From Chloroflexota bacterium (GTDB lineage Bacteria; Chloroflexota; Anaerolineae; Aggregatilineales; Phototrophicaceae), in NCBI GenBank assembly GCA_026706445.1, contig JAPOYT010000206.1, positions 1 to 56,986 of the forward strand: DNA of 56,986 nt, read 5' to 3'. A model generated the notes under the pieces. The model saw nothing but the letters and a program-made list of their open reading frames with translations, was not told the DNA's origin and searched no databases. The position numbers and the translations under genes were made by a program. This document shows, one piece after another, positions 1 through 56,986 of the stretch (its first letter is position 1; the number at the start of each line of letters is the position of its first letter).

Positions 1-49
1 GAACCTAGCGGTTAACAGCCGCCCGCTCTGCCAATTGAGCTACTACGGA
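1..49 (-). tRNA. tRNA-Asn (GTT), 3' part cut by window edge
   Basis: On the minus strand the 5' acceptor strand TCCGTAG is followed by T8-A9, a D stem GCTC/GAGC and an anticodon arm with loop CTGTTAA, which gives anticodon GTT (asparagine). The T arm and the 3' acceptor strand lie beyond base 1 of the window. The fold and the invariant D-loop GG fit a bacterial elongator tRNA. A good promoter sits directly upstream at 63-91. Confidence 0.93.
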
Positions 50-62
50 ATATATTGCTGCT

Positions 63-91
63 ATACTATCAGCGACAGAATACACTGTCAA
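63..91 (-). promoter_or_regulatory. Sigma-70-type promoter for tRNA-Asn
   Basis: On the minus strand a perfect -35 box TTGACA (86-91) is separated by 17 bases from a -10 box TAGTAT (63-68). Transcription would start about 7 bases before the mature 5' end of tRNA-Asn at base 49. Confidence 0.75.
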
Positions 92-141
92 GACAGTTCC
101 GCGCGATATGGGCGCGGTCTGTCGACCGTTGCATATAGATC

Positions 142-1296
142 GTGGGAGAAAGCTTGCTCGAAATACGCCCGCTTGCCAACCGCAGAGAATTTGAAGATTT
201 CTTCTGCTTTCCCTGGCGGCACTACGCCGATGACGCCAATTGGGCGCCACCGCTCCTTTCCATGCGTCGGCAACTGCTCGACAAATCCAAGCATCCCGCC
301 TGGAAGTACATGGAAGGCGAGTATTTCGCCGCCTGGCGTTTCGGTCGAATGGTTGGTACCGTCACCGCATTTATCAATCACGAGCACAACCGATATCACG
401 ACGAGAATGTCGGTTTTTTCGGATTGTTCGAGTCGATTGATGATGGCGCAGTCGCCACCGGACTCTTGAACGCTGCCGCCGATTGGGTACAGGCGCGGGG
501 AGCGAGCGCGATACGCGGTCCGGCAAATTTCACGACGAATGAAGAATGCGGATTGCTCGTCGATAATTTCAGCCAGCCGGTGATCATGATGCCTTATAAT
601 CCGCCGCATTATCCGGACCTGGTGGAAGGCGCCGGTTTCGAGAAGGTGATGGATGCGCATTGCATCTATCAAGACCGGGCGACCATCGAAGCCAGCAATT
701 CGCTTGAGCGCTTGGAAAGGCTCGTCAAGCGCGCCGCCGAACGCAGCGGCATTCGCGTACGCAGTATGAACGCCAAAGACAAGAAAGCGGAATTCGATCG
801 CTTTCGCGAAATCTATAACGCGGCTTGGGAGAAGAATTGGGGCTTCATCCCGATGAACGATGAGGAATTGGAGGCGCTGGTCAAGGACCTTGGCATGCTG
901 GTCGAGGCTGACCTGGCGTTCTTCGCTGAGATCGCGGGCGAGCCAATCGGCTTCGCGCTTACAATTCCCAACTTCAACGAAGCGTTGCGCCGCGCCTATC
1001 CGCGGCCTGGCGTACCGGAAGCGCTCACCATGGCGCAGGTCGCCTGGCACTGGAAAATACGGCGATCAATCCGTGGCGTGCGTATGCCCCTGATGGGTGT
1101 CAAAGCCGAGCATCGCAATAAAGGCGTCGAATTGGCGATGCTGCTTGAAGTGATGAAAGCGCTGCTGCCGTCGCGCTACGATTATCTCGACTCGGGCTGG
1201 ATCCTGGAGACCAACCCGCTCATCAAGATCAGCCGCAGCCTGGGCGGGAAAATTTACAAGACCCATCGATTCTATCAGAAGCCGCTGACTGCTTAA
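142..1296 (+). CDS. GNAT-like acyltransferase, YghO-type
   Basis: This is a soluble protein of 384 residues with a GTG start. The middle carries the GPANFTTNEECG and MPYNPPHYPDL segments typical of a widespread YghO-like family, usually annotated as an N-acetyltransferase-fold protein of unknown substrate. The C-terminal half, around residues 250-370, has the GNAT-like block in which ALTIPNFNEAL is followed by GVKAEHRNKGVE, an acetyl-CoA pyrophosphate-loop-like motif, and then SGWILETNP. There is no signal peptide or membrane segment. It is divergent from tRNA-Asn, and its 3' end overlaps the convergent solute-binding protein gene by 4 bases. The family assignment is from memory of motifs; the substrate is unknown. 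Confidence 0.75.
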   Translation: MGESLLEIRPLANRREFEDFFCFPWRHYADDANWAPPLLSMRRQLLDKSKHPAWKYMEGEYFAAWRFGRMVGTVTAFINHEHNRYHDENVGFFGLFESIDDGAVATGLLNAAADWVQARGASAIRGPANFTTNEECGLLVDNFSQPVIMMPYNPPHYPDLVEGAGFEKVMDAHCIYQDRATIEASNSLERLERLVKRAAERSGIRVRSMNAKDKKAEFDRFREIYNAAWEKNWGFIPMNDEELEALVKDLGMLVEADLAFFAEIAGEPIGFALTIPNFNEALRRAYPRPGVPEALTMAQVAWHWKIRRSIRGVRMPLMGVKAEHRNKGVELAMLLEVMKALLPSRYDYLDSGWILETNPLIKISRSLGGKIYKTHRFYQKPLTA

Positions 1297-2540
1297 CGCT
1301 CGGAAAACTGGCTTAACACTTGCTTAGTCGCCTCGACGGCGGTGGCGTCGCCATGCAATATATGGATAAGCGCTTCCTGCATCAAACGAGGCGCGGTACC
1401 GCCTTCGTTTTCCGGCAGCGGCAGCGTGGCTTGCGCCAGCAATTCGGCAAAGAATGGGCGATCAACCCCCGCGGGCAAACTGCTGTCCAGAAGCGCGGGC
1501 TGCGTGGGCAGATGGTAAAGCGCGCGGGCGAAGTTGGCGTGGAAATCGGGTTCCATCATCCACTCCAAATAACGAGCCGATATATTCTGCCGGCTAGTGT
1601 CCGGCGTAACCAGCACCCAAAGCCATCCGTCGCGAATCGACTGGCCGCCGCCGCTTGCCGTCGGGACCTGCGCCGCCATCAGCGATGTATTCTGCTGATC
1701 AAGCATTGCCAGAAACTCGCTGGCGCGGAATACCGCCAGCTGGGCGCGATCGGCGTGGTTGATGAAATCGGTCAAATAAGCGGCGGGTGATTGAAACGTT
1801 AGCGCATCCGGCGCAACCAGCTCACGCCGCACGAGATCTTCGTAAAACTGCAACACCGTGCTTAGCGCCGCTTCATCAACGCTCATTACGCCGTCGTGCG
1901 GCGACATGCCCCCGGCGGCCAAGTACTGCAGGTAAAATGTCTGATTCAAGCCGTTTGTGCGCGCCGCCGGGAATAGAAAGGTCGTATCGTTGGCGAAGAC
2001 GTCATCAAATGTCAGGCGAAATCCCGGGCGCTGCAAAGGCTGTGTGTGAACAGCCAAGAGGACATCGTACAGATAGGGCAGCCCGTAGAGCGCAATCCCT
2101 GTTTCGAGCGCAATCTGGCCGAATTCAAGACCGTAGTCCAAGTCATTGAGCAGGGATGAAGAGAACAAGGTCTCCAGCGATTGCAGATACTGGCGCGCCT
2201 GCGACGGCGTGAAATCGCGGCGGCGAATCAGCGTTACATCGGGCAAGGCGGCCGGCGCCACATCTTTGCCCGCGCGAATGGTGGACATGATGCCGCCAAC
2301 CTTGCCGACATCTTTGATTCGATACTCAATGGCGATGTCGTTGCCGAGGGAGAAAGCCGCCGTGTGCTCGCTGAGCAGTTGAAAGGCGATGCCAGACTCA
2401 TCGGAGATCAAGGGCGCCGGCAACCAAACGCGCAGCGGTGGCGGCGCCGCTTCAAAGCCGACGGAATCCTCTTGCGCGCTGGTTCCCGCCAATGCGAGCA
2501 AGAAGATGAAGATCAGAATCACCGCGCAAGACCTAATCAA
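1293..2540 (-). CDS. Extracellular solute-binding protein (ABC-transporter type)
   Basis: The protein has 415 residues. The N-terminus has a basic start (MIRS), a hydrophobic core (residues 5-20) and an Ala-x-Ala-like cleavage region before QEDS, so it is predicted to be secreted. The mature part resembles family 1 periplasmic sugar-binding proteins: LPDVTLIRRRD near residue 100, then GIALYGLPYLYDVLLAVHT and a PDFHANFARALYHLPTQ segment near the C-terminus. No lipobox Cys is evident. No permease or ATPase gene is adjacent, so it is an orphan and its ligand cannot be named. It is convergent with the upstream GNAT-like gene. Confidence 0.75.
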   Translation of the reverse strand: MIRSCAVILIFIFLLALAGTSAQEDSVGFEAAPPPLRVWLPAPLISDESGIAFQLLSEHTAAFSLGNDIAIEYRIKDVGKVGGIMSTIRAGKDVAPAALPDVTLIRRRDFTPSQARQYLQSLETLFSSSLLNDLDYGLEFGQIALETGIALYGLPYLYDVLLAVHTQPLQRPGFRLTFDDVFANDTTFLFPAARTNGLNQTFYLQYLAAGGMSPHDGVMSVDEAALSTVLQFYEDLVRRELVAPDALTFQSPAAYLTDFINHADRAQLAVFRASEFLAMLDQQNTSLMAAQVPTASGGGQSIRDGWLWVLVTPDTSRQNISARYLEWMMEPDFHANFARALYHLPTQPALLDSSLPAGVDRPFFAELLAQATLPLPENEGGTAPRLMQEALIHILHGDATAVEATKQVLSQFSER

Positions 2541-2711
2541 AATCTGACTCCCGCATGATTTGCCTTTTGCCCAACGAGCATAAGTACCATTCTACTCAAA
2601 TTGCAATTGCGGGCGCCGCCGAGCCATGCGTCCTTCAAGCGAGCGTCAATGGCGAGCACGTCAGTTGCCGAATAGACGACAACGATGTTGGTCAATTTGC
2701 ATGCGCCGACG

Positions 2712-3239
2712 CTATTCATTGAATGCTTCAATCACATTTTCCGGCGTCTGCGCGATTGTGATCATGCCGTGGTAACCGTCCCCAAGGTACGGGCTTTTTT
2801 CCAAGATGCCGATGACATCTTCCCACATCGGTCCATAGCAGACGAAGGGACGGCGCGGCACGCCACCGATGCGCATAAGTTCCCAGGTTTCCGCAATCTC
2901 ATGCAATGTGCCGATCCCGCCCGGCATCGCCAAATAGCCATCGGCCTTCTCCACCATGTGCAGCAGCCGGTCGCGCAATTCGGCGTAGTTTATGATCTCA
3001 TCCAAATAACTGTTGGGCTGCGCGTTGAATTGCAAACCAATTTGATCGGTGGTCACGCCGATAACATGACCGCCGACCGACCGTGCGCCTTTGCTTATCG
3101 CTTCCATCACGCCCAGGTATCCGCCGGTCATGACCGCGAAGCCGGACCGAGCGAGCGCGCGCCCAATGCTTACCGAGTCCTCATAGACCCGGTCGCGGGG
3201 GCCGACCTGGGAACTGCCATACACCGTGATCGTCTTCAT
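2712..3239 (-). CDS. LOG-family nucleoside-monophosphate phosphoribohydrolase
   Basis: The Rossmann-like protein has 175 residues with the two signature motifs of the LOG (lysine decarboxylase-like) family: TGGYLGVMEA near residue 37 and PGGIGTLHE near residue 105. The family hydrolyses the N-glycosidic bond of (cytokinin) nucleoside 5'-monophosphates, releasing ribose 5-phosphate. In bacteria the physiological role is often unclear. I chose the ATG at 3239, which gives MKTITVYGSSQ, over the TTG at 3263 because it matches the usual family N-terminus. A -10-like TATACT lies at about 3276-3281 on the minus strand. The gene stands alone between a solute-binding protein and a divergent secreted protein. 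Confidence 0.88.
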   Translation of the reverse strand: MKTITVYGSSQVGPRDRVYEDSVSIGRALARSGFAVMTGGYLGVMEAISKGARSVGGHVIGVTTDQIGLQFNAQPNSYLDEIINYAELRDRLLHMVEKADGYLAMPGGIGTLHEIAETWELMRIGGVPRRPFVCYGPMWEDVIGILEKSPYLGDGYHGMITIAQTPENVIEAFNE

Positions 3240-3440
3240 ACTTGGCAATGGTTGCGTCTTCAAACTTTACTCGCGAGTATAGCAGAATAGCCGAAGGAGT
3301 TTAATGCGGACGGTTGAGCGGCGGCGATACTCATTCTTTGCCGATGCGCTCTCTGGTTCCCCCTAATTATTGGGGAAGAACTTGGCCTAAGTTTCTGCGT
3401 TATACTTGGTAGACGAACGAAAGGACTAGAAGGGAACATC

Positions 3441-4478
3441 ATGCTAAAGAGAGTAACGATTCTCATCGCGCTGGCGCTTCTGCTGGCGCCGGGCGCCGCT
3501 GCGCAAGCAGGCTCCATGGACGGCGTAAACTGCGGCGACCTGCCAGAGTCCGATTGCCAGATTCTGCTGGATAACGCCGCTATTATGGACGAAGTCTTCT
3601 CCGCCGCATTCGACATGACGATGGAGATGGGCGTTTCCGGCGATTCCAATGCCGGTGATATGCAATTGTCCGTGATTGGAGATGGCAGGCTGGCGGCCGA
3701 TCCCGCGCTCGCTACCGAGCTGATGGCGCTGGATGCCGCAACTGAGGCCGACAGCATGTTTGCCTTGGTCGAAGAGCTGTTCGCCGCCATACAAGGGGAA
3801 GTAGTGCTGAACATGACCGGCGCTTCGGCTGATGAGCCCTTGGATATGACGCTAAACCTGCTCATCAAGGACGGCGTTATCGTCTTGAATGCCGGGGCCA
3901 TGGAAACGGTGACCGGAGAATCGATGGGCGGGATGGAATGGTTCGGCTTTGATACCAGCGGCGCGCTGGGCGATCTGCTCGGGGAAGCTGGCATGGGATC
4001 GATAGCGGATATGTCCGGGATGTCGTCGCCGGCTATGGAGGAGGCAGAAGCTCAAGCCACCACCATTGCGCGATTGCCCGACGAGCAAGTTGCTGGAATT
4101 CCAGTAGCCGTCTTCGAATCCAGCATCAATTTGAATCCCATCTTGTCTTCGCTGACGCTGGAAGAGATCCAGGCTGAAGCGGGCGCTGACCAAGCGGCGG
4201 ATGCGGAAATGGCGCTGGCGTTGACGCAGAGCATCGAGGCGCGCGAAATGTCCAGCCGGCACTACATCGGCATTGACGACCGCTTCACCCATCGGATGGA
4301 CCTTGTGATGGATTTGACCATCGGAAGCGAATTTGCGGGCTTGGGCGAAGGCGAGCTCCATTTGACTGCGAACATCGACATTTATCTGTCCGCCTTCAAC
4401 CAACCGGTGGTTGTCGAGATACCGGAAGAGGCCATGGTCATCCCGCTGGCGATGATGATGCAGATGGGCAGCCAATAG
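3441..4478 (+). CDS. Secreted Met-rich protein of unknown function
   Basis: The protein has 345 residues and a clear Sec signal peptide: MLKRVT, a Leu/Ala-rich core, and cleavage after AAAQA around residue 23. A Cys pair follows at about residues 32 and 40. The mature part is very acidic and rich in Met and Ala. Its alternating pattern (VVLNMTGASADEPLDMTLNLL, then LPDEQVAGIPVAVFES, then HLTANIDIYLSAFNQPV) resembles the lipid-binding LolA/LppX-like lipoprotein fold, but I cannot confirm that. The start is preceded by the ribosome site AAGGGA and by a -10-like TATACT at 3401-3406. A terminator follows. I do not recognise a named family. Confidence 0.7.
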   Translation: MLKRVTILIALALLLAPGAAAQAGSMDGVNCGDLPESDCQILLDNAAIMDEVFSAAFDMTMEMGVSGDSNAGDMQLSVIGDGRLAADPALATELMALDAATEADSMFALVEELFAAIQGEVVLNMTGASADEPLDMTLNLLIKDGVIVLNAGAMETVTGESMGGMEWFGFDTSGALGDLLGEAGMGSIADMSGMSSPAMEEAEAQATTIARLPDEQVAGIPVAVFESSINLNPILSSLTLEEIQAEAGADQAADAEMALALTQSIEAREMSSRHYIGIDDRFTHRMDLVMDLTIGSEFAGLGEGELHLTANIDIYLSAFNQPVVVEIPEEAMVIPLAMMMQMGSQ

Positions 4479-4487
4479 CGCGAAACG

Positions 4488-4520
4488 CAAAAGGACGGGT
4501 GGGATGCCGCCCGTCCCTTC
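4488..4520. terminator. Bidirectional hairpin terminator
   Basis: The arms GGACGGG and CCCGTCC (4493-4499 and 4510-4516) flank a partly paired loop. Read on the minus strand the stem is followed by TTTTGCG, a short U-run suited to ending transcription after tRNA-Ser. On the plus strand the T content is weak. It lies between the convergent secreted-protein gene and tRNA-Ser. Confidence 0.6.
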
Positions 4521-4539
4521 GAATCTTGCCTTCCAGCGA

Positions 4540-4629
<90 letters not shown>

Positions 4630-4642
4630 CGTACAAGCCAGC

Positions 4643-4671
4643 ATTATACAATCGAGCATAGGCGCCTGAAC
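4643..4671 (-). promoter_or_regulatory. Promoter for tRNA-Ser
   Basis: A perfect -10 box TATAAT (4643-4648, minus strand) lies 14 bases before the 5' end of tRNA-Ser. The -35 region at 4666-4671 is a poor match (GTTCAG), so the -10 box carries most of the signal. Confidence 0.55.
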
Positions 4672-4685
4672 AGCGTTTTGTTCGT

Positions 4686-5159
4686 TTACGAAGCGCTGCT
4701 TTCGCGGAGTTTGCGGAAGAACCCGCGCAGCTGTTCGGCTGACTCCTCGGCATACAAGCCGCCTTCGACATGCACACGGTGATTGAGTCGGCGGTGCCGC
4801 GTCAGGTCAAAGACGCTGCCAGCGGCGCCCGCTTTGGGATCAGCCGCTCCATAGACGAGCCGCGGCAGACGCGCCAGCACCATTGCGCCAGCGCACATCG
4901 CGCAAGGCTCCAGCGTGCAATAGAGCGTCACATCGTCCAACCGCCACATGTTCAATGCAGCGGCCGCTTCGCGCATGGCGATCAATTCGGCGTGCGCCGT
5001 GGGGTCTTTGTCGGCTTCACGCCGGTTGTAGCCCCGCCCAATGATCTCGCCCCGATGGACGGCGATCGCGCCGACCGGCACATCGCCGCTTTCCAAGGCG
5101 AACTCCGCTTCCTGCAGCGCCAAACGCATCCACTTCCGGTCGTCATCAGTAATCGGCAT
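4686..5159 (-). CDS. tadA: tRNA-specific adenosine-34 deaminase
   Basis: The protein has 157 residues, normal for TadA, which deaminates A34 to inosine in tRNA-Arg(ACG). The zinc and catalytic motifs are complete: HAE in PTAHAELIAM (residues about 54-63) and PCAMC in LEPCAMCAGAM (about 84-94). The DVPVGAIAV segment that opens the deaminase domain is present. The start is 2 bases after the stop of the upstream acidic-protein gene, so the two are probably co-transcribed. tRNA-Ser follows on the same strand with its own promoter. Confidence 0.96.
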   Translation of the reverse strand: MPITDDDRKWMRLALQEAEFALESGDVPVGAIAVHRGEIIGRGYNRREADKDPTAHAELIAMREAAAALNMWRLDDVTLYCTLEPCAMCAGAMVLARLPRLVYGAADPKAGAAGSVFDLTRHRRLNHRVHVEGGLYAEESAEQLRGFFRKLRESSAS

Positions 5160-5161
5160 TG

Positions 5162-5698
5162 CTAGAAGAGGTTCATCTGCTGCGGCGCGTCCGGATCGGC
5201 CTCGCTCTCGTCCGCGTCGGCAGCTGACTCGGCGGCATCGTCAGGCGCCGACGCTGCTTCGGCGGCGAGGCTGTCTTCAAATGTGATCGAATCGACTTCC
5301 TCCGCGTCATCGCTTCTAACGATTTCAGCGACCGGAAATACCTGACCAGCCTCGTATTCGTCCGCTTCGGGATCGGGCGCGATTGGCTGTCCCTCGTTGT
5401 CAAATTTGCTTTCATCGACGGTCACGCACTCGGGACAAGCGCATTCAGCGGGATGCGCCTGCGCCAAACCGGCATTCGCAAGAATATCCATATCGGGGCT
5501 GAAGCCTTCGGGGACATCATCAACGCGCATTGTCGCCTCAATGCGAAGCTGCGCCAGCTCATCATCGCGAAAGCCGACATTTTGCATGACCGCAGTCAAC
5601 GACGACAGTGTTGCGCGATCGTCGTTGCGCACGACCTGTTTGTACTGCTCACGCAAACTGCTCAGCCACTCATCATAAAATACGCTTCGCTGGTCCAT
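5162..5698 (-). CDS. Acidic unknown protein with a terminal clamp-binding-like motif
   Basis: The protein has 178 residues and I recognise no family. Residues 1-60 form a basic to neutral helical segment (YDEWLSSLREQYKQVV). CACPEC (about residues 86-91) is a possible metal or redox Cys cluster. The C-terminal third is extremely rich in Asp, Glu and Ala and probably disordered. The last residues QQMNLF match the loose sliding-clamp-binding consensus Q-x-x-L-F at the extreme C-terminus, a position where such motifs often work. It ends 2 bases before tadA, and probably forms a unit with it and possibly malQ. A role at the replication clamp is inference only. Confidence 0.6.
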   Translation of the reverse strand: MDQRSVFYDEWLSSLREQYKQVVRNDDRATLSSLTAVMQNVGFRDDELAQLRIEATMRVDDVPEGFSPDMDILANAGLAQAHPAECACPECVTVDESKFDNEGQPIAPDPEADEYEAGQVFPVAEIVRSDDAEEVDSITFEDSLAAEAASAPDDAAESAADADESEADPDAPQQMNLF

Positions 5699-5756
5699 GC
5701 ATCAGACTCTGTTACAACAATCTTCCGAATTGCGCGCTTGCGCCCGTGTCTCCAGT

Positions 5757-7271
5757 TTAGCGCGACCTCTGCTGGTCGGGATGGCGCTGATAAAGTCGCG
5801 TGATATGGACAAGAGCGTCTTTGCCCGGGTGATTCAGGTCCGATTCGGTGATGCGCCAGGTCCAGTTGCCCGCAGGGCGTCCTGGCGTATTCATGCGGGC
5901 AGCGGCGCCAAGTCCCAGGACATCTTGCATCGGCATGATGAAGATCTTCGCCGAAGATCGCATCCCGACGCGCGCAAGCGTCCAAAGGATATCATAGACA
6001 TCATGCCCAAGATAATCCTTGACGAAGCCGCGCGTGCGCTCATCGACTTCATTCTCCCACCAGCCGCGCGTCGTATTGTTGTCATGCGTCCCTGTGTATA
6101 CGATGCTATTGGGCTGGTGATTATGCGGCAGAAACGGGTTGGCTGGGTCGCTCCAGGCGAATTGCAGCACCTTCATGCCGGGCAAGCCGAAGTCGTCGCG
6201 CAGCTTCTCCACACCGGGTGTGATGACGCCCAGGTCCTCGGCGATGATGGGCAGCTCGCCCAGCGCAGTCTTGATCGCCTCAAAAAGCGTCGCGCCCGGA
6301 CCCGGCGCCCACCGGCCCTTGATCGCGGTAGGCTCGTCCGCCGGGATTTCCCAATAGGCTTCGAATCCGCGAAAGTGGTCGATGCGAATGAAATCCACCA
6401 GATTCAGCAGCGCCCGGATTCGCTCTATCCACCAGCGGTAGCCGGCTGCATTCATCACATCCCAGCGATAGAACGGATTGCCCCAGCGCTGCCCGGTCGG
6501 GCTGAAGTAATCGGGCGGCACGCCAGCAACTGCCGTCGGGCTGCCGCTGTCATCGAGAAGGTATTCATGCTGATGCGCCCAGACATCGGCGCTGTCATGG
6601 GCGACGAAAATTGGCAGGTCGCCAATCAGGCGGATTCCCTTTTCATGAGCGTATTCCTTGAGCGCGGTCCACTGTCGATGAAACAGCCATTGTCGGAAAC
6701 GCTCCAGATTCATTTGCTCGGCGCATTCTTCACGCGCTTTGGCGAGGGCGGAGGCGTCGTGCTGCCGAAGTTCGCGCTCCCACTCGGTCCATGGGCGCAG
6801 CCGATGCTGCCGCTTCAATGCGATGAACAGGGCGAAGTCTTCCAGCCAGAATTGATTGTCGCTGACAAATTCGCCAAACTCCCGTTTCAAGGTCAAATCG
6901 GCGTCGGCCGCGAAGTTGTGGTAAGCAAGCGCCAGTTTCTGATTGTGATAGGGAATGACCCAACCATAATCGACTCGGTCTCTGGGAAAGGGCGGCGTAT
7001 CAGCGAGGTCGCCCAGCTCCAAGAGTCCGTTTTGGATCAGCCGGTCGAGACTGATGAGGTTGGCGTTGCCGGCGAAAGCGGACAGCGTTTGATAGGGCGA
7101 ATCGCCGTAGCTCGTTGGTCCCAGCGGCAGCAGCTGCCAGATGGATTGCCCCTGCGCTTCCAGCCAGTCAACAAAGCGATAGGCGCCCGCGCCCAAATCG
7201 CCGATGCCATATTTGCCCGGCAGCGATGTGGGGTGGAGCAGGATGCCGCTTGAACGAGGAAGCGAGATCAT
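5757..7271 (-). CDS. malQ: 4-alpha-glucanotransferase (amylomaltase)
   Basis: This is a GH77 enzyme of 504 residues that transfers alpha-1,4-glucan segments in maltodextrin and glycogen metabolism. The N-terminal SSGILLHPTSLPG and GIGDLG, the nucleophile region RIDHFRGFEAYWEIP, the acid/base region IIAEDLGVITPGV, and TGTHDNNTTRGWW are all visible. I prefer the ATG at 7271. The frame also opens at a TTG at 7310 overlapping the hisS stop (TTGA), which would add 13 residues not typical of the family. It lies directly downstream of hisS and is probably translated from the same message. Confidence 0.94.
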   Translation of the reverse strand: MISLPRSSGILLHPTSLPGKYGIGDLGAGAYRFVDWLEAQGQSIWQLLPLGPTSYGDSPYQTLSAFAGNANLISLDRLIQNGLLELGDLADTPPFPRDRVDYGWVIPYHNQKLALAYHNFAADADLTLKREFGEFVSDNQFWLEDFALFIALKRQHRLRPWTEWERELRQHDASALAKAREECAEQMNLERFRQWLFHRQWTALKEYAHEKGIRLIGDLPIFVAHDSADVWAHQHEYLLDDSGSPTAVAGVPPDYFSPTGQRWGNPFYRWDVMNAAGYRWWIERIRALLNLVDFIRIDHFRGFEAYWEIPADEPTAIKGRWAPGPGATLFEAIKTALGELPIIAEDLGVITPGVEKLRDDFGLPGMKVLQFAWSDPANPFLPHNHQPNSIVYTGTHDNNTTRGWWENEVDERTRGFVKDYLGHDVYDILWTLARVGMRSSAKIFIMPMQDVLGLGAAARMNTPGRPAGNWTWRITESDLNHPGKDALVHITRLYQRHPDQQRSR

Positions 7272-7306
7272 ATTACGGGTCGGGGAAATACAAATCGCAT
7301 CACGGT

Positions 7307-8635
7307 TCAACGTTCCGCCAGCAGCGCGACCACAGCTTCAACCGTCTCGATCGAAGCGACTGTCGCTTCCTCGCCATCAGCCAAGCGCCGCAGCTTGACC
7401 ACGCCCGCCTCAATCTCGTCCGGTCCGGCGATGGCGACGACAGGAATGCCTTTCTTATCGGCTTGCGCAAGCTGTCGTCCGAGCTTGCGCCCCCCCAGAT
7501 ACAGCTCTGTATTGATGCCCGCTTGGCGAAGCTGATGCGCGATCCGCGTCGAAGCGCGGCGCGTCTCCTCGCTGAATACCGTCACTAGCACGCTCACCAG
7601 CGTCCCACCTAGGTGAGGAGGATACAGTTCCAGTTCATCCATCAAGTCGATGATGCGCTCAATGCCGAAGGAGGTGCCGGTCGTTGGCAGGCTCTGCCGC
7701 CGGAACATCCCAATCAGATTGTCGTAGCGCCCGCCACCGCTGATGCTGCCCAAATACGGTTCCGATATCACGGTTTCGAATATGGGACCGGTGTAATAGC
7801 CCAGTCCGCGCACCATGGTGAAGTCGAAATCGTAGTGTTCGGTCGGGATTGACGCCTCCGCCATCAATTGCGCCAGCTGTCGCAGATCATCCAATCCCTT
7901 GGCATTGTCGCCGACAGTCTCCGCGATCAGTTCCAGGCTGTCTCCGCCAGGTTCTTTGGATTGTATCAAATCCATCATCCTGCTGACTGCGTCGCTTTCG
8001 ATGCCGCGGTCAATCAATTCTTGCTTCACGCCATCAGCGCCGATTTTGTCATACTTATCGACGCTGCGATATAGGTCCGGCAACTGTTCGTCTGGGACGC
8101 CGGAAAACTCCCCAATCGCCACGAGCAGTTGACGGTGATTGATCTTGATCACAAATTGCGGGAAACCCAGCCGGCGCAGAATCTCATGCATCATGATGAC
8201 GATTTCGGCATCGGCGTTCATGCTCGCCACGCCGACTGTATCGGCATCGCATTGCCAAAACTCGCGATAACGCCCCCGCTGCGGGCGTTCGCCACGGAAT
8301 ACGGGCGCGATGTGATAACGCTTGAAGGGCAGGTTGAGTTGGCTTTCGTATTGCCCGACCACGCGCGCCAGCGGCACGGTTAAGTCGTAGCGCATCGCCA
8401 ACGGGTCGCGCCTGCTGCGCCCGTGCTGCGCCGTGAAAATCAGCTGTTCAGCGTCTTCGCCATATTTGCCGAAGAGCGTTTCATGCAGCTCGAGGATGGG
8501 CGTGTCGATTGGCTCGAAGCCGTAGAGATGGAATACTTCTTTGATGCTGTCCAGCACGTAGCTGCGCCGCAGCATGGTCTCGGGCAGAAAGTCACGAAAG
8601 CCCTTGGGCGTACGCGGCGCCATGAATTTGCTCAT
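7307..8635 (-). CDS. hisS: Histidyl-tRNA synthetase
   Basis: This class II synthetase has 442 residues. It contains KGFRDFLPE at the N-terminus, the motif 2 region FRGERPQRGRYREFWQCD, the His-specific segment GLGYYTGPIFE, a motif 3 region containing GIERI, and a C-terminal anticodon-binding domain with GRKLGRQLAQADKKGIPVV. The ATG at 8635 is preceded by a good ribosome site, GGAGGG. No T-box-like leader is seen in the 72-base gap upstream, which holds only a small GACGC/GCGTC hairpin. Confidence 0.96.
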   Translation of the reverse strand: MSKFMAPRTPKGFRDFLPETMLRRSYVLDSIKEVFHLYGFEPIDTPILELHETLFGKYGEDAEQLIFTAQHGRSRRDPLAMRYDLTVPLARVVGQYESQLNLPFKRYHIAPVFRGERPQRGRYREFWQCDADTVGVASMNADAEIVIMMHEILRRLGFPQFVIKINHRQLLVAIGEFSGVPDEQLPDLYRSVDKYDKIGADGVKQELIDRGIESDAVSRMMDLIQSKEPGGDSLELIAETVGDNAKGLDDLRQLAQLMAEASIPTEHYDFDFTMVRGLGYYTGPIFETVISEPYLGSISGGGRYDNLIGMFRRQSLPTTGTSFGIERIIDLMDELELYPPHLGGTLVSVLVTVFSEETRRASTRIAHQLRQAGINTELYLGGRKLGRQLAQADKKGIPVVAIAGPDEIEAGVVKLRRLADGEEATVASIETVEAVVALLAER

Positions 8636-8707
8636 CAGCCCTCCACTTGGGGCGATTCCTTGACGCTTACAGCGTCTTTACTGCAGAATCTATGCGGTTT
8701 ATACGTT

Positions 8708-9304
8708 TCAAATTGCCGCCGCGCGCGCCGCCTGCGCTTGCCGCTTGACCTCTTCGATCTGTTCGTAATGCCCGACTTCGTGAGACAAGCCGAAGAGAAA
8801 GGCAGCCGGCGCATTCATCTCGCCGAACTTGGCGGTGAAGCGCTCTGATACCACGCGGCAGACATCAAGCAGCGGCGCATCGGGCCAAGTTTTCAAATAG
8901 GCGTTGCGCATGCGTCGGCTCTCTTCCAGCCGTTGCCGGACTTGCGCTACCGTCTTGATATCGCGCCAGGGCGTCTCGTATCGCGGGCGTTCCGCAGCGG
9001 GCACGCCGCGCGCCAGCAGCGAGCTCAAAGCGGCGCCTTCCTCCGAACTGGCCGTGACGTGCGCGATCAAGTGGCCGAAATTCCAGCCGATCTCTTCCTC
9101 GCCTTCAACAGCGAAGGGATCATCCGCATCTGGATCTTCCGGGTCAAATACGATGTCGGCATCGGCGAGTCCATCCAGAAGACCGAGCAGAAAGTCGACG
9201 CTCTCGTCGCTCAGCGCCTTCAGTTCTTCCGCGCTGATATCCGCCCGAGCGGCGTATTCAAGATAAGTCACTTCGCCATCGCGCATGGGTGAAAAGTCAA
9301 TCAT
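8708..9304 (-). CDS. DinB-like (YfiT/DinB superfamily) protein
   Basis: The protein has 198 residues with a four-helix DinB_2-like layout. HLIAHV (about residue 79) and HEVGHYEQIEEVKRQ near the C-terminus supply the His residues of the usual metal triad. Members are metal-dependent enzymes or thiol-related transferases, mostly of unknown substrate. The ribosome site GAGGAG lies 9 bases before the ATG. An acidic insertion (DPEDPDADDPFAVEGEEE) is unusual. It heads the hisS-malQ-tadA run. Confidence 0.78.
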   Translation of the reverse strand: MIDFSPMRDGEVTYLEYAARADISAEELKALSDESVDFLLGLLDGLADADIVFDPEDPDADDPFAVEGEEEIGWNFGHLIAHVTASSEEGAALSSLLARGVPAAERPRYETPWRDIKTVAQVRQRLEESRRMRNAYLKTWPDAPLLDVCRVVSERFTAKFGEMNAPAAFLFGLSHEVGHYEQIEEVKRQAQAARAAAI

Positions 9305-9455
9305 TGATGCAACTCCTCATTTACTATCTTGCTGGCTTCTCATTCTACTGATGGCTGTGAATACGACAAGCTTACATGCCGAAAGACGCGGCGGAAGCTG
9401 GCGTGGCGGCGCCACAGTTCGGCGAATGCGCCTGCCGCCCGACCTTGCATCGAGG

Positions 9456-9628
9456 GAAGTGTATCCTTTTCGGTTGAAACACAAAAAGCTTTACCACCGA
9501 GGACACCGAGAAAAGCGAGAGCGCCGAGAATTGTCTGCGAAATATGCCATTTTCTTTGTGTCCTTTGCGCCTTTGTGGTGAAGTTGGATTTGGCTCATTT
9601 GAATTTCAACCGAGTTCGATACACTACC
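9456..9628 (+). repeat. Repeat element copy 1 (outer TIR, CACCGAG-type palindromic core)
   Basis: The 415-base gap between the DinB-like gene and the Fe-S oxidoreductase gene holds this element. The left arm 9456-9479 and the reverse complement of the right arm 9604-9627 share AGTGTATC, then 4 differing bases, then TCGGTTGAAA (19 of 24 bases by eye). Inside, ACCACCGAGGACACCGAG and TTGTGTCCTTTGCGCCTTTG form a second imperfect palindrome. The same outer arms recur at 19971-20179 and 27647-27872 around different cores. No protein is encoded. Confidence 0.8.
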
Positions 9629-9719
9629 GCATCGAGTCTGGTTGGTGAATACTTGGCTCAATGGTAAACTGAAACAGACAATTTGATGCGACTCGCGGTC
9701 GTGAAAGCCAGCGCTTGCC

Positions 9720-11741
9720 ATGCTGACCGAAGTGGAGAAAATGCTGTTTATCCTGCTGGCGCTTTTTTCTTTGGGCGCCAGTTACGCCGGCTTTAAAGAG
9801 ATGTTTCAGATCATCGGACGCGGGCAGGGCGAGTTGCGAGCCGACCACATCGTCCGTCGCGCGCTGTATGCCTTGGCGGTCTATCTGCTCCAGCGCAGGA
9901 CCCTAAAAGCGCGTCCGCTGACCAGCCTGCTGCATTGGGGAGTCGCGCTCGGGTTTACCTATTATTTCTTGATAAACGCTTTTGACTTGTTGATTGGTTT
10001 TCTTCCCGACTTCGAGCGGCAGCTGCTGCGATTAGGCGCGGCTTACGATGCCTACCGACTCCTTGGCGATGCGCTGAGCGTCGTGGTGTTGGTCGGCATC
10101 GGCTACTTCATCTTGCGGCGGCTGGTCTTGCCGAATCGCAAGGCGCTGCAATTTCATGACAATGTGCTCCTGCATCCCAAGGTCGGGGCTGGCGCTGTAA
10201 CCAGGGACTCTATGATCGTGGCAGTCTTCATCTTGCTGCATGTCGGCGCGCGATTCCTTGGCGAATCGCTGGCGGTGGCGCAGCACGGCGACGACCCTTA
10301 TATGCCGTTCGCAATGGCAATGGCGGCAGTTTGGTCCGGCTTGAATGCTGATGCTTTCGAGCTGCTGCGCCACCTATGCTGGTGGATCGCGCTTGGCGGC
10401 ATTTTGCTCTTTCTGCCTTACTTCCCCCAAAGCAAACATGCGCATTTATTCCTGGCGCCGCTGAATTTCATGACCCGCCCGCAGCGGACTTCTCTTGGCG
10501 CGCTGGCGCCGCTCAACTTTGAAGACGAGGATATCGAACAGTTCGGCGCCGCCCGTCTCGAAGACTTGCATAAGACGCACATACTTGACGGCTTTGCCTG
10601 CATTATGTGCAATCGCTGTCAAGATGTTTGCCCCGCTTATGTAACCGGCAAGGAACTCTCGCCCTCGGCGCTGGAGGTCAACAAGCGTTTCTTGATCAAT
10701 GAAAATTGGGATGCCTTGGCGCGCGGGACGGATTCCGATTGGACGCTGGCCGACGGGCTGCTCAGCGAATCGGCGCTTTGGGCTTGTACATCTTGCGGCG
10801 CCTGCATCGATATTTGCCCTGTTGGCAATGAACCGATGTTCGATATTCTCGATATCCGCCGCGATGCGGTATTGATGAAGAGCGAGTTTCCGGCCGAGCT
10901 GCAAGGGGCTTTTAACGGCATGGAACGCCAGGGCAATCCCTGGCAGCTGCCCGCGCCACGTGGCGCCTGGACGGACGGCTTGGATTTCCCCGTGCCCACG
11001 GTCGATGAGAATCCGCATTTCGATGTGCTCTATTGGACGGGCTGCGCCGTGAGCTATGATCCGCGCGCGCAAGAGACGGCGCAGGCGCTGGTTAAGGTGC
11101 TTCGCGCCGCTGATGTCAGCTTCGCCATCCTCGGCGACGGGGAAAGCTGCACCGGCGATGTCGCCCGGCGCGCCGGAAACGAGTATCTCTACCACGAAAT
11201 GGCTTCAGCCAACATCGAGACGCTCAATGCGCTCAATCCCAGGCGAATTGTCGTAACATGTCCGCACTGCCTGCACAACATCGGGAAAGAGTATGGCGAC
11301 TTTGGCGGCCAATTCGAAGTGACGCATCACAGCGAATTGATCGAAGAGCTTATTGCCGCGGGCCGGTTGACGAAAGGCGCAAGCGCTGCGACATGGAGCA
11401 ATGTGACCTTCCACGATCCATGTTATCTCGGGCGGCACAACGATGTCCTTGATGCGCCCCGCAGCGTGATCAAGAGTTACAGCGCAGACCTGCTTGAGAT
11501 GCCGCGCAATCGTATGAACTCGTTCTGCTGCGGCGCCGGCGGCGGGCAGTTCTGGAAAGAAGAGGAGCCGGGCGCGGGCAAGGTCAGCGCCGAACGCTTT
11601 CAGGAAGCGGCGTCGACCGGCGCTGAAACGCTGGCGGTCGGCTGTCCCTTCTGCATGCGCATGTTTGAAGACGCCCGGGCGGAAGTGTCTGGCGGACCGC
11701 AGATAGTCGATATCGCTGAGATTGTCGCTGAAAGTCTTTAA
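9720..11741 (+). CDS. Membrane Fe-S oxidoreductase, HdrD/FadF (EMO) type
   Basis: The protein has 673 residues. The N-terminal 240 hold about five or six membrane segments of a NarI-like cytochrome domain. Two 4Fe-4S motifs follow: C294-x2-C297-x2-C300-x3-C304 and C356-x2-C359-x2-C362-x3-C366. The C-terminal part holds two CCG-type domains (FHDPCYLGRHN; SFCCGAGGGQ; VGCPFCMRMF). This architecture matches the EtfAB:menaquinone oxidoreductase (EMO) family that includes Bacillus FadF, which passes electrons from acyl-CoA dehydrogenases through EtfAB to menaquinone. The assignment is by architecture. An internal ATG at 9741 has a better ribosome site (GTGGAG), so the start is uncertain by 7 codons. 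The beta-oxidation genes lie at 48-57 kb. Confidence 0.85.
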   Translation: MLTEVEKMLFILLALFSLGASYAGFKEMFQIIGRGQGELRADHIVRRALYALAVYLLQRRTLKARPLTSLLHWGVALGFTYYFLINAFDLLIGFLPDFERQLLRLGAAYDAYRLLGDALSVVVLVGIGYFILRRLVLPNRKALQFHDNVLLHPKVGAGAVTRDSMIVAVFILLHVGARFLGESLAVAQHGDDPYMPFAMAMAAVWSGLNADAFELLRHLCWWIALGGILLFLPYFPQSKHAHLFLAPLNFMTRPQRTSLGALAPLNFEDEDIEQFGAARLEDLHKTHILDGFACIMCNRCQDVCPAYVTGKELSPSALEVNKRFLINENWDALARGTDSDWTLADGLLSESALWACTSCGACIDICPVGNEPMFDILDIRRDAVLMKSEFPAELQGAFNGMERQGNPWQLPAPRGAWTDGLDFPVPTVDENPHFDVLYWTGCAVSYDPRAQETAQALVKVLRAADVSFAILGDGESCTGDVARRAGNEYLYHEMASANIETLNALNPRRIVVTCPHCLHNIGKEYGDFGGQFEVTHHSELIEELIAAGRLTKGASAATWSNVTFHDPCYLGRHNDVLDAPRSVIKSYSADLLEMPRNRMNSFCCGAGGGQFWKEEEPGAGKVSAERFQEAASTGAETLAVGCPFCMRMFEDARAEVSGGPQIVDIAEIVAESL

Positions 11742-11831
11742 CTCGTTTCGCTGGGATCGACCTTCAAGCTCGCTCTGCTGTCGGGGTCTATTAGCGTTGA
11801 TCGTCTAGCGAATGTGATCGAGGAGGGTAAT

Positions 11832-12419
11832 TTGACGGACTTCGATTTCGCCACAATACCGATACTGGAGACGGATCGGCTCCTCTTGCGGCGAGTCACA
11901 GTGGACGACTACGATGATTGGCTGGCGGTTTGGCATAGCCCGGGCGTGCTTGATTATCTCATCGACTTTGACGGCGCGCCGGACGGTGTGGTTGCCAAGG
12001 CGATCATAGAATGGGCGGACAGAATCATTCGCGAGCGGTCTGGCATCCGCTGGGCGATCACGCTCAAACCTCACGATCGCATGATCGGATCATGCGGTTT
12101 CCATTTGTATGCGCGGCGCGACCGGCGTGTTGAGATTGGCTACGAACTGCATTCGGATTTCTGGCGCCAGGGCATCATGACGGAGGCGGCGCAAGCCGTC
12201 GTCAACTTCTGCTTCGTTCAGCTCGATGTACACCGCGTTGAAGCCGATGTGGTCGAGGGGAATGTCGCATCGGCCGCGCTGCTCAAGACACTTGGGTTTT
12301 CGCTCGAAGGCAACTGGCGCGATCGCGTATTCAAGCGCGGCGCCTACCATAGCCTCTGGCAGTTTGGCCTGTTGGCGCCGGACTATTTGGCGCTGCGAAA
12401 GGTGAAGCGCGCAAGATGA
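11832..12419 (+). CDS. RimJ/RimL-type GNAT N-acetyltransferase
   Basis: The protein has 195 residues. The N-terminal LETDRLLLRRVTVDDYDDW is the classic opening of the RimJ/RimL group. VEIGYELHSDFWRQGIMTEA gives beta-4 and the acetyl-CoA loop, and NVASAALLKTLGFSLEG gives motif B. Substrates in this group range from ribosomal protein N-termini to small amines; none can be assigned here. I chose the TTG at 11832 because AGGAGGG stands 4 bases upstream. A GTG 18 bases earlier lacks such a site. The stop overlaps the next start as ATGA, so translation is probably coupled to the glycosyltransferase gene. Confidence 0.88.
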   Translation: MTDFDFATIPILETDRLLLRRVTVDDYDDWLAVWHSPGVLDYLIDFDGAPDGVVAKAIIEWADRIIRERSGIRWAITLKPHDRMIGSCGFHLYARRDRRVEIGYELHSDFWRQGIMTEAAQAVVNFCFVQLDVHRVEADVVEGNVASAALLKTLGFSLEGNWRDRVFKRGAYHSLWQFGLLAPDYLALRKVKRAR

Positions 12420-14302
12420 AGGCATCCGACCAGCGCCATCTTCTTTTGATGGTCGCCCTGCTGCTCTTCGGTTATGCCTTGGGCGCCGCTCGGCTCAATG
12501 CGGATATTCTTTGGCTGGACGAGCTGTATTCGCTGTCCAATATGGGTGTCTTCGCGACGCCTTTTGACTGGTTTGAAGTCGTAGACTCCCTGACCGAACA
12601 CAGTCCAAATCATGTGCCATTGTACTTTTTCCTGGGCGCGCGCTGGGCTGCGCTCGTCGGCTGGTCACAGCTGTCAATGCGATTTCCGTCCTTGCTCATA
12701 GGCCTTCTGCTTATCGCATGGACCTATCGCTTCGCCGCGGACCTATTTGACCGTAAGACGGCCGCCACGGCCGCACTGCTCCTGACCACGAGCGGATTTG
12801 TATTGATGTACTTCCATGAGATCCGCATGTATTCGCTTTTGCTGCTGCTGACGGTTACGCATGCCTGGCTATATTGGTGGCTGACTTCCGCAAAATCTGC
12901 GCGAAGATGGCAATGGCTCTGCTTTATTCTCACGGCTGGGGCGCTGCTCTACACGCATGTTTTTTCCCTCTTCGTATTCGTGGGCTTGGGTATACGCCAT
13001 CTGCTCTGTTTTTCGAGAATCAGGCGGTGGCGCCACATCCTTGCCGCTTGGGCGCTAAGCGCGCTGGCTTTCCTGCCGTATTTGTCTCGCTATCTCCACG
13101 GGGCGCTGGCTGAACGCACGATCCCGGCGCTCCAAGACTCCGCCCTTGGCGCGCATCAGCTGGCGAGAGAACTGGGCAACATCATCGTCAACGGTGTCGA
13201 AGTGTTGTGGTTGCCGATAGCGCTGCTGGCGGCCTTGGCATTATGGCAGCGGCGTCATCCGGCAATCACGCAGATGCTGCTCGTTTGGTCCGGCATTATT
13301 CTGTCTCTTATGCTCTTCAATGAGTTCTTTCCTTTGATTGACCGACTGCGGTTTAGATTCTTCTTGGTGTCGATGCCGTTCTTCGCAATTATATGCGCCC
13401 ATCTTCTGTTTAGGCCGCGCCGATGGGAATTCGTTATGCTTCCTTTCGCGCTGGTTTGGATCGCCGGCGGACTGCGCATTCACGGCTTGGGCGATAGCTG
13501 GGCTTATTCCGGACGCACTTCGATATTCGTTGACATTCCGCCTTTGCATCGACACGCTGACGCGCTTCAATCCAAAACGCGAGAACTGGATAAGGCGCTC
13601 GGCTTTAGCCAGGCAAAGTGGGTTGACTGGAAGTTGCGCCACGGCAAAAGCATTGCCGATTATTATTATGGCGTGATGCTCAATCGGGAGCAGGCCTTTG
13701 TCATTACCGATGGGTCAGCTAGCCATTCTCTCGAAGATTTGGACAATCTAATTGACGACCACCCTTATCTGATTTTGATTTACAATCCCGCTGAAAAGCC
13801 TCTCATATTCGGCGAAGTGGTCGCCGCGCTCGAAGCCGAGTACACATCCTGCAACACATTGGTGGAAGAGAACGACCTGATTGCGCAGCGCTTCGTATAC
13901 AAAACGCTCGCCTGTGACCGCGATTATGCGCCCATTCAGTACCAAAACGGCATCCGAATCATCGACAAATTCGCCGACTTTGACAGCGACCGCCAGACCG
14001 TCCGCGTCGTCACCGGCTGGGATGTCGCCGATGTGGCGCAGCTGGAGGAGTACAATGTCTCGATTCAGATTCTGACGTCCGACGGGCAGAAAGTTGGACA
14101 GTATGGGGACGAGCATCTGTACAACGACGTCCTGATTTGGTATATAGCTGAGATGTCTACAGCTGACCTGCCGCCAGGCGAATACCACGCGGCAGTCATT
14201 CTCTACGACCGCTACAGCGAAGCCAAGGTTACTGGCGCGGATTTGGCTGCTGGAACATCGGGCGAGATTCTTCCGATAATGACCTTTACGATATCGAGCT
14301 AG
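12416..14302 (+). CDS. GT-C fold membrane glycosyltransferase (GT39/ArnT-like), paralogue 1
   Basis: The protein has 628 residues. The N-terminal 360 hold about ten membrane helices. An acidic WLDELYS motif in the first external loop (about residue 33) corresponds to the catalytic Asp/Glu of GT-C enzymes that use polyprenyl-phosphate sugars. RMYSLLLLL and HVFSLFVFVGL are typical of the GT39/GT83-like superfamily. A soluble extracytoplasmic domain of about 260 residues follows, ending in a beta-rich region (QLEEYNVSIQILTS, then LPPGEYHAAVILYDRYS). The start overlaps the acetyltransferase stop. The next gene is a paralogue. The sugar and acceptor are unknown. Confidence 0.82.
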   Translation: MKASDQRHLLLMVALLLFGYALGAARLNADILWLDELYSLSNMGVFATPFDWFEVVDSLTEHSPNHVPLYFFLGARWAALVGWSQLSMRFPSLLIGLLLIAWTYRFAADLFDRKTAATAALLLTTSGFVLMYFHEIRMYSLLLLLTVTHAWLYWWLTSAKSARRWQWLCFILTAGALLYTHVFSLFVFVGLGIRHLLCFSRIRRWRHILAAWALSALAFLPYLSRYLHGALAERTIPALQDSALGAHQLARELGNIIVNGVEVLWLPIALLAALALWQRRHPAITQMLLVWSGIILSLMLFNEFFPLIDRLRFRFFLVSMPFFAIICAHLLFRPRRWEFVMLPFALVWIAGGLRIHGLGDSWAYSGRTSIFVDIPPLHRHADALQSKTRELDKALGFSQAKWVDWKLRHGKSIADYYYGVMLNREQAFVITDGSASHSLEDLDNLIDDHPYLILIYNPAEKPLIFGEVVAALEAEYTSCNTLVEENDLIAQRFVYKTLACDRDYAPIQYQNGIRIIDKFADFDSDRQTVRVVTGWDVADVAQLEEYNVSIQILTSDGQKVGQYGDEHLYNDVLIWYIAEMSTADLPPGEYHAAVILYDRYSEAKVTGADLAAGTSGEILPIMTFTISS

Positions 14303-14351
14303 CGCCTTGCTCAGGCGCCACAAGATGTAACATCACAAGGAAAATCCGATA

Positions 14352-16265
14352 TTGTCAGATGTCATTTGTACGAGTGAGGGTTCAAAGGCAGGGCCGGGGC
14401 AATCCGCTGTTGAAATCTTCGCAATAACGCTGGCGCTCTTGCTTGGTTTTGCCGCAGGCGCCGCCGGGCTGAATAAGGATATCGTCTGGTGGGACGAGCT
14501 TTATGGCTTGGGCGACATGGGCGCTTTTGATCCTCCTTACAGCCCGCTGCAGGTGGTTGAGTCAGTTCGCGGGTCCTTCCAGGATCAGGTACCGCTCTAC
14601 ATGGTGCTGGCATCGCAATGGGCGCAGAAGGTTGGTTGGTCGCAGGCGCCGGTGCGCTATTTCTCGCTGCTCGCGGGCTTACTCGCGCTGGCCTTCACGT
14701 ACCGGCTTGGCGCGGACGTCTTCGATCGGCGCGCGGCATTGGTCGCCGTGCTCTTGCTAGGCAGCAACGCGCTCTTTGTGGCGCAATTGCATCAAATAAA
14801 GGTCTATGCGCTTTTCACTTTGTTTGCGCTTATGCACATTTGGCTGTATTGGCGGCTGACCAGGCGGGATTCCACCTGGTTGCGTTTGCTGCTGTTTGCA
14901 TTGACTGGAATCGCCGCCATATACACCCACATTAGCGCCGCGCTGCTAATCGCGGGATTGTTTGTTCAACATCTCGTTGGCGCTCGATCAAAGGTCACGC
15001 TCAAGCTCATTGCCGCCTGGGGGCTTTGCGCGCTTGCGATCCTTCCCTACATTCCGGTGCTAGCGAATGCCCCGTATGACATAACCACGGGCGAAGGACG
15101 ACCAATCCTGTTTTTTGGTCTGGCGGCTGATTTAGCGTCTGTGCTTGTGAATGACGTTCCGTTGCTCTGGATTCCGCTGGTCGCGTTGGGCGGTTGGACC
15201 TTTATCCGGCGTAAAGACGCCGAATTTTGGCGCTTGCTCATCGCTGCGTCGGTAACGATAGCGCTCATCCTTGGCTGGAACGAAATGTCTCGCGCCATTG
15301 ATGCCGGCCGGATGCGCTATTTTGTGTTTGTCACCCCCTATTTCACCATCTGCGCTGCCTGCTTGTTGACGCGCGCAAAGCATGGGCGAACGCTCACCGC
15401 GCTTTTTGTCCTGTTCTGGCTAGTCGGCTTCGTTCAGATTCAGCAGCAGGGGCTACAGTGGGCGCATGACGGGCGTAAATCGTTGGTTTCGCATCACCCT
15501 CCCTTGCATCGATTTGCCGATGAGCTTCATGGAAAAAAGCAAGAACATGACTTCATGATCGGAATCGCGGAGTCGCGGATGGTATTCTGGACAATGAAAC
15601 ACGGCCGCTCGGTAGCCGATTATTATACGCAAACCGTACTCGGCATCGACGGCGAGTTTGTGTATGCGCGCCTCCGAGGCCATGAGTTGCAGAACGAAAT
15701 TGCAGCAGCAATCGACGACAATCCATTTCTGCTTTTCTCTTATAACCCGCAAGAGAAATCTGAAATCTTCGATGATGTGCTGGCGGCGATCCAAGCCAAT
15801 CACAACCGTTGCGAGACGCTTGTCGATACGGAAGACGTATTTGTAGAGCGCTACATTGTAGATATGCTGCGCTGCGACCACGAATATCAGCCGATCCTGT
15901 ATGAAAACGGCATCAAGATCGTGGACAAATTCGGCAGCTTTGACAGCGACCGCCAGGCCGTCCGCGTCGTCACTGGTTGGGAAGTCGCCGACGAGGCGCA
16001 GCTGGAAGAGTACAATGTCTCCATTCAGATTCTGACGCCGGATTGGCAGATGGTTCGGCAGGCTCGCGACAGGCATCTGTACAACAAGATTCTAAAGTGG
16101 TATGTTACCGAACTCTCAACGACCGGCCTGCCACCGGGCGAATACCGAGTCGTTGTAATCCTCTACGATCGCTACAATAGCAGCAGCAAAGTCGCTGGGG
16201 TCGACGCGACTACCGGCGAGGTCGGTACGATCCTGCCCATTCTTCACTTCACGATTGAAGCGTAA
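14352..16265 (+). CDS. GT-C fold membrane glycosyltransferase, paralogue 2
   Basis: The protein has 637 residues and a TTG start preceded by AAGGAAA. It is a tandem paralogue of the upstream gene with the same plan: a first external loop with WWDELYGLGDMG, about ten membrane helices, then an extracytoplasmic domain with DNPFLLFSYNP and a C-terminal beta-rich region (QLEEYNVSIQILTP, then LPPGEYRVVVILYDRYN). The membrane halves are only moderately alike, while the last 120 or so codons are almost identical at the DNA level, suggesting gene conversion. It probably glycosylates a cell-surface lipid or protein; the substrate is unknown. Confidence 0.82.
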   Translation: MSDVICTSEGSKAGPGQSAVEIFAITLALLLGFAAGAAGLNKDIVWWDELYGLGDMGAFDPPYSPLQVVESVRGSFQDQVPLYMVLASQWAQKVGWSQAPVRYFSLLAGLLALAFTYRLGADVFDRRAALVAVLLLGSNALFVAQLHQIKVYALFTLFALMHIWLYWRLTRRDSTWLRLLLFALTGIAAIYTHISAALLIAGLFVQHLVGARSKVTLKLIAAWGLCALAILPYIPVLANAPYDITTGEGRPILFFGLAADLASVLVNDVPLLWIPLVALGGWTFIRRKDAEFWRLLIAASVTIALILGWNEMSRAIDAGRMRYFVFVTPYFTICAACLLTRAKHGRTLTALFVLFWLVGFVQIQQQGLQWAHDGRKSLVSHHPPLHRFADELHGKKQEHDFMIGIAESRMVFWTMKHGRSVADYYTQTVLGIDGEFVYARLRGHELQNEIAAAIDDNPFLLFSYNPQEKSEIFDDVLAAIQANHNRCETLVDTEDVFVERYIVDMLRCDHEYQPILYENGIKIVDKFGSFDSDRQAVRVVTGWEVADEAQLEEYNVSIQILTPDWQMVRQARDRHLYNKILKWYVTELSTTGLPPGEYRVVVILYDRYNSSSKVAGVDATTGEVGTILPILHFTIEA

Positions 16266-16290
16266 GCCCGCTTTCCTTCAGGTTACCAGG

Positions 16291-17688
16291 CTATATGTTA
16301 AGGAAGCGCCCCTCCAAGCCATGCGCCGCCTCCTTAAGCGCCTCGCTTAGGGTGGGGTGGGCGTGAACATTGCGGGCGATCTCCGCTGGCGTCAGCTCGG
16401 CTGCGCGCGCCAAGGTCAATTCCGGCAACAGTTCGGTGACATCGGGGCCAATCATGTGCGCGCCCAGGATCTCGCCGTATTTCGCGTCGCTGATTAGCTT
16501 GACGAAGCCGGTCGCATCGCCCATACCTCTTGCTTTGCCATTGGCTTGGAAGGGAAACTTTGCGACATTGATGTCGAAGCCGCGCTCTTTGGCGCCCTCC
16601 TCGGTATAGCCGAAGCTGGCAACCTGCGGCTGACAGTAGGTAGCGCGAGGCATCATGTCAAAATCAAGCGTGACTGTAGGGACGCCGGCGATATTCTCGG
16701 CCGCAACCACAGCCATCGTCTCGGCGACATGCGCCAGCATCAGCTTGGCGGTCACATCGCCAACCGCATAGATATTGGGAATATTCGTCTGCATCTTGTC
16801 GTTGACAGCAATGCCGCGAAACTCGTTGAGTTCCACACCAAGCTGCTCCAACCCGTAACCTTCAACTCGCGGTTGAAAGCCGATCGCCTGCAATATCCGT
16901 TCCGCTCGCAGCGTCTCTTGCGCCCCATCGGCGGTCGTAACGGTAACCTCAACCCCCTCGCCATGCTCGTCAACCGAGTCAACGCGGGCGCCAGTCAATA
17001 GCTTGACGCCTTGCTTCTTGAAGGACTTGGCCAGCTCGGCGCTGACCTCCGGATCTTCCAGCGGCAAAATGCGCTCGAGAAACTCGATCATCGTAACGTC
17101 AACGCCGTAGTTGCGCATGATATAAGCGAATTCGACGCCAACAGCGCCGGCGCCGGCGATGATAATACTGTCCGGCAAGCTGTCTTCCATGATCTGTTCT
17201 TCGTAGGTGACGACCCGCTCGCTCACTTCGCTACCGGGCAACAATCTTGTAGCGGCGCCCGTCGCGATGATCAGATTCTTGAAGCGAATTTCTTCGCTTT
17301 CGCCGCTGTTTAGCGCGACTCGCAAATGATTCGCGTCTTGAATCGTCGCCCAGCCCTCAAACGCCTGGATCTTGTTTTTGCGCATCAGGAACTGTACGCC
17401 CTTGGTCAAGCCGTTGGCGACGCGGCGGCTGCGCTTATACGCCACCCCGTAATCCAGCGTGAACTCACCGCTGATGCCGAAGGTATCCGACTCATGATTC
17501 AAGATATAAGCTAGCTCAGCGTTGCGCAGCAGCGCCTTCGACGGGATGCAGCCGACATTAAGGCAAACGCCGCCCCAATACTTCTTCTCGACGATCGCGG
17601 TGGATAGACCGAGTTGGCTGGCGCGGATCGCGCCTACATATCCGCCGGGTCCGGCGCCAAGCACAACAACATCAAATTCCTTAGCCAT
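16291..17688 (-). CDS. lpdA: Dihydrolipoyl dehydrogenase (E3)
   Basis: This flavoprotein has 465 residues and reoxidises dihydrolipoamide of 2-oxoacid dehydrogenase or glycine-cleavage complexes. The FAD-binding [15 protein letters not shown], the redox pair in [15 protein letters not shown], the NAD-binding [17 protein letters not shown], the second FAD motif IYAVGDVT, and the C-terminal HAHPTLSEA His-Glu catalytic pair are all intact. I chose the ATG at 17688, with GGGAGAG upstream, over one 33 bases earlier. No E1 or E2 gene is adjacent. Confidence 0.95.
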
Positions 17689-17780
17689 GAAACGAGCTCT
17701 CCCACCCTCGCAATTGTTCAAGTCGCGCTAGTCTACCGCAGCGCGGCGCGCAAATGAAGAGGGGCCGCCGGGGCCTGGTC

Positions 17781-18569
17781 TTACTGAGACGCTTCCGCCA
17801 GACGCTGTCGTTGCGCCTCAAAAAGAATCACGGCGGCGGCGCTGGCAACATTGATCGACTCCGCCCCGCCCAGCATGGGAATGTAGATGGGATACCGCGC
17901 AAGCTCGAGGGCATCATTGCTGACGCCATGCGCCTCGCCGCCTACGATGAATGCCCAACTATCGAGCCAGTTCACGTCGGTATACCTCGTCGATGTTGAC
18001 GGCGTCGCCACGTACACCGCCAGGTCCCGGCAATAGCGGCTTATTTCATTCCAACTCGACTCGACGAGCGGCAGCCGAAAATGGGCGCCCATTCCCGCTC
18101 TGACCGCTTTTGGGTTGTACGGGTCGACGCAGTCCGGCGCCAGGATCGCCAGATCGAGCCCGGCCGCTGTCGCCGTTCGCAAGATCGTCCCCAGGTTGCC
18201 CGGCTCGCGGACGCCATCGAGAATCATAATGCGCTCGGGGACCGCGGGCATCGGGGGGCGTGGCAGCTGAAACACGACCAGGAGCCCAGGCGCTTGCTGC
18301 GTTTCACTGACATGCTGAAGAACTGCCTCGCTAACCGGCAGCAGTGGGCAGCCGCGCTCCTGCATTTGCGCGATTAGGTCGTAGTCGGCCTTTTCTGGCG
18401 AATACAGGGCGATATCCGGTTGGCCATCAGCCAGCAGGGCATCGGCAATCAGCCGGCTGCCTTCCAGGACCAGTTTTCGCTCGCTGCGCCGGAATCGCGG
18501 CTTGGTCTGAAGCGACTTGACGTAACGGACGCGCTTGTTCTGCGTGCTGCTGATACAATCCATCGTCAT
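17781..18569 (-). CDS. TrmH (SPOUT) family RNA 2'-O-methyltransferase
   Basis: The protein has 262 residues. The N-terminal substrate-binding domain (about 1-100) contains KLVLEGSRLIADAL. The SPOUT knot contains motif 1 DGVREPGNLGTILRTATAAG (about 117-136), motif 2 FIVGGEAHGVSN, and motif 3 IPMLGGAESINVASAAAVI, where SAM binds. The family methylates 2'-OH groups of rRNA or tRNA; RlmB-like and TsnR-like specificity cannot be separated here. It lies after the infC-rpmI-rplT operon, beyond a terminator, a common neighbourhood for such genes. Confidence 0.92.
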   Translation of the reverse strand: MTMDCISSTQNKRVRYVKSLQTKPRFRRSERKLVLEGSRLIADALLADGQPDIALYSPEKADYDLIAQMQERGCPLLPVSEAVLQHVSETQQAPGLLVVFQLPRPPMPAVPERIMILDGVREPGNLGTILRTATAAGLDLAILAPDCVDPYNPKAVRAGMGAHFRLPLVESSWNEISRYCRDLAVYVATPSTSTRYTDVNWLDSWAFIVGGEAHGVSNDALELARYPIYIPMLGGAESINVASAAAVILFEAQRQRLAEASQ

Positions 18570-18576
18570 CCATTAG

Positions 18577-18608
18577 AAAAAGAAAGAGGGTCCCGCATCG
18601 GGCCCCCT
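18577..18608 (-). terminator. Rho-independent terminator after rplT
   Basis: On the minus strand a GC-rich hairpin (GGGGGCCCG, loop AT, GCGGGACCCT) is followed by CTTTCTTTTT. It lies 26 bases after the rplT stop and ends the infC-rpmI-rplT operon. Confidence 0.85.
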
Positions 18609-18634
18609 TGGCAACCAATTGGCGTCGCCGCGGA

Positions 18635-18988
18635 TTAAAGGCTTTGCTTGGCAAGATCCACAATCTTGCCGAAAGTCCCCGCGTCATGGATGGCGATCCC
18701 AGCCAGGCTCTTGCGATCCAATTCGACGCCGGCGCGCTTCAAGCCGTTGATGAGCTGGCTGTATTTCATGCCGTTCATTCGCGCGGCCGCGTTGATGCGC
18801 TGGATCCAAAGCCGGCGAAGTTGCCTCCGGCGTTGACGCCGGTCGCGGTAAGCGTACCAGAGGCTGCGCATCATTGCTTCGTTAGCGCGTTTGAAATTCT
18901 TGCTGCGCGTTCCCCACTGCCCCTTGGTGAGCTTCAGGACTTTCTTGTGTCGCCGGCGTCTGACGATGCCGGTTCTTGTTCGTGCCAT
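18635..18988 (-). CDS. rplT: 50S ribosomal protein L20
   Basis: The protein has 117 residues, the usual L20 length. It opens [16 protein letters not shown] and contains [27 protein letters not shown] and a C-terminal GIAIHD block. The open frame extends 12 codons upstream, but the ATG at 18988 is the universal L20 start. It is last in infC-rpmI-rplT. In some bacteria L20 represses its own operon; I could not identify an operator here. Confidence 0.97.
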
Positions 18989-19064
18989 TAGTCGTCTCCG
19001 TACATGAAAGACCCGGCAAAACACGGCGCCGGGCTATGCCTTGCGGGTTATGGATTGAACCTAT

Positions 19065-19316
19065 CTATGCTGGCGGGTTCGCCTTGTATTTGCCGAGATA
19101 CGGCGCCAAGCGGCGAATCCGGCGCTGCGTCGCTTTCTCGCCCACTTCCATGGTCTTGTCCCATTGGCGCTTGACGCGCTTGGCGGAGCGCCGACGCAAA
19201 TGGCTCTTGCCGCCTTTTGTGCGCATGATCCGGCCGCTGCCAGTCATGCGGAATCGTTTGGCGGTCGCTTTATGCGTTTTTAACTTGTACTTTTTCGTCT
19301 TTTTCTTGCGAGGCAC
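19065..19316 (-). CDS. rpmI: 50S ribosomal protein L35
   Basis: The protein has 83 residues and is strongly basic. KLKTHKATAKRFRMTGSGRI and the HLRRRSAKRVKRQ block are the L35 signature. It is slightly longer than the usual 64-66 residues because of a longer C-terminus (TQRRIRRLAPYLGKYKANPPA region). Its start codon abuts the infC stop, with adjacent coordinates at 19316. Confidence 0.97.
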   Translation of the reverse strand: MPRKKKTKKYKLKTHKATAKRFRMTGSGRIMRTKGGKSHLRRRSAKRVKRQWDKTMEVGEKATQRRIRRLAPYLGKYKANPPA

Positions 19317-19858
19317 TATTGCTTCTCCGAACCTTGTCTGATGTCCTTGTTTGGCGCCAGAATCATAAGCATGTCGCGGCCCTCCATATTGGGGCGCAAT
19401 TCAACGACGCCGACGTCCTTTAACTCTTCCTCGATCTTGCTCAACCGATCGCGCCCGATGTGCTGGTGCGTGATCTCGCGCCCGCGAAAGCGAACGCGGA
19501 ACTTCACTTTTTTGCCTTCAAGCAGCCATTTTGCCGCCCGCTTGATATCGAATCGCAAGTGATACTCATCGGTCTTGGGTCGAAGCTGGATTTCCTTGAC
19601 CGTCACCTTGACCTGGTTCTTCTTCGACTTGCGCTCCTTGCGCCGCTGCTCGTATTGGAACTTGCCGAAATCCATGATGCGGCAAACAGGCGGATCGGCG
19701 TTCGGCGCGACTTCCACTAAATCAAGACCGACGTCATCGGCGCGCTCCTGCGCATAATGAAAACTAACAACGCCGATATTTGTATTTGTGTCGTCAATCA
19801 GCCGGACTTCGCGCACACCGCGTATATTTCCGTTGATCCTGAGAGGTGATCCTGCTAT
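19316..19858 (-). CDS. infC: Translation initiation factor IF-3, probable rare ATA start
   Basis: The IF-3 N-domain (REVRLID, GLDLVEVAPNADPPVCRIMDFGKFQYEQ) and the C-domain (KEIQLRPKTDEYHLRFDIKRA, KFRVRFRGREITH) are complete. The first ordinary start, GTG at 19816, would cut into the conserved N-terminus. The frame continues upstream without a stop and encodes the canonical RINGNIRGVREVR. In-frame candidates are ATA at 19858, with GAAGGGA 10 bases upstream, ATC at 19837 and CTG at 19876; a TAA precedes the last. I give the ATA start, 180 residues. A rare start codon is a known autoregulatory device of infC in enterobacteria (AUU). Confidence 0.9.
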   Translation of the reverse strand: MAGSPLRINGNIRGVREVRLIDDTNTNIGVVSFHYAQERADDVGLDLVEVAPNADPPVCRIMDFGKFQYEQRRKERKSKKNQVKVTVKEIQLRPKTDEYHLRFDIKRAAKWLLEGKKVKFRVRFRGREITHQHIGRDRLSKIEEELKDVGVVELRPNMEGRDMLMILAPNKDIRQGSEKQ

Positions 19859-19966
19859 CGCCGCACGTCCCTTCAGTTAGATTCGGCAATATCAACAAAC
19901 GCAGCGGTATTCACTACGCAGGAGGAGTCTAACACGTGCGATTGCGCTTTGTCAACTGCAACTGAC

Positions 19967-20180
19967 GAGGGAAGTGTATCTTTTTCGGTTGAAATAGGTA
20001 AATTACATCCACCTGACAGTCTGTAGGGGCGAGCCGGTGGCTCGCCCTAAATCGAGAAAAACAAAGGCTTCGGGCGAGCCGGTGGCTCGTCCCTACAATT
20101 CATCGTTATTTTGGGTGAGGGAAGTAGAGCAAGGATTCGAAGCAAACCGCAACAATTTCCACCGACTTCGACACACTACC
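19967..20180 (+). repeat. Repeat element copy 2 (outer TIR, GTAGGGGCG-type palindromic core)
   Basis: The 335-base gap between infC and the small Cys-rich protein gene holds this element. The left arm is 19971-19994 and the right arm about 20155-20179, with AGTGTATC and CGGTTGAAA matching the other copies. The core is a different palindrome: GTAGGGGCGAGCCGGTGGCT and its complement ending TCGTCCCTAC (about 20022-20097). From 20097 to the end (CAATTCATCGTTATTTTGGG onward) it is closely homologous to copy 3. Small open frames inside are products of the repeat, not genes. Confidence 0.82.
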
Positions 20181-20193
20181 CTGGCAAGAGGAA

Positions 20194-20520
20194 TCAAGTT
20201 ATTCCAAGAGCCGGTTCGAGCTTGCGCATCCTGGCGACCGATTCCTCATACATGCGGATGAGTTCTTCGTCGCTGCCCTTGTAACGGCGCAATGTCTGCT
20301 GGGCGCAGGCGGTGCAGCCGCGCATCGCCCGATAACTATCAGTTTCGCAAGCCAAACAGCCGTTGAGTTCTATCATTAGCGACATCAAGGCGAGCACTTC
20401 GATGCTGGTCTCGTGTTTGGTGGACAGGTCGTCAATTAGTTGCGTCCAGGCGGGTCCACGCGTATTGCGCAGCGCCGGAATCGCATAATGGGGGAATAGA
20501 ATCTCGTTGTCTGTGTACAA
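20194..20520 (-). CDS. Small protein with Cys pairs, unknown function
   Basis: The protein has 108 residues and starts at TTG with TAAGGG upstream. The centre (LMIELNGCLACETDSYRAMRG followed by CTACAQQ) contains two C-x2-C pairs in a predicted helical bundle. This recalls AhpD/carboxymuconolactone-decarboxylase-like helices or a small metal-binding protein, but the match is not firm. A 140-base gap separates it from the arginase-like gene on the same strand, in which I see only a CGATTC/GAATCG hairpin. Confidence 0.6.
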   Translation of the reverse strand: MYTDNEILFPHYAIPALRNTRGPAWTQLIDDLSTKHETSIEVLALMSLMIELNGCLACETDSYRAMRGCTACAQQTLRRYKGSDEELIRMYEESVARMRKLEPALGIT

Positions 20521-20660
20521 ACTCGGATACCCTTAGGGTTTCAGCGCCTGGAAAAACCAAAGCTCGCGGTTGCGACACCATTTAGAGGATATGCTCATTT
20601 GGCGCTCATCGCAAGCTGATACGAACGATTTTCGCGATTCTGAAAGGAATCGATGACTGC

Positions 20661-21440
20661 TTACTTTAGCGCTCGGATTAGCCGCAGCGTGGCCTCCATC
20701 GCTTCGTCGCTCCGCTCCAGCGTATCATTCCAAAGGCTGAACAGTATCCCGACTGTATTCCCTTGCGCCAAAACGAACTTCAGCGAATCGATGCTTTCAT
20801 TCAGCGACGGTCCGCCGGGCTCGGGGTAACTCATGGCGGGCATTTCGGCGCAATCAACGACATCGGTGTCAAAGTGAATGTAAAGTGGCTTGTCAGGCAG
20901 CGGTCCAGCGTGCAGGTCAGCCAGCGTTTCATATATTCTGACCTCGCTTTCACGCAGCATGACGCCTTCTTCAGGATCGAGATTGCGGACATCGGAGACG
21001 ATTACATCGGCTTCGGCGATCGGCGCCAACTCAAGGCCGCGCATCAAATGCTGATTGCCGCGCCCGACCAGCGCCGCTAAGGGCATTCCGCCGAGAAAAC
21101 CGCTTGGCGTCGTCTCTGGCGTGTTGAAATCGCCGTGTGAATCGTACCATAGAATCATCGGCGTCTTCGCCTCCAAGCCCTTGACCATGCCGAGGCAGCT
21201 GGTGCAGTCGTTGGCAAATACCACGGGAATCTTGTCCGCGCGCGCTTGTATCGCCGTGGCGAGCGCGCGATTCACCGCCACGACCGGATCGTCAGCCGCA
21301 GCGAATTCCGGCGCAATATCCACCCATTCAGCGTCCAGCTCGGCGGCGATCCCGCTGCGGCGCAGCGCTTCTACTTCGCGGCGTTCCGCTATCGCTTCGC
21401 CCAGATAATAGGGTACGCCGATGCAAACATATTTCGACAT
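20661..21440 (-). CDS. Arginase/agmatinase-fold protein with altered metal site
   Basis: The ureohydrolase-fold protein has 259 residues. Two of the three metal-ligand motifs are present: D100-S-H102-G-D104 (arginases: DAHxD) and HFDTDVVD with D191 and D193 (arginases: SxDxDxxDP). The first motif, normally GGDHS, reads ANDCT at 76-80, so the first metal His is replaced by Cys79. Related sequences with DCT at this site exist among actinobacterial and chloroflexal homologues, so it may be a functional subgroup with another metal or substrate. The ATG is preceded by AGGAG and is 8 bases from the stop of the LysM gene, so the two are co-transcribed. Confidence 0.8.
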   Translation of the reverse strand: MSKYVCIGVPYYLGEAIAERREVEALRRSGIAAELDAEWVDIAPEFAAADDPVVAVNRALATAIQARADKIPVVFANDCTSCLGMVKGLEAKTPMILWYDSHGDFNTPETTPSGFLGGMPLAALVGRGNQHLMRGLELAPIAEADVIVSDVRNLDPEEGVMLRESEVRIYETLADLHAGPLPDKPLYIHFDTDVVDCAEMPAMSYPEPGGPSLNESIDSLKFVLAQGNTVGILFSLWNDTLERSDEAMEATLRLIRALK

Positions 21441-21448
21441 GATTGCTC

Positions 21449-22309
21449 CTAAGAAATGATCAGAATTTGGCCTACGTTTATCCTGTTTGGATTCAATATG
21501 CCATTGGCGCTTGCAATCTGCGCCACTGTGCGTCCATAGCGCGCCGCGATGATGGCCAGCGTCTCCCCTCGCTGGACGACATGCTGTATCGCATCAGCCG
21601 CCGGCGCCGGCGTCGCGACAACTGGCGGCGATGAAGACGAAGCCGGAATGAGAATGACATCACCGCCATAAAGTCCTGTTCCGATGTCAAACTTGTTAAG
21701 TTGACGCAAGGCATCTGGGTTGACGCCAATACGCTGCGCGATCCGTTCAATGGATTCGCCGGATTGCACAATATGAACAGGAAATTGCCGCTGCGAAGTC
21801 AAGCCTTGTACCGGGCGCTGCAAGGGCAAGGCCGGTTGAGCGGTCGGGATAAGGACTGGCGCCGCATCTGGCTGACTTGATGCCGGCACGATAAGCGCTT
21901 GGCCCGCATAGATCAGATTCGGATTGGCGATGTTGTTGGCGCGGGCCAGCGTCTGCCAACTGAGTCCGTAGCGCTCTGCGATCACTTGCAGTGTTTCGCC
22001 CCGCTGTACGATATGAGTCCGCTCCGCATTGCCGGCGACGCTGACGCCGCTCGCAACCCTGCCGATAGCCACCTCTTCGGCTACTGGAATGATTAAGATC
22101 TGGTCCACTACTATGGGGCTCGCTTGCGCCAAGCCATTGCGCTCAATGATTGATTCCGCCGATATGCCGAACTGCGTTGCGATAGATTCAATCGTGTCGC
22201 CCACCTGAACGCTGTACCACTCTTCTTGAGCGGCTGCGGCGGCCGCCGACAAGCAAAGACAGACGCAGACTATGGTTCGGGCAAACAGTTGCGGCAGCCG
22301 ACGCGTCAT
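21449..22309 (-). CDS. Secreted protein with four LysM domains
   Basis: The protein has 286 residues: a signal peptide ([14 protein letters not shown]..., cleavage near AAAAAAQ) and four LysM repeats at about 31-76 ([19 protein letters not shown]), 97-142 ([19 protein letters not shown]), 179-224 ([19 protein letters not shown]) and 242-286 ([19 protein letters not shown]). Linkers are Pro/Ala/Ser rich. There is no catalytic domain. It would bind glycan strands of peptidoglycan outside the membrane. A perfect -10 box TATAAT lies 62 bases upstream. It is paired with an arginase-fold gene, an odd combination. Confidence 0.93.
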
Positions 22310-22370
22310 GGTGAGGGATCATGCTCCACCCGGTTGGCGATGCTGACAAAGTTGCCAGCGCATACGCTTG

Positions 22371-22376
22371 ATTATA
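22371..22376 (-). promoter_or_regulatory. -10 box TATAAT upstream of the LysM gene
   Basis: A perfect TATAAT preceded by CCAC lies 62 bases before the LysM-protein ATG. No convincing -35 box is seen at 16-18 bases. The same ACTATAAT string recurs before serB, murD and ftsW. Confidence 0.45.
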
Positions 22377-22441
22377 GTGGAAAGCGAAATGCCTCGCCCT
22401 CTGCGGCGTCGCGACGAAGACAAACCGTAAAGGGCGGCATC

Positions 22442-23101
22442 TTAGATACCGCGGACGTGCGTCCACGGTATATTGAAAATCTCCTTGAAAAGCTGCCAGT
22501 TAAAAGCGATGAATTCGCGCACCAGCGAGACGGGGTAAACTCGCGGGTCGCGAATGCGATTGCTTTTCACCGGACTGGCGACAGATTGGATGCCTTGCAC
22601 CCGGAAAAGCCATCCCGCGCGCAGCATGTGATAGCTGTCGCTGACCAAGACGACGCGCGAAAGACGCCGATCATCCAGCATGCGCTTGCTGAATATAGCG
22701 TTTTCTTCCGTGCTGCGGCTTCGCTCTTCCATAAGGATGGCATCGGCTGGCAAGCCCGCCGCCAGCAAAATCTCCAGGCAGGCAGCCGCTTCCGTGCGCG
22801 GATAATATTCGGATTGTCCACCGGTGCACAGAACCAGCGGCGCGATGCCCTCTTGCCAAAGGTCGGCCGCATGTTTGGTTCGACGCGTGAGAGCCGGGCC
22901 GGGCCGACCATCTTTTCGCAAGCCCGAGCCCAGAACGATTATGACTTCGGAAGGTTCGGCTGTGTCTTGCAGGCCGGTGAAATGCGCCGTGGCGATGAAC
23001 GAGATGAAGTAGAGTAAAGTGGCGACAACTAGCAACATGAAGAAGCGTCTGATGCGCGGACGCATTTTGGATTTGTGAGCCGGCCTGTCTTGCTTTTGCA
23101 T
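22442..23101 (-). CDS. YdcF/SanA-like (DUF218) membrane-anchored protein
   Basis: The protein has about 219 residues, with one membrane helix near residues 20-38 after a basic N-terminus. The DUF218 core follows: IIVLGSGLRKDGRPGPAL, ALTRRTKHAADLW, LCTGGQ, RSTEENAIFSK and VVLVSDSYHMLRA. Members include SanA and ElyC, linked to envelope integrity and lipid-carrier or peptidoglycan metabolism. The start could be the ATG at 23101 or a TTG at 23107. It is followed on the same strand by the LysM gene after a 132-base gap. Confidence 0.9.
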   Translation of the reverse strand: MQKQDRPAHKSKMRPRIRRFFMLLVVATLLYFISFIATAHFTGLQDTAEPSEVIIVLGSGLRKDGRPGPALTRRTKHAADLWQEGIAPLVLCTGGQSEYYPRTEAAACLEILLAAGLPADAILMEERSRSTEENAIFSKRMLDDRRLSRVVLVSDSYHMLRAGWLFRVQGIQSVASPVKSNRIRDPRVYPVSLVREFIAFNWQLFKEIFNIPWTHVRGI

Positions 23102-23146
23102 TGGCAATGTTCTCAGCCATGGGTGAAACCGAGCGTCGATTTAGTG

Positions 23147-24805
23147 TCAAAGGAGTCCCTGCTGCGACTTGCCAGTTGAATCCATGCTCGTCGGACTGTA
23201 ACGCTCGGCTTTCTGGTGCGTTCCATGCTGTGGCGGCATATCCGGCGACGCGCCGCCGAGCAGATCGCCAACTGTCACAATTTGCAATCGACGGTATCGG
23301 CGCTGCCAGAAGTCCGATTCGTAGAAACCCGCTTCAAGAGCCTCTTTGACCATTTGCTGTGTAGGCAATTCTAAAGTGATGAAGAGACCGATCGCCGCTT
23401 TTTCGCTATCTACCGCGCTTTTGAGTTCGCGGATATCCTTGACGCTCACTTTGCCCGATTTGACTTGCGCGATGACTCTTCGCGCTCTAGCTTTGCCTTT
23501 GTCATCCTGCTCAAAGAAATTGATGATGCCGTCAATCCCTTTGTCCGCGCCCTTTTTGCCCTTGCGCGAGCCTGCTCTTCCTCCCACTGGCTTTGCCCCC
23601 GCCAGCGACAGCGCCCACCATTCAAACTGATAACGGCCTTCGTTGGCGGAATCCCGCGCCAATTCTCGCGCCCCATCAAGTGCGCGCGGCTCGCCGATGA
23701 CCGAGTAATCGCGTCCTGATACCAATTCAAACATATCTTGCAATCGATACTTTTGCAGGGCGATGCTCAGGTGCGTTATGTCAATACCAATCCAGCGGCG
23801 GTTGAGCTTGTGTGCAGCCGCGCAGGTCGTGCCGCAGCCACAGAAGGGATCCAATACGATATCGCCTTCATCTGACGAAGCGAGGATGATTCGCTCAAGC
23901 AATGCCTCAGGCTTCTGTGTGGGGTAGCCGAGACGTTCTTTGGCTTGCGAGTTAATGGGGAAAATATCCGTGATGACATCCTGCGCGGGGATGCCAGGCA
24001 ACTCATCAAGATATCGTTTGATTCGTATGCCTCCCGCGCTTGTAAAATGAAGTCGGTTCTCCTCATCAAGCCGCTTCATGCTCTCCAATGGAACGCGCCA
24101 TAGCGAACTGACACCCTTATAAGTATATGTATAGCCGCCGCCTGACAAACCTTTCGCTGTCAAGTCACCATCTGTCCACAATCGCTCATCTGAATCTTTG
24201 TGGCGAAATCGCTTCTTATACTCTTCGTCGTACTCTGTGTATATTTCGTTCCATGTGAACTCTTCGGACTTGGTATAAAATAGCAAGATGTCATGCACGC
24301 TGCCATATCTTCTGGCGTCGCTGTGCGCGGATGTTCGCTTCCAAATCAATTCATTCTTGAAGTTTCTCGGGTCAAAAATCGCGTCCAGCAAAATCTTCAA
24401 GTAATGGCTGGCTGTCGGGTCGCAATGCAGATACAGGCTGCCAGTCTGCTTCAGAACGCGATCCAGTTCAACCAGGCGCGCCGCCATCATCACCAGGTAA
24501 GCCATCATCTGGTTGCGGTCGATCAGATTTAGCAAAGCCTCAATCGCCATAGAGACCTTGGCCGGGGCGCTGATGATGAGGTCGCGGTAGGTGGATTCAG
24601 CGGTTTCGCCCCAGTGCCAGGTATCCTCAAAGGCGGTGATCTGCGCTTCACTGTCTGTGCCGCTCTCTGATTTGAAAAGCACATTGTGGTCGCGGTTGCT
24701 GTTGAAAGGCGGGTCAAGGTAAATCAGATCGACGCATTCATCAGGGAAGTATTCGCGATTGCGCAAGATGTCGAGGTTGTCGCCGTAGTAGAGTCGATTG
24801 TTCAT
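23147..24805 (-). CDS. DNA adenine methyltransferase fused to Mrr-like nuclease domain
   Basis: The protein has 552 residues. The N-terminal part is a beta-class DNA methyltransferase: the catalytic motif IV DPPF (31-34) comes first, then EALLERIILASSDEGDIVLDP and the SAM motif I FCGCGTT (about 320). This resembles type III Mod subunits. From about residue 400 a second domain appears: KGIDGIINFF, then RVIAQVKSGKVSVKDIREL, a D...QxK arrangement of Mrr/PD-(D/E)xK nucleases, and an AIGLFITLELPTQQM segment. So modification and probable cleavage sit on one chain. It starts 23 bases after nrdJ. A single-chain restriction-modification enzyme is inferred; no separate Res or specificity subunit is adjacent. 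Confidence 0.85.
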   Translation of the reverse strand: MNNRLYYGDNLDILRNREYFPDECVDLIYLDPPFNSNRDHNVLFKSESGTDSEAQITAFEDTWHWGETAESTYRDLIISAPAKVSMAIEALLNLIDRNQMMAYLVMMAARLVELDRVLKQTGSLYLHCDPTASHYLKILLDAIFDPRNFKNELIWKRTSAHSDARRYGSVHDILLFYTKSEEFTWNEIYTEYDEEYKKRFRHKDSDERLWTDGDLTAKGLSGGGYTYTYKGVSSLWRVPLESMKRLDEENRLHFTSAGGIRIKRYLDELPGIPAQDVITDIFPINSQAKERLGYPTQKPEALLERIILASSDEGDIVLDPFCGCGTTCAAAHKLNRRWIGIDITHLSIALQKYRLQDMFELVSGRDYSVIGEPRALDGARELARDSANEGRYQFEWWALSLAGAKPVGGRAGSRKGKKGADKGIDGIINFFEQDDKGKARARRVIAQVKSGKVSVKDIRELKSAVDSEKAAIGLFITLELPTQQMVKEALEAGFYESDFWQRRYRRLQIVTVGDLLGGASPDMPPQHGTHQKAERYSPTSMDSTGKSQQGLL

Positions 24806-24828
24806 ATTGAGTTGCTAGGGTTTTTCTT

Positions 24829-27366
24829 TCAGCACTCGCTGTAGCCGCAGGTCAGGCATTTGCGGCAATTCTCCGCCCGAATCAAAGTGATCGTCCCGCA
24901 AGCCGGGCACATATCAGCCCCCGAAATCGCCGAGTTGATCGTTGTCCCGCCCTCGCTGTCGGCGGATGCGTTCCCGGAAGCAGCTTGCTCAATGGGCAGA
25001 TTCAATTGCTGCGGCTGGTCCTCCGGAAAAAATTCTAGTTGCAATACGCGCGCCACCGCATCCGGCAGGGACAGCACGCGCTTGGGACCGAAGCCAATCG
25101 GGCGCGCGCCGCCAATATCCTGCAGCTGCTCGATGATTAGCTTGAGCATATCACGCCGATTATGCGGCGCCGTCGTGCGCAGCTGCAAGGAGATCATCCG
25201 CCCCAAGCTTTCGGCGTCAGCTTGAATATCGGTGCCCGCCTTGGCTATGGCGATAAACACTTCAAAGGGATTCTCCTGTTCGTCGTGGTTGATGGTGATA
25301 TACGCTGTGCCAAATGGCGTTTGCGTCTTCACTGTTCGTCCCTGCAGGATATCGGGCCGCGGATACACATGATGCGGCGTCGTCGCCGGCTCTGTGTCCT
25401 CGCCGCCCTGAAGCGCTTCCATTTCGCTCTCGGCGCGTTCATCGCCCTTGAGCATCAGCACTTGTTCATCGCGGCTGCCATCACGGTAGATGGTGCCGCC
25501 TTTGCAGCCGAGCTCATACATATACTTGTATAGCTCGCTGACCTCTTCGACCGTGTAGTCATTGGGCACATTGCAGGTCTTCGAGATGGCGCTGTCGATC
25601 CAGCGCTGGAAGGCGCCTTGCACTTTGATATGCTCATCCGGAGAAAGATCCATCGCGGTGACAAAATGATCCGGCAGCGCTTCGGCATCCGGATGCGCCT
25701 CATACCAATCCTTCACAATTGGCACCTGCTCCTCATGCAAGCCGAGGCGGCTCTTGCGGTAATAAACCCAGGAGAAAAACGGTTCAACGCCGGTCGAGGT
25801 ATTGACCATGGTGCCGGTTGTGCCAGTTGGCGCTTGCGTCAACAAAGTGACATTTCGGATGCCATCGCGGCGAATTTTGCTTCTTACATCATCAGGCATC
25901 GCCCGCATGAAGCCGCTTTCCAGGAACTTCTCGGCTTCAAACATGGGGAAGGGGCCTTTCTCCCGCGCCAAGTCGCACGATGTTTCGTATGCGGCGCAGG
26001 CAATCGTCCGGTAGATGTCGTCAATGACTTCTACCGATTCATCGCTGCCATAACGCACGCCGAGCTTCAGCATCAACTCGGCGATGCCCATTGTGCCCAG
26101 CCCAACGCGCCGCTCCGACAACTGAACGGCTCGATTCTCCTCGAAGAAGTATGGCGTTGTATCGATGACGTTATCAAGGAAGCGCGTCGCATACTCGACC
26201 GTCCGCCGCAGCTCGTCCCAGGCGACATCGCGCCTGCTTTCATCGTAGAATTTTGAAAGGTTGATCGCGCCCAGGTTGCAGACGGAAAAAGCGCCGAGCG
26301 GTTGTTCACCGCAGGGATTGGTGCAGATCTGCGGATTGAAATACCAACTGTTCGCCATTTTGTTGCTGCGCTCGCGGAACCAGACGCCCGGCTCAGCGCT
26401 CGCCCAGGCGCTTTCGATGATCGCGTCCCAAAGCTCGCGCGCCTTAATCGTCCGGTACTGTACGACCTTGCGGCCCCTCGCCAGCCAAGTATCCAGGTCG
26501 CCGTCCCAAAGCTCATCGTAATCCGGATCGCGCGTATCGGGAAAGACCAACTCCCAATCCTCATCTGCCTCAACCGCGTCCATCAACTTGTCGGAAACGC
26601 CGACGCTGATATTGGCATTGGTGATCTTGCCCGATTGCCGCTTGCTGTTGATGAAGTTGAAGATATCCGGGTGCCAGTCATTGAGGATGAGCATCAAGGC
26701 GCCGCGCCGACTGCCGCCTTGCTCGATGAGCCCGGTGACGAAGCTGTACAAGCCGCCCCAGGAAACCGCGCCGCTTGAGCGACCGTTGACGCCTTTTACA
26801 TACGCGTGCCGCGGACGCAGGGTCGACAGGTTGATGCCAACGCCGCCGCCGCGCGACATGATCTCGGTCATTTGCGTCAAGGTGGTCATGATGCCTTCGC
26901 GCGAGTCCTCCGGCGAGGGTACGACATAGCAATTGTAATAGGTAAGATCCTGATCGGTGCCGGCCGCGGTCAAGATGCGCCCACCAGGCACGAACTTCCA
27001 GTCATCCAGCAGCCAGCGGAATTTCTCCGCCCACTCTTCCTGCTTCAACTGTCCCGCTTCCGTCGCCGCGACGCCACGCGCCACCCGATCCATCATTTGC
27101 CCGGGTTCGGTTTCTAGCGGCTTGTCCACATGCTCCAGATCGCGCACGACGACGTCGCCATCGAGCAGCGTCACCGTGACTTGGGGCAGGTTGATATCGT
27201 TCACCCTGCCGATTTCGCGCTGGCCCGTCCTGGCGTTGACGACCACGATGACCGTGTCGCCAACCTTAAGGCTCGCCCTCGTCATATCCTTCTGGGCATA
27301 GCGATCGAGAAAGATCTTGTAGCCAAGTTCGTGCAGTGTGCTGGTCATTGCTTGAGGCTGTATCAT
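24829..27366 (-). CDS. nrdJ: Adenosylcobalamin-dependent class II ribonucleotide reductase
   Basis: The protein has 845 residues and reduces ribonucleotides to deoxyribonucleotides using B12 and no oxygen. NCYVVPSPEDSREGI holds the first redox Cys. SRGGGVGINLSTLRP, NPCGEQPLGAFSVCNLGAINL (thiyl-radical Cys, second redox Cys and Asn-Cys-Glu active site) and LTQAPTGTTGTM are canonical. The C-terminus ends in CPACGTITL...CRKCLTCGYSEC, a Zn-ribbon-like tail whose Cys pair shuttles electrons. ATGs at 27366 and 27348 are both possible starts. I see no cobalamin riboswitch or NrdR box pair in the 280 bases upstream. Confidence 0.96.
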   Translation of the reverse strand: MIQPQAMTSTLHELGYKIFLDRYAQKDMTRASLKVGDTVIVVVNARTGQREIGRVNDINLPQVTVTLLDGDVVVRDLEHVDKPLETEPGQMMDRVARGVAATEAGQLKQEEWAEKFRWLLDDWKFVPGGRILTAAGTDQDLTYYNCYVVPSPEDSREGIMTTLTQMTEIMSRGGGVGINLSTLRPRHAYVKGVNGRSSGAVSWGGLYSFVTGLIEQGGSRRGALMLILNDWHPDIFNFINSKRQSGKITNANISVGVSDKLMDAVEADEDWELVFPDTRDPDYDELWDGDLDTWLARGRKVVQYRTIKARELWDAIIESAWASAEPGVWFRERSNKMANSWYFNPQICTNPCGEQPLGAFSVCNLGAINLSKFYDESRRDVAWDELRRTVEYATRFLDNVIDTTPYFFEENRAVQLSERRVGLGTMGIAELMLKLGVRYGSDESVEVIDDIYRTIACAAYETSCDLAREKGPFPMFEAEKFLESGFMRAMPDDVRSKIRRDGIRNVTLLTQAPTGTTGTMVNTSTGVEPFFSWVYYRKSRLGLHEEQVPIVKDWYEAHPDAEALPDHFVTAMDLSPDEHIKVQGAFQRWIDSAISKTCNVPNDYTVEEVSELYKYMYELGCKGGTIYRDGSRDEQVLMLKGDERAESEMEALQGGEDTEPATTPHHVYPRPDILQGRTVKTQTPFGTAYITINHDEQENPFEVFIAIAKAGTDIQADAESLGRMISLQLRTTAPHNRRDMLKLIIEQLQDIGGARPIGFGPKRVLSLPDAVARVLQLEFFPEDQPQQLNLPIEQAASGNASADSEGGTTINSAISGADMCPACGTITLIRAENCRKCLTCGYSEC

Positions 27367-27646
27367 GACGGGACAATCCTAATGTGTCGTGTTTGCCTGA
27401 TGGCAGCGAGTAATTGGATACGGAAACGCTAGTCGAATCATGACTGCATGTTGGCGCAGGGATTGAATTTCAGTCTTCTGATCGTGAATTAAACATCACG
27501 GAAGGTGACTACTTTTATAGCATGGAAACTTTAACTTTGCGACAAGATTCGATTATGACTTTTCAAGAGATCTTCGTCTTTTCTAGGGCAACGCATGATA
27601 TGAGTTTAGCTCTTATGTTCTACCATTGCAAACTCGTTCTAATTCG
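27367..27646. other. Intergenic region upstream of nrdJ
   Basis: About 280 bases lie between the nrdJ start and repeat copy 3, noticeably more AT-rich than the neighbours. I looked for a B12-box-type riboswitch, paired NrdR boxes and a hairpin leader and saw none convincingly. A GCTATAAA string on the minus strand near 27516-27523 could serve as a -10 element for nrdJ, without a good -35 box. Confidence 0.4.
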
Positions 27647-27872
27647 GAAGTGTATCCTTTTCGGTTGATTTTCAAATCAGTCCCAGAATCCCTTTACTTG
27701 CTAACATACGGAAGATGTAGGGGCGGCACGCTGTGCAGCCCGCGTTCTCGCATGACATTTGCGGGCGTTTCAGCGAAACGCCCCTACAATTCGTCGTCAT
27801 TTTGGGTGAAGAAAGTCGAGCAAAGATTCGAATTCAGAACGCAACAATTTCAACCGAGTTCGATACACTACT
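27647..27872 (+). repeat. Repeat element copy 3 (outer TIR, GTAGGGGCG-type palindromic core)
   Basis: The left arm 27647-27670 (GAAGTGTATCCTTTTCGGTT) and the right arm about 27848-27872 (TTTCAACCGAGTTCGATACA) are imperfect inverted repeats and match copies 1 and 2. The core runs from GTAGGGGCGGCACG (27718) to CGCCCCTAC (27779-27787). The 85 bases after it are homologous to those in copy 2. It lies between the ftsZ terminator and nrdJ. Confidence 0.82.
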
Positions 27873-27890
27873 TCTAATTCCGCTGTGAAT

Positions 27891-27918
27891 AGAAAAGGTG
27901 GGCGCGAATTGCCCACCT
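27891..27918 (-). terminator. Terminator after ftsZ
   Basis: On the minus strand AGGTGGGC and GCCCACCT form a perfect 8-bp stem around a 7-base loop, followed by TTTTCT. It lies 29 bases after the ftsZ stop and closes the dcw cluster. Confidence 0.88.
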
Positions 27919-27946
27919 CTGTCGTGAAATCTTGTTGCTTCGCGGA

Positions 27947-29185
27947 TTACTGACGGCGATTGCGCTTCCGCAGAAATGCAGGCAATTCGGTATTCTTGGG
28001 GTCTATATTGTCGTATGTCCGCGGGTCTTCCTGTGGTGGGGAAGGCGGCGCGAGGCGATTGCGCTGGAATGGCGAAGACGACCCCGATCCGCCGCCGGCG
28101 GCCGCGTTTTCCCCGGGCGCTTGAACTTCCACGTCCTCGTAGACGGGGCGCTGAACCTGGGGCGGCTGGGGCAGCGGCGTCGTCTGGCGAATCGGCAACG
28201 TGCCCGCTTCCTTCATTGTCGTCTCGAGGCGGCTGCGCTCGAAGCCGGTGGCGATAACAGTGATGTGGACTTCATCACCCATGCTTTCGTCAATGTGGGC
28301 GCCGAAGATGAGATTACATTCCGGATGCGCGCTGTCTTTGATTATGGCAGCCGCTTCGTTGACCTCGAACAGCGTCAAATCGCTGCCGCCAGTAATCGAG
28401 AATAAAATGCCGCGAGCGCCATCGATCGTCACATCAAGCAACCCGCTTGTAATCGCCATCTCGGCGGCCGATCGGGCGCGGTCGTCGCCGGCGCATCGTC
28501 CCACCGCCATCAAAGCGGCGCCGCCTTCAGACATCACCGTGCGAACATCAGCAAAGTCAAGGTTGATTAAGCCGGGCACGGTAATCAATTCTGATATGCC
28601 CTGGATGCCTTGACGCAGCACATCATCCGCCAGCGAGAAGGCTTGCTGAAGCGTCGAGCGCTTGTCCGCCATTTGCAGCAGGCGGTCATTCGGAATCACG
28701 ATCAGTGTATCCACTTGGCTCTTCAGCGCTTCGATTCCGGTCTTGGCTAGCTGCGCCCGCCGCGTGCCCTCAAAGGTAAAGGGACGGGTTACGACGCCAA
28801 TGGTTAATGCGCCCAGCTCTTTGGCGATCTGCGCAATGACCGGCGACGCGCCCGTGCCGGTGCCGCCGCCCATGCCGCAGGCGACGAATATCATGTCTGA
28901 CCCGCGAAGCACCTCGAGCAAATCTTCCGAACTTTCTTCGGCTGCCTTTCGCCCGATCTCCGGATTGCCGCCGGCGCCGAGCCCGCGCGTCAGCTTGTCG
29001 CCGATGCGAACGCGCGTCTTTGCCTTGGACAACATCAAGGCTTGGTTATCGGTATTTACGGCAATAAACTCAACACCGCCCAAACCTTCATTGATCATGC
29101 GATTGACGGCGTTTCCACCCCCGCCGCCAACACCAATGACCTTGATTTGCGCGAAGTTTTCCCCTGTTATCAAATCATTGACCAT
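27947..29185 (-). CDS. ftsZ: Cell division protein FtsZ
   Basis: The tubulin-like GTPase has 412 residues and forms the division ring. [16 protein letters not shown], the nucleotide signature [32 protein letters not shown] and the T7 loop [11 protein letters not shown] are intact. A Pro/Gly/Ser-rich linker of about 70 residues leads to the C-terminal peptide [12 protein letters not shown], which binds FtsA and other partners. A GAGGG ribosome site precedes the ATG. It is last in the dcw cluster and may have its own promoter in the ftsA-ftsZ gap. Confidence 0.98.
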
Positions 29186-29244
29186 AATGTCTACCCTCGT
29201 GAATCAGCACGTTTGATCAACGTGTGCGGCTCGTTCAATTGCTC

Positions 29245-29272
29245 ATTGTACGCGTATTACGACCATGCGCAA
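29245..29272 (-). promoter_or_regulatory. Possible ftsZ promoter in the ftsA-ftsZ gap
   Basis: On the minus strand TTGCGC (29267-29272) and TACAAT (29245-29250) are separated by 16 bases. The 132-base gap is AT-rich. A CACGTT/AACGTG hairpin (about 29206-29222) lies between this promoter and the ftsZ ribosome site. Confidence 0.45.
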
Positions 29273-29317
29273 TTCAAATACGCGGCAATAATTCATAACA
29301 ATTATCGGCGCATATTC

Positions 29318-30553
29318 TCAATCATCTTGCGGCAAAAAGCGACGAATAATCTCGTTCATCCGCCGGCCCCACTGGTTCACCGGCAAGCCCATGGTGTCAA
29401 CGACTTCCGGCTCGACCATGGCGTCCATCTCCAGCCCCAGCCTCAGCAATCCCACGCTTGTGCTATAGGACGGATTCTTGAGCGTATCGGCAATGCCGGT
29501 GATCTTCTCCGGGTGCGCCAAACGCACCGGCACATTCAGGATTCGCGACGCCAGGTCGCGATAGCCGGGCAGCTGAGAACTGCCGCCGGTAATCACCGCG
29601 CCCGCCCGCAGCAAGCCAGCATAACCCGAGCGCTTGATTTCTTTTTCGACCAGTTCGAAAATCTCCTCAAAACGCGCTTCAATCACCATCGCCAAATCAC
29701 GCCGCGACACTGGCAGAATCTCGCCGCCGAATGGCTCAACCGGGAACACTTCCGATTCGCTCACCGCATTCATATCGGCGTGACCGCGCTGAATCTTGAC
29801 TTGCTCCGCCAAGCCGAAGGGAACGCGCATCCAGTAGGTGATATCCTGGGTGACGTGATTGCCGCCGACCGGGATGATCGCCGTATGCCATACGGTGCCG
29901 TCGATGAATATCGCGAGGTCGGTCGTGCCTCCGCCGATATCGATGACCACCGCGCCCATTTCGCGCTCATGCTCAGTCAAGATTGCATCGCCAGCCGCCA
30001 AGGGGTTGAGGATGAAGCGATCGACTAGCACGCCCGCCGATTCCACCGCGTCTTCCAGATTTGCCAGGCTGGTCGTCGAGGCAGTGATGATATGAGCGTC
30101 CACCTCAAGCCGGAAACAGTGCATGCCGAGTGGACTGCGGATGCCTTCCTGCCCATCCAGCGTGTAGCTGCGCGGCACAACATGCAGGATCTCGCGATTA
30201 TGGGGGATCGCGATATTGCGGGCGACGCTCATTGCCTTTTCCAGATCGTCCGCGCCCACACTTCGCGAGCCGACAATCGTCGCCAAACCGCGGCTGGTTA
30301 AGGAGGAAATATGGCTGCCCGCTACACTTACGAAGGCGCGATTGATGTCATATCCGCTTGACTTTTCCGCCGTGCGAACCGATTTGGCGATAGCGGAAGA
30401 AAGCGCGCCAACATCGTTGACAACGCCCTTCTTCATCCCGTCGCTGGGCTCAATCCCCAAGCCGACGACATAGACATCTTCGGGACGCACTTCGCCAACA
30501 ATAGTGCAAATCTTGTGAGTGCCAACATCTAAACCTACTACTAAGTCACCCAT
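29318..30553 (-). CDS. ftsA: Cell division protein FtsA
   Basis: The actin-like ATPase has 411 residues and tethers FtsZ to the membrane. Phosphate 1 VVGLDVGTHKI, the 1C domain with VAGSHISS, phosphate 2 VVIDIGGGTTDLAIF, and adenosine motif AVITGGSSQLPG are present. The C-terminus ends RRMNEIIRRFLPQDD, an amphipathic membrane-targeting helix. It starts 6 bases after the ftsQ stop. Confidence 0.97.
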   Translation of the reverse strand: MGDLVVGLDVGTHKICTIVGEVRPEDVYVVGLGIEPSDGMKKGVVNDVGALSSAIAKSVRTAEKSSGYDINRAFVSVAGSHISSLTSRGLATIVGSRSVGADDLEKAMSVARNIAIPHNREILHVVPRSYTLDGQEGIRSPLGMHCFRLEVDAHIITASTTSLANLEDAVESAGVLVDRFILNPLAAGDAILTEHEREMGAVVIDIGGGTTDLAIFIDGTVWHTAIIPVGGNHVTQDITYWMRVPFGLAEQVKIQRGHADMNAVSESEVFPVEPFGGEILPVSRRDLAMVIEARFEEIFELVEKEIKRSGYAGLLRAGAVITGGSSQLPGYRDLASRILNVPVRLAHPEKITGIADTLKNPSYSTSVGLLRLGLEMDAMVEPEVVDTMGLPVNQWGRRMNEIIRRFLPQDD

Positions 30554-30559
30554 GTCGAT

Positions 30560-31393
30560 TTATCGCTCCCCTAATACCCGGTAGAATGGCGCGTCCGGAT
30601 TCGCGATATTCAACTCCGCTATTGGAATCGCGCGACTGATAATGTTTTCTACCAACACGGCGTACAAATTCACTTTCTCTCCCATGACCGAGGCCGAGTC
30701 GCTGCCCATCCACACTTGCCAACCCAGTTCATTGGTCCAACCCAGACCGTGCGCCGGATGGAAACTCAGGTGTTCGCCTTCAGGCAGAATCTCCCGCAAC
30801 CGCAGGGCGCCCAGCACCATGTCTCCGCTAAAGTCCTCCGCGCTTGGCTTTGGACCGTCGTAGCGATCCGAAATGAGATTTACATGCAGCAAATTCGGCA
30901 TCTCGGCTCGGGCGCGCATCACACGGCCTTGTAAATCGATCCAGGTCTCATCGCCGCCGTCTGACCAAACGATTGCGGGCTGCCGTTCTTGTACGATAAT
31001 CGTTACCAGATTTGGCGGCCAGCCAAGTTCAATCGCAATATCGGCAATCGACGACGAACGCAAAACACGCTGACGAATCTGCTCCGGATCCAGCCAAAAC
31101 ATGTGATAATCCGCGATATCGGAAAAAGCGAAAATCTCCTCGCGCGAAATATGGATGTTGTCCCGCACTTGAATCGACCGCACATAAAAGACATCACTGG
31201 TGAAGCAAAACAGCAAGATGACGCTGAACAGGATGAACATGATGGCGCTTGACACGCGCCAGCGCGTGAAAACGCGGCGGCGCTCGCGGCGGGCTGGCGC
31301 CGATCGCTTGGGCGTCGTGCCGGGCGCTGACCGATGCAAGACACCGGGGGCGCGTTCCGGTTGCCGTCTAGGAGCCTGGACATGACTAGCCAC
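30560..31393 (-). CDS. ftsQ: Cell division protein FtsQ/DivIB
   Basis: The protein has 277 residues and begins at GTG. A basic cytoplasmic tail of about 48 residues rich in Arg and Pro is followed by one membrane helix (about 49-68, AIMFILFSVILLFCF), a POTRA domain (VRSIQVRDNIHISREEIFA, ending near QERQPAIVW) and the FtsQ beta domain. The sequence is divergent, but its place before ftsA and the layout make the call firm. It would join FtsL and FtsI in the divisome. Confidence 0.9.
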   Translation of the reverse strand: MASHVQAPRRQPERAPGVLHRSAPGTTPKRSAPARRERRRVFTRWRVSSAIMFILFSVILLFCFTSDVFYVRSIQVRDNIHISREEIFAFSDIADYHMFWLDPEQIRQRVLRSSSIADIAIELGWPPNLVTIIVQERQPAIVWSDGGDETWIDLQGRVMRARAEMPNLLHVNLISDRYDGPKPSAEDFSGDMVLGALRLREILPEGEHLSFHPAHGLGWTNELGWQVWMGSDSASVMGEKVNLYAVLVENIISRAIPIAELNIANPDAPFYRVLGER

Positions 31394-31491
31394 TCGGGGT
31401 CTTCCAAAAGATGCATAATAGAGCCGCCGCTCGATACGAATTTCAGTGTACTATCGCTCAAAATACGGCGCAAACCGCCTGGCGCGCAATA

Positions 31492-32409
31492 TCAGGCCCA
31501 ATCGCCCAGCGTTTGAATTTCCAACTCAAGCCGCAAATTGAAAGCCGCATACACCCGGTCACGGACCTGGCAAATGAGTTCCATATAATCGCCTGCGCTA
31601 GCCCTGTCGTCACGGTTTACGAAAAAATTGGCATGAACCGGGGAGACCTGCACCGAGCCGACGCTGAATCCCTTTAAGCCAGCCGCCTCAATCAGGCGTC
31701 CTGCGTGGTCGCCCGCTGGATTCTTGAAAATGCTGCCTAGGCTGGCCCCCGGCGGCTGGGTACGGCGTCGATAATCGTTATTGTGATCCATCCGCTGTTG
31801 AATCAATTCCGGGTCGTCGCGCCGCAATAGAAATTGCGCCCGTTTGACAAAGCAGCGTCGATCAGCGCGCTGCTTCAGCCACGAGTGGCGGTAAGCGTAG
31901 TCGAGGTCATTCGTCGCGTACCAGCAGTCGCCGCGTTCCGCTTCATACACCAGCGCGCCCCTTAGCGACCTCGCGATATCGCTGTCGTGCGCGCCCGCGT
32001 TGTTCACTACGGCGCCGCCCACTGTGCCCGGCACGGCGATTGCCCATTCCATGCCGCTCAGCCCCTGTTCTTGACAATAGCGCGACAGGCGGATCAAACT
32101 CGTGCCGCTGCTAACGGTGATCAGCCCTTCGTCTTCCGCGTCCTCGCTCGCTATTCGCGCCGCCTTGTTAATGATCGTCAGGCCGCGGATGCCAGCATCG
32201 GAAACCAAAACGTTGGCGCCGCCGCCGATGACCGTCACATCGAGCTTGCGCCCCCATGCCAGCCGCAAGAGATTAAGCGTGTCTTGATAATCCGGGTCTC
32301 TTGCGATGTACAAATAGTCGGCCGGACCACCAAGGCGAGCGGCAGTGTAACGAGCCAGCGATTGCTGCGTCTGCAAGCCCGCTATCCCATGCGCGTCAAG
32401 TGACTCCAT
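31492..32409 (-). CDS. murB: UDP-N-acetylenolpyruvoylglucosamine reductase
   Basis: This FAD enzyme has 305 residues and reduces the enolpyruvyl group to form UDP-MurNAc. YTAARLGGPADYL, VIGGGANVLVSD, GMEWAIAVPGTVGGAVVNNAGA, the catalytic Ser loop GASLGSIFKNP and the final LELEIQTLG with its catalytic Glu are present. It starts 5 bases after murC. A 98-base gap then precedes ftsQ. Confidence 0.96.
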   Translation of the reverse strand: MESLDAHGIAGLQTQQSLARYTAARLGGPADYLYIARDPDYQDTLNLLRLAWGRKLDVTVIGGGANVLVSDAGIRGLTIINKAARIASEDAEDEGLITVSSGTSLIRLSRYCQEQGLSGMEWAIAVPGTVGGAVVNNAGAHDSDIARSLRGALVYEAERGDCWYATNDLDYAYRHSWLKQRADRRCFVKRAQFLLRRDDPELIQQRMDHNNDYRRRTQPPGASLGSIFKNPAGDHAGRLIEAAGLKGFSVGSVQVSPVHANFFVNRDDRASAGDYMELICQVRDRVYAAFNLRLELEIQTLGDWA

Positions 32410-32414
32410 CGGCT

Positions 32415-33797
32415 CTACGTCCCCGCGGCGAGGAATTTATCGGCGATCAGATTGGCGTCGCCGGCGCTGAAAATCAGCACAACAGCCGGCGCCCGGGGAG
32501 CGCGACTTAGCGTTTCAGCCACATCGTCGAATGTTGGCGAATAAGTTGCCGGGCGACGCGACGAAATCGCTTTTGCCAGGGCTGCGCCCGTGACGCCTTC
32601 GAGCGGCGCTTCGCGCGCGGCGTAGATTGGGGTCACCATCACTTGATCGGCGCCGTCGAAGGCGCTGACGAAATCCGACCAGAACGTTTGAATTCGCGAA
32701 TACGTATGCGGCTGCCATACCGCCCAAATCTGGCGTTCGGGGTAGCGCAAGCGCGCCGCCTCGATGTTGACCCGGATCTCAGTCGGATGGTGCGCGTAGT
32801 CGTCCACCACAAGCACGCCCTCTCGCTCGCCGCGGATTTCAAAGCGCCGCCCCGTCGACTGAAAGCTGTTGAGCGCGGCGGCGCCCTGGTCGGGACTTAC
32901 GCCACGTTCGTCCGCGACCGCCAGCGCAGCCAACGCATTCAGCACATTGTGGGCGCCGGGAATCTTAAGCTGAAGCACAGCGCGCCTGCGTCCGCGCTGC
33001 AGTACAGACGCCTTTACTACGTCGTCGCTGAAGCTTAAATCGGTCGCCCGCCAATCCGCCGCCGGATTCTCAATGCCGTAGCTGATCACTTTGCCGCCGA
33101 TAGCGCGGCGCCCCTCCGCGATGTCGCGCGCTGTTTCATCGTCCGCGCAAGCGACCAGCGCGCCGTCGTCCGCCAGTGACGCTACAAATGCATCGAAAGC
33201 GGCTCTCATCTGTTCCCGCGTAGTGAAGAAATCAGGATGATCGTGCTCCACATTGGTGACGACAGCGAGATTCGGATTCAGACCATGAAACATATTGTCG
33301 TATTCGTCAGCTTCAATGACGAATGATGGGCCCGTGCCAAGGCCAGCATTCCGGCCTGTGTTCGCCATCGTCCCGCCGACGATGAAGCTCGGATCTTTGC
33401 CCGCGGTCTGCAATATGTGGATAACCATGGATGTCGTTGTCGTCTTGCCGTGGGCGCCCGCAATAGCGATCGTATCGCTGCGGTGAAGGATCGCGGGCAT
33501 GAAATCCTTGCGCTTGAATACCGGGATGTCAAGCGCTTTAGCCGCCGCAATTTCGACATGGTCTGGCTGAGCGGCAGATGTCGCCAGCACGATATCCGCG
33601 CCTTCAACATAGCGCCCGTCATGCCCGACGTAGACACGCGCGCCATCCCGCGCCAGCGCAGCGTTGAGTGAACCGCCGCGCAAGTCCGAGCCACTGACGG
33701 CGTAGCCGCGCTCCAGCAGAATCCGCGCGATAGCCGAGAGACCGGCGCCGCCGATGCCGATGAAGTGAATTCGCTGCCCCGGTTCCAACTGGAACAT
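32415..33797 (-). CDS. murC: UDP-N-acetylmuramate--L-alanine ligase
   Basis: The Mur ligase has 460 residues and adds L-Ala to UDP-MurNAc. The N-domain HFIGIGGAGLSAIARILLERG, the P-loop GAHGKTTTTSMV, FVIEADEYDNMFHGL with the Mur-ligase Glu and Asp residues, NVEHDHPDFF, and the C-domain VVDDYAHHPTEIRV are intact. It lies downstream of murG after a 132-base gap. Confidence 0.97.
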   Translation of the reverse strand: MFQLEPGQRIHFIGIGGAGLSAIARILLERGYAVSGSDLRGGSLNAALARDGARVYVGHDGRYVEGADIVLATSAAQPDHVEIAAAKALDIPVFKRKDFMPAILHRSDTIAIAGAHGKTTTTSMVIHILQTAGKDPSFIVGGTMANTGRNAGLGTGPSFVIEADEYDNMFHGLNPNLAVVTNVEHDHPDFFTTREQMRAAFDAFVASLADDGALVACADDETARDIAEGRRAIGGKVISYGIENPAADWRATDLSFSDDVVKASVLQRGRRRAVLQLKIPGAHNVLNALAALAVADERGVSPDQGAAALNSFQSTGRRFEIRGEREGVLVVDDYAHHPTEIRVNIEAARLRYPERQIWAVWQPHTYSRIQTFWSDFVSAFDGADQVMVTPIYAAREAPLEGVTGAALAKAISSRRPATYSPTFDDVAETLSRAPRAPAVVLIFSAGDANLIADKFLAAGT

Positions 33798-33929
33798 GCC
33801 GCCCGAGCGCCTTTCCCTACAATAAACGCGGAATTCGTTTCAGATTGTCAAAACGACAAGCGCCAGAATGAGGCCTGCGGCGGCTGCCAGCGAGAATTAT
33901 TTGCATGGCGCCCGGTCCCCGCCAACAGA

Positions 33930-35039
33930 TCAAGCGCCACCCGTTTCGGTCAGCAGACGAGCCAGCCTATCCGCGCCATCGGGATTCGCCAGCGCGCCTG
34001 ACCGGCGGCTCATCTCTTTCATACGCTCGCCGTCATTGATAAGCGAGGAGACCACATCATATAGATTCGCGGGCATGTCCTCGTCATTCATTCTGATGGC
34101 CGCGCCGCGCTCGCTGAGGAATTCGGCATTCACTTTCTGATAGCGCCAGGCGTAAGGATAGGGCACGAGAATCGCTGGCAGCGCGAACAAGGGCAGCTCA
34201 GCCAGCGCGCTGGCGCCGGCGCGGCAGAGGGCGAGGTCGGCCGCGGCGAAAGCCAAACCCATGTCATCATGCAAATAGGGGAAAGCGTGGTAATCGGGGT
34301 GATCTTTCAATTCACCCGCCTCCCGCAGCGCGCGCTCCCAATCAAACTCGCCCGTGATGTGCAATACCTGCACGCCATCGTCGAGCAGCTGCCGGAGATG
34401 CGCGCCAAGAGCGACGTTGATGTTTCGCGCTCCGCGGCTGCCGCCAAAGACCAGCAGCGTCGTCCGGGCCTCATCCAAGTTGAAGTGTTCGCGCGCCTTC
34501 TCCCGCGTGGCATTTAGTCGGTTCGCTTGCAAAGGATAACCGGTGACGACCGTTTTCCCCGGTGGAAAATACTCCGCCGACGCCTCTACGCTGACGGCGA
34601 CTCTAGCTGCGAATCGCTGCAGCGCTTTGATCGCCAAGCCCGGTTCGATATCGGGTAAAAATATCGCAATGGGAAGGCCAAGCAAATGACCGCTTATTGC
34701 AACTGGCAGGTTCAACCAGCCACCGGTCAGCAGGATCACCTGCGGACGGATTCGCAATAGCTTGATCAAGGACTGGATCGTGCCTACGCTCAACTTGGCA
34801 AGGCTGGCAAGCGCTCGCAGGGGATTCACCCCATGCAGCGGTCCGGCGAGTATCTCGTGATAGCCGGCAAATTCGAGCCCCGATTCCAGCACCAGCTTGC
34901 GTTCCATGCCGCCTGTCGCGCCAAAAAAGAAGAGTTCGTGCGTCTCACTGCTGTCCCGCAGCAGCGCTTGGGCGACCGCCAGCGCGGGATAGACGTGTCC
35001 GCCGGTTCCGCCAGCTCCGATCAAAACTCGCAATTTCAC
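33930..35039 (-). CDS. murG: UDP-GlcNAc:lipid I N-acetylglucosaminyltransferase
   Basis: The GT28 enzyme has 369 residues and converts lipid I to lipid II on the inner membrane face. It opens VLIGAGGTGGHVYPALA and contains VILLTGGW, VFGGSRGARNINVAL and CRAGASALAELPLFALPAILVPYPYA. I chose the GTG at 35039, preceded by CGGAGAA, which gives the usual short N-terminus. The frame stays open to 35087. This start lies inside ftsW, whose 3' end overlaps murG by 95 bases. Confidence 0.95.
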   Translation of the reverse strand: MKLRVLIGAGGTGGHVYPALAVAQALLRDSSETHELFFFGATGGMERKLVLESGLEFAGYHEILAGPLHGVNPLRALASLAKLSVGTIQSLIKLLRIRPQVILLTGGWLNLPVAISGHLLGLPIAIFLPDIEPGLAIKALQRFAARVAVSVEASAEYFPPGKTVVTGYPLQANRLNATREKAREHFNLDEARTTLLVFGGSRGARNINVALGAHLRQLLDDGVQVLHITGEFDWERALREAGELKDHPDYHAFPYLHDDMGLAFAAADLALCRAGASALAELPLFALPAILVPYPYAWRYQKVNAEFLSERGAAIRMNDEDMPANLYDVVSSLINDGERMKEMSRRSGALANPDGADRLARLLTETGGA

Positions 35040-36267
35040 TTCTCCGTTCCGCTGTCGATTTTCGCCGGGTGGCCACGCGGCGCACACTCAGCATCAGCCC
35101 CACGCCGATCATCACTACCATTAGCGAGGACCCGCCGAAGCTGATGAAGGGCAGGGGCACGCCAGTTGAAGGCACAGCGCCCGTCATCACGGCGATGTTC
35201 AACAGCGCTTGAATGATCACCCAAGAGGTGAAACCAACGCAAAGCAGCGAACCAAAACTGTCTTTCGCCCGACGCGCAATCTGGAAGCCGCGGATGGCGA
35301 AGGCGACATACAAAGCGACAACCAGGGCCGCGCCAAATACGCCAAGCTCTTCGCCGATGATGGCGAAAATACTATCGGTGTGCGGCGCCGGCAGCGCGCC
35401 GAATTTCTGCTCTGAATGGCCGATGCCGACGCCAATCCAGCCGCCGCGCAGAAAAGCCGTTATCGCCTGCAGCGTGTGGTAATCCGACGAGGTGACATCG
35501 CTGAAACCGGCCACAAAGTCGGCAATACGTTGCTGCGCGTAAGGCCGGCTTTCCACAACGACTGCCATGACCGCGCTCGCCAATCCGCCTACCGCTCCCA
35601 TCTGCAATAAATTGGCGCCCGCTACGAAATACATGACCCCAGCCGTAAGCGCAACGATGGCGGCCGAACTCAGGTCCGGCTGCGACACAATCAGGCCGCT
35701 CAATGTGCCGACGACCAATAGAAACGGAATCAAGCCAAAAAAGAAGCTGTCGACCCTTGTGTTTTTTGAGCCCAGCCAAGCCGCCATGTAAAGCACGGTG
35801 GCGAACTCCGCCAACTCGCCAGGCTGAAAGCGCCCCCCGGTGAATGAACGCTGCGCGCCGAATCTCACCTCGCCGAATAGCCGCACGGCAACCAGCAAAA
35901 CGATCGTCACTACCAACAGCCAGAGTGCAAATCGCTTCCAAAAGCGATAATCAATTGTGGCAAAAAATATCAAAGCCAGCGCCGCCAGCATGACATTGCG
36001 CAGATGCTCCTCAACAAAGAAACCGGTTGCGCTGCCGTAGGTGTTGTTGCTCCAGTCCCAAGTCGAACTGAAGACCATCAGCGAGCCGATGGCAAGCAGC
36101 AGCACAACGACCGCCACCAGCGGCTTATCCAGCGACGCCAGCAGATGCCGCCGCTGATTGATCACCGGGCGGGGTCCTTCGTCATTGCTGGCGTTGGCGC
36201 CAAAGCCACCGCGAATTCTGCGGCGAATTCGGCGTTGCCTAGCGTCATAATTGGCTATGTCCGTCAT
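34945..36267 (-). CDS. ftsW: Lipid II polymerase FtsW (SEDS family)
   Basis: The SEDS protein has 440 residues and about ten membrane helices. Signature blocks are GEVRFGAQRSF, RFQPGELAEFATVLYMA, LIVSQPDLSSAAIV, GFSDVTSSDYHTLQAITAFLRGGWIGVGIG and VPSTGVPLPFISFGGSSLM. An Arg-rich cytoplasmic extension of about 45 residues precedes the first helix. The last 32 residues (from about RSEIASF) are encoded within murG in another frame and form a basic tail unlike most homologues. ATG 36267, with a TATAAT box 40 bases upstream. Confidence 0.95.
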   Translation of the reverse strand: MTDIANYDARQRRIRRRIRGGFGANASNDEGPRPVINQRRHLLASLDKPLVAVVVLLLAIGSLMVFSSTWDWSNNTYGSATGFFVEEHLRNVMLAALALIFFATIDYRFWKRFALWLLVVTIVLLVAVRLFGEVRFGAQRSFTGGRFQPGELAEFATVLYMAAWLGSKNTRVDSFFFGLIPFLLVVGTLSGLIVSQPDLSSAAIVALTAGVMYFVAGANLLQMGAVGGLASAVMAVVVESRPYAQQRIADFVAGFSDVTSSDYHTLQAITAFLRGGWIGVGIGHSEQKFGALPAPHTDSIFAIIGEELGVFGAALVVALYVAFAIRGFQIARRAKDSFGSLLCVGFTSWVIIQALLNIAVMTGAVPSTGVPLPFISFGGSSLMVVMIGVGLMLSVRRVATRRKSTAERRSEIASFDRSWRNRRTRLSRAGGRPSAAAGQQ

Positions 36268-36306
36268 GCCGTACCTGTGCTGGCGACTCGTTCGCGCAGT
36301 CCATTC

Positions 36307-36312
36307 ATTATA
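36307..36312 (-). promoter_or_regulatory. -10 box TATAAT upstream of ftsW
   Basis: A perfect TATAAT within AACTATAATGAAT lies 40 bases before the ftsW ATG, right at the murD stop. It could provide internal transcription of the distal dcw genes. No good -35 box is seen. Confidence 0.4.
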
Positions 36313-37717
36313 GTTGAGTTACCAATTGGCGAAAGTGCTCTCCGCGCTCGGCGAAGTCTTTATAGGCGTCATAACTTGTGCCGCCGGGGGACAAGAGCAC
36401 GACATCGCCCGCTTTCGCCACTTCCGCCGCCTGCTGAACCGCGTCCGCCAGCGTCTGCGCCCGCGAAATCCGCGCCTCTCCAATACGCATCTTGTCCAGC
36501 AGCTTCATCACCTTCGTCGCCACTTGCTTTTCACCGTCTTCGCCGAATAAGACAATATGTCTCGCCTTTTGCAGCGCCGCCATAATCGCCGACTCCCAGG
36601 GCAAATCTTTGTCGGCGCCGCCGATCAGCAGCACCAATGGCTCATCGTAGCTGGCGAGCGCGGCCAGCAGCCGTTCCGGCGCGGTAGCGATGCTGTCGTT
36701 CACCCAAGTGACGCCGTCGACGGCGCGCACATTCTCCAAGCGGTGCTCAACGGGCCGGAACGCGCAAATCGCCCTTCGCATGACATCCGGCGTGACACCA
36801 GGCCGATCAATCGCCAAGCCCATTGATCCCGCGATGGCGCAAGCCGCCAGCACATTCAGGACGTTGTGATCACCGTGCAGAGGGATCTCTCCCCGCTCAC
36901 AGACGACGTGAGGACTCGCGTCGAAACTGGCGGAGCCGGCGACGAGCAGACGACTGCCCAGCATGAAGGCGCCATCGGGCGTCATCCCGTATAGGCTGAA
37001 TGCCAAAAGCTCGCCTTTCACCATGGGCTCTAGCGACTTGCTGCCAGCGTCATCCCAGCCGAGCACCGCCACATCGCTCTCTCCCTGATGCCGAAGGATG
37101 TTGGCTTTGGCCGAGGCATAACGCTCAAAGGCGCCGTGCCGGTCCAGGTGATTCGGCGTCAAGTTGAGCACGGCTGCGACCTGTGGACTCGCCGTCGTCA
37201 GCTCCAGTTGAAAACTGGAAAGCTCCATCACCACGATATCATTTGCGCTGATCTTCGAAAGCTCCTCAATCAGCGGATTGCCGATATTGCCGCCAAGCCA
37301 TACTTTGTAGCCCGCGAGCTCCACAATCTTCGCCACCAGAGCGCTCGTAGTGGTTTTGCCGGCGCTTCCCGTAATGCCAATGATCGGCGCCGGACAGCGC
37401 TCGAGGAATAGCTGCGCGTCGTTGCTGAAGGGTATGCCGCGTTCCCGCGCCAATTGCAAAATCGGCAGGTCGAGCGGGACGCCGCCGGATACGCAAATGC
37501 AGCGCGCCCCGATTAAAACCTCGTCCGGATGTCGGCCGAGATAAAAGCGGACGCCCGGATAATCGCGGCGGCGTATTCCGAGCTCCTTAGCGTTGCGGCT
37601 GTCGGTGACGGCGACTTCGGCGCCCACCGTCGGCAGCCAGCGAGCCAGCGCCTTGCCTTGGCGGCCGAAACCAAAGACGACTACCTTTTTGCCAGCAAGG
37701 GAATCTCGTCCAGCCAT
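36308..37717 (-). CDS. murD: UDP-N-acetylmuramoyl-L-alanine--D-glutamate ligase
   Basis: The Mur ligase has 469 residues and adds D-Glu to UDP-MurNAc-L-Ala. It contains VVVFGFGRQGKALARWL, the P-loop GITGSAGKTTTSALV, VVMELSSFQLE, NLTPNHLDRHG, PVEHRLENV, VNDSIATAPE and LLIGGADKDLPW, with the final LSPGGTSYDAYKDFAERG. I chose ATG 37717 because a TATAAT box lies between it and the earlier ATG at 37771. That longer start would also add a Cys-rich leader foreign to the family. Confidence 0.96.
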   Translation of the reverse strand: MAGRDSLAGKKVVVFGFGRQGKALARWLPTVGAEVAVTDSRNAKELGIRRRDYPGVRFYLGRHPDEVLIGARCICVSGGVPLDLPILQLARERGIPFSNDAQLFLERCPAPIIGITGSAGKTTTSALVAKIVELAGYKVWLGGNIGNPLIEELSKISANDIVVMELSSFQLELTTASPQVAAVLNLTPNHLDRHGAFERYASAKANILRHQGESDVAVLGWDDAGSKSLEPMVKGELLAFSLYGMTPDGAFMLGSRLLVAGSASFDASPHVVCERGEIPLHGDHNVLNVLAACAIAGSMGLAIDRPGVTPDVMRRAICAFRPVEHRLENVRAVDGVTWVNDSIATAPERLLAALASYDEPLVLLIGGADKDLPWESAIMAALQKARHIVLFGEDGEKQVATKVMKLLDKMRIGEARISRAQTLADAVQQAAEVAKAGDVVLLSPGGTSYDAYKDFAERGEHFRQLVTQL

Positions 37718-37759
37718 TGCGGCGCTGCAGTCTGCTAGGTGAGCGAAGAAACAGTTCCA

Positions 37760-37765
37760 ATTATA
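37760..37765 (-). promoter_or_regulatory. -10 box TATAAT upstream of murD
   Basis: A perfect TATAAT within GCACTATAATTGG lies 43 bases before the chosen murD start, in the 187-base mraY-murD gap. The -35 region is weak. Confidence 0.4.
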
Positions 37766-37828
37766 GTGCAAAGGGCGCTTGACACATTACAGCGGCTCGC
37801 TTTTTCTGGCGATCCGATTCGTCGAAAG

Positions 37829-37877
37829 CCCCTCCCTCATTTTGGGGTCGCGTAGACACTGACCCGCCGGGGAGGGG
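37829..37877. repeat. Short palindromic repeat with GGTCGCGTAGACAC core, copy 1
   Basis: CCCCTCCC and GGGGAGGGG flank a core GGTCGCGTAGACACTGACC (37846-37864). The core recurs at 56670 near the right edge with one base changed and partly conserved flanks. This copy lies between murD and mraY in the dcw cluster. Confidence 0.65.
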
Positions 37878-37904
37878 TTTGGGGCGGGGCCTGCTCGAAG
37901 GCGA

Positions 37905-38930
37905 TCACAGCAAGGCCAGCGCGACGCCCACGAAGGCGCTGAGTATGCCAATCAGCCAGAAGCGCTGCACGATCTGCGTCTCGCTCCAGCCACCCAATTC
38001 GAAGTGATGATGAATAGGCGTACGGCGGAAGGGACGAATATCGACGCCATAGAAGCGCCGGCTCAGCTTGGCGGAGGCGACCTGCAGGATTACGCTCAGT
38101 ATCTCCATCACCGGCACAATGGCGATGATCGGCAGCAATAGCCACTCGCCCGTCATCACCGCGACCGTGCCGAGAGTCGCGCCCAGCGCCAGCGAACCCG
38201 TATCGCCCATGAACAACTGCGCCGGATAAGCGTTGTACCAAAGAAACGCGAAGCAGGCGCCAACGATCACAAAGCAGAGTTCCACCATGTAGATCTGCTC
38301 TTGCAAAAACGCGATTACGCCATAAGCGCCAAATGCGCTCGCGCTGATGATGCCTGCCAAACCATCGAGCCCATCGGTGAAGTTGGTCGCGTTTGAAGTC
38401 GCGACAATGATGAACGTGCTTATCGCTATGAAGAGCAGCGGGGGCAGCGGGATCTCGGCGCCGATAAATGGCAGGTGCACACTGTTGGCATAAGAAAACT
38501 CGAAATAGGAGATGGCGGATGACGCGCTCAAAGCAAGGAGAATCTGAAGCGCGAACTTCAACTTGCCAGATAAACCTTCGCCGACCTCGCCGCGCGAAGT
38601 TTGGATGCCTTCCCAGTCGTCTATCACGCCGAGCAAGGCGAAGCCAATCAGCACGATAATTGGCAAAAGTATGCTGCGGCCCTCGCCTGCCTCCACTATG
38701 CGCGAAATGTTGAGCGCAAGCGTGACGGCGATGGCCGGCAAGATGATCATGATCCCGCCCATGGTCGGCGTGCCAATCTTTTGCACATGGCGGCTGTCCA
38801 TGAGTTCGGCGCGGATCTGCTTGCCCAAATTGAAGCGATGCAAGATCGCCACAAAAGGTCCGCCCCAGATGACGCCCAGCAAGAAGGTTGCGCCTCCTAC
38901 GCTGAGCGCAAGCGGTAATTGCCCATCCAT
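37905..38930 (-). CDS. mraY: Phospho-N-acetylmuramoyl-pentapeptide transferase
   Basis: The membrane enzyme has 341 residues and about ten helices, and makes lipid I from UDP-MurNAc-pentapeptide and undecaprenyl phosphate. GTPTMGGIMI, the Asp pair in GVIDDWEG, NATNFTDGLDGLA, FMGDTGSLALGA and RRTPIHHHFEL are canonical. It starts 12 bases after the ftsI stop. Confidence 0.97.
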   Translation of the reverse strand: MDGQLPLALSVGGATFLLGVIWGGPFVAILHRFNLGKQIRAELMDSRHVQKIGTPTMGGIMIILPAIAVTLALNISRIVEAGEGRSILLPIIVLIGFALLGVIDDWEGIQTSRGEVGEGLSGKLKFALQILLALSASSAISYFEFSYANSVHLPFIGAEIPLPPLLFIAISTFIIVATSNATNFTDGLDGLAGIISASAFGAYGVIAFLQEQIYMVELCFVIVGACFAFLWYNAYPAQLFMGDTGSLALGATLGTVAVMTGEWLLLPIIAIVPVMEILSVILQVASAKLSRRFYGVDIRPFRRTPIHHHFELGGWSETQIVQRFWLIGILSAFVGVALALL

Positions 38931-38942
38931 GATTCGGCTTGT

Positions 38943-40691
38943 CTAGCTTCCGTCTGCGCTGGCATTCGTCTTCGCCGCGTTTAGGCGGCTGCGGACTTCA
39001 TCATCCGGTATTTCGAGCAGAATCACAAGACGTTCTGCGATTTTCTTGAAAATATTAGGTGTCACCCTGTAGCCGTAATACTCCTTCGGCCGATCAAGCT
39101 TGACCAGAATAACCGCTTGCGGATCGTGAGCGGGCAAGAAGCCAACAAAGGACACGATTGACGAATGAGTTCCTACCTCCTCGCCAACGGCGGTTGAGAT
39201 CCAGGCGGTGCCGGGCTTGCCCGCAATGGTGTAACCGCGCATGAAGGCGTCGAGCGCTCCTTCGCGAATCACTCGAATCATCAAATCTCTAACGATGGCG
39301 GCCGTCTCGGCGGAAACGACGCGCCGCACCGTCGTCGGGCGCGCCTCCTCTATGCCCTCTTCCCCGATCACCTGCCGCACGATTCGCGGCTGCCGCATGA
39401 CGCCATCATTTGCAATTGCGCTGAACGCGGTGATCAGCTGCATCGGTGTGACTTTGACGTCTTGGCCGAAGCTGTTATAGCCGAGATAACTCTCGTTCCA
39501 ATTGGTGTCGCCCGGTATCTTCAAGTCGCCCCGTTCTTCGGCGAACAACCCAACACCGGTGGCTTGCCCGAAGCCAAAGGCGCGCATCATGCTATAAAAC
39601 TTCTCGGTGCCCATTTCCAGCCCGACGGTCGCCGCGCCCGCATTCAGCGAACGGATCAATATTGTGGCGGCGTCCGCCGTGCCATGAGCTTGGAAAAAAC
39701 GATTCCAAATGTCTTTCCCGCCGATTTCTAGGTGACCGTCGTCATTATACGTCCAGTAAGGTGTGATCGTTCCAGTTTCCAGCGCGCTGGCCACCGTAAG
39801 CGCCTGCATAATCGATCCCGGTTCATAAACGCCCTGCACCGCCGGATTCTCCAGCAGGGCGGGGTCCTCGATCTCCAGAAATCGGTTAGGGTCCATCGTC
39901 GGGTAATTGGCCAGCGCCAAGACATCGCCCGTGCCCGGATCCATCACGATGACGGTGCCGCGGTAGGCTTGATACTCCTCAACCGCCGCTTTCAGTTCGC
40001 TCTCAACCCAGAACTGCACATCACGGTCAAGCGTCAGCACGATATCCTTGCCGCGCTGTTCGGCCGGTCTGTCTTGCGGCAGACCGAATGGAACATTGCT
40101 GATCGAGAGGTCCAGCACGCGTCCCGACAGCGTGTCGTTATAGGCGCCTTCCACGCCCAGCGAGCCCACCAACCCCTCGTCGAGCACGATGCCGATTACG
40201 TGCGCGGCGAGCGTTTCCTGCGGATAAAACCGTTTGGGGATTTCCTCCAGACCGAGAGAGATTTCGTCAAGCGCGGCGATAGCCTGGCCTTGCTCAGATG
40301 AAATGGGACCAGCGACGAATTCCCAGACATTGTCACTGATCGTTTTTCGGTAGACTTCAAACTCGTCGATGCCCAAGATATTCGCCACGTTATCGCTCAG
40401 CGTTTCCGGATCGGCTACCAGATCTGGGCTGACCCCGAGGCGATATTGCACGATATTGAAGGCTAGCGGCTCTCCATCGCGATCGAATATCAAGCCGCGC
40501 TCGGCCGGAACTCGAAGCGTCGTGTTGGTAACCGAGCTTCCGATCTTCTCCAATTCTTGCCGCACCGACCGCGGGAAAAACTGGAAATTCGCCAGATTGA
40601 TGACGAGATAAGCAGCCAGCAATATAAGGAAGATGGCCACAAAAGGCAGCCGGGCTTGAATCGTGGATTGCTGTGACGAAAGTCCTTGCAT
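38943..40691 (-). CDS. ftsI: FtsI-like class B penicillin-binding protein with altered catalytic motifs
   Basis: The protein has 582 residues, with one N-terminal membrane helix (about 15-36), a PBP dimer domain (RGLIFDRDGEPLAFN) and a transpeptidase domain. In that domain EPGS is followed by I-M-Q (S293-x-x-Q296) where family members have S-x-x-K, so the general-base Lys is missing. The third motif reads K492-P-G instead of K-T-G. The second motif S348-L-N350 is normal. Two of three motifs are therefore off consensus, which suggests an inactive or altered transpeptidase that could keep a scaffold role with FtsW. I re-read both codons in the DNA. There are no PASTA domains. It lies between ftsL and mraY as usual. 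Confidence 0.92.
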   Translation of the reverse strand: MQGLSSQQSTIQARLPFVAIFLILLAAYLVINLANFQFFPRSVRQELEKIGSSVTNTTLRVPAERGLIFDRDGEPLAFNIVQYRLGVSPDLVADPETLSDNVANILGIDEFEVYRKTISDNVWEFVAGPISSEQGQAIAALDEISLGLEEIPKRFYPQETLAAHVIGIVLDEGLVGSLGVEGAYNDTLSGRVLDLSISNVPFGLPQDRPAEQRGKDIVLTLDRDVQFWVESELKAAVEEYQAYRGTVIVMDPGTGDVLALANYPTMDPNRFLEIEDPALLENPAVQGVYEPGSIMQALTVASALETGTITPYWTYNDDGHLEIGGKDIWNRFFQAHGTADAATILIRSLNAGAATVGLEMGTEKFYSMMRAFGFGQATGVGLFAEERGDLKIPGDTNWNESYLGYNSFGQDVKVTPMQLITAFSAIANDGVMRQPRIVRQVIGEEGIEEARPTTVRRVVSAETAAIVRDLMIRVIREGALDAFMRGYTIAGKPGTAWISTAVGEEVGTHSSIVSFVGFLPAHDPQAVILVKLDRPKEYYGYRVTPNIFKKIAERLVILLEIPDDEVRSRLNAAKTNASADGS

Positions 40692-40708
40692 AGTACCGAA
40701 GGCTCAGT

Positions 40709-41176
40709 TCAATTGCCGAAAGATTCGAGCTGCTGTCTCAGGAGCGTAAATTGCTGCTCCAGCCAGCTGCTAAAGGTCTCCTCATAAGTTTGCGCCGCGT
40801 CCAGTGGCTTTGATGATGCGGCTTCCACCGGCGCCTCGCTTCGGAGCGGGCTATAGCCCTCTATCAAAAGGTAATCGATGTCGCTGTTGGCAGCGGGCCG
40901 AAAGCCAATCTCGGCCGCGCGCGCGAACAAGCGAGGCACGGTCCGGAAGCTGGCGATTTCTCCGATCAACTGCTCGTTTTGGCGTTTCAATTGATCGCGT
41001 CGGCTGATTAAATCTTCAATCTCGCGATTGGTGATGGCGAAAGAGGCCACCTGCGTCAAGTACAGGCTTCCCAGAATCAAGAGAACTGCGATGCCCAGAA
41101 CCGCCATCGCCGTCGCCTGATTGCGCGTCTGAAAGCGTTTGCGGCTGAAGGTATGCTGGAACCAGGTTTGCGACAT
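40709..41176 (-). CDS. ftsL: FtsL/DivIC-like division protein
   Basis: The protein has 155 residues, with a short basic cytoplasmic part, one membrane helix (about 24-43, AVLGIAVLLILGSLYL) and a coiled coil (EIEDLISRRDQLKRQNEQLIGEIA), then a C-terminal tail ending in a helix with SSWLEQQFTLLRQQ. The sequence is poorly conserved, as in all FtsL, so the call relies on topology and on its position between rsmH and ftsI. I chose ATG 41176; the open frame continues 39 codons upstream through a hairpin-rich gap. Confidence 0.82.
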   Translation of the reverse strand: MSQTWFQHTFSRKRFQTRNQATAMAVLGIAVLLILGSLYLTQVASFAITNREIEDLISRRDQLKRQNEQLIGEIASFRTVPRLFARAAEIGFRPAANSDIDYLLIEGYSPLRSEAPVEAASSKPLDAAQTYEETFSSWLEQQFTLLRQQLESFGN

Positions 41177-41230
41177 GGTCGTATACAATCCGTCATTGGG
41201 GACAACAAAATTGGCGATACCAATCTGGCA

Positions 41231-41272
41231 GTGAACTGTATTTCTACCAATGTATTCAATTTGCCAGTTCAC
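41231..41272. repeat. Inverted repeat in the rsmH-ftsL gap
   Basis: GTGAACTG (41231-41238) and CAGTTCAC (41265-41272) form an 8-bp inverted repeat with a 26-base spacer in the 107-base gap between rsmH and ftsL. TACCAAT is also repeated nearby. It may be an mRNA hairpin or a relic; there is no T-run. Confidence 0.4.
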
Positions 41273-41283
41273 GCAACTTGGCT

Positions 41284-42219
41284 TCAAGCCCATTCCAGCT
41301 TTTCAACCACACGGAGCTTGGCGCTGCGGCTGCGCGGATTCGCTTCAATTTCTTCGCGCGACGGAGCGATCGGCTTGCGATTGACCAGTCGGATCTGCGC
41401 CTTTGCTTCTCCTATGGATGCCATCCCGGGCGGCGCGCTTACCGTTGTCGCCAGCTTTTTGAAGGTCTGCTTTACGATTCGATCTTCCAGGCTGTGAAAG
41501 CTGATGACAGCCAAACGGCCGCCCGGTCTCAGCAGATCCACAGCGACGGGCAAGGCGCGCTCTAGCGCTTCGAGTTCGCCATTCACCGCGATGCGCAGCG
41601 CTTGAAACACCTTCGTCGCCGGGTGGGTCGCCGTTAAGCGGCGGGCGCGTCCGCTTTTGGCGCGCGCCACCAGCTCGGCCAGTTGACGGGTCGTCTGAAG
41701 CGGTCGCTGCGCCACGATAGCGTCTGCGATTCGCCGTGACTGCCGCTCTTCGCCGTAGCGATAGAGAAGGTTGGCAAGCTCCGTCGCCGGCAATCCGTTG
41801 ACAAGATCCTGAGCCGTCAACCCGCTACCGCCACGGTCAAATCGCATATCCAGCAGCGCGTCAAAGCGAAAGGAAAAGCCTCGCGCCGGGTCGTCCAATT
41901 GCAGCGAGGATAAGCCCAGGTCCAGCAAGATGGCGTCAACCCTGTCCCAGCCAGCGAGCCGCGCCTCAGCCGCCATGGCAAGGTAACTGCCGTGAACCAG
42001 ACGAGCGCGGTCAGCGAATTCGCTCAACCTGCCACGGGCGTGATCAATCGCGCTTCGGTCCCGGTCAAAACAGAGCGCTTCATCAATGCCCGCTCGCAGC
42101 AGCGCCAGGGTATGCCCGCCACCGCCGACTGTGCCATCAACCAGTCGCTTGACGGCGGGCTCGTGGGCGCGCAAAGTCTCGGCAACCTCGCGATCCAGAA
42201 TCGGAACATGCTCGTTCAT
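41284..42219 (-). CDS. rsmH: 16S rRNA (cytosine-1402-N4)-methyltransferase
   Basis: The protein has 311 residues. It opens NEHVPILDREVAETL, then the SAM-binding DGTVGGGGHTLALL, DAILLDLGLSSLQLDDPARGFSF, ATHPATKVFQALRIAVNGEL and VISFHSLEDRIVKQ. The ATG at 42219 fits the family; the frame is open to 42264. It is the first gene of the dcw cluster. There is no mraZ between it and the divergent uvrC. Confidence 0.96.
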   Translation of the reverse strand: MNEHVPILDREVAETLRAHEPAVKRLVDGTVGGGGHTLALLRAGIDEALCFDRDRSAIDHARGRLSEFADRARLVHGSYLAMAAEARLAGWDRVDAILLDLGLSSLQLDDPARGFSFRFDALLDMRFDRGGSGLTAQDLVNGLPATELANLLYRYGEERQSRRIADAIVAQRPLQTTRQLAELVARAKSGRARRLTATHPATKVFQALRIAVNGELEALERALPVAVDLLRPGGRLAVISFHSLEDRIVKQTFKKLATTVSAPPGMASIGEAKAQIRLVNRKPIAPSREEIEANPRSRSAKLRVVEKLEWA

Positions 42220-42373
42220 CGCGTCCGTATTTTCACATCTTATCGCAGCGCCAGCATACCGCATCTTGAATTTGCTGTTGAGTCCGATCGCCGTCTGCTT
42301 GCGTTCTCGCGCTAACTCGCGCTTTTGAGATCATGCTAAAATATGGGCAATTCATTCTGTTCAATCCACCGCT

Positions 42374-44260
42374 ATGTCGTACAAGAAACCCGCTCATATC
42401 GAGACAATCCTGAAAAACCTGCCAGCCAAGCCTGGCGTTTATTTGCTTAAGAACGGGGCGGGCAAGGTCATTTACGTCGGCAAAGCCAAGCGCCTGCGCA
42501 ATCGCGTCCGCAGCTACTTCACAACGGTCGCCGATGGCAACAGCAAGACGCTGCGCATGCGCGGGCTGGTCGCGGACATCGACTTCATCATCACGGAAAA
42601 TGAAGTCAAAGCGCTGATCCTGGAAGAGACGCTGATCAAGAAGCACCGTCCGCGCTTCAACATTGAGCTGAAGGACGACAAGCGCTACCCCTACATCCGG
42701 GTCGGCTGGGGCGACGCCTTCCCCAAAGTGGAAACCACGCGCCGCATCGTCGATGATGGCTCGCGCTATTTCGGACCCTATTCGGCGATGTGGGTGGTGC
42801 AGAAAACGCTGCGAGATCTGCGTAAAGCCTTCCCGTATCTGACCTGTGACCGGGAAATTACCGGCGCCGATGAACGCGCTTGCCTCTTCCATGACATCAA
42901 TCTCTGCAATGCGCCCTGCATCGGCGCCGTCGACCGGGACGAATACCGCTTCATGATTCAGGAACTGATGGATGTGCTGGGCGGGCGCGCCGAACATGTG
43001 CGCAAGCGGCTGCAAAATGAGATGAAGAGCGCCTCCGCTGGCCTCAATTTTGAAGCGGCGGCCGCTATCCGCGATCAACTCTGGGCGATCGACTTCATCA
43101 CCAATAAGCACAAAGCGGTCGGGGCGCGCATGACCGATCATGATGTGATCGCCCTCGCGCGCGATGACCGCGACGCCACCGTGCAGATCATGTTCATCCG
43201 CAATGGCAAGCTGATCGGCAGCGACTCGCGAACGATGGATAATACCGAAGGCGAGAGCGACGGCGCGGTGCTGGAACAGTTCATCAGCCAGTTCTACGCG
43301 TCGTCCAGCAATATCCCGCGCGAGTTGATCCTGCCCAACGAAGTCGAAGAAGCGCGCATCCTCGAACGCTGGCTCAGCGACAAACGCGCCAGCTCAAAAG
43401 TGACGATTCACGTGCCGCAGCGAGGCGACAAACGCAAGCTGATCGGCTTGGCGCAGGAGAACGCCCTCGAAAGCCTGCAAATGATGCGCGCGCAATACGA
43501 AGCCGACACAACCAAGCACGAGATGGCGATGGCTGAATTGCAGGAGGCGCTGAAGCTGCCGCGCATACCGAATCGCATCGAATGCTTTGATGTGAGCACG
43601 ACGCAAGGCACGGCGATTGTGGCGAGCCGGGTCGTCTTCGCGCGGGGAGTCGCCCGCAAAAGCGAATACCGCCGCTTCAATATCCGCACGGTGTCGCACA
43701 GCGGTTCGGACGATTATCAATCAATGAATGAAGCTTTGACCCGCCGCTTCCTGCGCTGGAAGCATGCTGCCGAAACTGAAGCCGATCTCTCGCCCGATGG
43801 CCGAGACAAAGACGAGACCTGGCGACTGCTGCCCGATCTGCTGCTTATCGATGGCGGCTTGGGGCAGCTCAATGTGGCGAGGACTGTGCTGGTGGAATTC
43901 GGCTTATCCGATCGTGTGCCGCTGGCATCGCTGGCCAAGCGCATCGAGGAGCTTTTCGTGTCAAACCAGGTCAATCCCATTCTGCTGCCGCGCCGCAGCG
44001 AAGCTCTCTATCTGGTGCAGCGCGTCCGCGATGAAGCGCATCGCTTCGCCATCACCAGCCACCGCTCGCAGCGCCGCAAGAAGGGCATGGCCAGCCGCCT
44101 GGAGACCATCCCTGGCGTCGGACCCAAACGGCGCAAGGTGCTGCTAAGACACTTCGAAAATTCCATTGACGCCATCAAAGGCGCCAGCGTTGCCGAGCTC
44201 TCAGCCGTCAACGGCATCAGCAAGGAGGTCGCGCTGAATATCAAGAGTCACTTGGATTGA
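42374..44260 (+). CDS. uvrC: UvrABC excinuclease subunit C
   Basis: The protein has 628 residues and makes both incisions in nucleotide excision repair. The GIY-YIG nuclease domain (PGVYLLKNGAGKVIYVGKA, residues about 18-36), a UVR domain around residue 215 (LNFEAAAAIRDQL), the RNase H-like nuclease (ECFDVSTTQG, LLLIDGGLGQLN, RDEAHRFAITSHR) and a C-terminal double helix-hairpin-helix (LETIPGVGPKRRKVLL, VNGISKEVALNI) are complete. It diverges from rsmH with 154 bases between the starts; a TAAAAT -10-like box lies at about 42335-42340. Confidence 0.97.
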   Translation: MSYKKPAHIETILKNLPAKPGVYLLKNGAGKVIYVGKAKRLRNRVRSYFTTVADGNSKTLRMRGLVADIDFIITENEVKALILEETLIKKHRPRFNIELKDDKRYPYIRVGWGDAFPKVETTRRIVDDGSRYFGPYSAMWVVQKTLRDLRKAFPYLTCDREITGADERACLFHDINLCNAPCIGAVDRDEYRFMIQELMDVLGGRAEHVRKRLQNEMKSASAGLNFEAAAAIRDQLWAIDFITNKHKAVGARMTDHDVIALARDDRDATVQIMFIRNGKLIGSDSRTMDNTEGESDGAVLEQFISQFYASSSNIPRELILPNEVEEARILERWLSDKRASSKVTIHVPQRGDKRKLIGLAQENALESLQMMRAQYEADTTKHEMAMAELQEALKLPRIPNRIECFDVSTTQGTAIVASRVVFARGVARKSEYRRFNIRTVSHSGSDDYQSMNEALTRRFLRWKHAAETEADLSPDGRDKDETWRLLPDLLLIDGGLGQLNVARTVLVEFGLSDRVPLASLAKRIEELFVSNQVNPILLPRRSEALYLVQRVRDEAHRFAITSHRSQRRKKGMASRLETIPGVGPKRRKVLLRHFENSIDAIKGASVAELSAVNGISKEVALNIKSHLD

Positions 44261-44300
44261 GCGTCACGCGGCAACTTGACACAACTGCTGCCATAAGGGT

Positions 44301-44588
44301 ATGATTGCTCGTGAAATGTTGCGAGATCGTGAAATGGCTAAGAACGAAACTGTGATTTCAGATATATTGCCGAAGGCCCCAATTCTACACGGCATCGCGA
44401 GCCTCTTTGATTTCCATGGCTCACTGGATCGTGATCTGATTGAGAGAATTCGCGCCAAATATCGCAATCCGGCGCCAATCCCATCTACGGAAGATGCCAT
44501 TCGCGCGACATGGCAATCCGTTGGCGACAGTATGCGCTGGGCAATTCGCGAATACGAAAGAGAACTCGACGAGAAAGAACGCGAGTGA
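44301..44588 (+). CDS. Small protein of unknown function, partner of DUF2335-like gene
   Basis: The protein has 95 residues from the first ATG, but the start may be an internal ATG at 44334 (84 residues). HGIASLFDFHGSL is followed by DAIRATWQSVGDSMRWAIREYE, a pattern I associate with small proteins encoded just before DUF2335 genes; this is recollection, not a search. It is soluble and charged at the C-terminus. Its stop overlaps the next start as GTGA, implying coupled translation. Confidence 0.6.
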   Translation: MIAREMLRDREMAKNETVISDILPKAPILHGIASLFDFHGSLDRDLIERIRAKYRNPAPIPSTEDAIRATWQSVGDSMRWAIREYERELDEKERE

Positions 44589-44788
44589 GCGACGAAAGCA
44601 ACAACGAAGACCAGCCGCTCGACATCTCAGAACTGCTTGACAATTCCCCTATTTCGCCGGAATTGATTCAGGACATACCGCAAGAAAAGCGGGCTGAATT
44701 TCTGCGAGCCATTGTCGCATTCCGTCTCCAAGCTGAACAAGTTGAGCATTATTCAGGTCCGATTCCGCATCCGAGTATTGTGGAGTGA
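44585..44788 (+). pseudogene. N-terminal part of a split DUF2335-like gene
   Basis: This frame encodes 67 residues from a GTG start. It ends EHYSGPIPHPSIVE before a TGA. DUF2335 proteins have an (H)SGPLPxPExL motif followed by YExxLPGxAxRIxxMAE. Here the codons after the TGA in the same frame read YERTLP, while the rest of the motif (SADRILSMAEEQ) continues in the next frame. The original gene therefore seems to have gained a stop and a frameshift. Alternatively the halves are made separately through the GTGA overlap with the next frame. Confidence 0.6.
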
Positions 44789-45123
44789 TACGAACGGACC
44801 TTGCCCGTAGCGCTGACCGTATTCTTTCCATGGCAGAAGAACAGCAGACCGCCAACATTGAATATGAACGACAAGATCAGCAGATAAGAGTTCAAGTTGA
44901 TATGACTGCGATCCAAGGACTAATTTGGAACGTCCGCCTGGGAATGTTCCTGGTCGTTGGACTCGCGCTGGCGATTGTCTTGATTGGCATACGTATCATG
45001 GAGCTCGGCCACAGCGCCGAGGGTTTCGCTGTGATAGTCGGCGCTGCCTGTGGCATCGGTATCGCCTACATGAAGAGCTTGGGACGCGGCAAAGACCAAG
45101 GTCGGCAGTCCGACGAAGCTTAG
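44785..45123 (+). pseudogene. C-terminal part of a split DUF2335-like membrane protein
   Basis: This frame encodes 112 residues from a GTG that overlaps the preceding TGA. It begins with the tail of the DUF2335 motif (ARSADRILSMAEEQQ), a charged helix, and then two hydrophobic segments (about 50-70 and 80-96), as in DUF2335 small membrane proteins. An internal ATG at 44830 could also start it. Function of the family is unknown. It is convergent with serA, 9 bases apart. Confidence 0.6.
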
Positions 45124-45132
45124 CCGAATCGT

Positions 45133-46728
45133 CTAAATGAACAACTGATTCACGTGCCGGATGAAGTCCTGCTCGCGCAGCGCCGCCATCACCGCTTCCG
45201 GCAGCGCCTCATCGAAATTCAGCACCGTCAGGGTATTGCCACCCGGCGCCGCCCGCCCTGTATGCCAACTGGCGATATTGATGCCATTCTCCGCCATCAA
45301 GGTGCCGACACGCCCAATCACGCCCGGCTTGTCATGGCTGCCCATGATGAGCAGGTGACCGCGCGGCTCGAAATGAACGCGATAATCGTTGATTTGCAAG
45401 ATGTAAGGTTTCTGCCGGTCGAGGAGAGCGCCGGCGACACTGATTTCTTCGCCATCTTCCAGCGTCGTCTGACAAGTGATGACATTGCGGTATTCGCTGA
45501 TCTTGATGCCTTTTGCCTGCGTGATTTGCCAGCCGCGTTCGGCCGCCCGCAAGGGCGCGTTTACGGCGCTGACGCTCTCGCCCAGGATCGGGCGCAGCAG
45601 TCCTTTCAAGATGCCGACCGTCATCGGCTTGATCAGCCCGTTCATATCGTCGCCGATGATTTCAATGGCGATGCGCTGTATCGGGCTGCGCGCCAAGACA
45701 TGCTGCAGGGCGCCGATGCTCTCCGCCAATTGCATATAAGGTCGGATCTCTTCATAGGCGACGCCCGGCAGCAGCGGCATATTGACCACATTGCGGTAAT
45801 CGCGGTCGTTTAGCGCGTCAATCACTTGCTGGACGATTTGCAGCGACAAGTCCTGGCGCGCTTCGGCTGTGTTGTCGCCGATATGGGGCGTATGAATGAC
45901 TTTGTCCATGCCGATCAAGGGACTGTTGAAGGGCGGCTCCTCATTCCAGACATCGAGCGCCACACCACCCAAGCGTCCGTCAAGCAGGGCCTCCGCCAGC
46001 AGCGATTCCTTGACCACGTCGCCGTGCGCCGTGTTAATGAAACAGGCGCCGCGTTTCATCATGCCCAGCGCCTCAGCGTCAAAAAAGTCGACCGTTTCCT
46101 TCGTCGCCGGCACGTGCATGCTGACGTAATCGGACGCGCTCAACAATTCTCGCAATCCGACCAATTGTATGCGTCGGTCGTTGACCTGTTCTTCGCGAAT
46201 ATAGGGATCATAAGCCAATACGGTCATGCCCAGCGCCAGGCAAAGACGCGCCACCCGCTGCCCGACGCGCCCCAGACCAATGAGGCCAATCGTCTTGCCA
46301 TGCAGCTGAACGCCGATTTGCTGCGCCCGGTCGAAGAGCCACCAGCCTTCGCGCAGGCTCTCGTGCACCGCCGGCAGATTCCGATTCAACGCCAGCATCA
46401 GCGTCAGCGTGTGCTCGGCCGCGGAAACCGCGCTGACGCCCGGCGCGTTCATCACCAGGATGCCGCGCTCGGTGGCGCAATCAATGTCGATGCCAGTCAG
46501 CCCGGCCGACATGCGCGCAATCAATCGCAGCTTCGGCGCTTGCTTGAGCAAAGGCGCGTCCAGCGTAAAGTCCGAGCGCGTGATGATTGCGCTGGCCTCT
46601 TGCAGCGCGGCGCGCACGCTGGCAGTCTTCGGCGGCACAATCGCGACCGTGAAGTCGCCGCTCGATTTCAGCAGAGCGATGCTCTCGCTTGTGAGATCGG
46701 TGGCGACCACAACGCGCTGCTGACTCAA
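45133..46728 (-). CDS. serA: D-3-phosphoglycerate dehydrogenase, with Arg-to-His in the active-site motif
   Basis: The protein has 531 residues with the long (type 1) architecture: a substrate and NAD domain (GLIGLGRVGQRVARLC), an intervening domain (about 320-450) and a C-terminal ACT domain (LLIMGSHDKPGVIGRVGTLM). It oxidises 3-phosphoglycerate in serine synthesis and the ACT domain normally senses serine. The catalytic His282 in TPHIG and the Glu in WNEEPP are present. The substrate-binding Arg of the N-x-A-R-G motif is His235 (NTAHGD) instead. The start overlaps the stop of the upstream HAD gene by 4 bases. Confidence 0.93.
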   Translation of the reverse strand: MSQQRVVVATDLTSESIALLKSSGDFTVAIVPPKTASVRAALQEASAIITRSDFTLDAPLLKQAPKLRLIARMSAGLTGIDIDCATERGILVMNAPGVSAVSAAEHTLTLMLALNRNLPAVHESLREGWWLFDRAQQIGVQLHGKTIGLIGLGRVGQRVARLCLALGMTVLAYDPYIREEQVNDRRIQLVGLRELLSASDYVSMHVPATKETVDFFDAEALGMMKRGACFINTAHGDVVKESLLAEALLDGRLGGVALDVWNEEPPFNSPLIGMDKVIHTPHIGDNTAEARQDLSLQIVQQVIDALNDRDYRNVVNMPLLPGVAYEEIRPYMQLAESIGALQHVLARSPIQRIAIEIIGDDMNGLIKPMTVGILKGLLRPILGESVSAVNAPLRAAERGWQITQAKGIKISEYRNVITCQTTLEDGEEISVAGALLDRQKPYILQINDYRVHFEPRGHLLIMGSHDKPGVIGRVGTLMAENGINIASWHTGRAAPGGNTLTVLNFDEALPEAVMAALREQDFIRHVNQLFI

Positions 46729-47393
46729 GCGAATATCCTTTTCAGTCGGAATTCATCCAGAATTTCATTCAGGCTGCCATAGATCCTGTCGTTGATATCG
46801 GCAAAGTCTGTCAATTTCGAATGGGAGAGATCGGGCACCGTATAGCAAGTCATTCCGGCCGCCAGCGCCGCCTGCGTGCCTAAGCGGCTGTCCTCCAGCG
46901 CCAGGCAGCTCTCGGGCGCGCAGCCTAGTTGGTCCGCCGCGCGCAGATAGATATCGGGCGCCGGCTTGCCCCGCGCGACAAACTCGGCTGAGTAACGCTG
47001 CGGAATCAGCGCGTCCCAGCCCATCAGCCGCACAAAATGCTCAATGATTCTCTGGGATGAACTCGACGCGATCGCGCGCGGGATGCCAAGCTCGGCGACA
47101 TATCGCAAGAGTTCATCGGCGCCGGGCCGCGCTTGAATCCTGCCCGCCGGCAGGCTCATCATGCGCCCGGTGATGGCCGCTTCAATGGCGGCCGGCGTCT
47201 CGCCCAGCCTGGGATAATGCTGCTGCAAAATGGCGGCGAATTCATCGACGCGCATGCCAACGCCCGATTCGCGCAGCTCGTCGCTGTAGACATAGCCATG
47301 CGCTTCGATCAACTCAACTTCGACCTCATGCCAAACCGGCTCGGAATCGACCAGCAAGCCGTCCATATCAAAGATAATCGCCTGGTAATCCAT
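46725..47393 (-). CDS. HAD-superfamily phosphatase (beta-phosphoglucomutase-like)
   Basis: The protein has 222 residues. Motif I FDMDGLLVDSEP (residues 8-19), the cap domain, motif II ASSSSQ, and motifs III/IV GKPAPDIYLRAADQLG and CLALEDSRLGTQAALAAGM are complete. This subfamily dephosphorylates small sugar phosphates or acts as beta-phosphoglucomutase. Its place between serB-like and serA genes, overlapping serA by 4 bases and starting 2 bases after serB, suggests a role near serine or glycolytic metabolites. Confidence 0.92.
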   Translation of the reverse strand: MDYQAIIFDMDGLLVDSEPVWHEVEVELIEAHGYVYSDELRESGVGMRVDEFAAILQQHYPRLGETPAAIEAAITGRMMSLPAGRIQARPGADELLRYVAELGIPRAIASSSSQRIIEHFVRLMGWDALIPQRYSAEFVARGKPAPDIYLRAADQLGCAPESCLALEDSRLGTQAALAAGMTCYTVPDLSHSKLTDFADINDRIYGSLNEILDEFRLKRIFA

Positions 47394-47395
47394 GC

Positions 47396-48247
47396 TCAGA
47401 AGATGTCCTCAAATTCGCGGATGAATCGGTTTCGCGATGATTCGTCGCGGAAGGCGACGCATTCGCTTTGCAATGCCAGCGAGATGCCCTTGCGATAAGT
47501 CGGCTCATGCGCTGTGCCCCGCAGCGACTCCCAGCCGCGGCGACCAGCAGCCAGTGGAAGTATCGGCGCCAAGGACGGGCAGCTTACAAAAATATCCGAC
47601 TCCGCCTTGACCATATCGCGCGCGATGACCCCGCCGTAACCCACAAAGAGATCAACATCGTCCTTGGTCGCCAAGTCCGATGAGCCATCGCCAACCATCA
47701 TTCGCCGGCCGGGCCGGTCACGCGCCATGTCGGATATGATGGCCGATTTGCCGCTGGATATCGTCAAGGGACCCTCGTCATAATCGAGATAGGTCTGCGT
47801 TTGCTGCGCCTGCGGCTCCGCATAATCCCACCAGCGCCCGGAAAGCTCGTTGTATTCCAACTCCACCGCTCGAATGCGCGCCGAATCGACACCCAGCCGC
47901 CGCCCAAAACCCTTCACCGCGTCGATTAAGCCGCCGCTGATGATGAATACGGCTTTGCCCAGCGCGTGAAGCGCCGCGATGACTTCGGGCGCGTCCTCGA
48001 CCGCAGTCTGCCAGTAGCGCTCCTCGACCGCTTTCAGCTGCGCGCGCGTCGGTTTGATGGCTCGCAAGCGCTTGCCGTAAACATCGGCCAGGTCGAGCTC
48101 GCCATCCATCGCTTTGTTGGTCAGCAGCCCGACGCGTCCTTCCTTGCCCTTCAGACGCGCCAATTCATCGATGCCTTCAATCGTCGAAAGCGTGCTGTCG
48201 CAGTCGAAGAATATGAGATCCTGCGCCGGCCAGCGCGATTCGAGCAT
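47396..48247 (-). CDS. serB: Phosphoserine phosphatase-like HAD protein
   Basis: The protein has 283 residues. Motif I FFDCDSTLSTIEGIDELA (about 13-30), KAMDGELDL, motif II ISGG, and motif IV MMVGDGSSDLAT match SerB, which releases serine from phosphoserine. A C-terminal extension of about 70 residues is longer than in standard SerB. With serA two genes downstream this completes two of the three serine-pathway steps; serC is not in the window. A TATAAT box lies 33 bases upstream. Confidence 0.87.
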   Translation of the reverse strand: MLESRWPAQDLIFFDCDSTLSTIEGIDELARLKGKEGRVGLLTNKAMDGELDLADVYGKRLRAIKPTRAQLKAVEERYWQTAVEDAPEVIAALHALGKAVFIISGGLIDAVKGFGRRLGVDSARIRAVELEYNELSGRWWDYAEPQAQQTQTYLDYDEGPLTISSGKSAIISDMARDRPGRRMMVGDGSSDLATKDDVDLFVGYGGVIARDMVKAESDIFVSCPSLAPILPLAAGRRGWESLRGTAHEPTYRKGISLALQSECVAFRDESSRNRFIREFEDIF

Positions 48248-48279
48248 GCGCTGTTTCCCGCCTAATGGGTAACGCGCTC

Positions 48280-48285
48280 ATTATA
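48280..48285 (-). promoter_or_regulatory. -10 box TATAAT upstream of serB
   Basis: A perfect TATAAT in CAACTATAATGAGC lies 33 bases before the serB ATG. A GCTACA string 18 bases further upstream is a weak -35 candidate. Confidence 0.45.
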
Positions 48286-48321
48286 GTTGCTTCGGGCGAG
48301 ATGTGTAGCATCGCGTCCTGA

Positions 48322-48333
48322 CCGAATGTTCGG
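48322..48333. promoter_or_regulatory. Candidate operator dyad upstream of tetR
   Basis: CCGAA and TTCGG flank 2 bases to form a short dyad about 47 bases before the tetR -35 box and about 40 bases upstream of the serB promoter. The size is typical of a TetR-family half-site pair, but no second copy was found near fadA, so this is tentative. Confidence 0.3.
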
Positions 48334-48379
48334 CCGGTTCTTCGACGCGCAAGCGCGCGGTGTTCTGACTTTTGCTGGC

Positions 48380-48408
48380 TTGAAACCTTAGAGACCCTAA
48401 TCTACAAT
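48380..48408 (+). promoter_or_regulatory. Promoter of tetR and the fatty-acid operon
   Basis: TTGAAA (48380-48385) and TACAAT (48403-48408) are separated by exactly 17 bases; each differs from consensus at one position. Transcription would start about 45 bases before the tetR TTG start. Confidence 0.8.
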
Positions 48409-48460
48409 CGAACCGCTGTTCAGGCAATGGATTCCGCGTGAAACCGAAAGGAGCAATGAC

Positions 48461-49105
48461 TTGGCGCGCAAACCAGCAGACCAAACGGTAGACCGTGAAG
48501 ACATTCTGTCGGCCGCTGCGGAAATATTTCGCCACAAGGGATATGAAGCGACGACGATGAAAGACATCGCCGCCAAAGTGAACTTGACCGCCGCCAGTCT
48601 CTATCATCATTTCAGGAACAAAGACTTCCTGTTGCTGAATGTGCTCGAAGGCGGGCTGGACATCGGCATCGCCGAGTTGGAGAACATCGCGGCTTCGGAC
48701 TTGTCCAATACCGAGAAGCTCGGACAAATGATCCGTTACCATGTCGTGAGCGTAGCCGAAAATGTAGAGTTTGCCGCCGCAATGATATTCGAGGTCCGTC
48801 CTTTGCTCAACGCAAGCGGCGGCAATCGATACGGCGGCGCTAAGTTGATGGAAGAGTTCAGAGCGCGCCGGAGTCGGTTCATCGCTCGGCGAGATTATTT
48901 CGAGGGCTTGTTTCGCAATGTTTTGCTCGGGGGCATCTGCGCCGGCGAGTTCCGCCAGGTTGACGCCCCCACGGTGACGCGCGCCATGCTGGGCGGGCAC
49001 AACTGGGTCAGCGTCTGGTACAGCGATGGCGGGCGGCTCAGCGCTGAGGATGTGGCCGACGTGATGGTGGATACCTGGCTGGCGGCGCTGCGGGTTTCGG
49101 ATTAG
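48461..49105 (+). CDS. TetR/AcrR-family regulator, probably of fatty-acid oxidation
   Basis: The protein has 214 residues from a TTG start with AAAGGAG 7 bases upstream. Residues 12-60 form the TetR DNA-binding domain (DILSAAAEIFRHKGYEATTMKDIAAKVNLTAASLYHHFRNK). The C-terminal ligand domain is all-helical. Its location at the head of an operon with SDR and FadN genes, close to fadA, suggests a FadR/PaaR-like repressor that responds to acyl-CoA. The ligand is inferred from context only. Confidence 0.9.
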   Translation: MARKPADQTVDREDILSAAAEIFRHKGYEATTMKDIAAKVNLTAASLYHHFRNKDFLLLNVLEGGLDIGIAELENIAASDLSNTEKLGQMIRYHVVSVAENVEFAAAMIFEVRPLLNASGGNRYGGAKLMEEFRARRSRFIARRDYFEGLFRNVLLGGICAGEFRQVDAPTVTRAMLGGHNWVSVWYSDGGRLSAEDVADVMVDTWLAALRVSD

Positions 49106-49117
49106 AGGAATACTGTC

Positions 49118-50281
49118 ATGGCGGAGAAATATCCCATTACTACCTGGATGCCAGTTTATGAAGATGCTCGGCGGGTCCTGCGCGTATTGGAAGGTGTACG
49201 GCTTTCGAATTGGCAGTCCATGAACAAATCCATTAACGACAAGTGGAAGTCGCCAGAGTTCAAGGGAATTTGGAAGACACCGCACGAGTACATTCCTGTG
49301 GTGATCTCCTTAGAAGACCAAGAATTAGCCCATCGGATTTGGCACGAGACGAAAGTCTTGCCACATTACGCATTTAACACCGTGGAATTGGCGCAGAATA
49401 ATTGCCTCGGGGTCTTTGACGGTGACTGTTTTTCTTTGACTGCTACTGGACAGCAATTCCTCAAATGTGACGACTCGACGCTAGAAAAGATTGACTGTTA
49501 CGAAGGCATTCTCGTGATTCTTTCGGAAGTCGCGGATAAGAGTCCAGGCACTGAGAATGATTTCCTCACAGAATTTCGGGGCTGGCTCCATTCCCACAGC
49601 ACCTTCTCGCCAAAGAATTCAGGATTAGTGGCGCAACGATATCGACTGATTAATCTCCGTCGCCGCGGCTTGATTGAGAAGAAGAGCAAATACAGTATAA
49701 CCGACGCGGGCTTAGAATATTTGCGCCGCGTGGGAAGTTTCAATGACAAAGAACGGCCCACACTCGAAGAAGAGGTAAATAGGAACAACACAAGCGCAAG
49801 GCAGCAGCTCGGTGAGTTTCTGCAAACTATGCAGCCATACGCATTTGAGCATCTGATCAAACGCCTGCTCGAAGCAATGGGCTATGACAATGTTGAGGTA
49901 ACTTCTGTGACAAACGACAAAGGCGTCGACGTCGTCGGCGATATTGAGTTAGGCATCAGTCGCGTTCGCGAAGTCATACAAGTCAAGCGTCAGCAAGCAA
50001 ATGTTGGGCGAGTTGTCTTGGACAGCCTAAGAGGGTCGCTGCATCGCTTTGACGCCGTTCGTGCCACAATCGTTTCCACAGGTAAATTCTCAAAAACTGC
50101 GAAAGCGGCAGCGTTTGACAAGGGTGCAGCACCCATCACCCTGATAGACGGTGAACGACTTCTGGACTTATTGATGGAACACGACATCGGCATTCGCAGA
50201 CGCGAAATCAGAGTCTTTGAATTCGACCCGGAGAGTTTGAGTGAGTTCGAAGACGATGCGGTTTTGCCACCAAGTGGATAA
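49118..50281 (+). CDS. Mrr-type restriction endonuclease
   Basis: The protein has 387 residues. The N-terminal 230 contain a winged-helix-like region (RLINLRRRGLIEKKSKYSITDAGLEYLRR) similar to Mrr N-domains. The C-terminal domain has the Mrr catalytic core: E244 in FEHLIKRLL, D271 in KGVDVVG, and Q288-V-K290 in VIQVKRQ. Mrr enzymes cut methylated or foreign DNA (type IV restriction). The ribosome site GAGGAA precedes the ATG. It is inserted between tetR and the SDR gene, 12 bases after the tetR stop, and is more AT-rich than its neighbours, suggesting lateral arrival into the operon. Confidence 0.88.
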   Translation: MAEKYPITTWMPVYEDARRVLRVLEGVRLSNWQSMNKSINDKWKSPEFKGIWKTPHEYIPVVISLEDQELAHRIWHETKVLPHYAFNTVELAQNNCLGVFDGDCFSLTATGQQFLKCDDSTLEKIDCYEGILVILSEVADKSPGTENDFLTEFRGWLHSHSTFSPKNSGLVAQRYRLINLRRRGLIEKKSKYSITDAGLEYLRRVGSFNDKERPTLEEEVNRNNTSARQQLGEFLQTMQPYAFEHLIKRLLEAMGYDNVEVTSVTNDKGVDVVGDIELGISRVREVIQVKRQQANVGRVVLDSLRGSLHRFDAVRATIVSTGKFSKTAKAAAFDKGAAPITLIDGERLLDLLMEHDIGIRRREIRVFEFDPESLSEFEDDAVLPPSG

Positions 50282-50304
50282 CGGAAAGCGAGTAAGGACT
50301 CAAC

Positions 50305-51006
50305 ATGCAAACCAGCCTCATCACAGGCGCCAACCGCGGCATCGGCCTCGCATTGACGCGCCAACTCTTGCAAGACGACGCGCGCATCTTCGCGACCTGC
50401 CGCGCGCCCAAACGCGCCGACGCCCTGACCGAACTCGCGCAACATCACCCCCAGCGCGTCACAGTCCTGCAATTGGACATCACTGACGAGTCGTCGATCG
50501 ATAGCGCCGTGAAGGCGGTCGCGGCAGAAACCGACGGGTTAGACCTGCTCGTCAACAATGCCGGCATCGGCGGCGACGATAGCGGTCGCAGCCTCGGGCA
50601 GCTGACCTCCACCGAAGTCAGCCATGTGATCACAACCAACGCGGTCAGCCCGCTGATTTTGACGCAGGCTTGCCGCGAATTGCTGAAAACTGGCGACAAT
50701 CCGCGCGTTGTCATGATCTCGTCCGGCTTGGGTTCGCTGCAGCGGACCAGCGGCAGTTCATACGCTTATCGAATGAGCAAGGCGGCGATGAACATGGCGG
50801 CGCGCGTCCTCGCTTTTGACAGCGCCATGGCTGGCATCACGACTGTCACCGTGAATCCCGGCTGGGTGCAAACTGATATGGGCGGACCCAGCGCCGCCCT
50901 CAAGCCGGAAGAATCCGCTAGCGCGCTGCGAAAGCTCATCAAGCGCCTGAGGCCTGCCGACAACGGCAAGTTCTTCCAGTACGATGGGGGAGAGCTTCCC
51001 TGGTGA
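50305..51006 (+). CDS. Short-chain dehydrogenase/reductase (C-factor/CsgA-like)
   Basis: The protein has 233 residues. TGANRGIGLALTRQL is the NAD(P) motif, LQLDIT and LVNNAGIGG are the usual strand-4 motifs, and the catalytic S...Y-x3-K is in SSGLGSL and YAYRMSKAA. GWVQTDMGGPSA resembles the C-factor subgroup of SDR. It lies 23 bases after the Mrr gene and 53 bases before fadN, so it may act on a fatty-acid intermediate. The substrate is unknown. Confidence 0.9.
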   Translation: MQTSLITGANRGIGLALTRQLLQDDARIFATCRAPKRADALTELAQHHPQRVTVLQLDITDESSIDSAVKAVAAETDGLDLLVNNAGIGGDDSGRSLGQLTSTEVSHVITTNAVSPLILTQACRELLKTGDNPRVVMISSGLGSLQRTSGSSYAYRMSKAAMNMAARVLAFDSAMAGITTVTVNPGWVQTDMGGPSAALKPEESASALRKLIKRLRPADNGKFFQYDGGELPW

Positions 51007-51059
51007 ATCGCGCATAATCCGAGTGAGTGTCAGATTCTCCGCTGAAAGGCGAGGCGCAG

Positions 51060-53447
51060 ATGGGATTTCAGATTAAGAAAGCGGCGGTGATTGGATCGGG
51101 CGCGATGGGCGGCGGCATCGCTGCGCTCTTGGCCGGCGTCAGCATCGAAACGCTGCTGCTTGATATTCCAGCGAAAGACAGTTCGCGGGCCGATGGACCC
51201 ACAGCGCGAAACGCCCTCGTCGCCGCCAATCTCAAGGCGCTGGGCCGGATGCGCCCGCCGCAGCTCTACAGCCCGGACGATCTCGCCAATATCAGCATCG
51301 GCAATATCGCCGACGATCTGGAGCGAGTCGGCGACGCCGATTGGGTGGTCGAAGCAATCGTCGAGAATCTCGCAATCAAACAAGGGCTGATGGCGCGTCT
51401 GGCAGAGTTCGTGCGTAACGACGCCATCGTGACGACCAATACGTCCGGCATTCCCATCGCCAGCATCGCCGAGGGCTTGCCCGCGCGGTTCACACGGCGC
51501 TTCCTTGGCGCGCATTTCTTCAATCCGCCGCGTTATTTGCGTCTGCTGGAAATCATCCCGCACACTGGCACGGATCCCGATATCACAGAATTCATGCTGC
51601 GCTTTGGCGCCGAGACGCTCGGCAAGGGTACCGTCCTTTGCAAGGACAGCCCCAACTTCATCGGCAATCGCTTCATGTCCATGTCCGGCATGCAGGCGAC
51701 CAACTACGCCCTCGATCATGGCTACACCGTGGAGGAAGTCGATGCCCTGACCGGTCCGCTCATCGGACGGCCCAAGACGGCGACTTTCAGTTTGAATGAT
51801 CTGGTCGGCTTTGATATCGCCGTCGGCGTCGCGCGCAACCTCTACCACGCGATTCCCGATGATCCCGCCCGTGAACTTCTGATGCACGAGAAAAACGCGG
51901 CGCTCTCCGACGAGTTGCTGAAACGCGGCTGGCTGGGACGCAAGACCGCGCGCGGCTTTTTTCATATGCGGCGCGATGGCGGAAAGAAAGAACTGTGGGC
52001 GCTAAACCTGGATACGCTGGAATACGAGCCGCCCAGCAAACCGCGCTTCGAAAGCGTCGGGCAATTTCGCAAAGTTGAACCGCTTGGCGAGCGTATCCGC
52101 CTGCTGATCAACGCCGATGACCGCGCGGGCCAATATCTCTATCATTTGCATGCCTTTCTGCTCGCATACGCCTCCAATCGCGTGCCCGAAATCACCGATA
52201 CCATCGTCAATGTCGATAACGCGCAGAAGTGGGGCTTCGCCCATCAGCTGGGTCCCTTTGAAATCTGGGATGCCATCGACGTCGCGGAGACTGTCGATCG
52301 CTTCGAAGCGGACGGCTACCCGGTGGCGGATTGGGTCAAGGCGATGATCGCCGCTGGAAAGGCCGCGTTTTACCAGCGCGATGAAGCTGGCAAAGTCGTC
52401 GGCTATTTCAGTCCGCAAGACCGCGCCTATATGCTCTTGGTCAAAGACCCGCGCGAAATTACCGTCGCTGAGCTGCGCGCGTCAGGCGCGGAAGTTTACA
52501 GCAATGGCGATGGCCGCGTCTACGACATGGGCGCTGGCGCCCTGCTGTGGGAGTTCAATACCAAGCACAACAGCATCACCCCCGGCTTGATCGAATCGGG
52601 CTGGAAAGCGCTGGAACTTCTCAACGAGGAAGAGTTCAGGGCGCTGGTCATCGGCAACGATGGCGAACGATTCTCCATCGGCGCCAACCTGGATCCGTCC
52701 GCGCTGATGGCTGGGCTGGAAGGCATTGAGAAGACGCTCGTCGCCCTGCAAGACTTGACGCAAGCGCTGCGTTACGCGCCCAAGCCGGTTGTCGTCGCCG
52801 CGCACAACATGGCGCTCGGTGGCGGCGCTGAACTGGTGATGTCGGGGACCGCGGTCGTCGCCCATGCCGAGCTGTACATGGGCTTGGTCGAGGTCGGCGT
52901 CGGTTTGGTTCCGGCTGGCGGCGGCTGCAAAGAGATGATTCGCCGACTGGTCAATCCGCTGGCTAGCGCCGGCGCCGATGATGTGCTGGCCGGCTTGCGG
53001 AAGGCATTCGAGAATATCGCCAGGGCCAAGGTCAGCGGCAGCGCCAAAGAAGCCAAGGCGCTCGGTATGCTGGCTTCGGCGGATGTGATCGTGATGAACC
53101 GCGCTCACTTGCTGGGCGAGGCGAAATCGCTGGCGCTGGCATTGAGCGAAACTTATTCATCGCGCAAGCCGGAGCCGGTCTATGCCGCCGGGCGCGATGC
53201 CTGCGCCGCGCTGATGCTTGGAATTGCGGGCTACCTAGAGGCGGGTTACGCCAGCGAGCATGACGCCCTGATCGCCAAGAAGCTGGCCTACATTCTAACT
53301 GGCGCCGCGCTCGCCGAGCCGCAGTGGGTCGATCAGCAGTATCTGCTCAACCTGGAGCGCGAGGCTTTCCTGAGCTTGATCATGGAGACGAAGACGCAGG
53401 AGCGCATCATGCACATGCTGCGGACGAACAAGCCGCTGCGGAATTAG
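51060..53447 (+). CDS. fadN: 3-hydroxyacyl-CoA dehydrogenase / enoyl-CoA hydratase (FadN type)
   Basis: This bifunctional beta-oxidation enzyme has 795 residues. The dehydrogenase comes first: NAD motif AAVIGSGAMGGGIAALLA, TNTSGIPIASIAEGL, FLGAHFFNPPRYLRLLEII with the catalytic His, and KDSPNFIGNRF. The enoyl-CoA hydratase domain starts near residue 500 (FSIGANLD, KPVVVAAHNMALGGGAELVMSG, MGLVEVGVGLVPAGGG). This order is that of Bacillus FadN, opposite to enterobacterial FadB. I prefer ATG 51060, with AAAGGCGAGG upstream, over GTG 51027. The partner thiolase lies 2 kb downstream, separated by the AAA/TOPRIM-like pair. Confidence 0.93.
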   Translation: MGFQIKKAAVIGSGAMGGGIAALLAGVSIETLLLDIPAKDSSRADGPTARNALVAANLKALGRMRPPQLYSPDDLANISIGNIADDLERVGDADWVVEAIVENLAIKQGLMARLAEFVRNDAIVTTNTSGIPIASIAEGLPARFTRRFLGAHFFNPPRYLRLLEIIPHTGTDPDITEFMLRFGAETLGKGTVLCKDSPNFIGNRFMSMSGMQATNYALDHGYTVEEVDALTGPLIGRPKTATFSLNDLVGFDIAVGVARNLYHAIPDDPARELLMHEKNAALSDELLKRGWLGRKTARGFFHMRRDGGKKELWALNLDTLEYEPPSKPRFESVGQFRKVEPLGERIRLLINADDRAGQYLYHLHAFLLAYASNRVPEITDTIVNVDNAQKWGFAHQLGPFEIWDAIDVAETVDRFEADGYPVADWVKAMIAAGKAAFYQRDEAGKVVGYFSPQDRAYMLLVKDPREITVAELRASGAEVYSNGDGRVYDMGAGALLWEFNTKHNSITPGLIESGWKALELLNEEEFRALVIGNDGERFSIGANLDPSALMAGLEGIEKTLVALQDLTQALRYAPKPVVVAAHNMALGGGAELVMSGTAVVAHAELYMGLVEVGVGLVPAGGGCKEMIRRLVNPLASAGADDVLAGLRKAFENIARAKVSGSAKEAKALGMLASADVIVMNRAHLLGEAKSLALALSETYSSRKPEPVYAAGRDACAALMLGIAGYLEAGYASEHDALIAKKLAYILTGAALAEPQWVDQQYLLNLEREAFLSLIMETKTQERIMHMLRTNKPLRN

Positions 53448-53467
53448 TTCTTGAGTTTGCTCACTGC

Positions 53468-54106
53468 CTAATCGTTTGCAATACAGCGTTCAAATTGGAC
53501 AAATGAATCGAGCTTGCGCAACTTATTCAAGTCCCTGGAATCTTTAGGGATCGCCTTCGCGATTCTGATGGCATCGTCTACGTCGCTGTAAACCGATTTT
53601 CGTCCTCGTCCTTCGCGACGAAAGACATTGATCATCAGGGTCTTGGGGTCCTGATTGCGTTCTAGCTTTGGCGGAGGCTTGACGTTTGCCCTGCGAGTCT
53701 TTGTAGAGAGTACAACATTTACGGCTCTTATGTCTGTAAGAAGCCAAGTTTCAAGCATTGCGTCAATACATACGAGGCACACGCGGCAAAGATCAACAGC
53801 GGCTTTCTCAAGCTCACTCTTAATGCGTTTACGATCTTGCCCACACGCGGGCCTGGTTTTCTTTATGCTCAACTGTTTCGTTCTGACAGGGTTTTCCCAT
53901 TCAGCTGGGAACAGGTCCCAAACAATGATGACGCGGTCACAGCCAAGTTCGAGCAAGAGTTTTGCTATCTCGCCACAATCAGCAATCAAATCCGGCTTCT
54001 TTCCAAGGGTTCGAGACACAACTTTGATTTCAGGATTGATCCGTTTCGCCAAGTACTCCATCACTTTACGATCTGGCAAACCTTCTAAGATTAAGCCGAC
54101 TTTCAT
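53468..54106 (-). CDS. TOPRIM/DUF4276-like protein, partner of AAA ATPase
   Basis: The protein has 212 residues. It opens MKVGLILEGLPDRKV, an acidic residue (E8) in a short strand-turn, followed near residue 64 by VIIVWDLFPAEW, an arrangement like the TOPRIM Glu and Asp of DUF4276 and OLD-type nucleases. A basic region near the C-terminus (RREGRGRKSVYSDVDDAIRIA) may touch nucleic acid. The start overlaps the AAA ATPase stop as ATGA, so the two are a translationally coupled pair. The family call is tentative; RloB-like proteins are the alternative. The DNA is AT-richer than the flanking fad genes. Confidence 0.65.
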   Translation of the reverse strand: MKVGLILEGLPDRKVMEYLAKRINPEIKVVSRTLGKKPDLIADCGEIAKLLLELGCDRVIIVWDLFPAEWENPVRTKQLSIKKTRPACGQDRKRIKSELEKAAVDLCRVCLVCIDAMLETWLLTDIRAVNVVLSTKTRRANVKPPPKLERNQDPKTLMINVFRREGRGRKSVYSDVDDAIRIAKAIPKDSRDLNKLRKLDSFVQFERCIAND

Positions 54107-55344
54107 CCCCCTTCTCCAAGACTGAGGCCCTGCATGGTGTACAGTTTGCCGGGACCAAACTTTTCCGCCCATTTTTCGAGCGCAGGATTGTCGTCCGGTC
54201 GAGAGAAAACAGGTCCTTTGTCTTCAGAGCGTTCCACCAAGACAATTGACCATAAGGGAAGCAAATCTAGCAGGTAGGGCGAATGCGTGGTGACGATGAC
54301 CTGTGAACGACCACTTTCCACCAAGTTGCGCAATTCTTCTACGATAAGATGAATTGTACGTGGATCGAGCCCGTTTTCGATTTCTTCAATGACGATAACT
54401 GGCGGCGGTTCGGGATGACGGAATAGGGCGAGAAGCGCCAGTATTCGCAACGTACCGGTTGACAGTAACCAGCCCTTTACCTTGAAATCGGCTTCGCTCA
54501 TTTCCAAGTGCGACTGTCGACCAAGTACGTCAGTGAGTTCTGGCTTCAAGTCTTTCATATATGGTAAGACATATTGTAGAGTCTCCAAAATGCCTTCAAA
54601 GGCATCTTCATCATGTTCGCGAATACCGCTCAAATACTCTGCAATGTTTGAACCGTCACTACGAAGATGGATCATTCCACCAGTGCGCTGAATCGGCTGC
54701 GGTTCTCCCATGGTCCAGGCATTGAGTGTCACGAATTGCCACGAAGCTAAGGAAAAGACAATGTAAGGAGTTGCTCTGCTACTGCTAATGAGTGATTTGC
54801 CTGGCTGCAGGGCCTCCGCCTCAAACTCAAAAGGTAGCGCGATTGGGAACGTTATTCCGCCACCCAATCTCTCACCGTTTGAATCATACAAGTAACCTTC
54901 GGAATCGCGAGCCATATACTTCTGTCCGCTCACATTCCATCGCTCTTCCATGATGAATATTTCATCTCCATCCGGGGCGCATGCCACTTTCAGGACATTC
55001 GAATGCGATTGCGAATCCTTTGTTTCGTTTTCGATCGGTACGCGATGGCTTAGACTGAATTCAATTACGCCTTCTTGATGAACCCTTGTATCAGCGCGAT
55101 TTGCCGTGCTTTGTGGCGCAGCGCCATGGCGAATGTTTTCATAGCCGCGCCATAAATTCATCGTATCGTCTAGCCCGTCCAATACTATGCGCTGGAAAGT
55201 CTGCAGACCCTCAACAAAACTGCTCTTGCCCGAGCCATTGTCACCAATCAATACAGTCAGTGGCGTGAACTTGACGACACCGCTATCCCGTATAGCCTTA
55301 AAGTTCTTTAGTCGAAACGACTTCAGGGCTAGTTCATTTGCCAT
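54103..55344 (-). CDS. AAA (ABC-type, OLD-like) ATPase
   Basis: The protein has 413 residues of the AAA_21/OLD-like ABC-ATPase class. Walker A is GDNGSGKSS (34-42), the ABC signature LSTGTLR is at 294-300, Walker B VIVIEE at 316-321 with DP after it, and the switch His in TTHSP at 354. The long insert between Walker A and the signature lacks a coiled coil, unlike SMC or RecF. Such ATPases paired with a TOPRIM or DUF4276 protein occur in anti-phage loci. GGAG lies 9 bases before the ATG. It interrupts the fadN-fadA neighbourhood on the opposite strand. Confidence 0.85.
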   Translation of the reverse strand: MANELALKSFRLKNFKAIRDSGVVKFTPLTVLIGDNGSGKSSFVEGLQTFQRIVLDGLDDTMNLWRGYENIRHGAAPQSTANRADTRVHQEGVIEFSLSHRVPIENETKDSQSHSNVLKVACAPDGDEIFIMEERWNVSGQKYMARDSEGYLYDSNGERLGGGITFPIALPFEFEAEALQPGKSLISSSRATPYIVFSLASWQFVTLNAWTMGEPQPIQRTGGMIHLRSDGSNIAEYLSGIREHDEDAFEGILETLQYVLPYMKDLKPELTDVLGRQSHLEMSEADFKVKGWLLSTGTLRILALLALFRHPEPPPVIVIEEIENGLDPRTIHLIVEELRNLVESGRSQVIVTTHSPYLLDLLPLWSIVLVERSEDKGPVFSRPDDNPALEKWAEKFGPGKLYTMQGLSLGEGG

Positions 55345-55395
55345 GCCAGTACTCCATTACCCTAGCGCTCATATTACCACAGCCCACGCGCTGCA

Positions 55396-55423
55396 TTGAC
55401 CCCACGCCGTTATTCGCTAAGAT
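55396..55423 (+). promoter_or_regulatory. fadA promoter
   Basis: TTGACC (55396-55401) and TAAGAT (55418-55423) are separated by 16 bases. The predicted start of transcription, near 55430, coincides with an upstream GTG of the open frame and so favours the ATG at 55454 as the fadA start. Confidence 0.6.
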
Positions 55424-55453
55424 ACAGATGTGAAGCACTCGAAGGGATCTGTT

Positions 55454-56638
<1,185 letters not shown>

Positions 56639-56652
56639 CCCCCACCGTCAAT

Positions 56653-56700
56653 CCCTCCCCCAAAATGCGGGTCGCGTAGACACAGACCTGCGGAGGAACC
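56653..56700. repeat. Short repeat with GGTCGCGTAGACAC core, copy 2
   Basis: CCCTCCCCCAAAATGCG leads into GGTCGCGTAGACACAGACC (56670-56688), matching copy 1 at 37846-37864 except for one base. It lies 14 bases after the fadA stop. The rest of the 269-base gap before the last gene holds a promoter and nothing else I can name. Confidence 0.65.
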
Positions 56701-56838
56701 TGTACTGCTCGGCGGTTTGATTGCGGAATCGAGACGGTTTGCGTGGATTGCGCCAATGGTTTCCGGTCAGTGGGCGCGGGGCGACTGTGTGGTCGCGAGG
56801 AGTAGGTTGTGGCATAAAGGCGGAGACGGCACAGAGGG

Positions 56839-56867
56839 TTCAAAGAATAAAACAAATATGCTAAAAT
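56839..56867 (+). promoter_or_regulatory. Promoter for the methyltransferase gene at the right edge
   Basis: TTCAAA (56839-56844) and TAAAAT (56862-56867) are separated by 17 bases in a locally AT-rich stretch, about 40 bases before the GTG start at 56908. Confidence 0.55.
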
Positions 56868-56907
56868 TCCGCTCGTTGCGTAATTTCAAGCGAAGGCGAG
56901 TTGAACT

Positions 56908-56986
56908 GTGTCAGCGAATCGGAACTTGCACCAAGCGAAGACCAACAAGAAAGACGAATTCTACACGCAGCTTGTTGATATTGAAA
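56908..56986 (+). CDS. Start of EcoRI-like adenine-specific DNA methyltransferase, partial
   Basis: Only 26 codons are inside the window. From the GTG at 56908, preceded by GAAGGCGAG, the frame reads NLHQAKTNKKDEFYTQLVDIE. The K-x-DEFYTQ-x-x-DIE pattern is the N-terminal hallmark of the EcoRI-type adenine methyltransferase family. In such enzymes it precedes the SAM-binding domain, which lies outside this window. A partner endonuclease, if any, would be further right. Confidence 0.7.
   Translation, partial: MSANRNLHQAKTNKKDEFYTQLVDIE

Follow-up and report, generated by a model that had tools for sequence, protein, structure and literature searches.

Does a divisome FtsI whose catalytic motifs are degenerate still cross-link peptidoglycan? 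FtsI is regarded as an essential, universal transpeptidase and a principal β-lactam target, and the question is raised by the only FtsI of a dcw cluster in the window analyzed here (the whole stretch of DNA, 56,986 nucleotides of a Chloroflexota genome). The gene and its three motif positions are as follows.

38943..40691, minus strand: ftsI, an ORF of 582 residues with membrane anchor, pedestal (PF03717) and transpeptidase domain (PF00905), catalytic motifs degenerate
39804..39815, minus strand: SxxK position of FtsI, S293-I-M-Q296, codons TCG ATT ATG CAG, Gln in place of the catalytic Lys
39642..39650, minus strand: SxN position of FtsI, S348-L-N350, codons TCG CTG AAT, intact in this genome
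39210..39218, minus strand: KTG position of FtsI, K492-P-G494, codons AAG CCC GGC

A domain search matched the protein to PF00905 with an E value of 2e-63 and to PF03717 with an E value of 2e-13, and a helix spanning residues 6-38 provides the N-terminal membrane anchor that, together with the dimerisation and transpeptidase domains, completes the FtsI architecture. The AF2 model is confident (mean pLDDT of 86.6), with the predicted fold intact, and its matches among PDB structures were SpoVD, PBP3 and FtsI of the P. aeruginosa FtsWIQBL complex. At the SxxK position, S293 is encoded by TCG (39813-39815), I294 by ATT, M295 by ATG and Q296 by CAG (39804-39806); at the KTG position, K492 is encoded by AAG (39216-39218), P493 by CCC (39213-39215) and G494 by GGC (39210-39212). 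These codons bear out the first-pass annotation, which had read the two motifs as S293-I-M-Q296 and K492-P-G494 and whose coordinates, 39806 and 39213, proved exact. Of the motifs expected in a functional DD-transpeptidase, SxxK and K[TS]G are not met and SxN is met.

The cluster runs in the order rsmH/mraW, ftsL-position gene, ftsI, mraY, murD, ftsW, murG, murC, murB, ftsQ, ftsA, with ftsI between the ftsL-position gene and mraY, as its place in a dcw cluster requires.

40709..41293, minus strand: ftsL-position gene, a small bitopic protein named by position; homologues precede ftsI in relatives
37905..38930, minus strand: mraY, directly after ftsI with no murE or murF between
34945..36267, minus strand: ftsW, the SEDS polymerase and FtsI partner, catalytic Asp retained in PHTDSIF
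30560..31393, minus strand: ftsQ, in the same order as in relatives
29318..30553, minus strand: ftsA, in the same order as in relatives

FtsW keeps PHTDSIF with the catalytic Asp across the genus, the equivalent residues in E. coli FtsW being H295-T296-D297 (PMC8765783). Every genome of the genus has a single dcw-type FtsI, with one match at an E value of ≤1e-60; the same holds for this genome. The protein at 38943-40691 is FtsI by descent, architecture and position and, judged by its motifs alone, is not a functional SxxK transpeptidase. As a separate observation on the window (38930-38943) and on relatives L069-L078, murE and murF are missing at this point in this family and family f4, while families f5 and f6, and a large part of the class, carry a MurF-like Mur ligase there.

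Among the 34 genomes examined for this genus of uncultured bacteria, the SxxK lysine is absent in 33, which together make up an inner clade, with Gln in 31 and Leu in 2; the codons at residue 296 are CAG, CAA or CTT in this clade and AAG in the remaining genome (G033). The third motif reads KPG, KAG or MPG in all 33 inner-genus proteins, none of which has Thr493, while Lys492 is retained in 30. Ser293 is kept in 29 and replaced by Thr in 4. The SxN motif, described earlier as normal, is indeed so here, but some relatives have lost it: its Asn has become Asp, His or Arg in 13/33, one of which also carries Glu in place of Ser. The same motif pattern was found separately in 29 named Anaerolineae/Chloroflexota MAG records. 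Within the genus, G033 alone has a canonical FtsI (SVMK/SLN/KTG), and it is sister to all other members in the FtsI tree; its genome is 8.5 Mb, in the same genus as genomes of 3-5 Mb, and gave a single MecA_N-type PBP match. The first-pass annotation would have been refuted by close relatives that all carried SxxK and KTG, and the alignment of FtsI from related genomes, which it had proposed as a check, gave the opposite result, with Lys296 and Thr493 missing in 33/33. A sequencing or assembly error, or a recent mutation, is ruled out by 33 inner-genus genomes with the same loss.

The loss is not confined to this genus. Outside it, 52 of the 58 family proteins that were read are canonical (49 with KTG and 3 with KSG), and the FtsI of the three genomes of genus g31 reads SLMQ, S- or T-LN and TAG, that of G119 reads GAIMI, GTQ and YFA, and that of G079 is truncated. 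In the class sample, G156 and its family member G213 have A..M, S.I and F/I-SS, and two other members of their family have a canonical FtsI. In every lineage with catalytic loss, ftsI lies in the dcw cluster. On trees built from alignments without the motif columns, the SxxK lysine requires 4 changes in 187 proteins and 3 in the family set, and 3 are forced by well-supported branches; the branch of G119 is long and its exact placement unsure, although it sits among canonical relatives. Besides the genus clade, three or more related lineages (g31, G119 and G156/G213) have thus lost the catalytic residues independently, and no frequency can be estimated, the class set having been picked partly for weak scores. 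An FtsI fragment of G092 at a contig end (L297:5996-7160) has SIFN, with AAT, at SxxK and intact SxN and KTG; this is unconfirmed, and the Asn at the Lys position is possibly a very recent loss or an error.

We then compared selection on FtsI in pairs of 80-98.5% identity and obtained a dN/dS of 0.078 for the clade lacking the SxxK lysine (67 pairs) vs 0.080 for canonical FtsI (25 pairs), with values in the clade of 0.064 for the pedestal and 0.074 for the transpeptidase domain. Pseudogene decay is ruled out by this dN/dS of ∼0.08. Change is concentrated on the catalytic motifs: among 43 columns conserved at ≥97% in 148 canonical FtsI, 6 belong to the motifs and 37 do not, and 5/6 motif columns vary in the clade vs 3/37 others (Fisher P of 3e-4). 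For G119, 6/6 motif columns are changed vs 3/37 others (P of 1.4e-5), and for G156 and G213 5/6 vs 8/37 (P of 0.007), all of these P values being descriptive only since the sequences are related. In the pedestal, 26 columns do not vary among 24 outgroup proteins, and none of these is changed in most clade members; in the transpeptidase domain the figure is 4 of 50 (K296, D332, G411 and Y504). FtsI therefore meets the definition of a pseudoenzyme under selection, with catalytic residues gone and the remaining protein conserved.

Mur ligases, a D-Ala-D-Ala ligase (Ddl), MraY, MurG, FtsW and RodA/PBP2 are all encoded in the genome. PBP2 (SVWK/SCD/KTG) shares its contig with MreB-like and RodA-like proteins. 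Both class A PBPs have intact motifs, and two class B PBPs (C164 and C214) combine MecA_N, dimerisation and transpeptidase domains with intact SxxK, SxN and KTG, so the search for another class B PBP, also proposed earlier, was positive. These two resemble B. subtilis PBP 3 and S. aureus PBP2a, and the gene content that a putative division of labor like that of PBP 2B and PBP 3 calls for is there, since this genome itself encodes class B PBPs of the MecA_N type whose motifs are intact. An orthologue of C164 (≥62%) is present in 33/33 genomes with the degenerate FtsI, with intact motifs in all 30 that were read. Canonical relatives carry the C164 type as well, and it therefore predates the FtsI loss; G033 had only the other type. 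A substitute PBP gained on the loss branch is ruled out by this ancestry. YkuD proteins number 3-4 per inner-genus genome, and no expansion was seen relative to relatives with canonical FtsI.

The substrate and several cross-linking enzymes thus exist, and the earlier appeal to a debated cell wall chemistry for this lineage is not needed. Loss of the D-Ala-D-Ala substrate, which the missing murE and murF of the dcw cluster might suggest, is ruled out by MurE, a MurF-like ligase and Ddl encoded away from the cluster and by the same gap in canonical relatives. The MurF-like ligase (558 residues, L116:1045-2718, on contig C32 of this genome) adjoins Ddl; where Mur ligases usually have their N domain, it has ∼190 hydrophobic residues that look like transmembrane segments, and no match above the MurF cutoff was found in the genus.

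Taken together, we consider it likely that FtsI is a pseudo-transpeptidase kept as partner and activator of FtsW, with cross-linking performed by other enzymes. The protein retains anchor, pedestal and whole transpeptidase fold and would still bind FtsL/FtsQ/FtsB and FtsW, switching on septal glycan polymerization by FtsW through pedestal and membrane contacts, as inferred from work on SEDS-bPBP pairs (PMC8078798, PMC8765783). Without the SxxK lysine, and with Pro or Ala for the Thr of KTG, no acyl-enzyme should form with D-Ala-D-Ala or penicillin and, since acylation is needed for both by established SxxK enzymology, neither transpeptidation nor penicillin binding is expected. Catalytic inactivity in this lineage is very probable, although inferred without biochemistry, and a scaffold that activates FtsW is a probable inference. 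Septal peptides would be cross-linked in trans. The two class B PBPs with a MecA_N domain are the most plausible enzymes for this, and class A PBPs and YkuD proteins may contribute; the assignment to the MecA_N-type PBPs is inferred from B. subtilis, in which PBP 3 accompanies an inactive PBP 2B, and we hold it no more firmly than its negation. A septal substitute of the MecA type is not guaranteed, because PBP2a of MRSA can replace PBP2 but not the transpeptidase activity of PBP1 (PMC7617827). Also against our reading as a whole, the C164-type PBP shows no link to the loss, and this genome's FtsI still has Ser293 and Lys492.

Those two residues, kept in 29/33 and 30/33 inner-genus proteins, are what an FtsI still active by altered chemistry, with the role of Lys taken by Gln or some other residue, would have in its favor. 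The first-pass annotation had left room for such chemistry, but no substitute catalytic set is conserved, since close relatives vary at every position concerned: 296 is Gln or Leu, 293 Ser or Thr, 350 Asn, Asp, His or Arg, 492 Lys or Met and 493 Pro or Ala. One inner-genus member even reads T..Q, E.R and KPG, and in G119 and G156/G213 nearly all motif residues are gone, making this explanation very unlikely. That ftsI is instead a recent pseudogene, or the product of sequencing or assembly error, can be virtually dismissed: 33 open reading frames without stops, the low dN/dS and three further loss lineages oppose it, only the substitutions themselves speak for it, and the G092 protein alone could be such a case.

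Two further explanations accept the inactive FtsI and differ in what surrounds it. L,D-transpeptidases and class A PBPs, and not the MecA_N-type PBPs, may make most of the septal cross-links; the YkuD proteins and the two intact class A PBPs make this a real, if minority, possibility, against which stands a YkuD count no higher than in relatives with canonical FtsI. The dead site could otherwise bind D-Ala-D-Ala stems or nascent glycan noncovalently and act as a sensor gating FtsW, an idea that can draw on selection about as strong on the transpeptidase domain as on the pedestal and on the many nonmotif columns kept there. The motif columns vary even between close relatives, however, and no conserved ligand pocket is apparent, so we regard a sensor as improbable. 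The account in which FtsI is a pseudo-transpeptidase with a structural role, proposed in outline by the first-pass annotation together with cross-linking elsewhere, remains the best supported, resting on recurrent and clade-wide loss, strong purifying selection and intact alternative transpeptidases.

Elsewhere in this genome, on contig C20 (L099:3645-6380), the gene of a second SEDS protein precedes that of a PbpA-like protein of 473 residues (PF21922, PF00905), and this PbpA-like protein lacks SxxK, SxN and KTG. A motif-less PbpA-like protein was found in the order-level relatives sampled (families of the order, L150-L169), in most of which the SEDS gene adjoins, and the HSD aspartate of that SEDS protein is retained wherever it was read; in G047 (L152:1053-3773) and G019 (L130) the two are fused in a single ORF. 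The pair is older than the FtsI loss and is a parallel case in the same order, and it supports the idea that a class B PBP without catalysis may be kept as a structural SEDS partner in this lineage. No match to the PbpA-like protein was found in several genus members, and it is therefore no substitute for FtsI. On balance, we lean toward a broader proposal in which, within Anaerolineae, SEDS polymerases and their own transpeptidases have parted ways more than once: FtsI turned into a pseudoenzyme at least 4 times, the second SEDS protein is paired, and twice fused, with a motif-less PBP across the order, and the class B PBP would serve only as allosteric activator, with cross-linking in trans.

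If this is true, the two roles of FtsI, FtsW activation and cross-linking, have been separated by evolution and not by mutagenesis, SEDS polymerization can proceed without a catalytically active partner of its own, and bacteria with a divisome FtsI that does not bind penicillin are to be expected. These FtsI proteins would be ready-made tools for testing SEDS activation without transpeptidation. Our literature search found engineered inactive FtsI only and no natural one, with incomplete coverage from which subscription papers were mostly missing; as far as searched, the situation was known only from engineered mutants, and the present case is a variant of it that arose in nature and did so repeatedly.

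In B. subtilis, catalytically inactive PBP 2B (S309A) supports division provided that the cell also has PBP 3 (PbpC), which is related to S. aureus PBP2a (PMC5656894). The likeness lies in a structural, catalysis-independent role of the division class B PBP with activity supplied by a MecA/PBP2a-like PBP; unlike the engineered mutant, the state described here is natural and fixed in the genus, whose proteins have since diverged to 67% identity, and other lineages show it too. C. difficile SpoVD/SpoVE and PBP3 (PMC12713402, PMC10693644) are similar in PBP redundancy and in a dcw-encoded bPBP whose catalysis is partly dispensable for the septum, but SpoVD retains intact catalysis and also functions in sporulation, whereas the motifs of FtsI are gone here. 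S. aureus likewise has a multifunctional division PBP and a MecA_N-type PBP in the same cell (PBP1 and PBP2a; PMC9426605, PMC7617827), its PBP1, unlike what is inferred for our FtsI, being an active transpeptidase. P. aeruginosa FtsI/PBP3 in FtsWIQBL (PDB 8bh1) shares fold and domain order (TMq of 0.79) as well as dcw context, and differs in its complete active site, which in the FtsI described here is degenerate.
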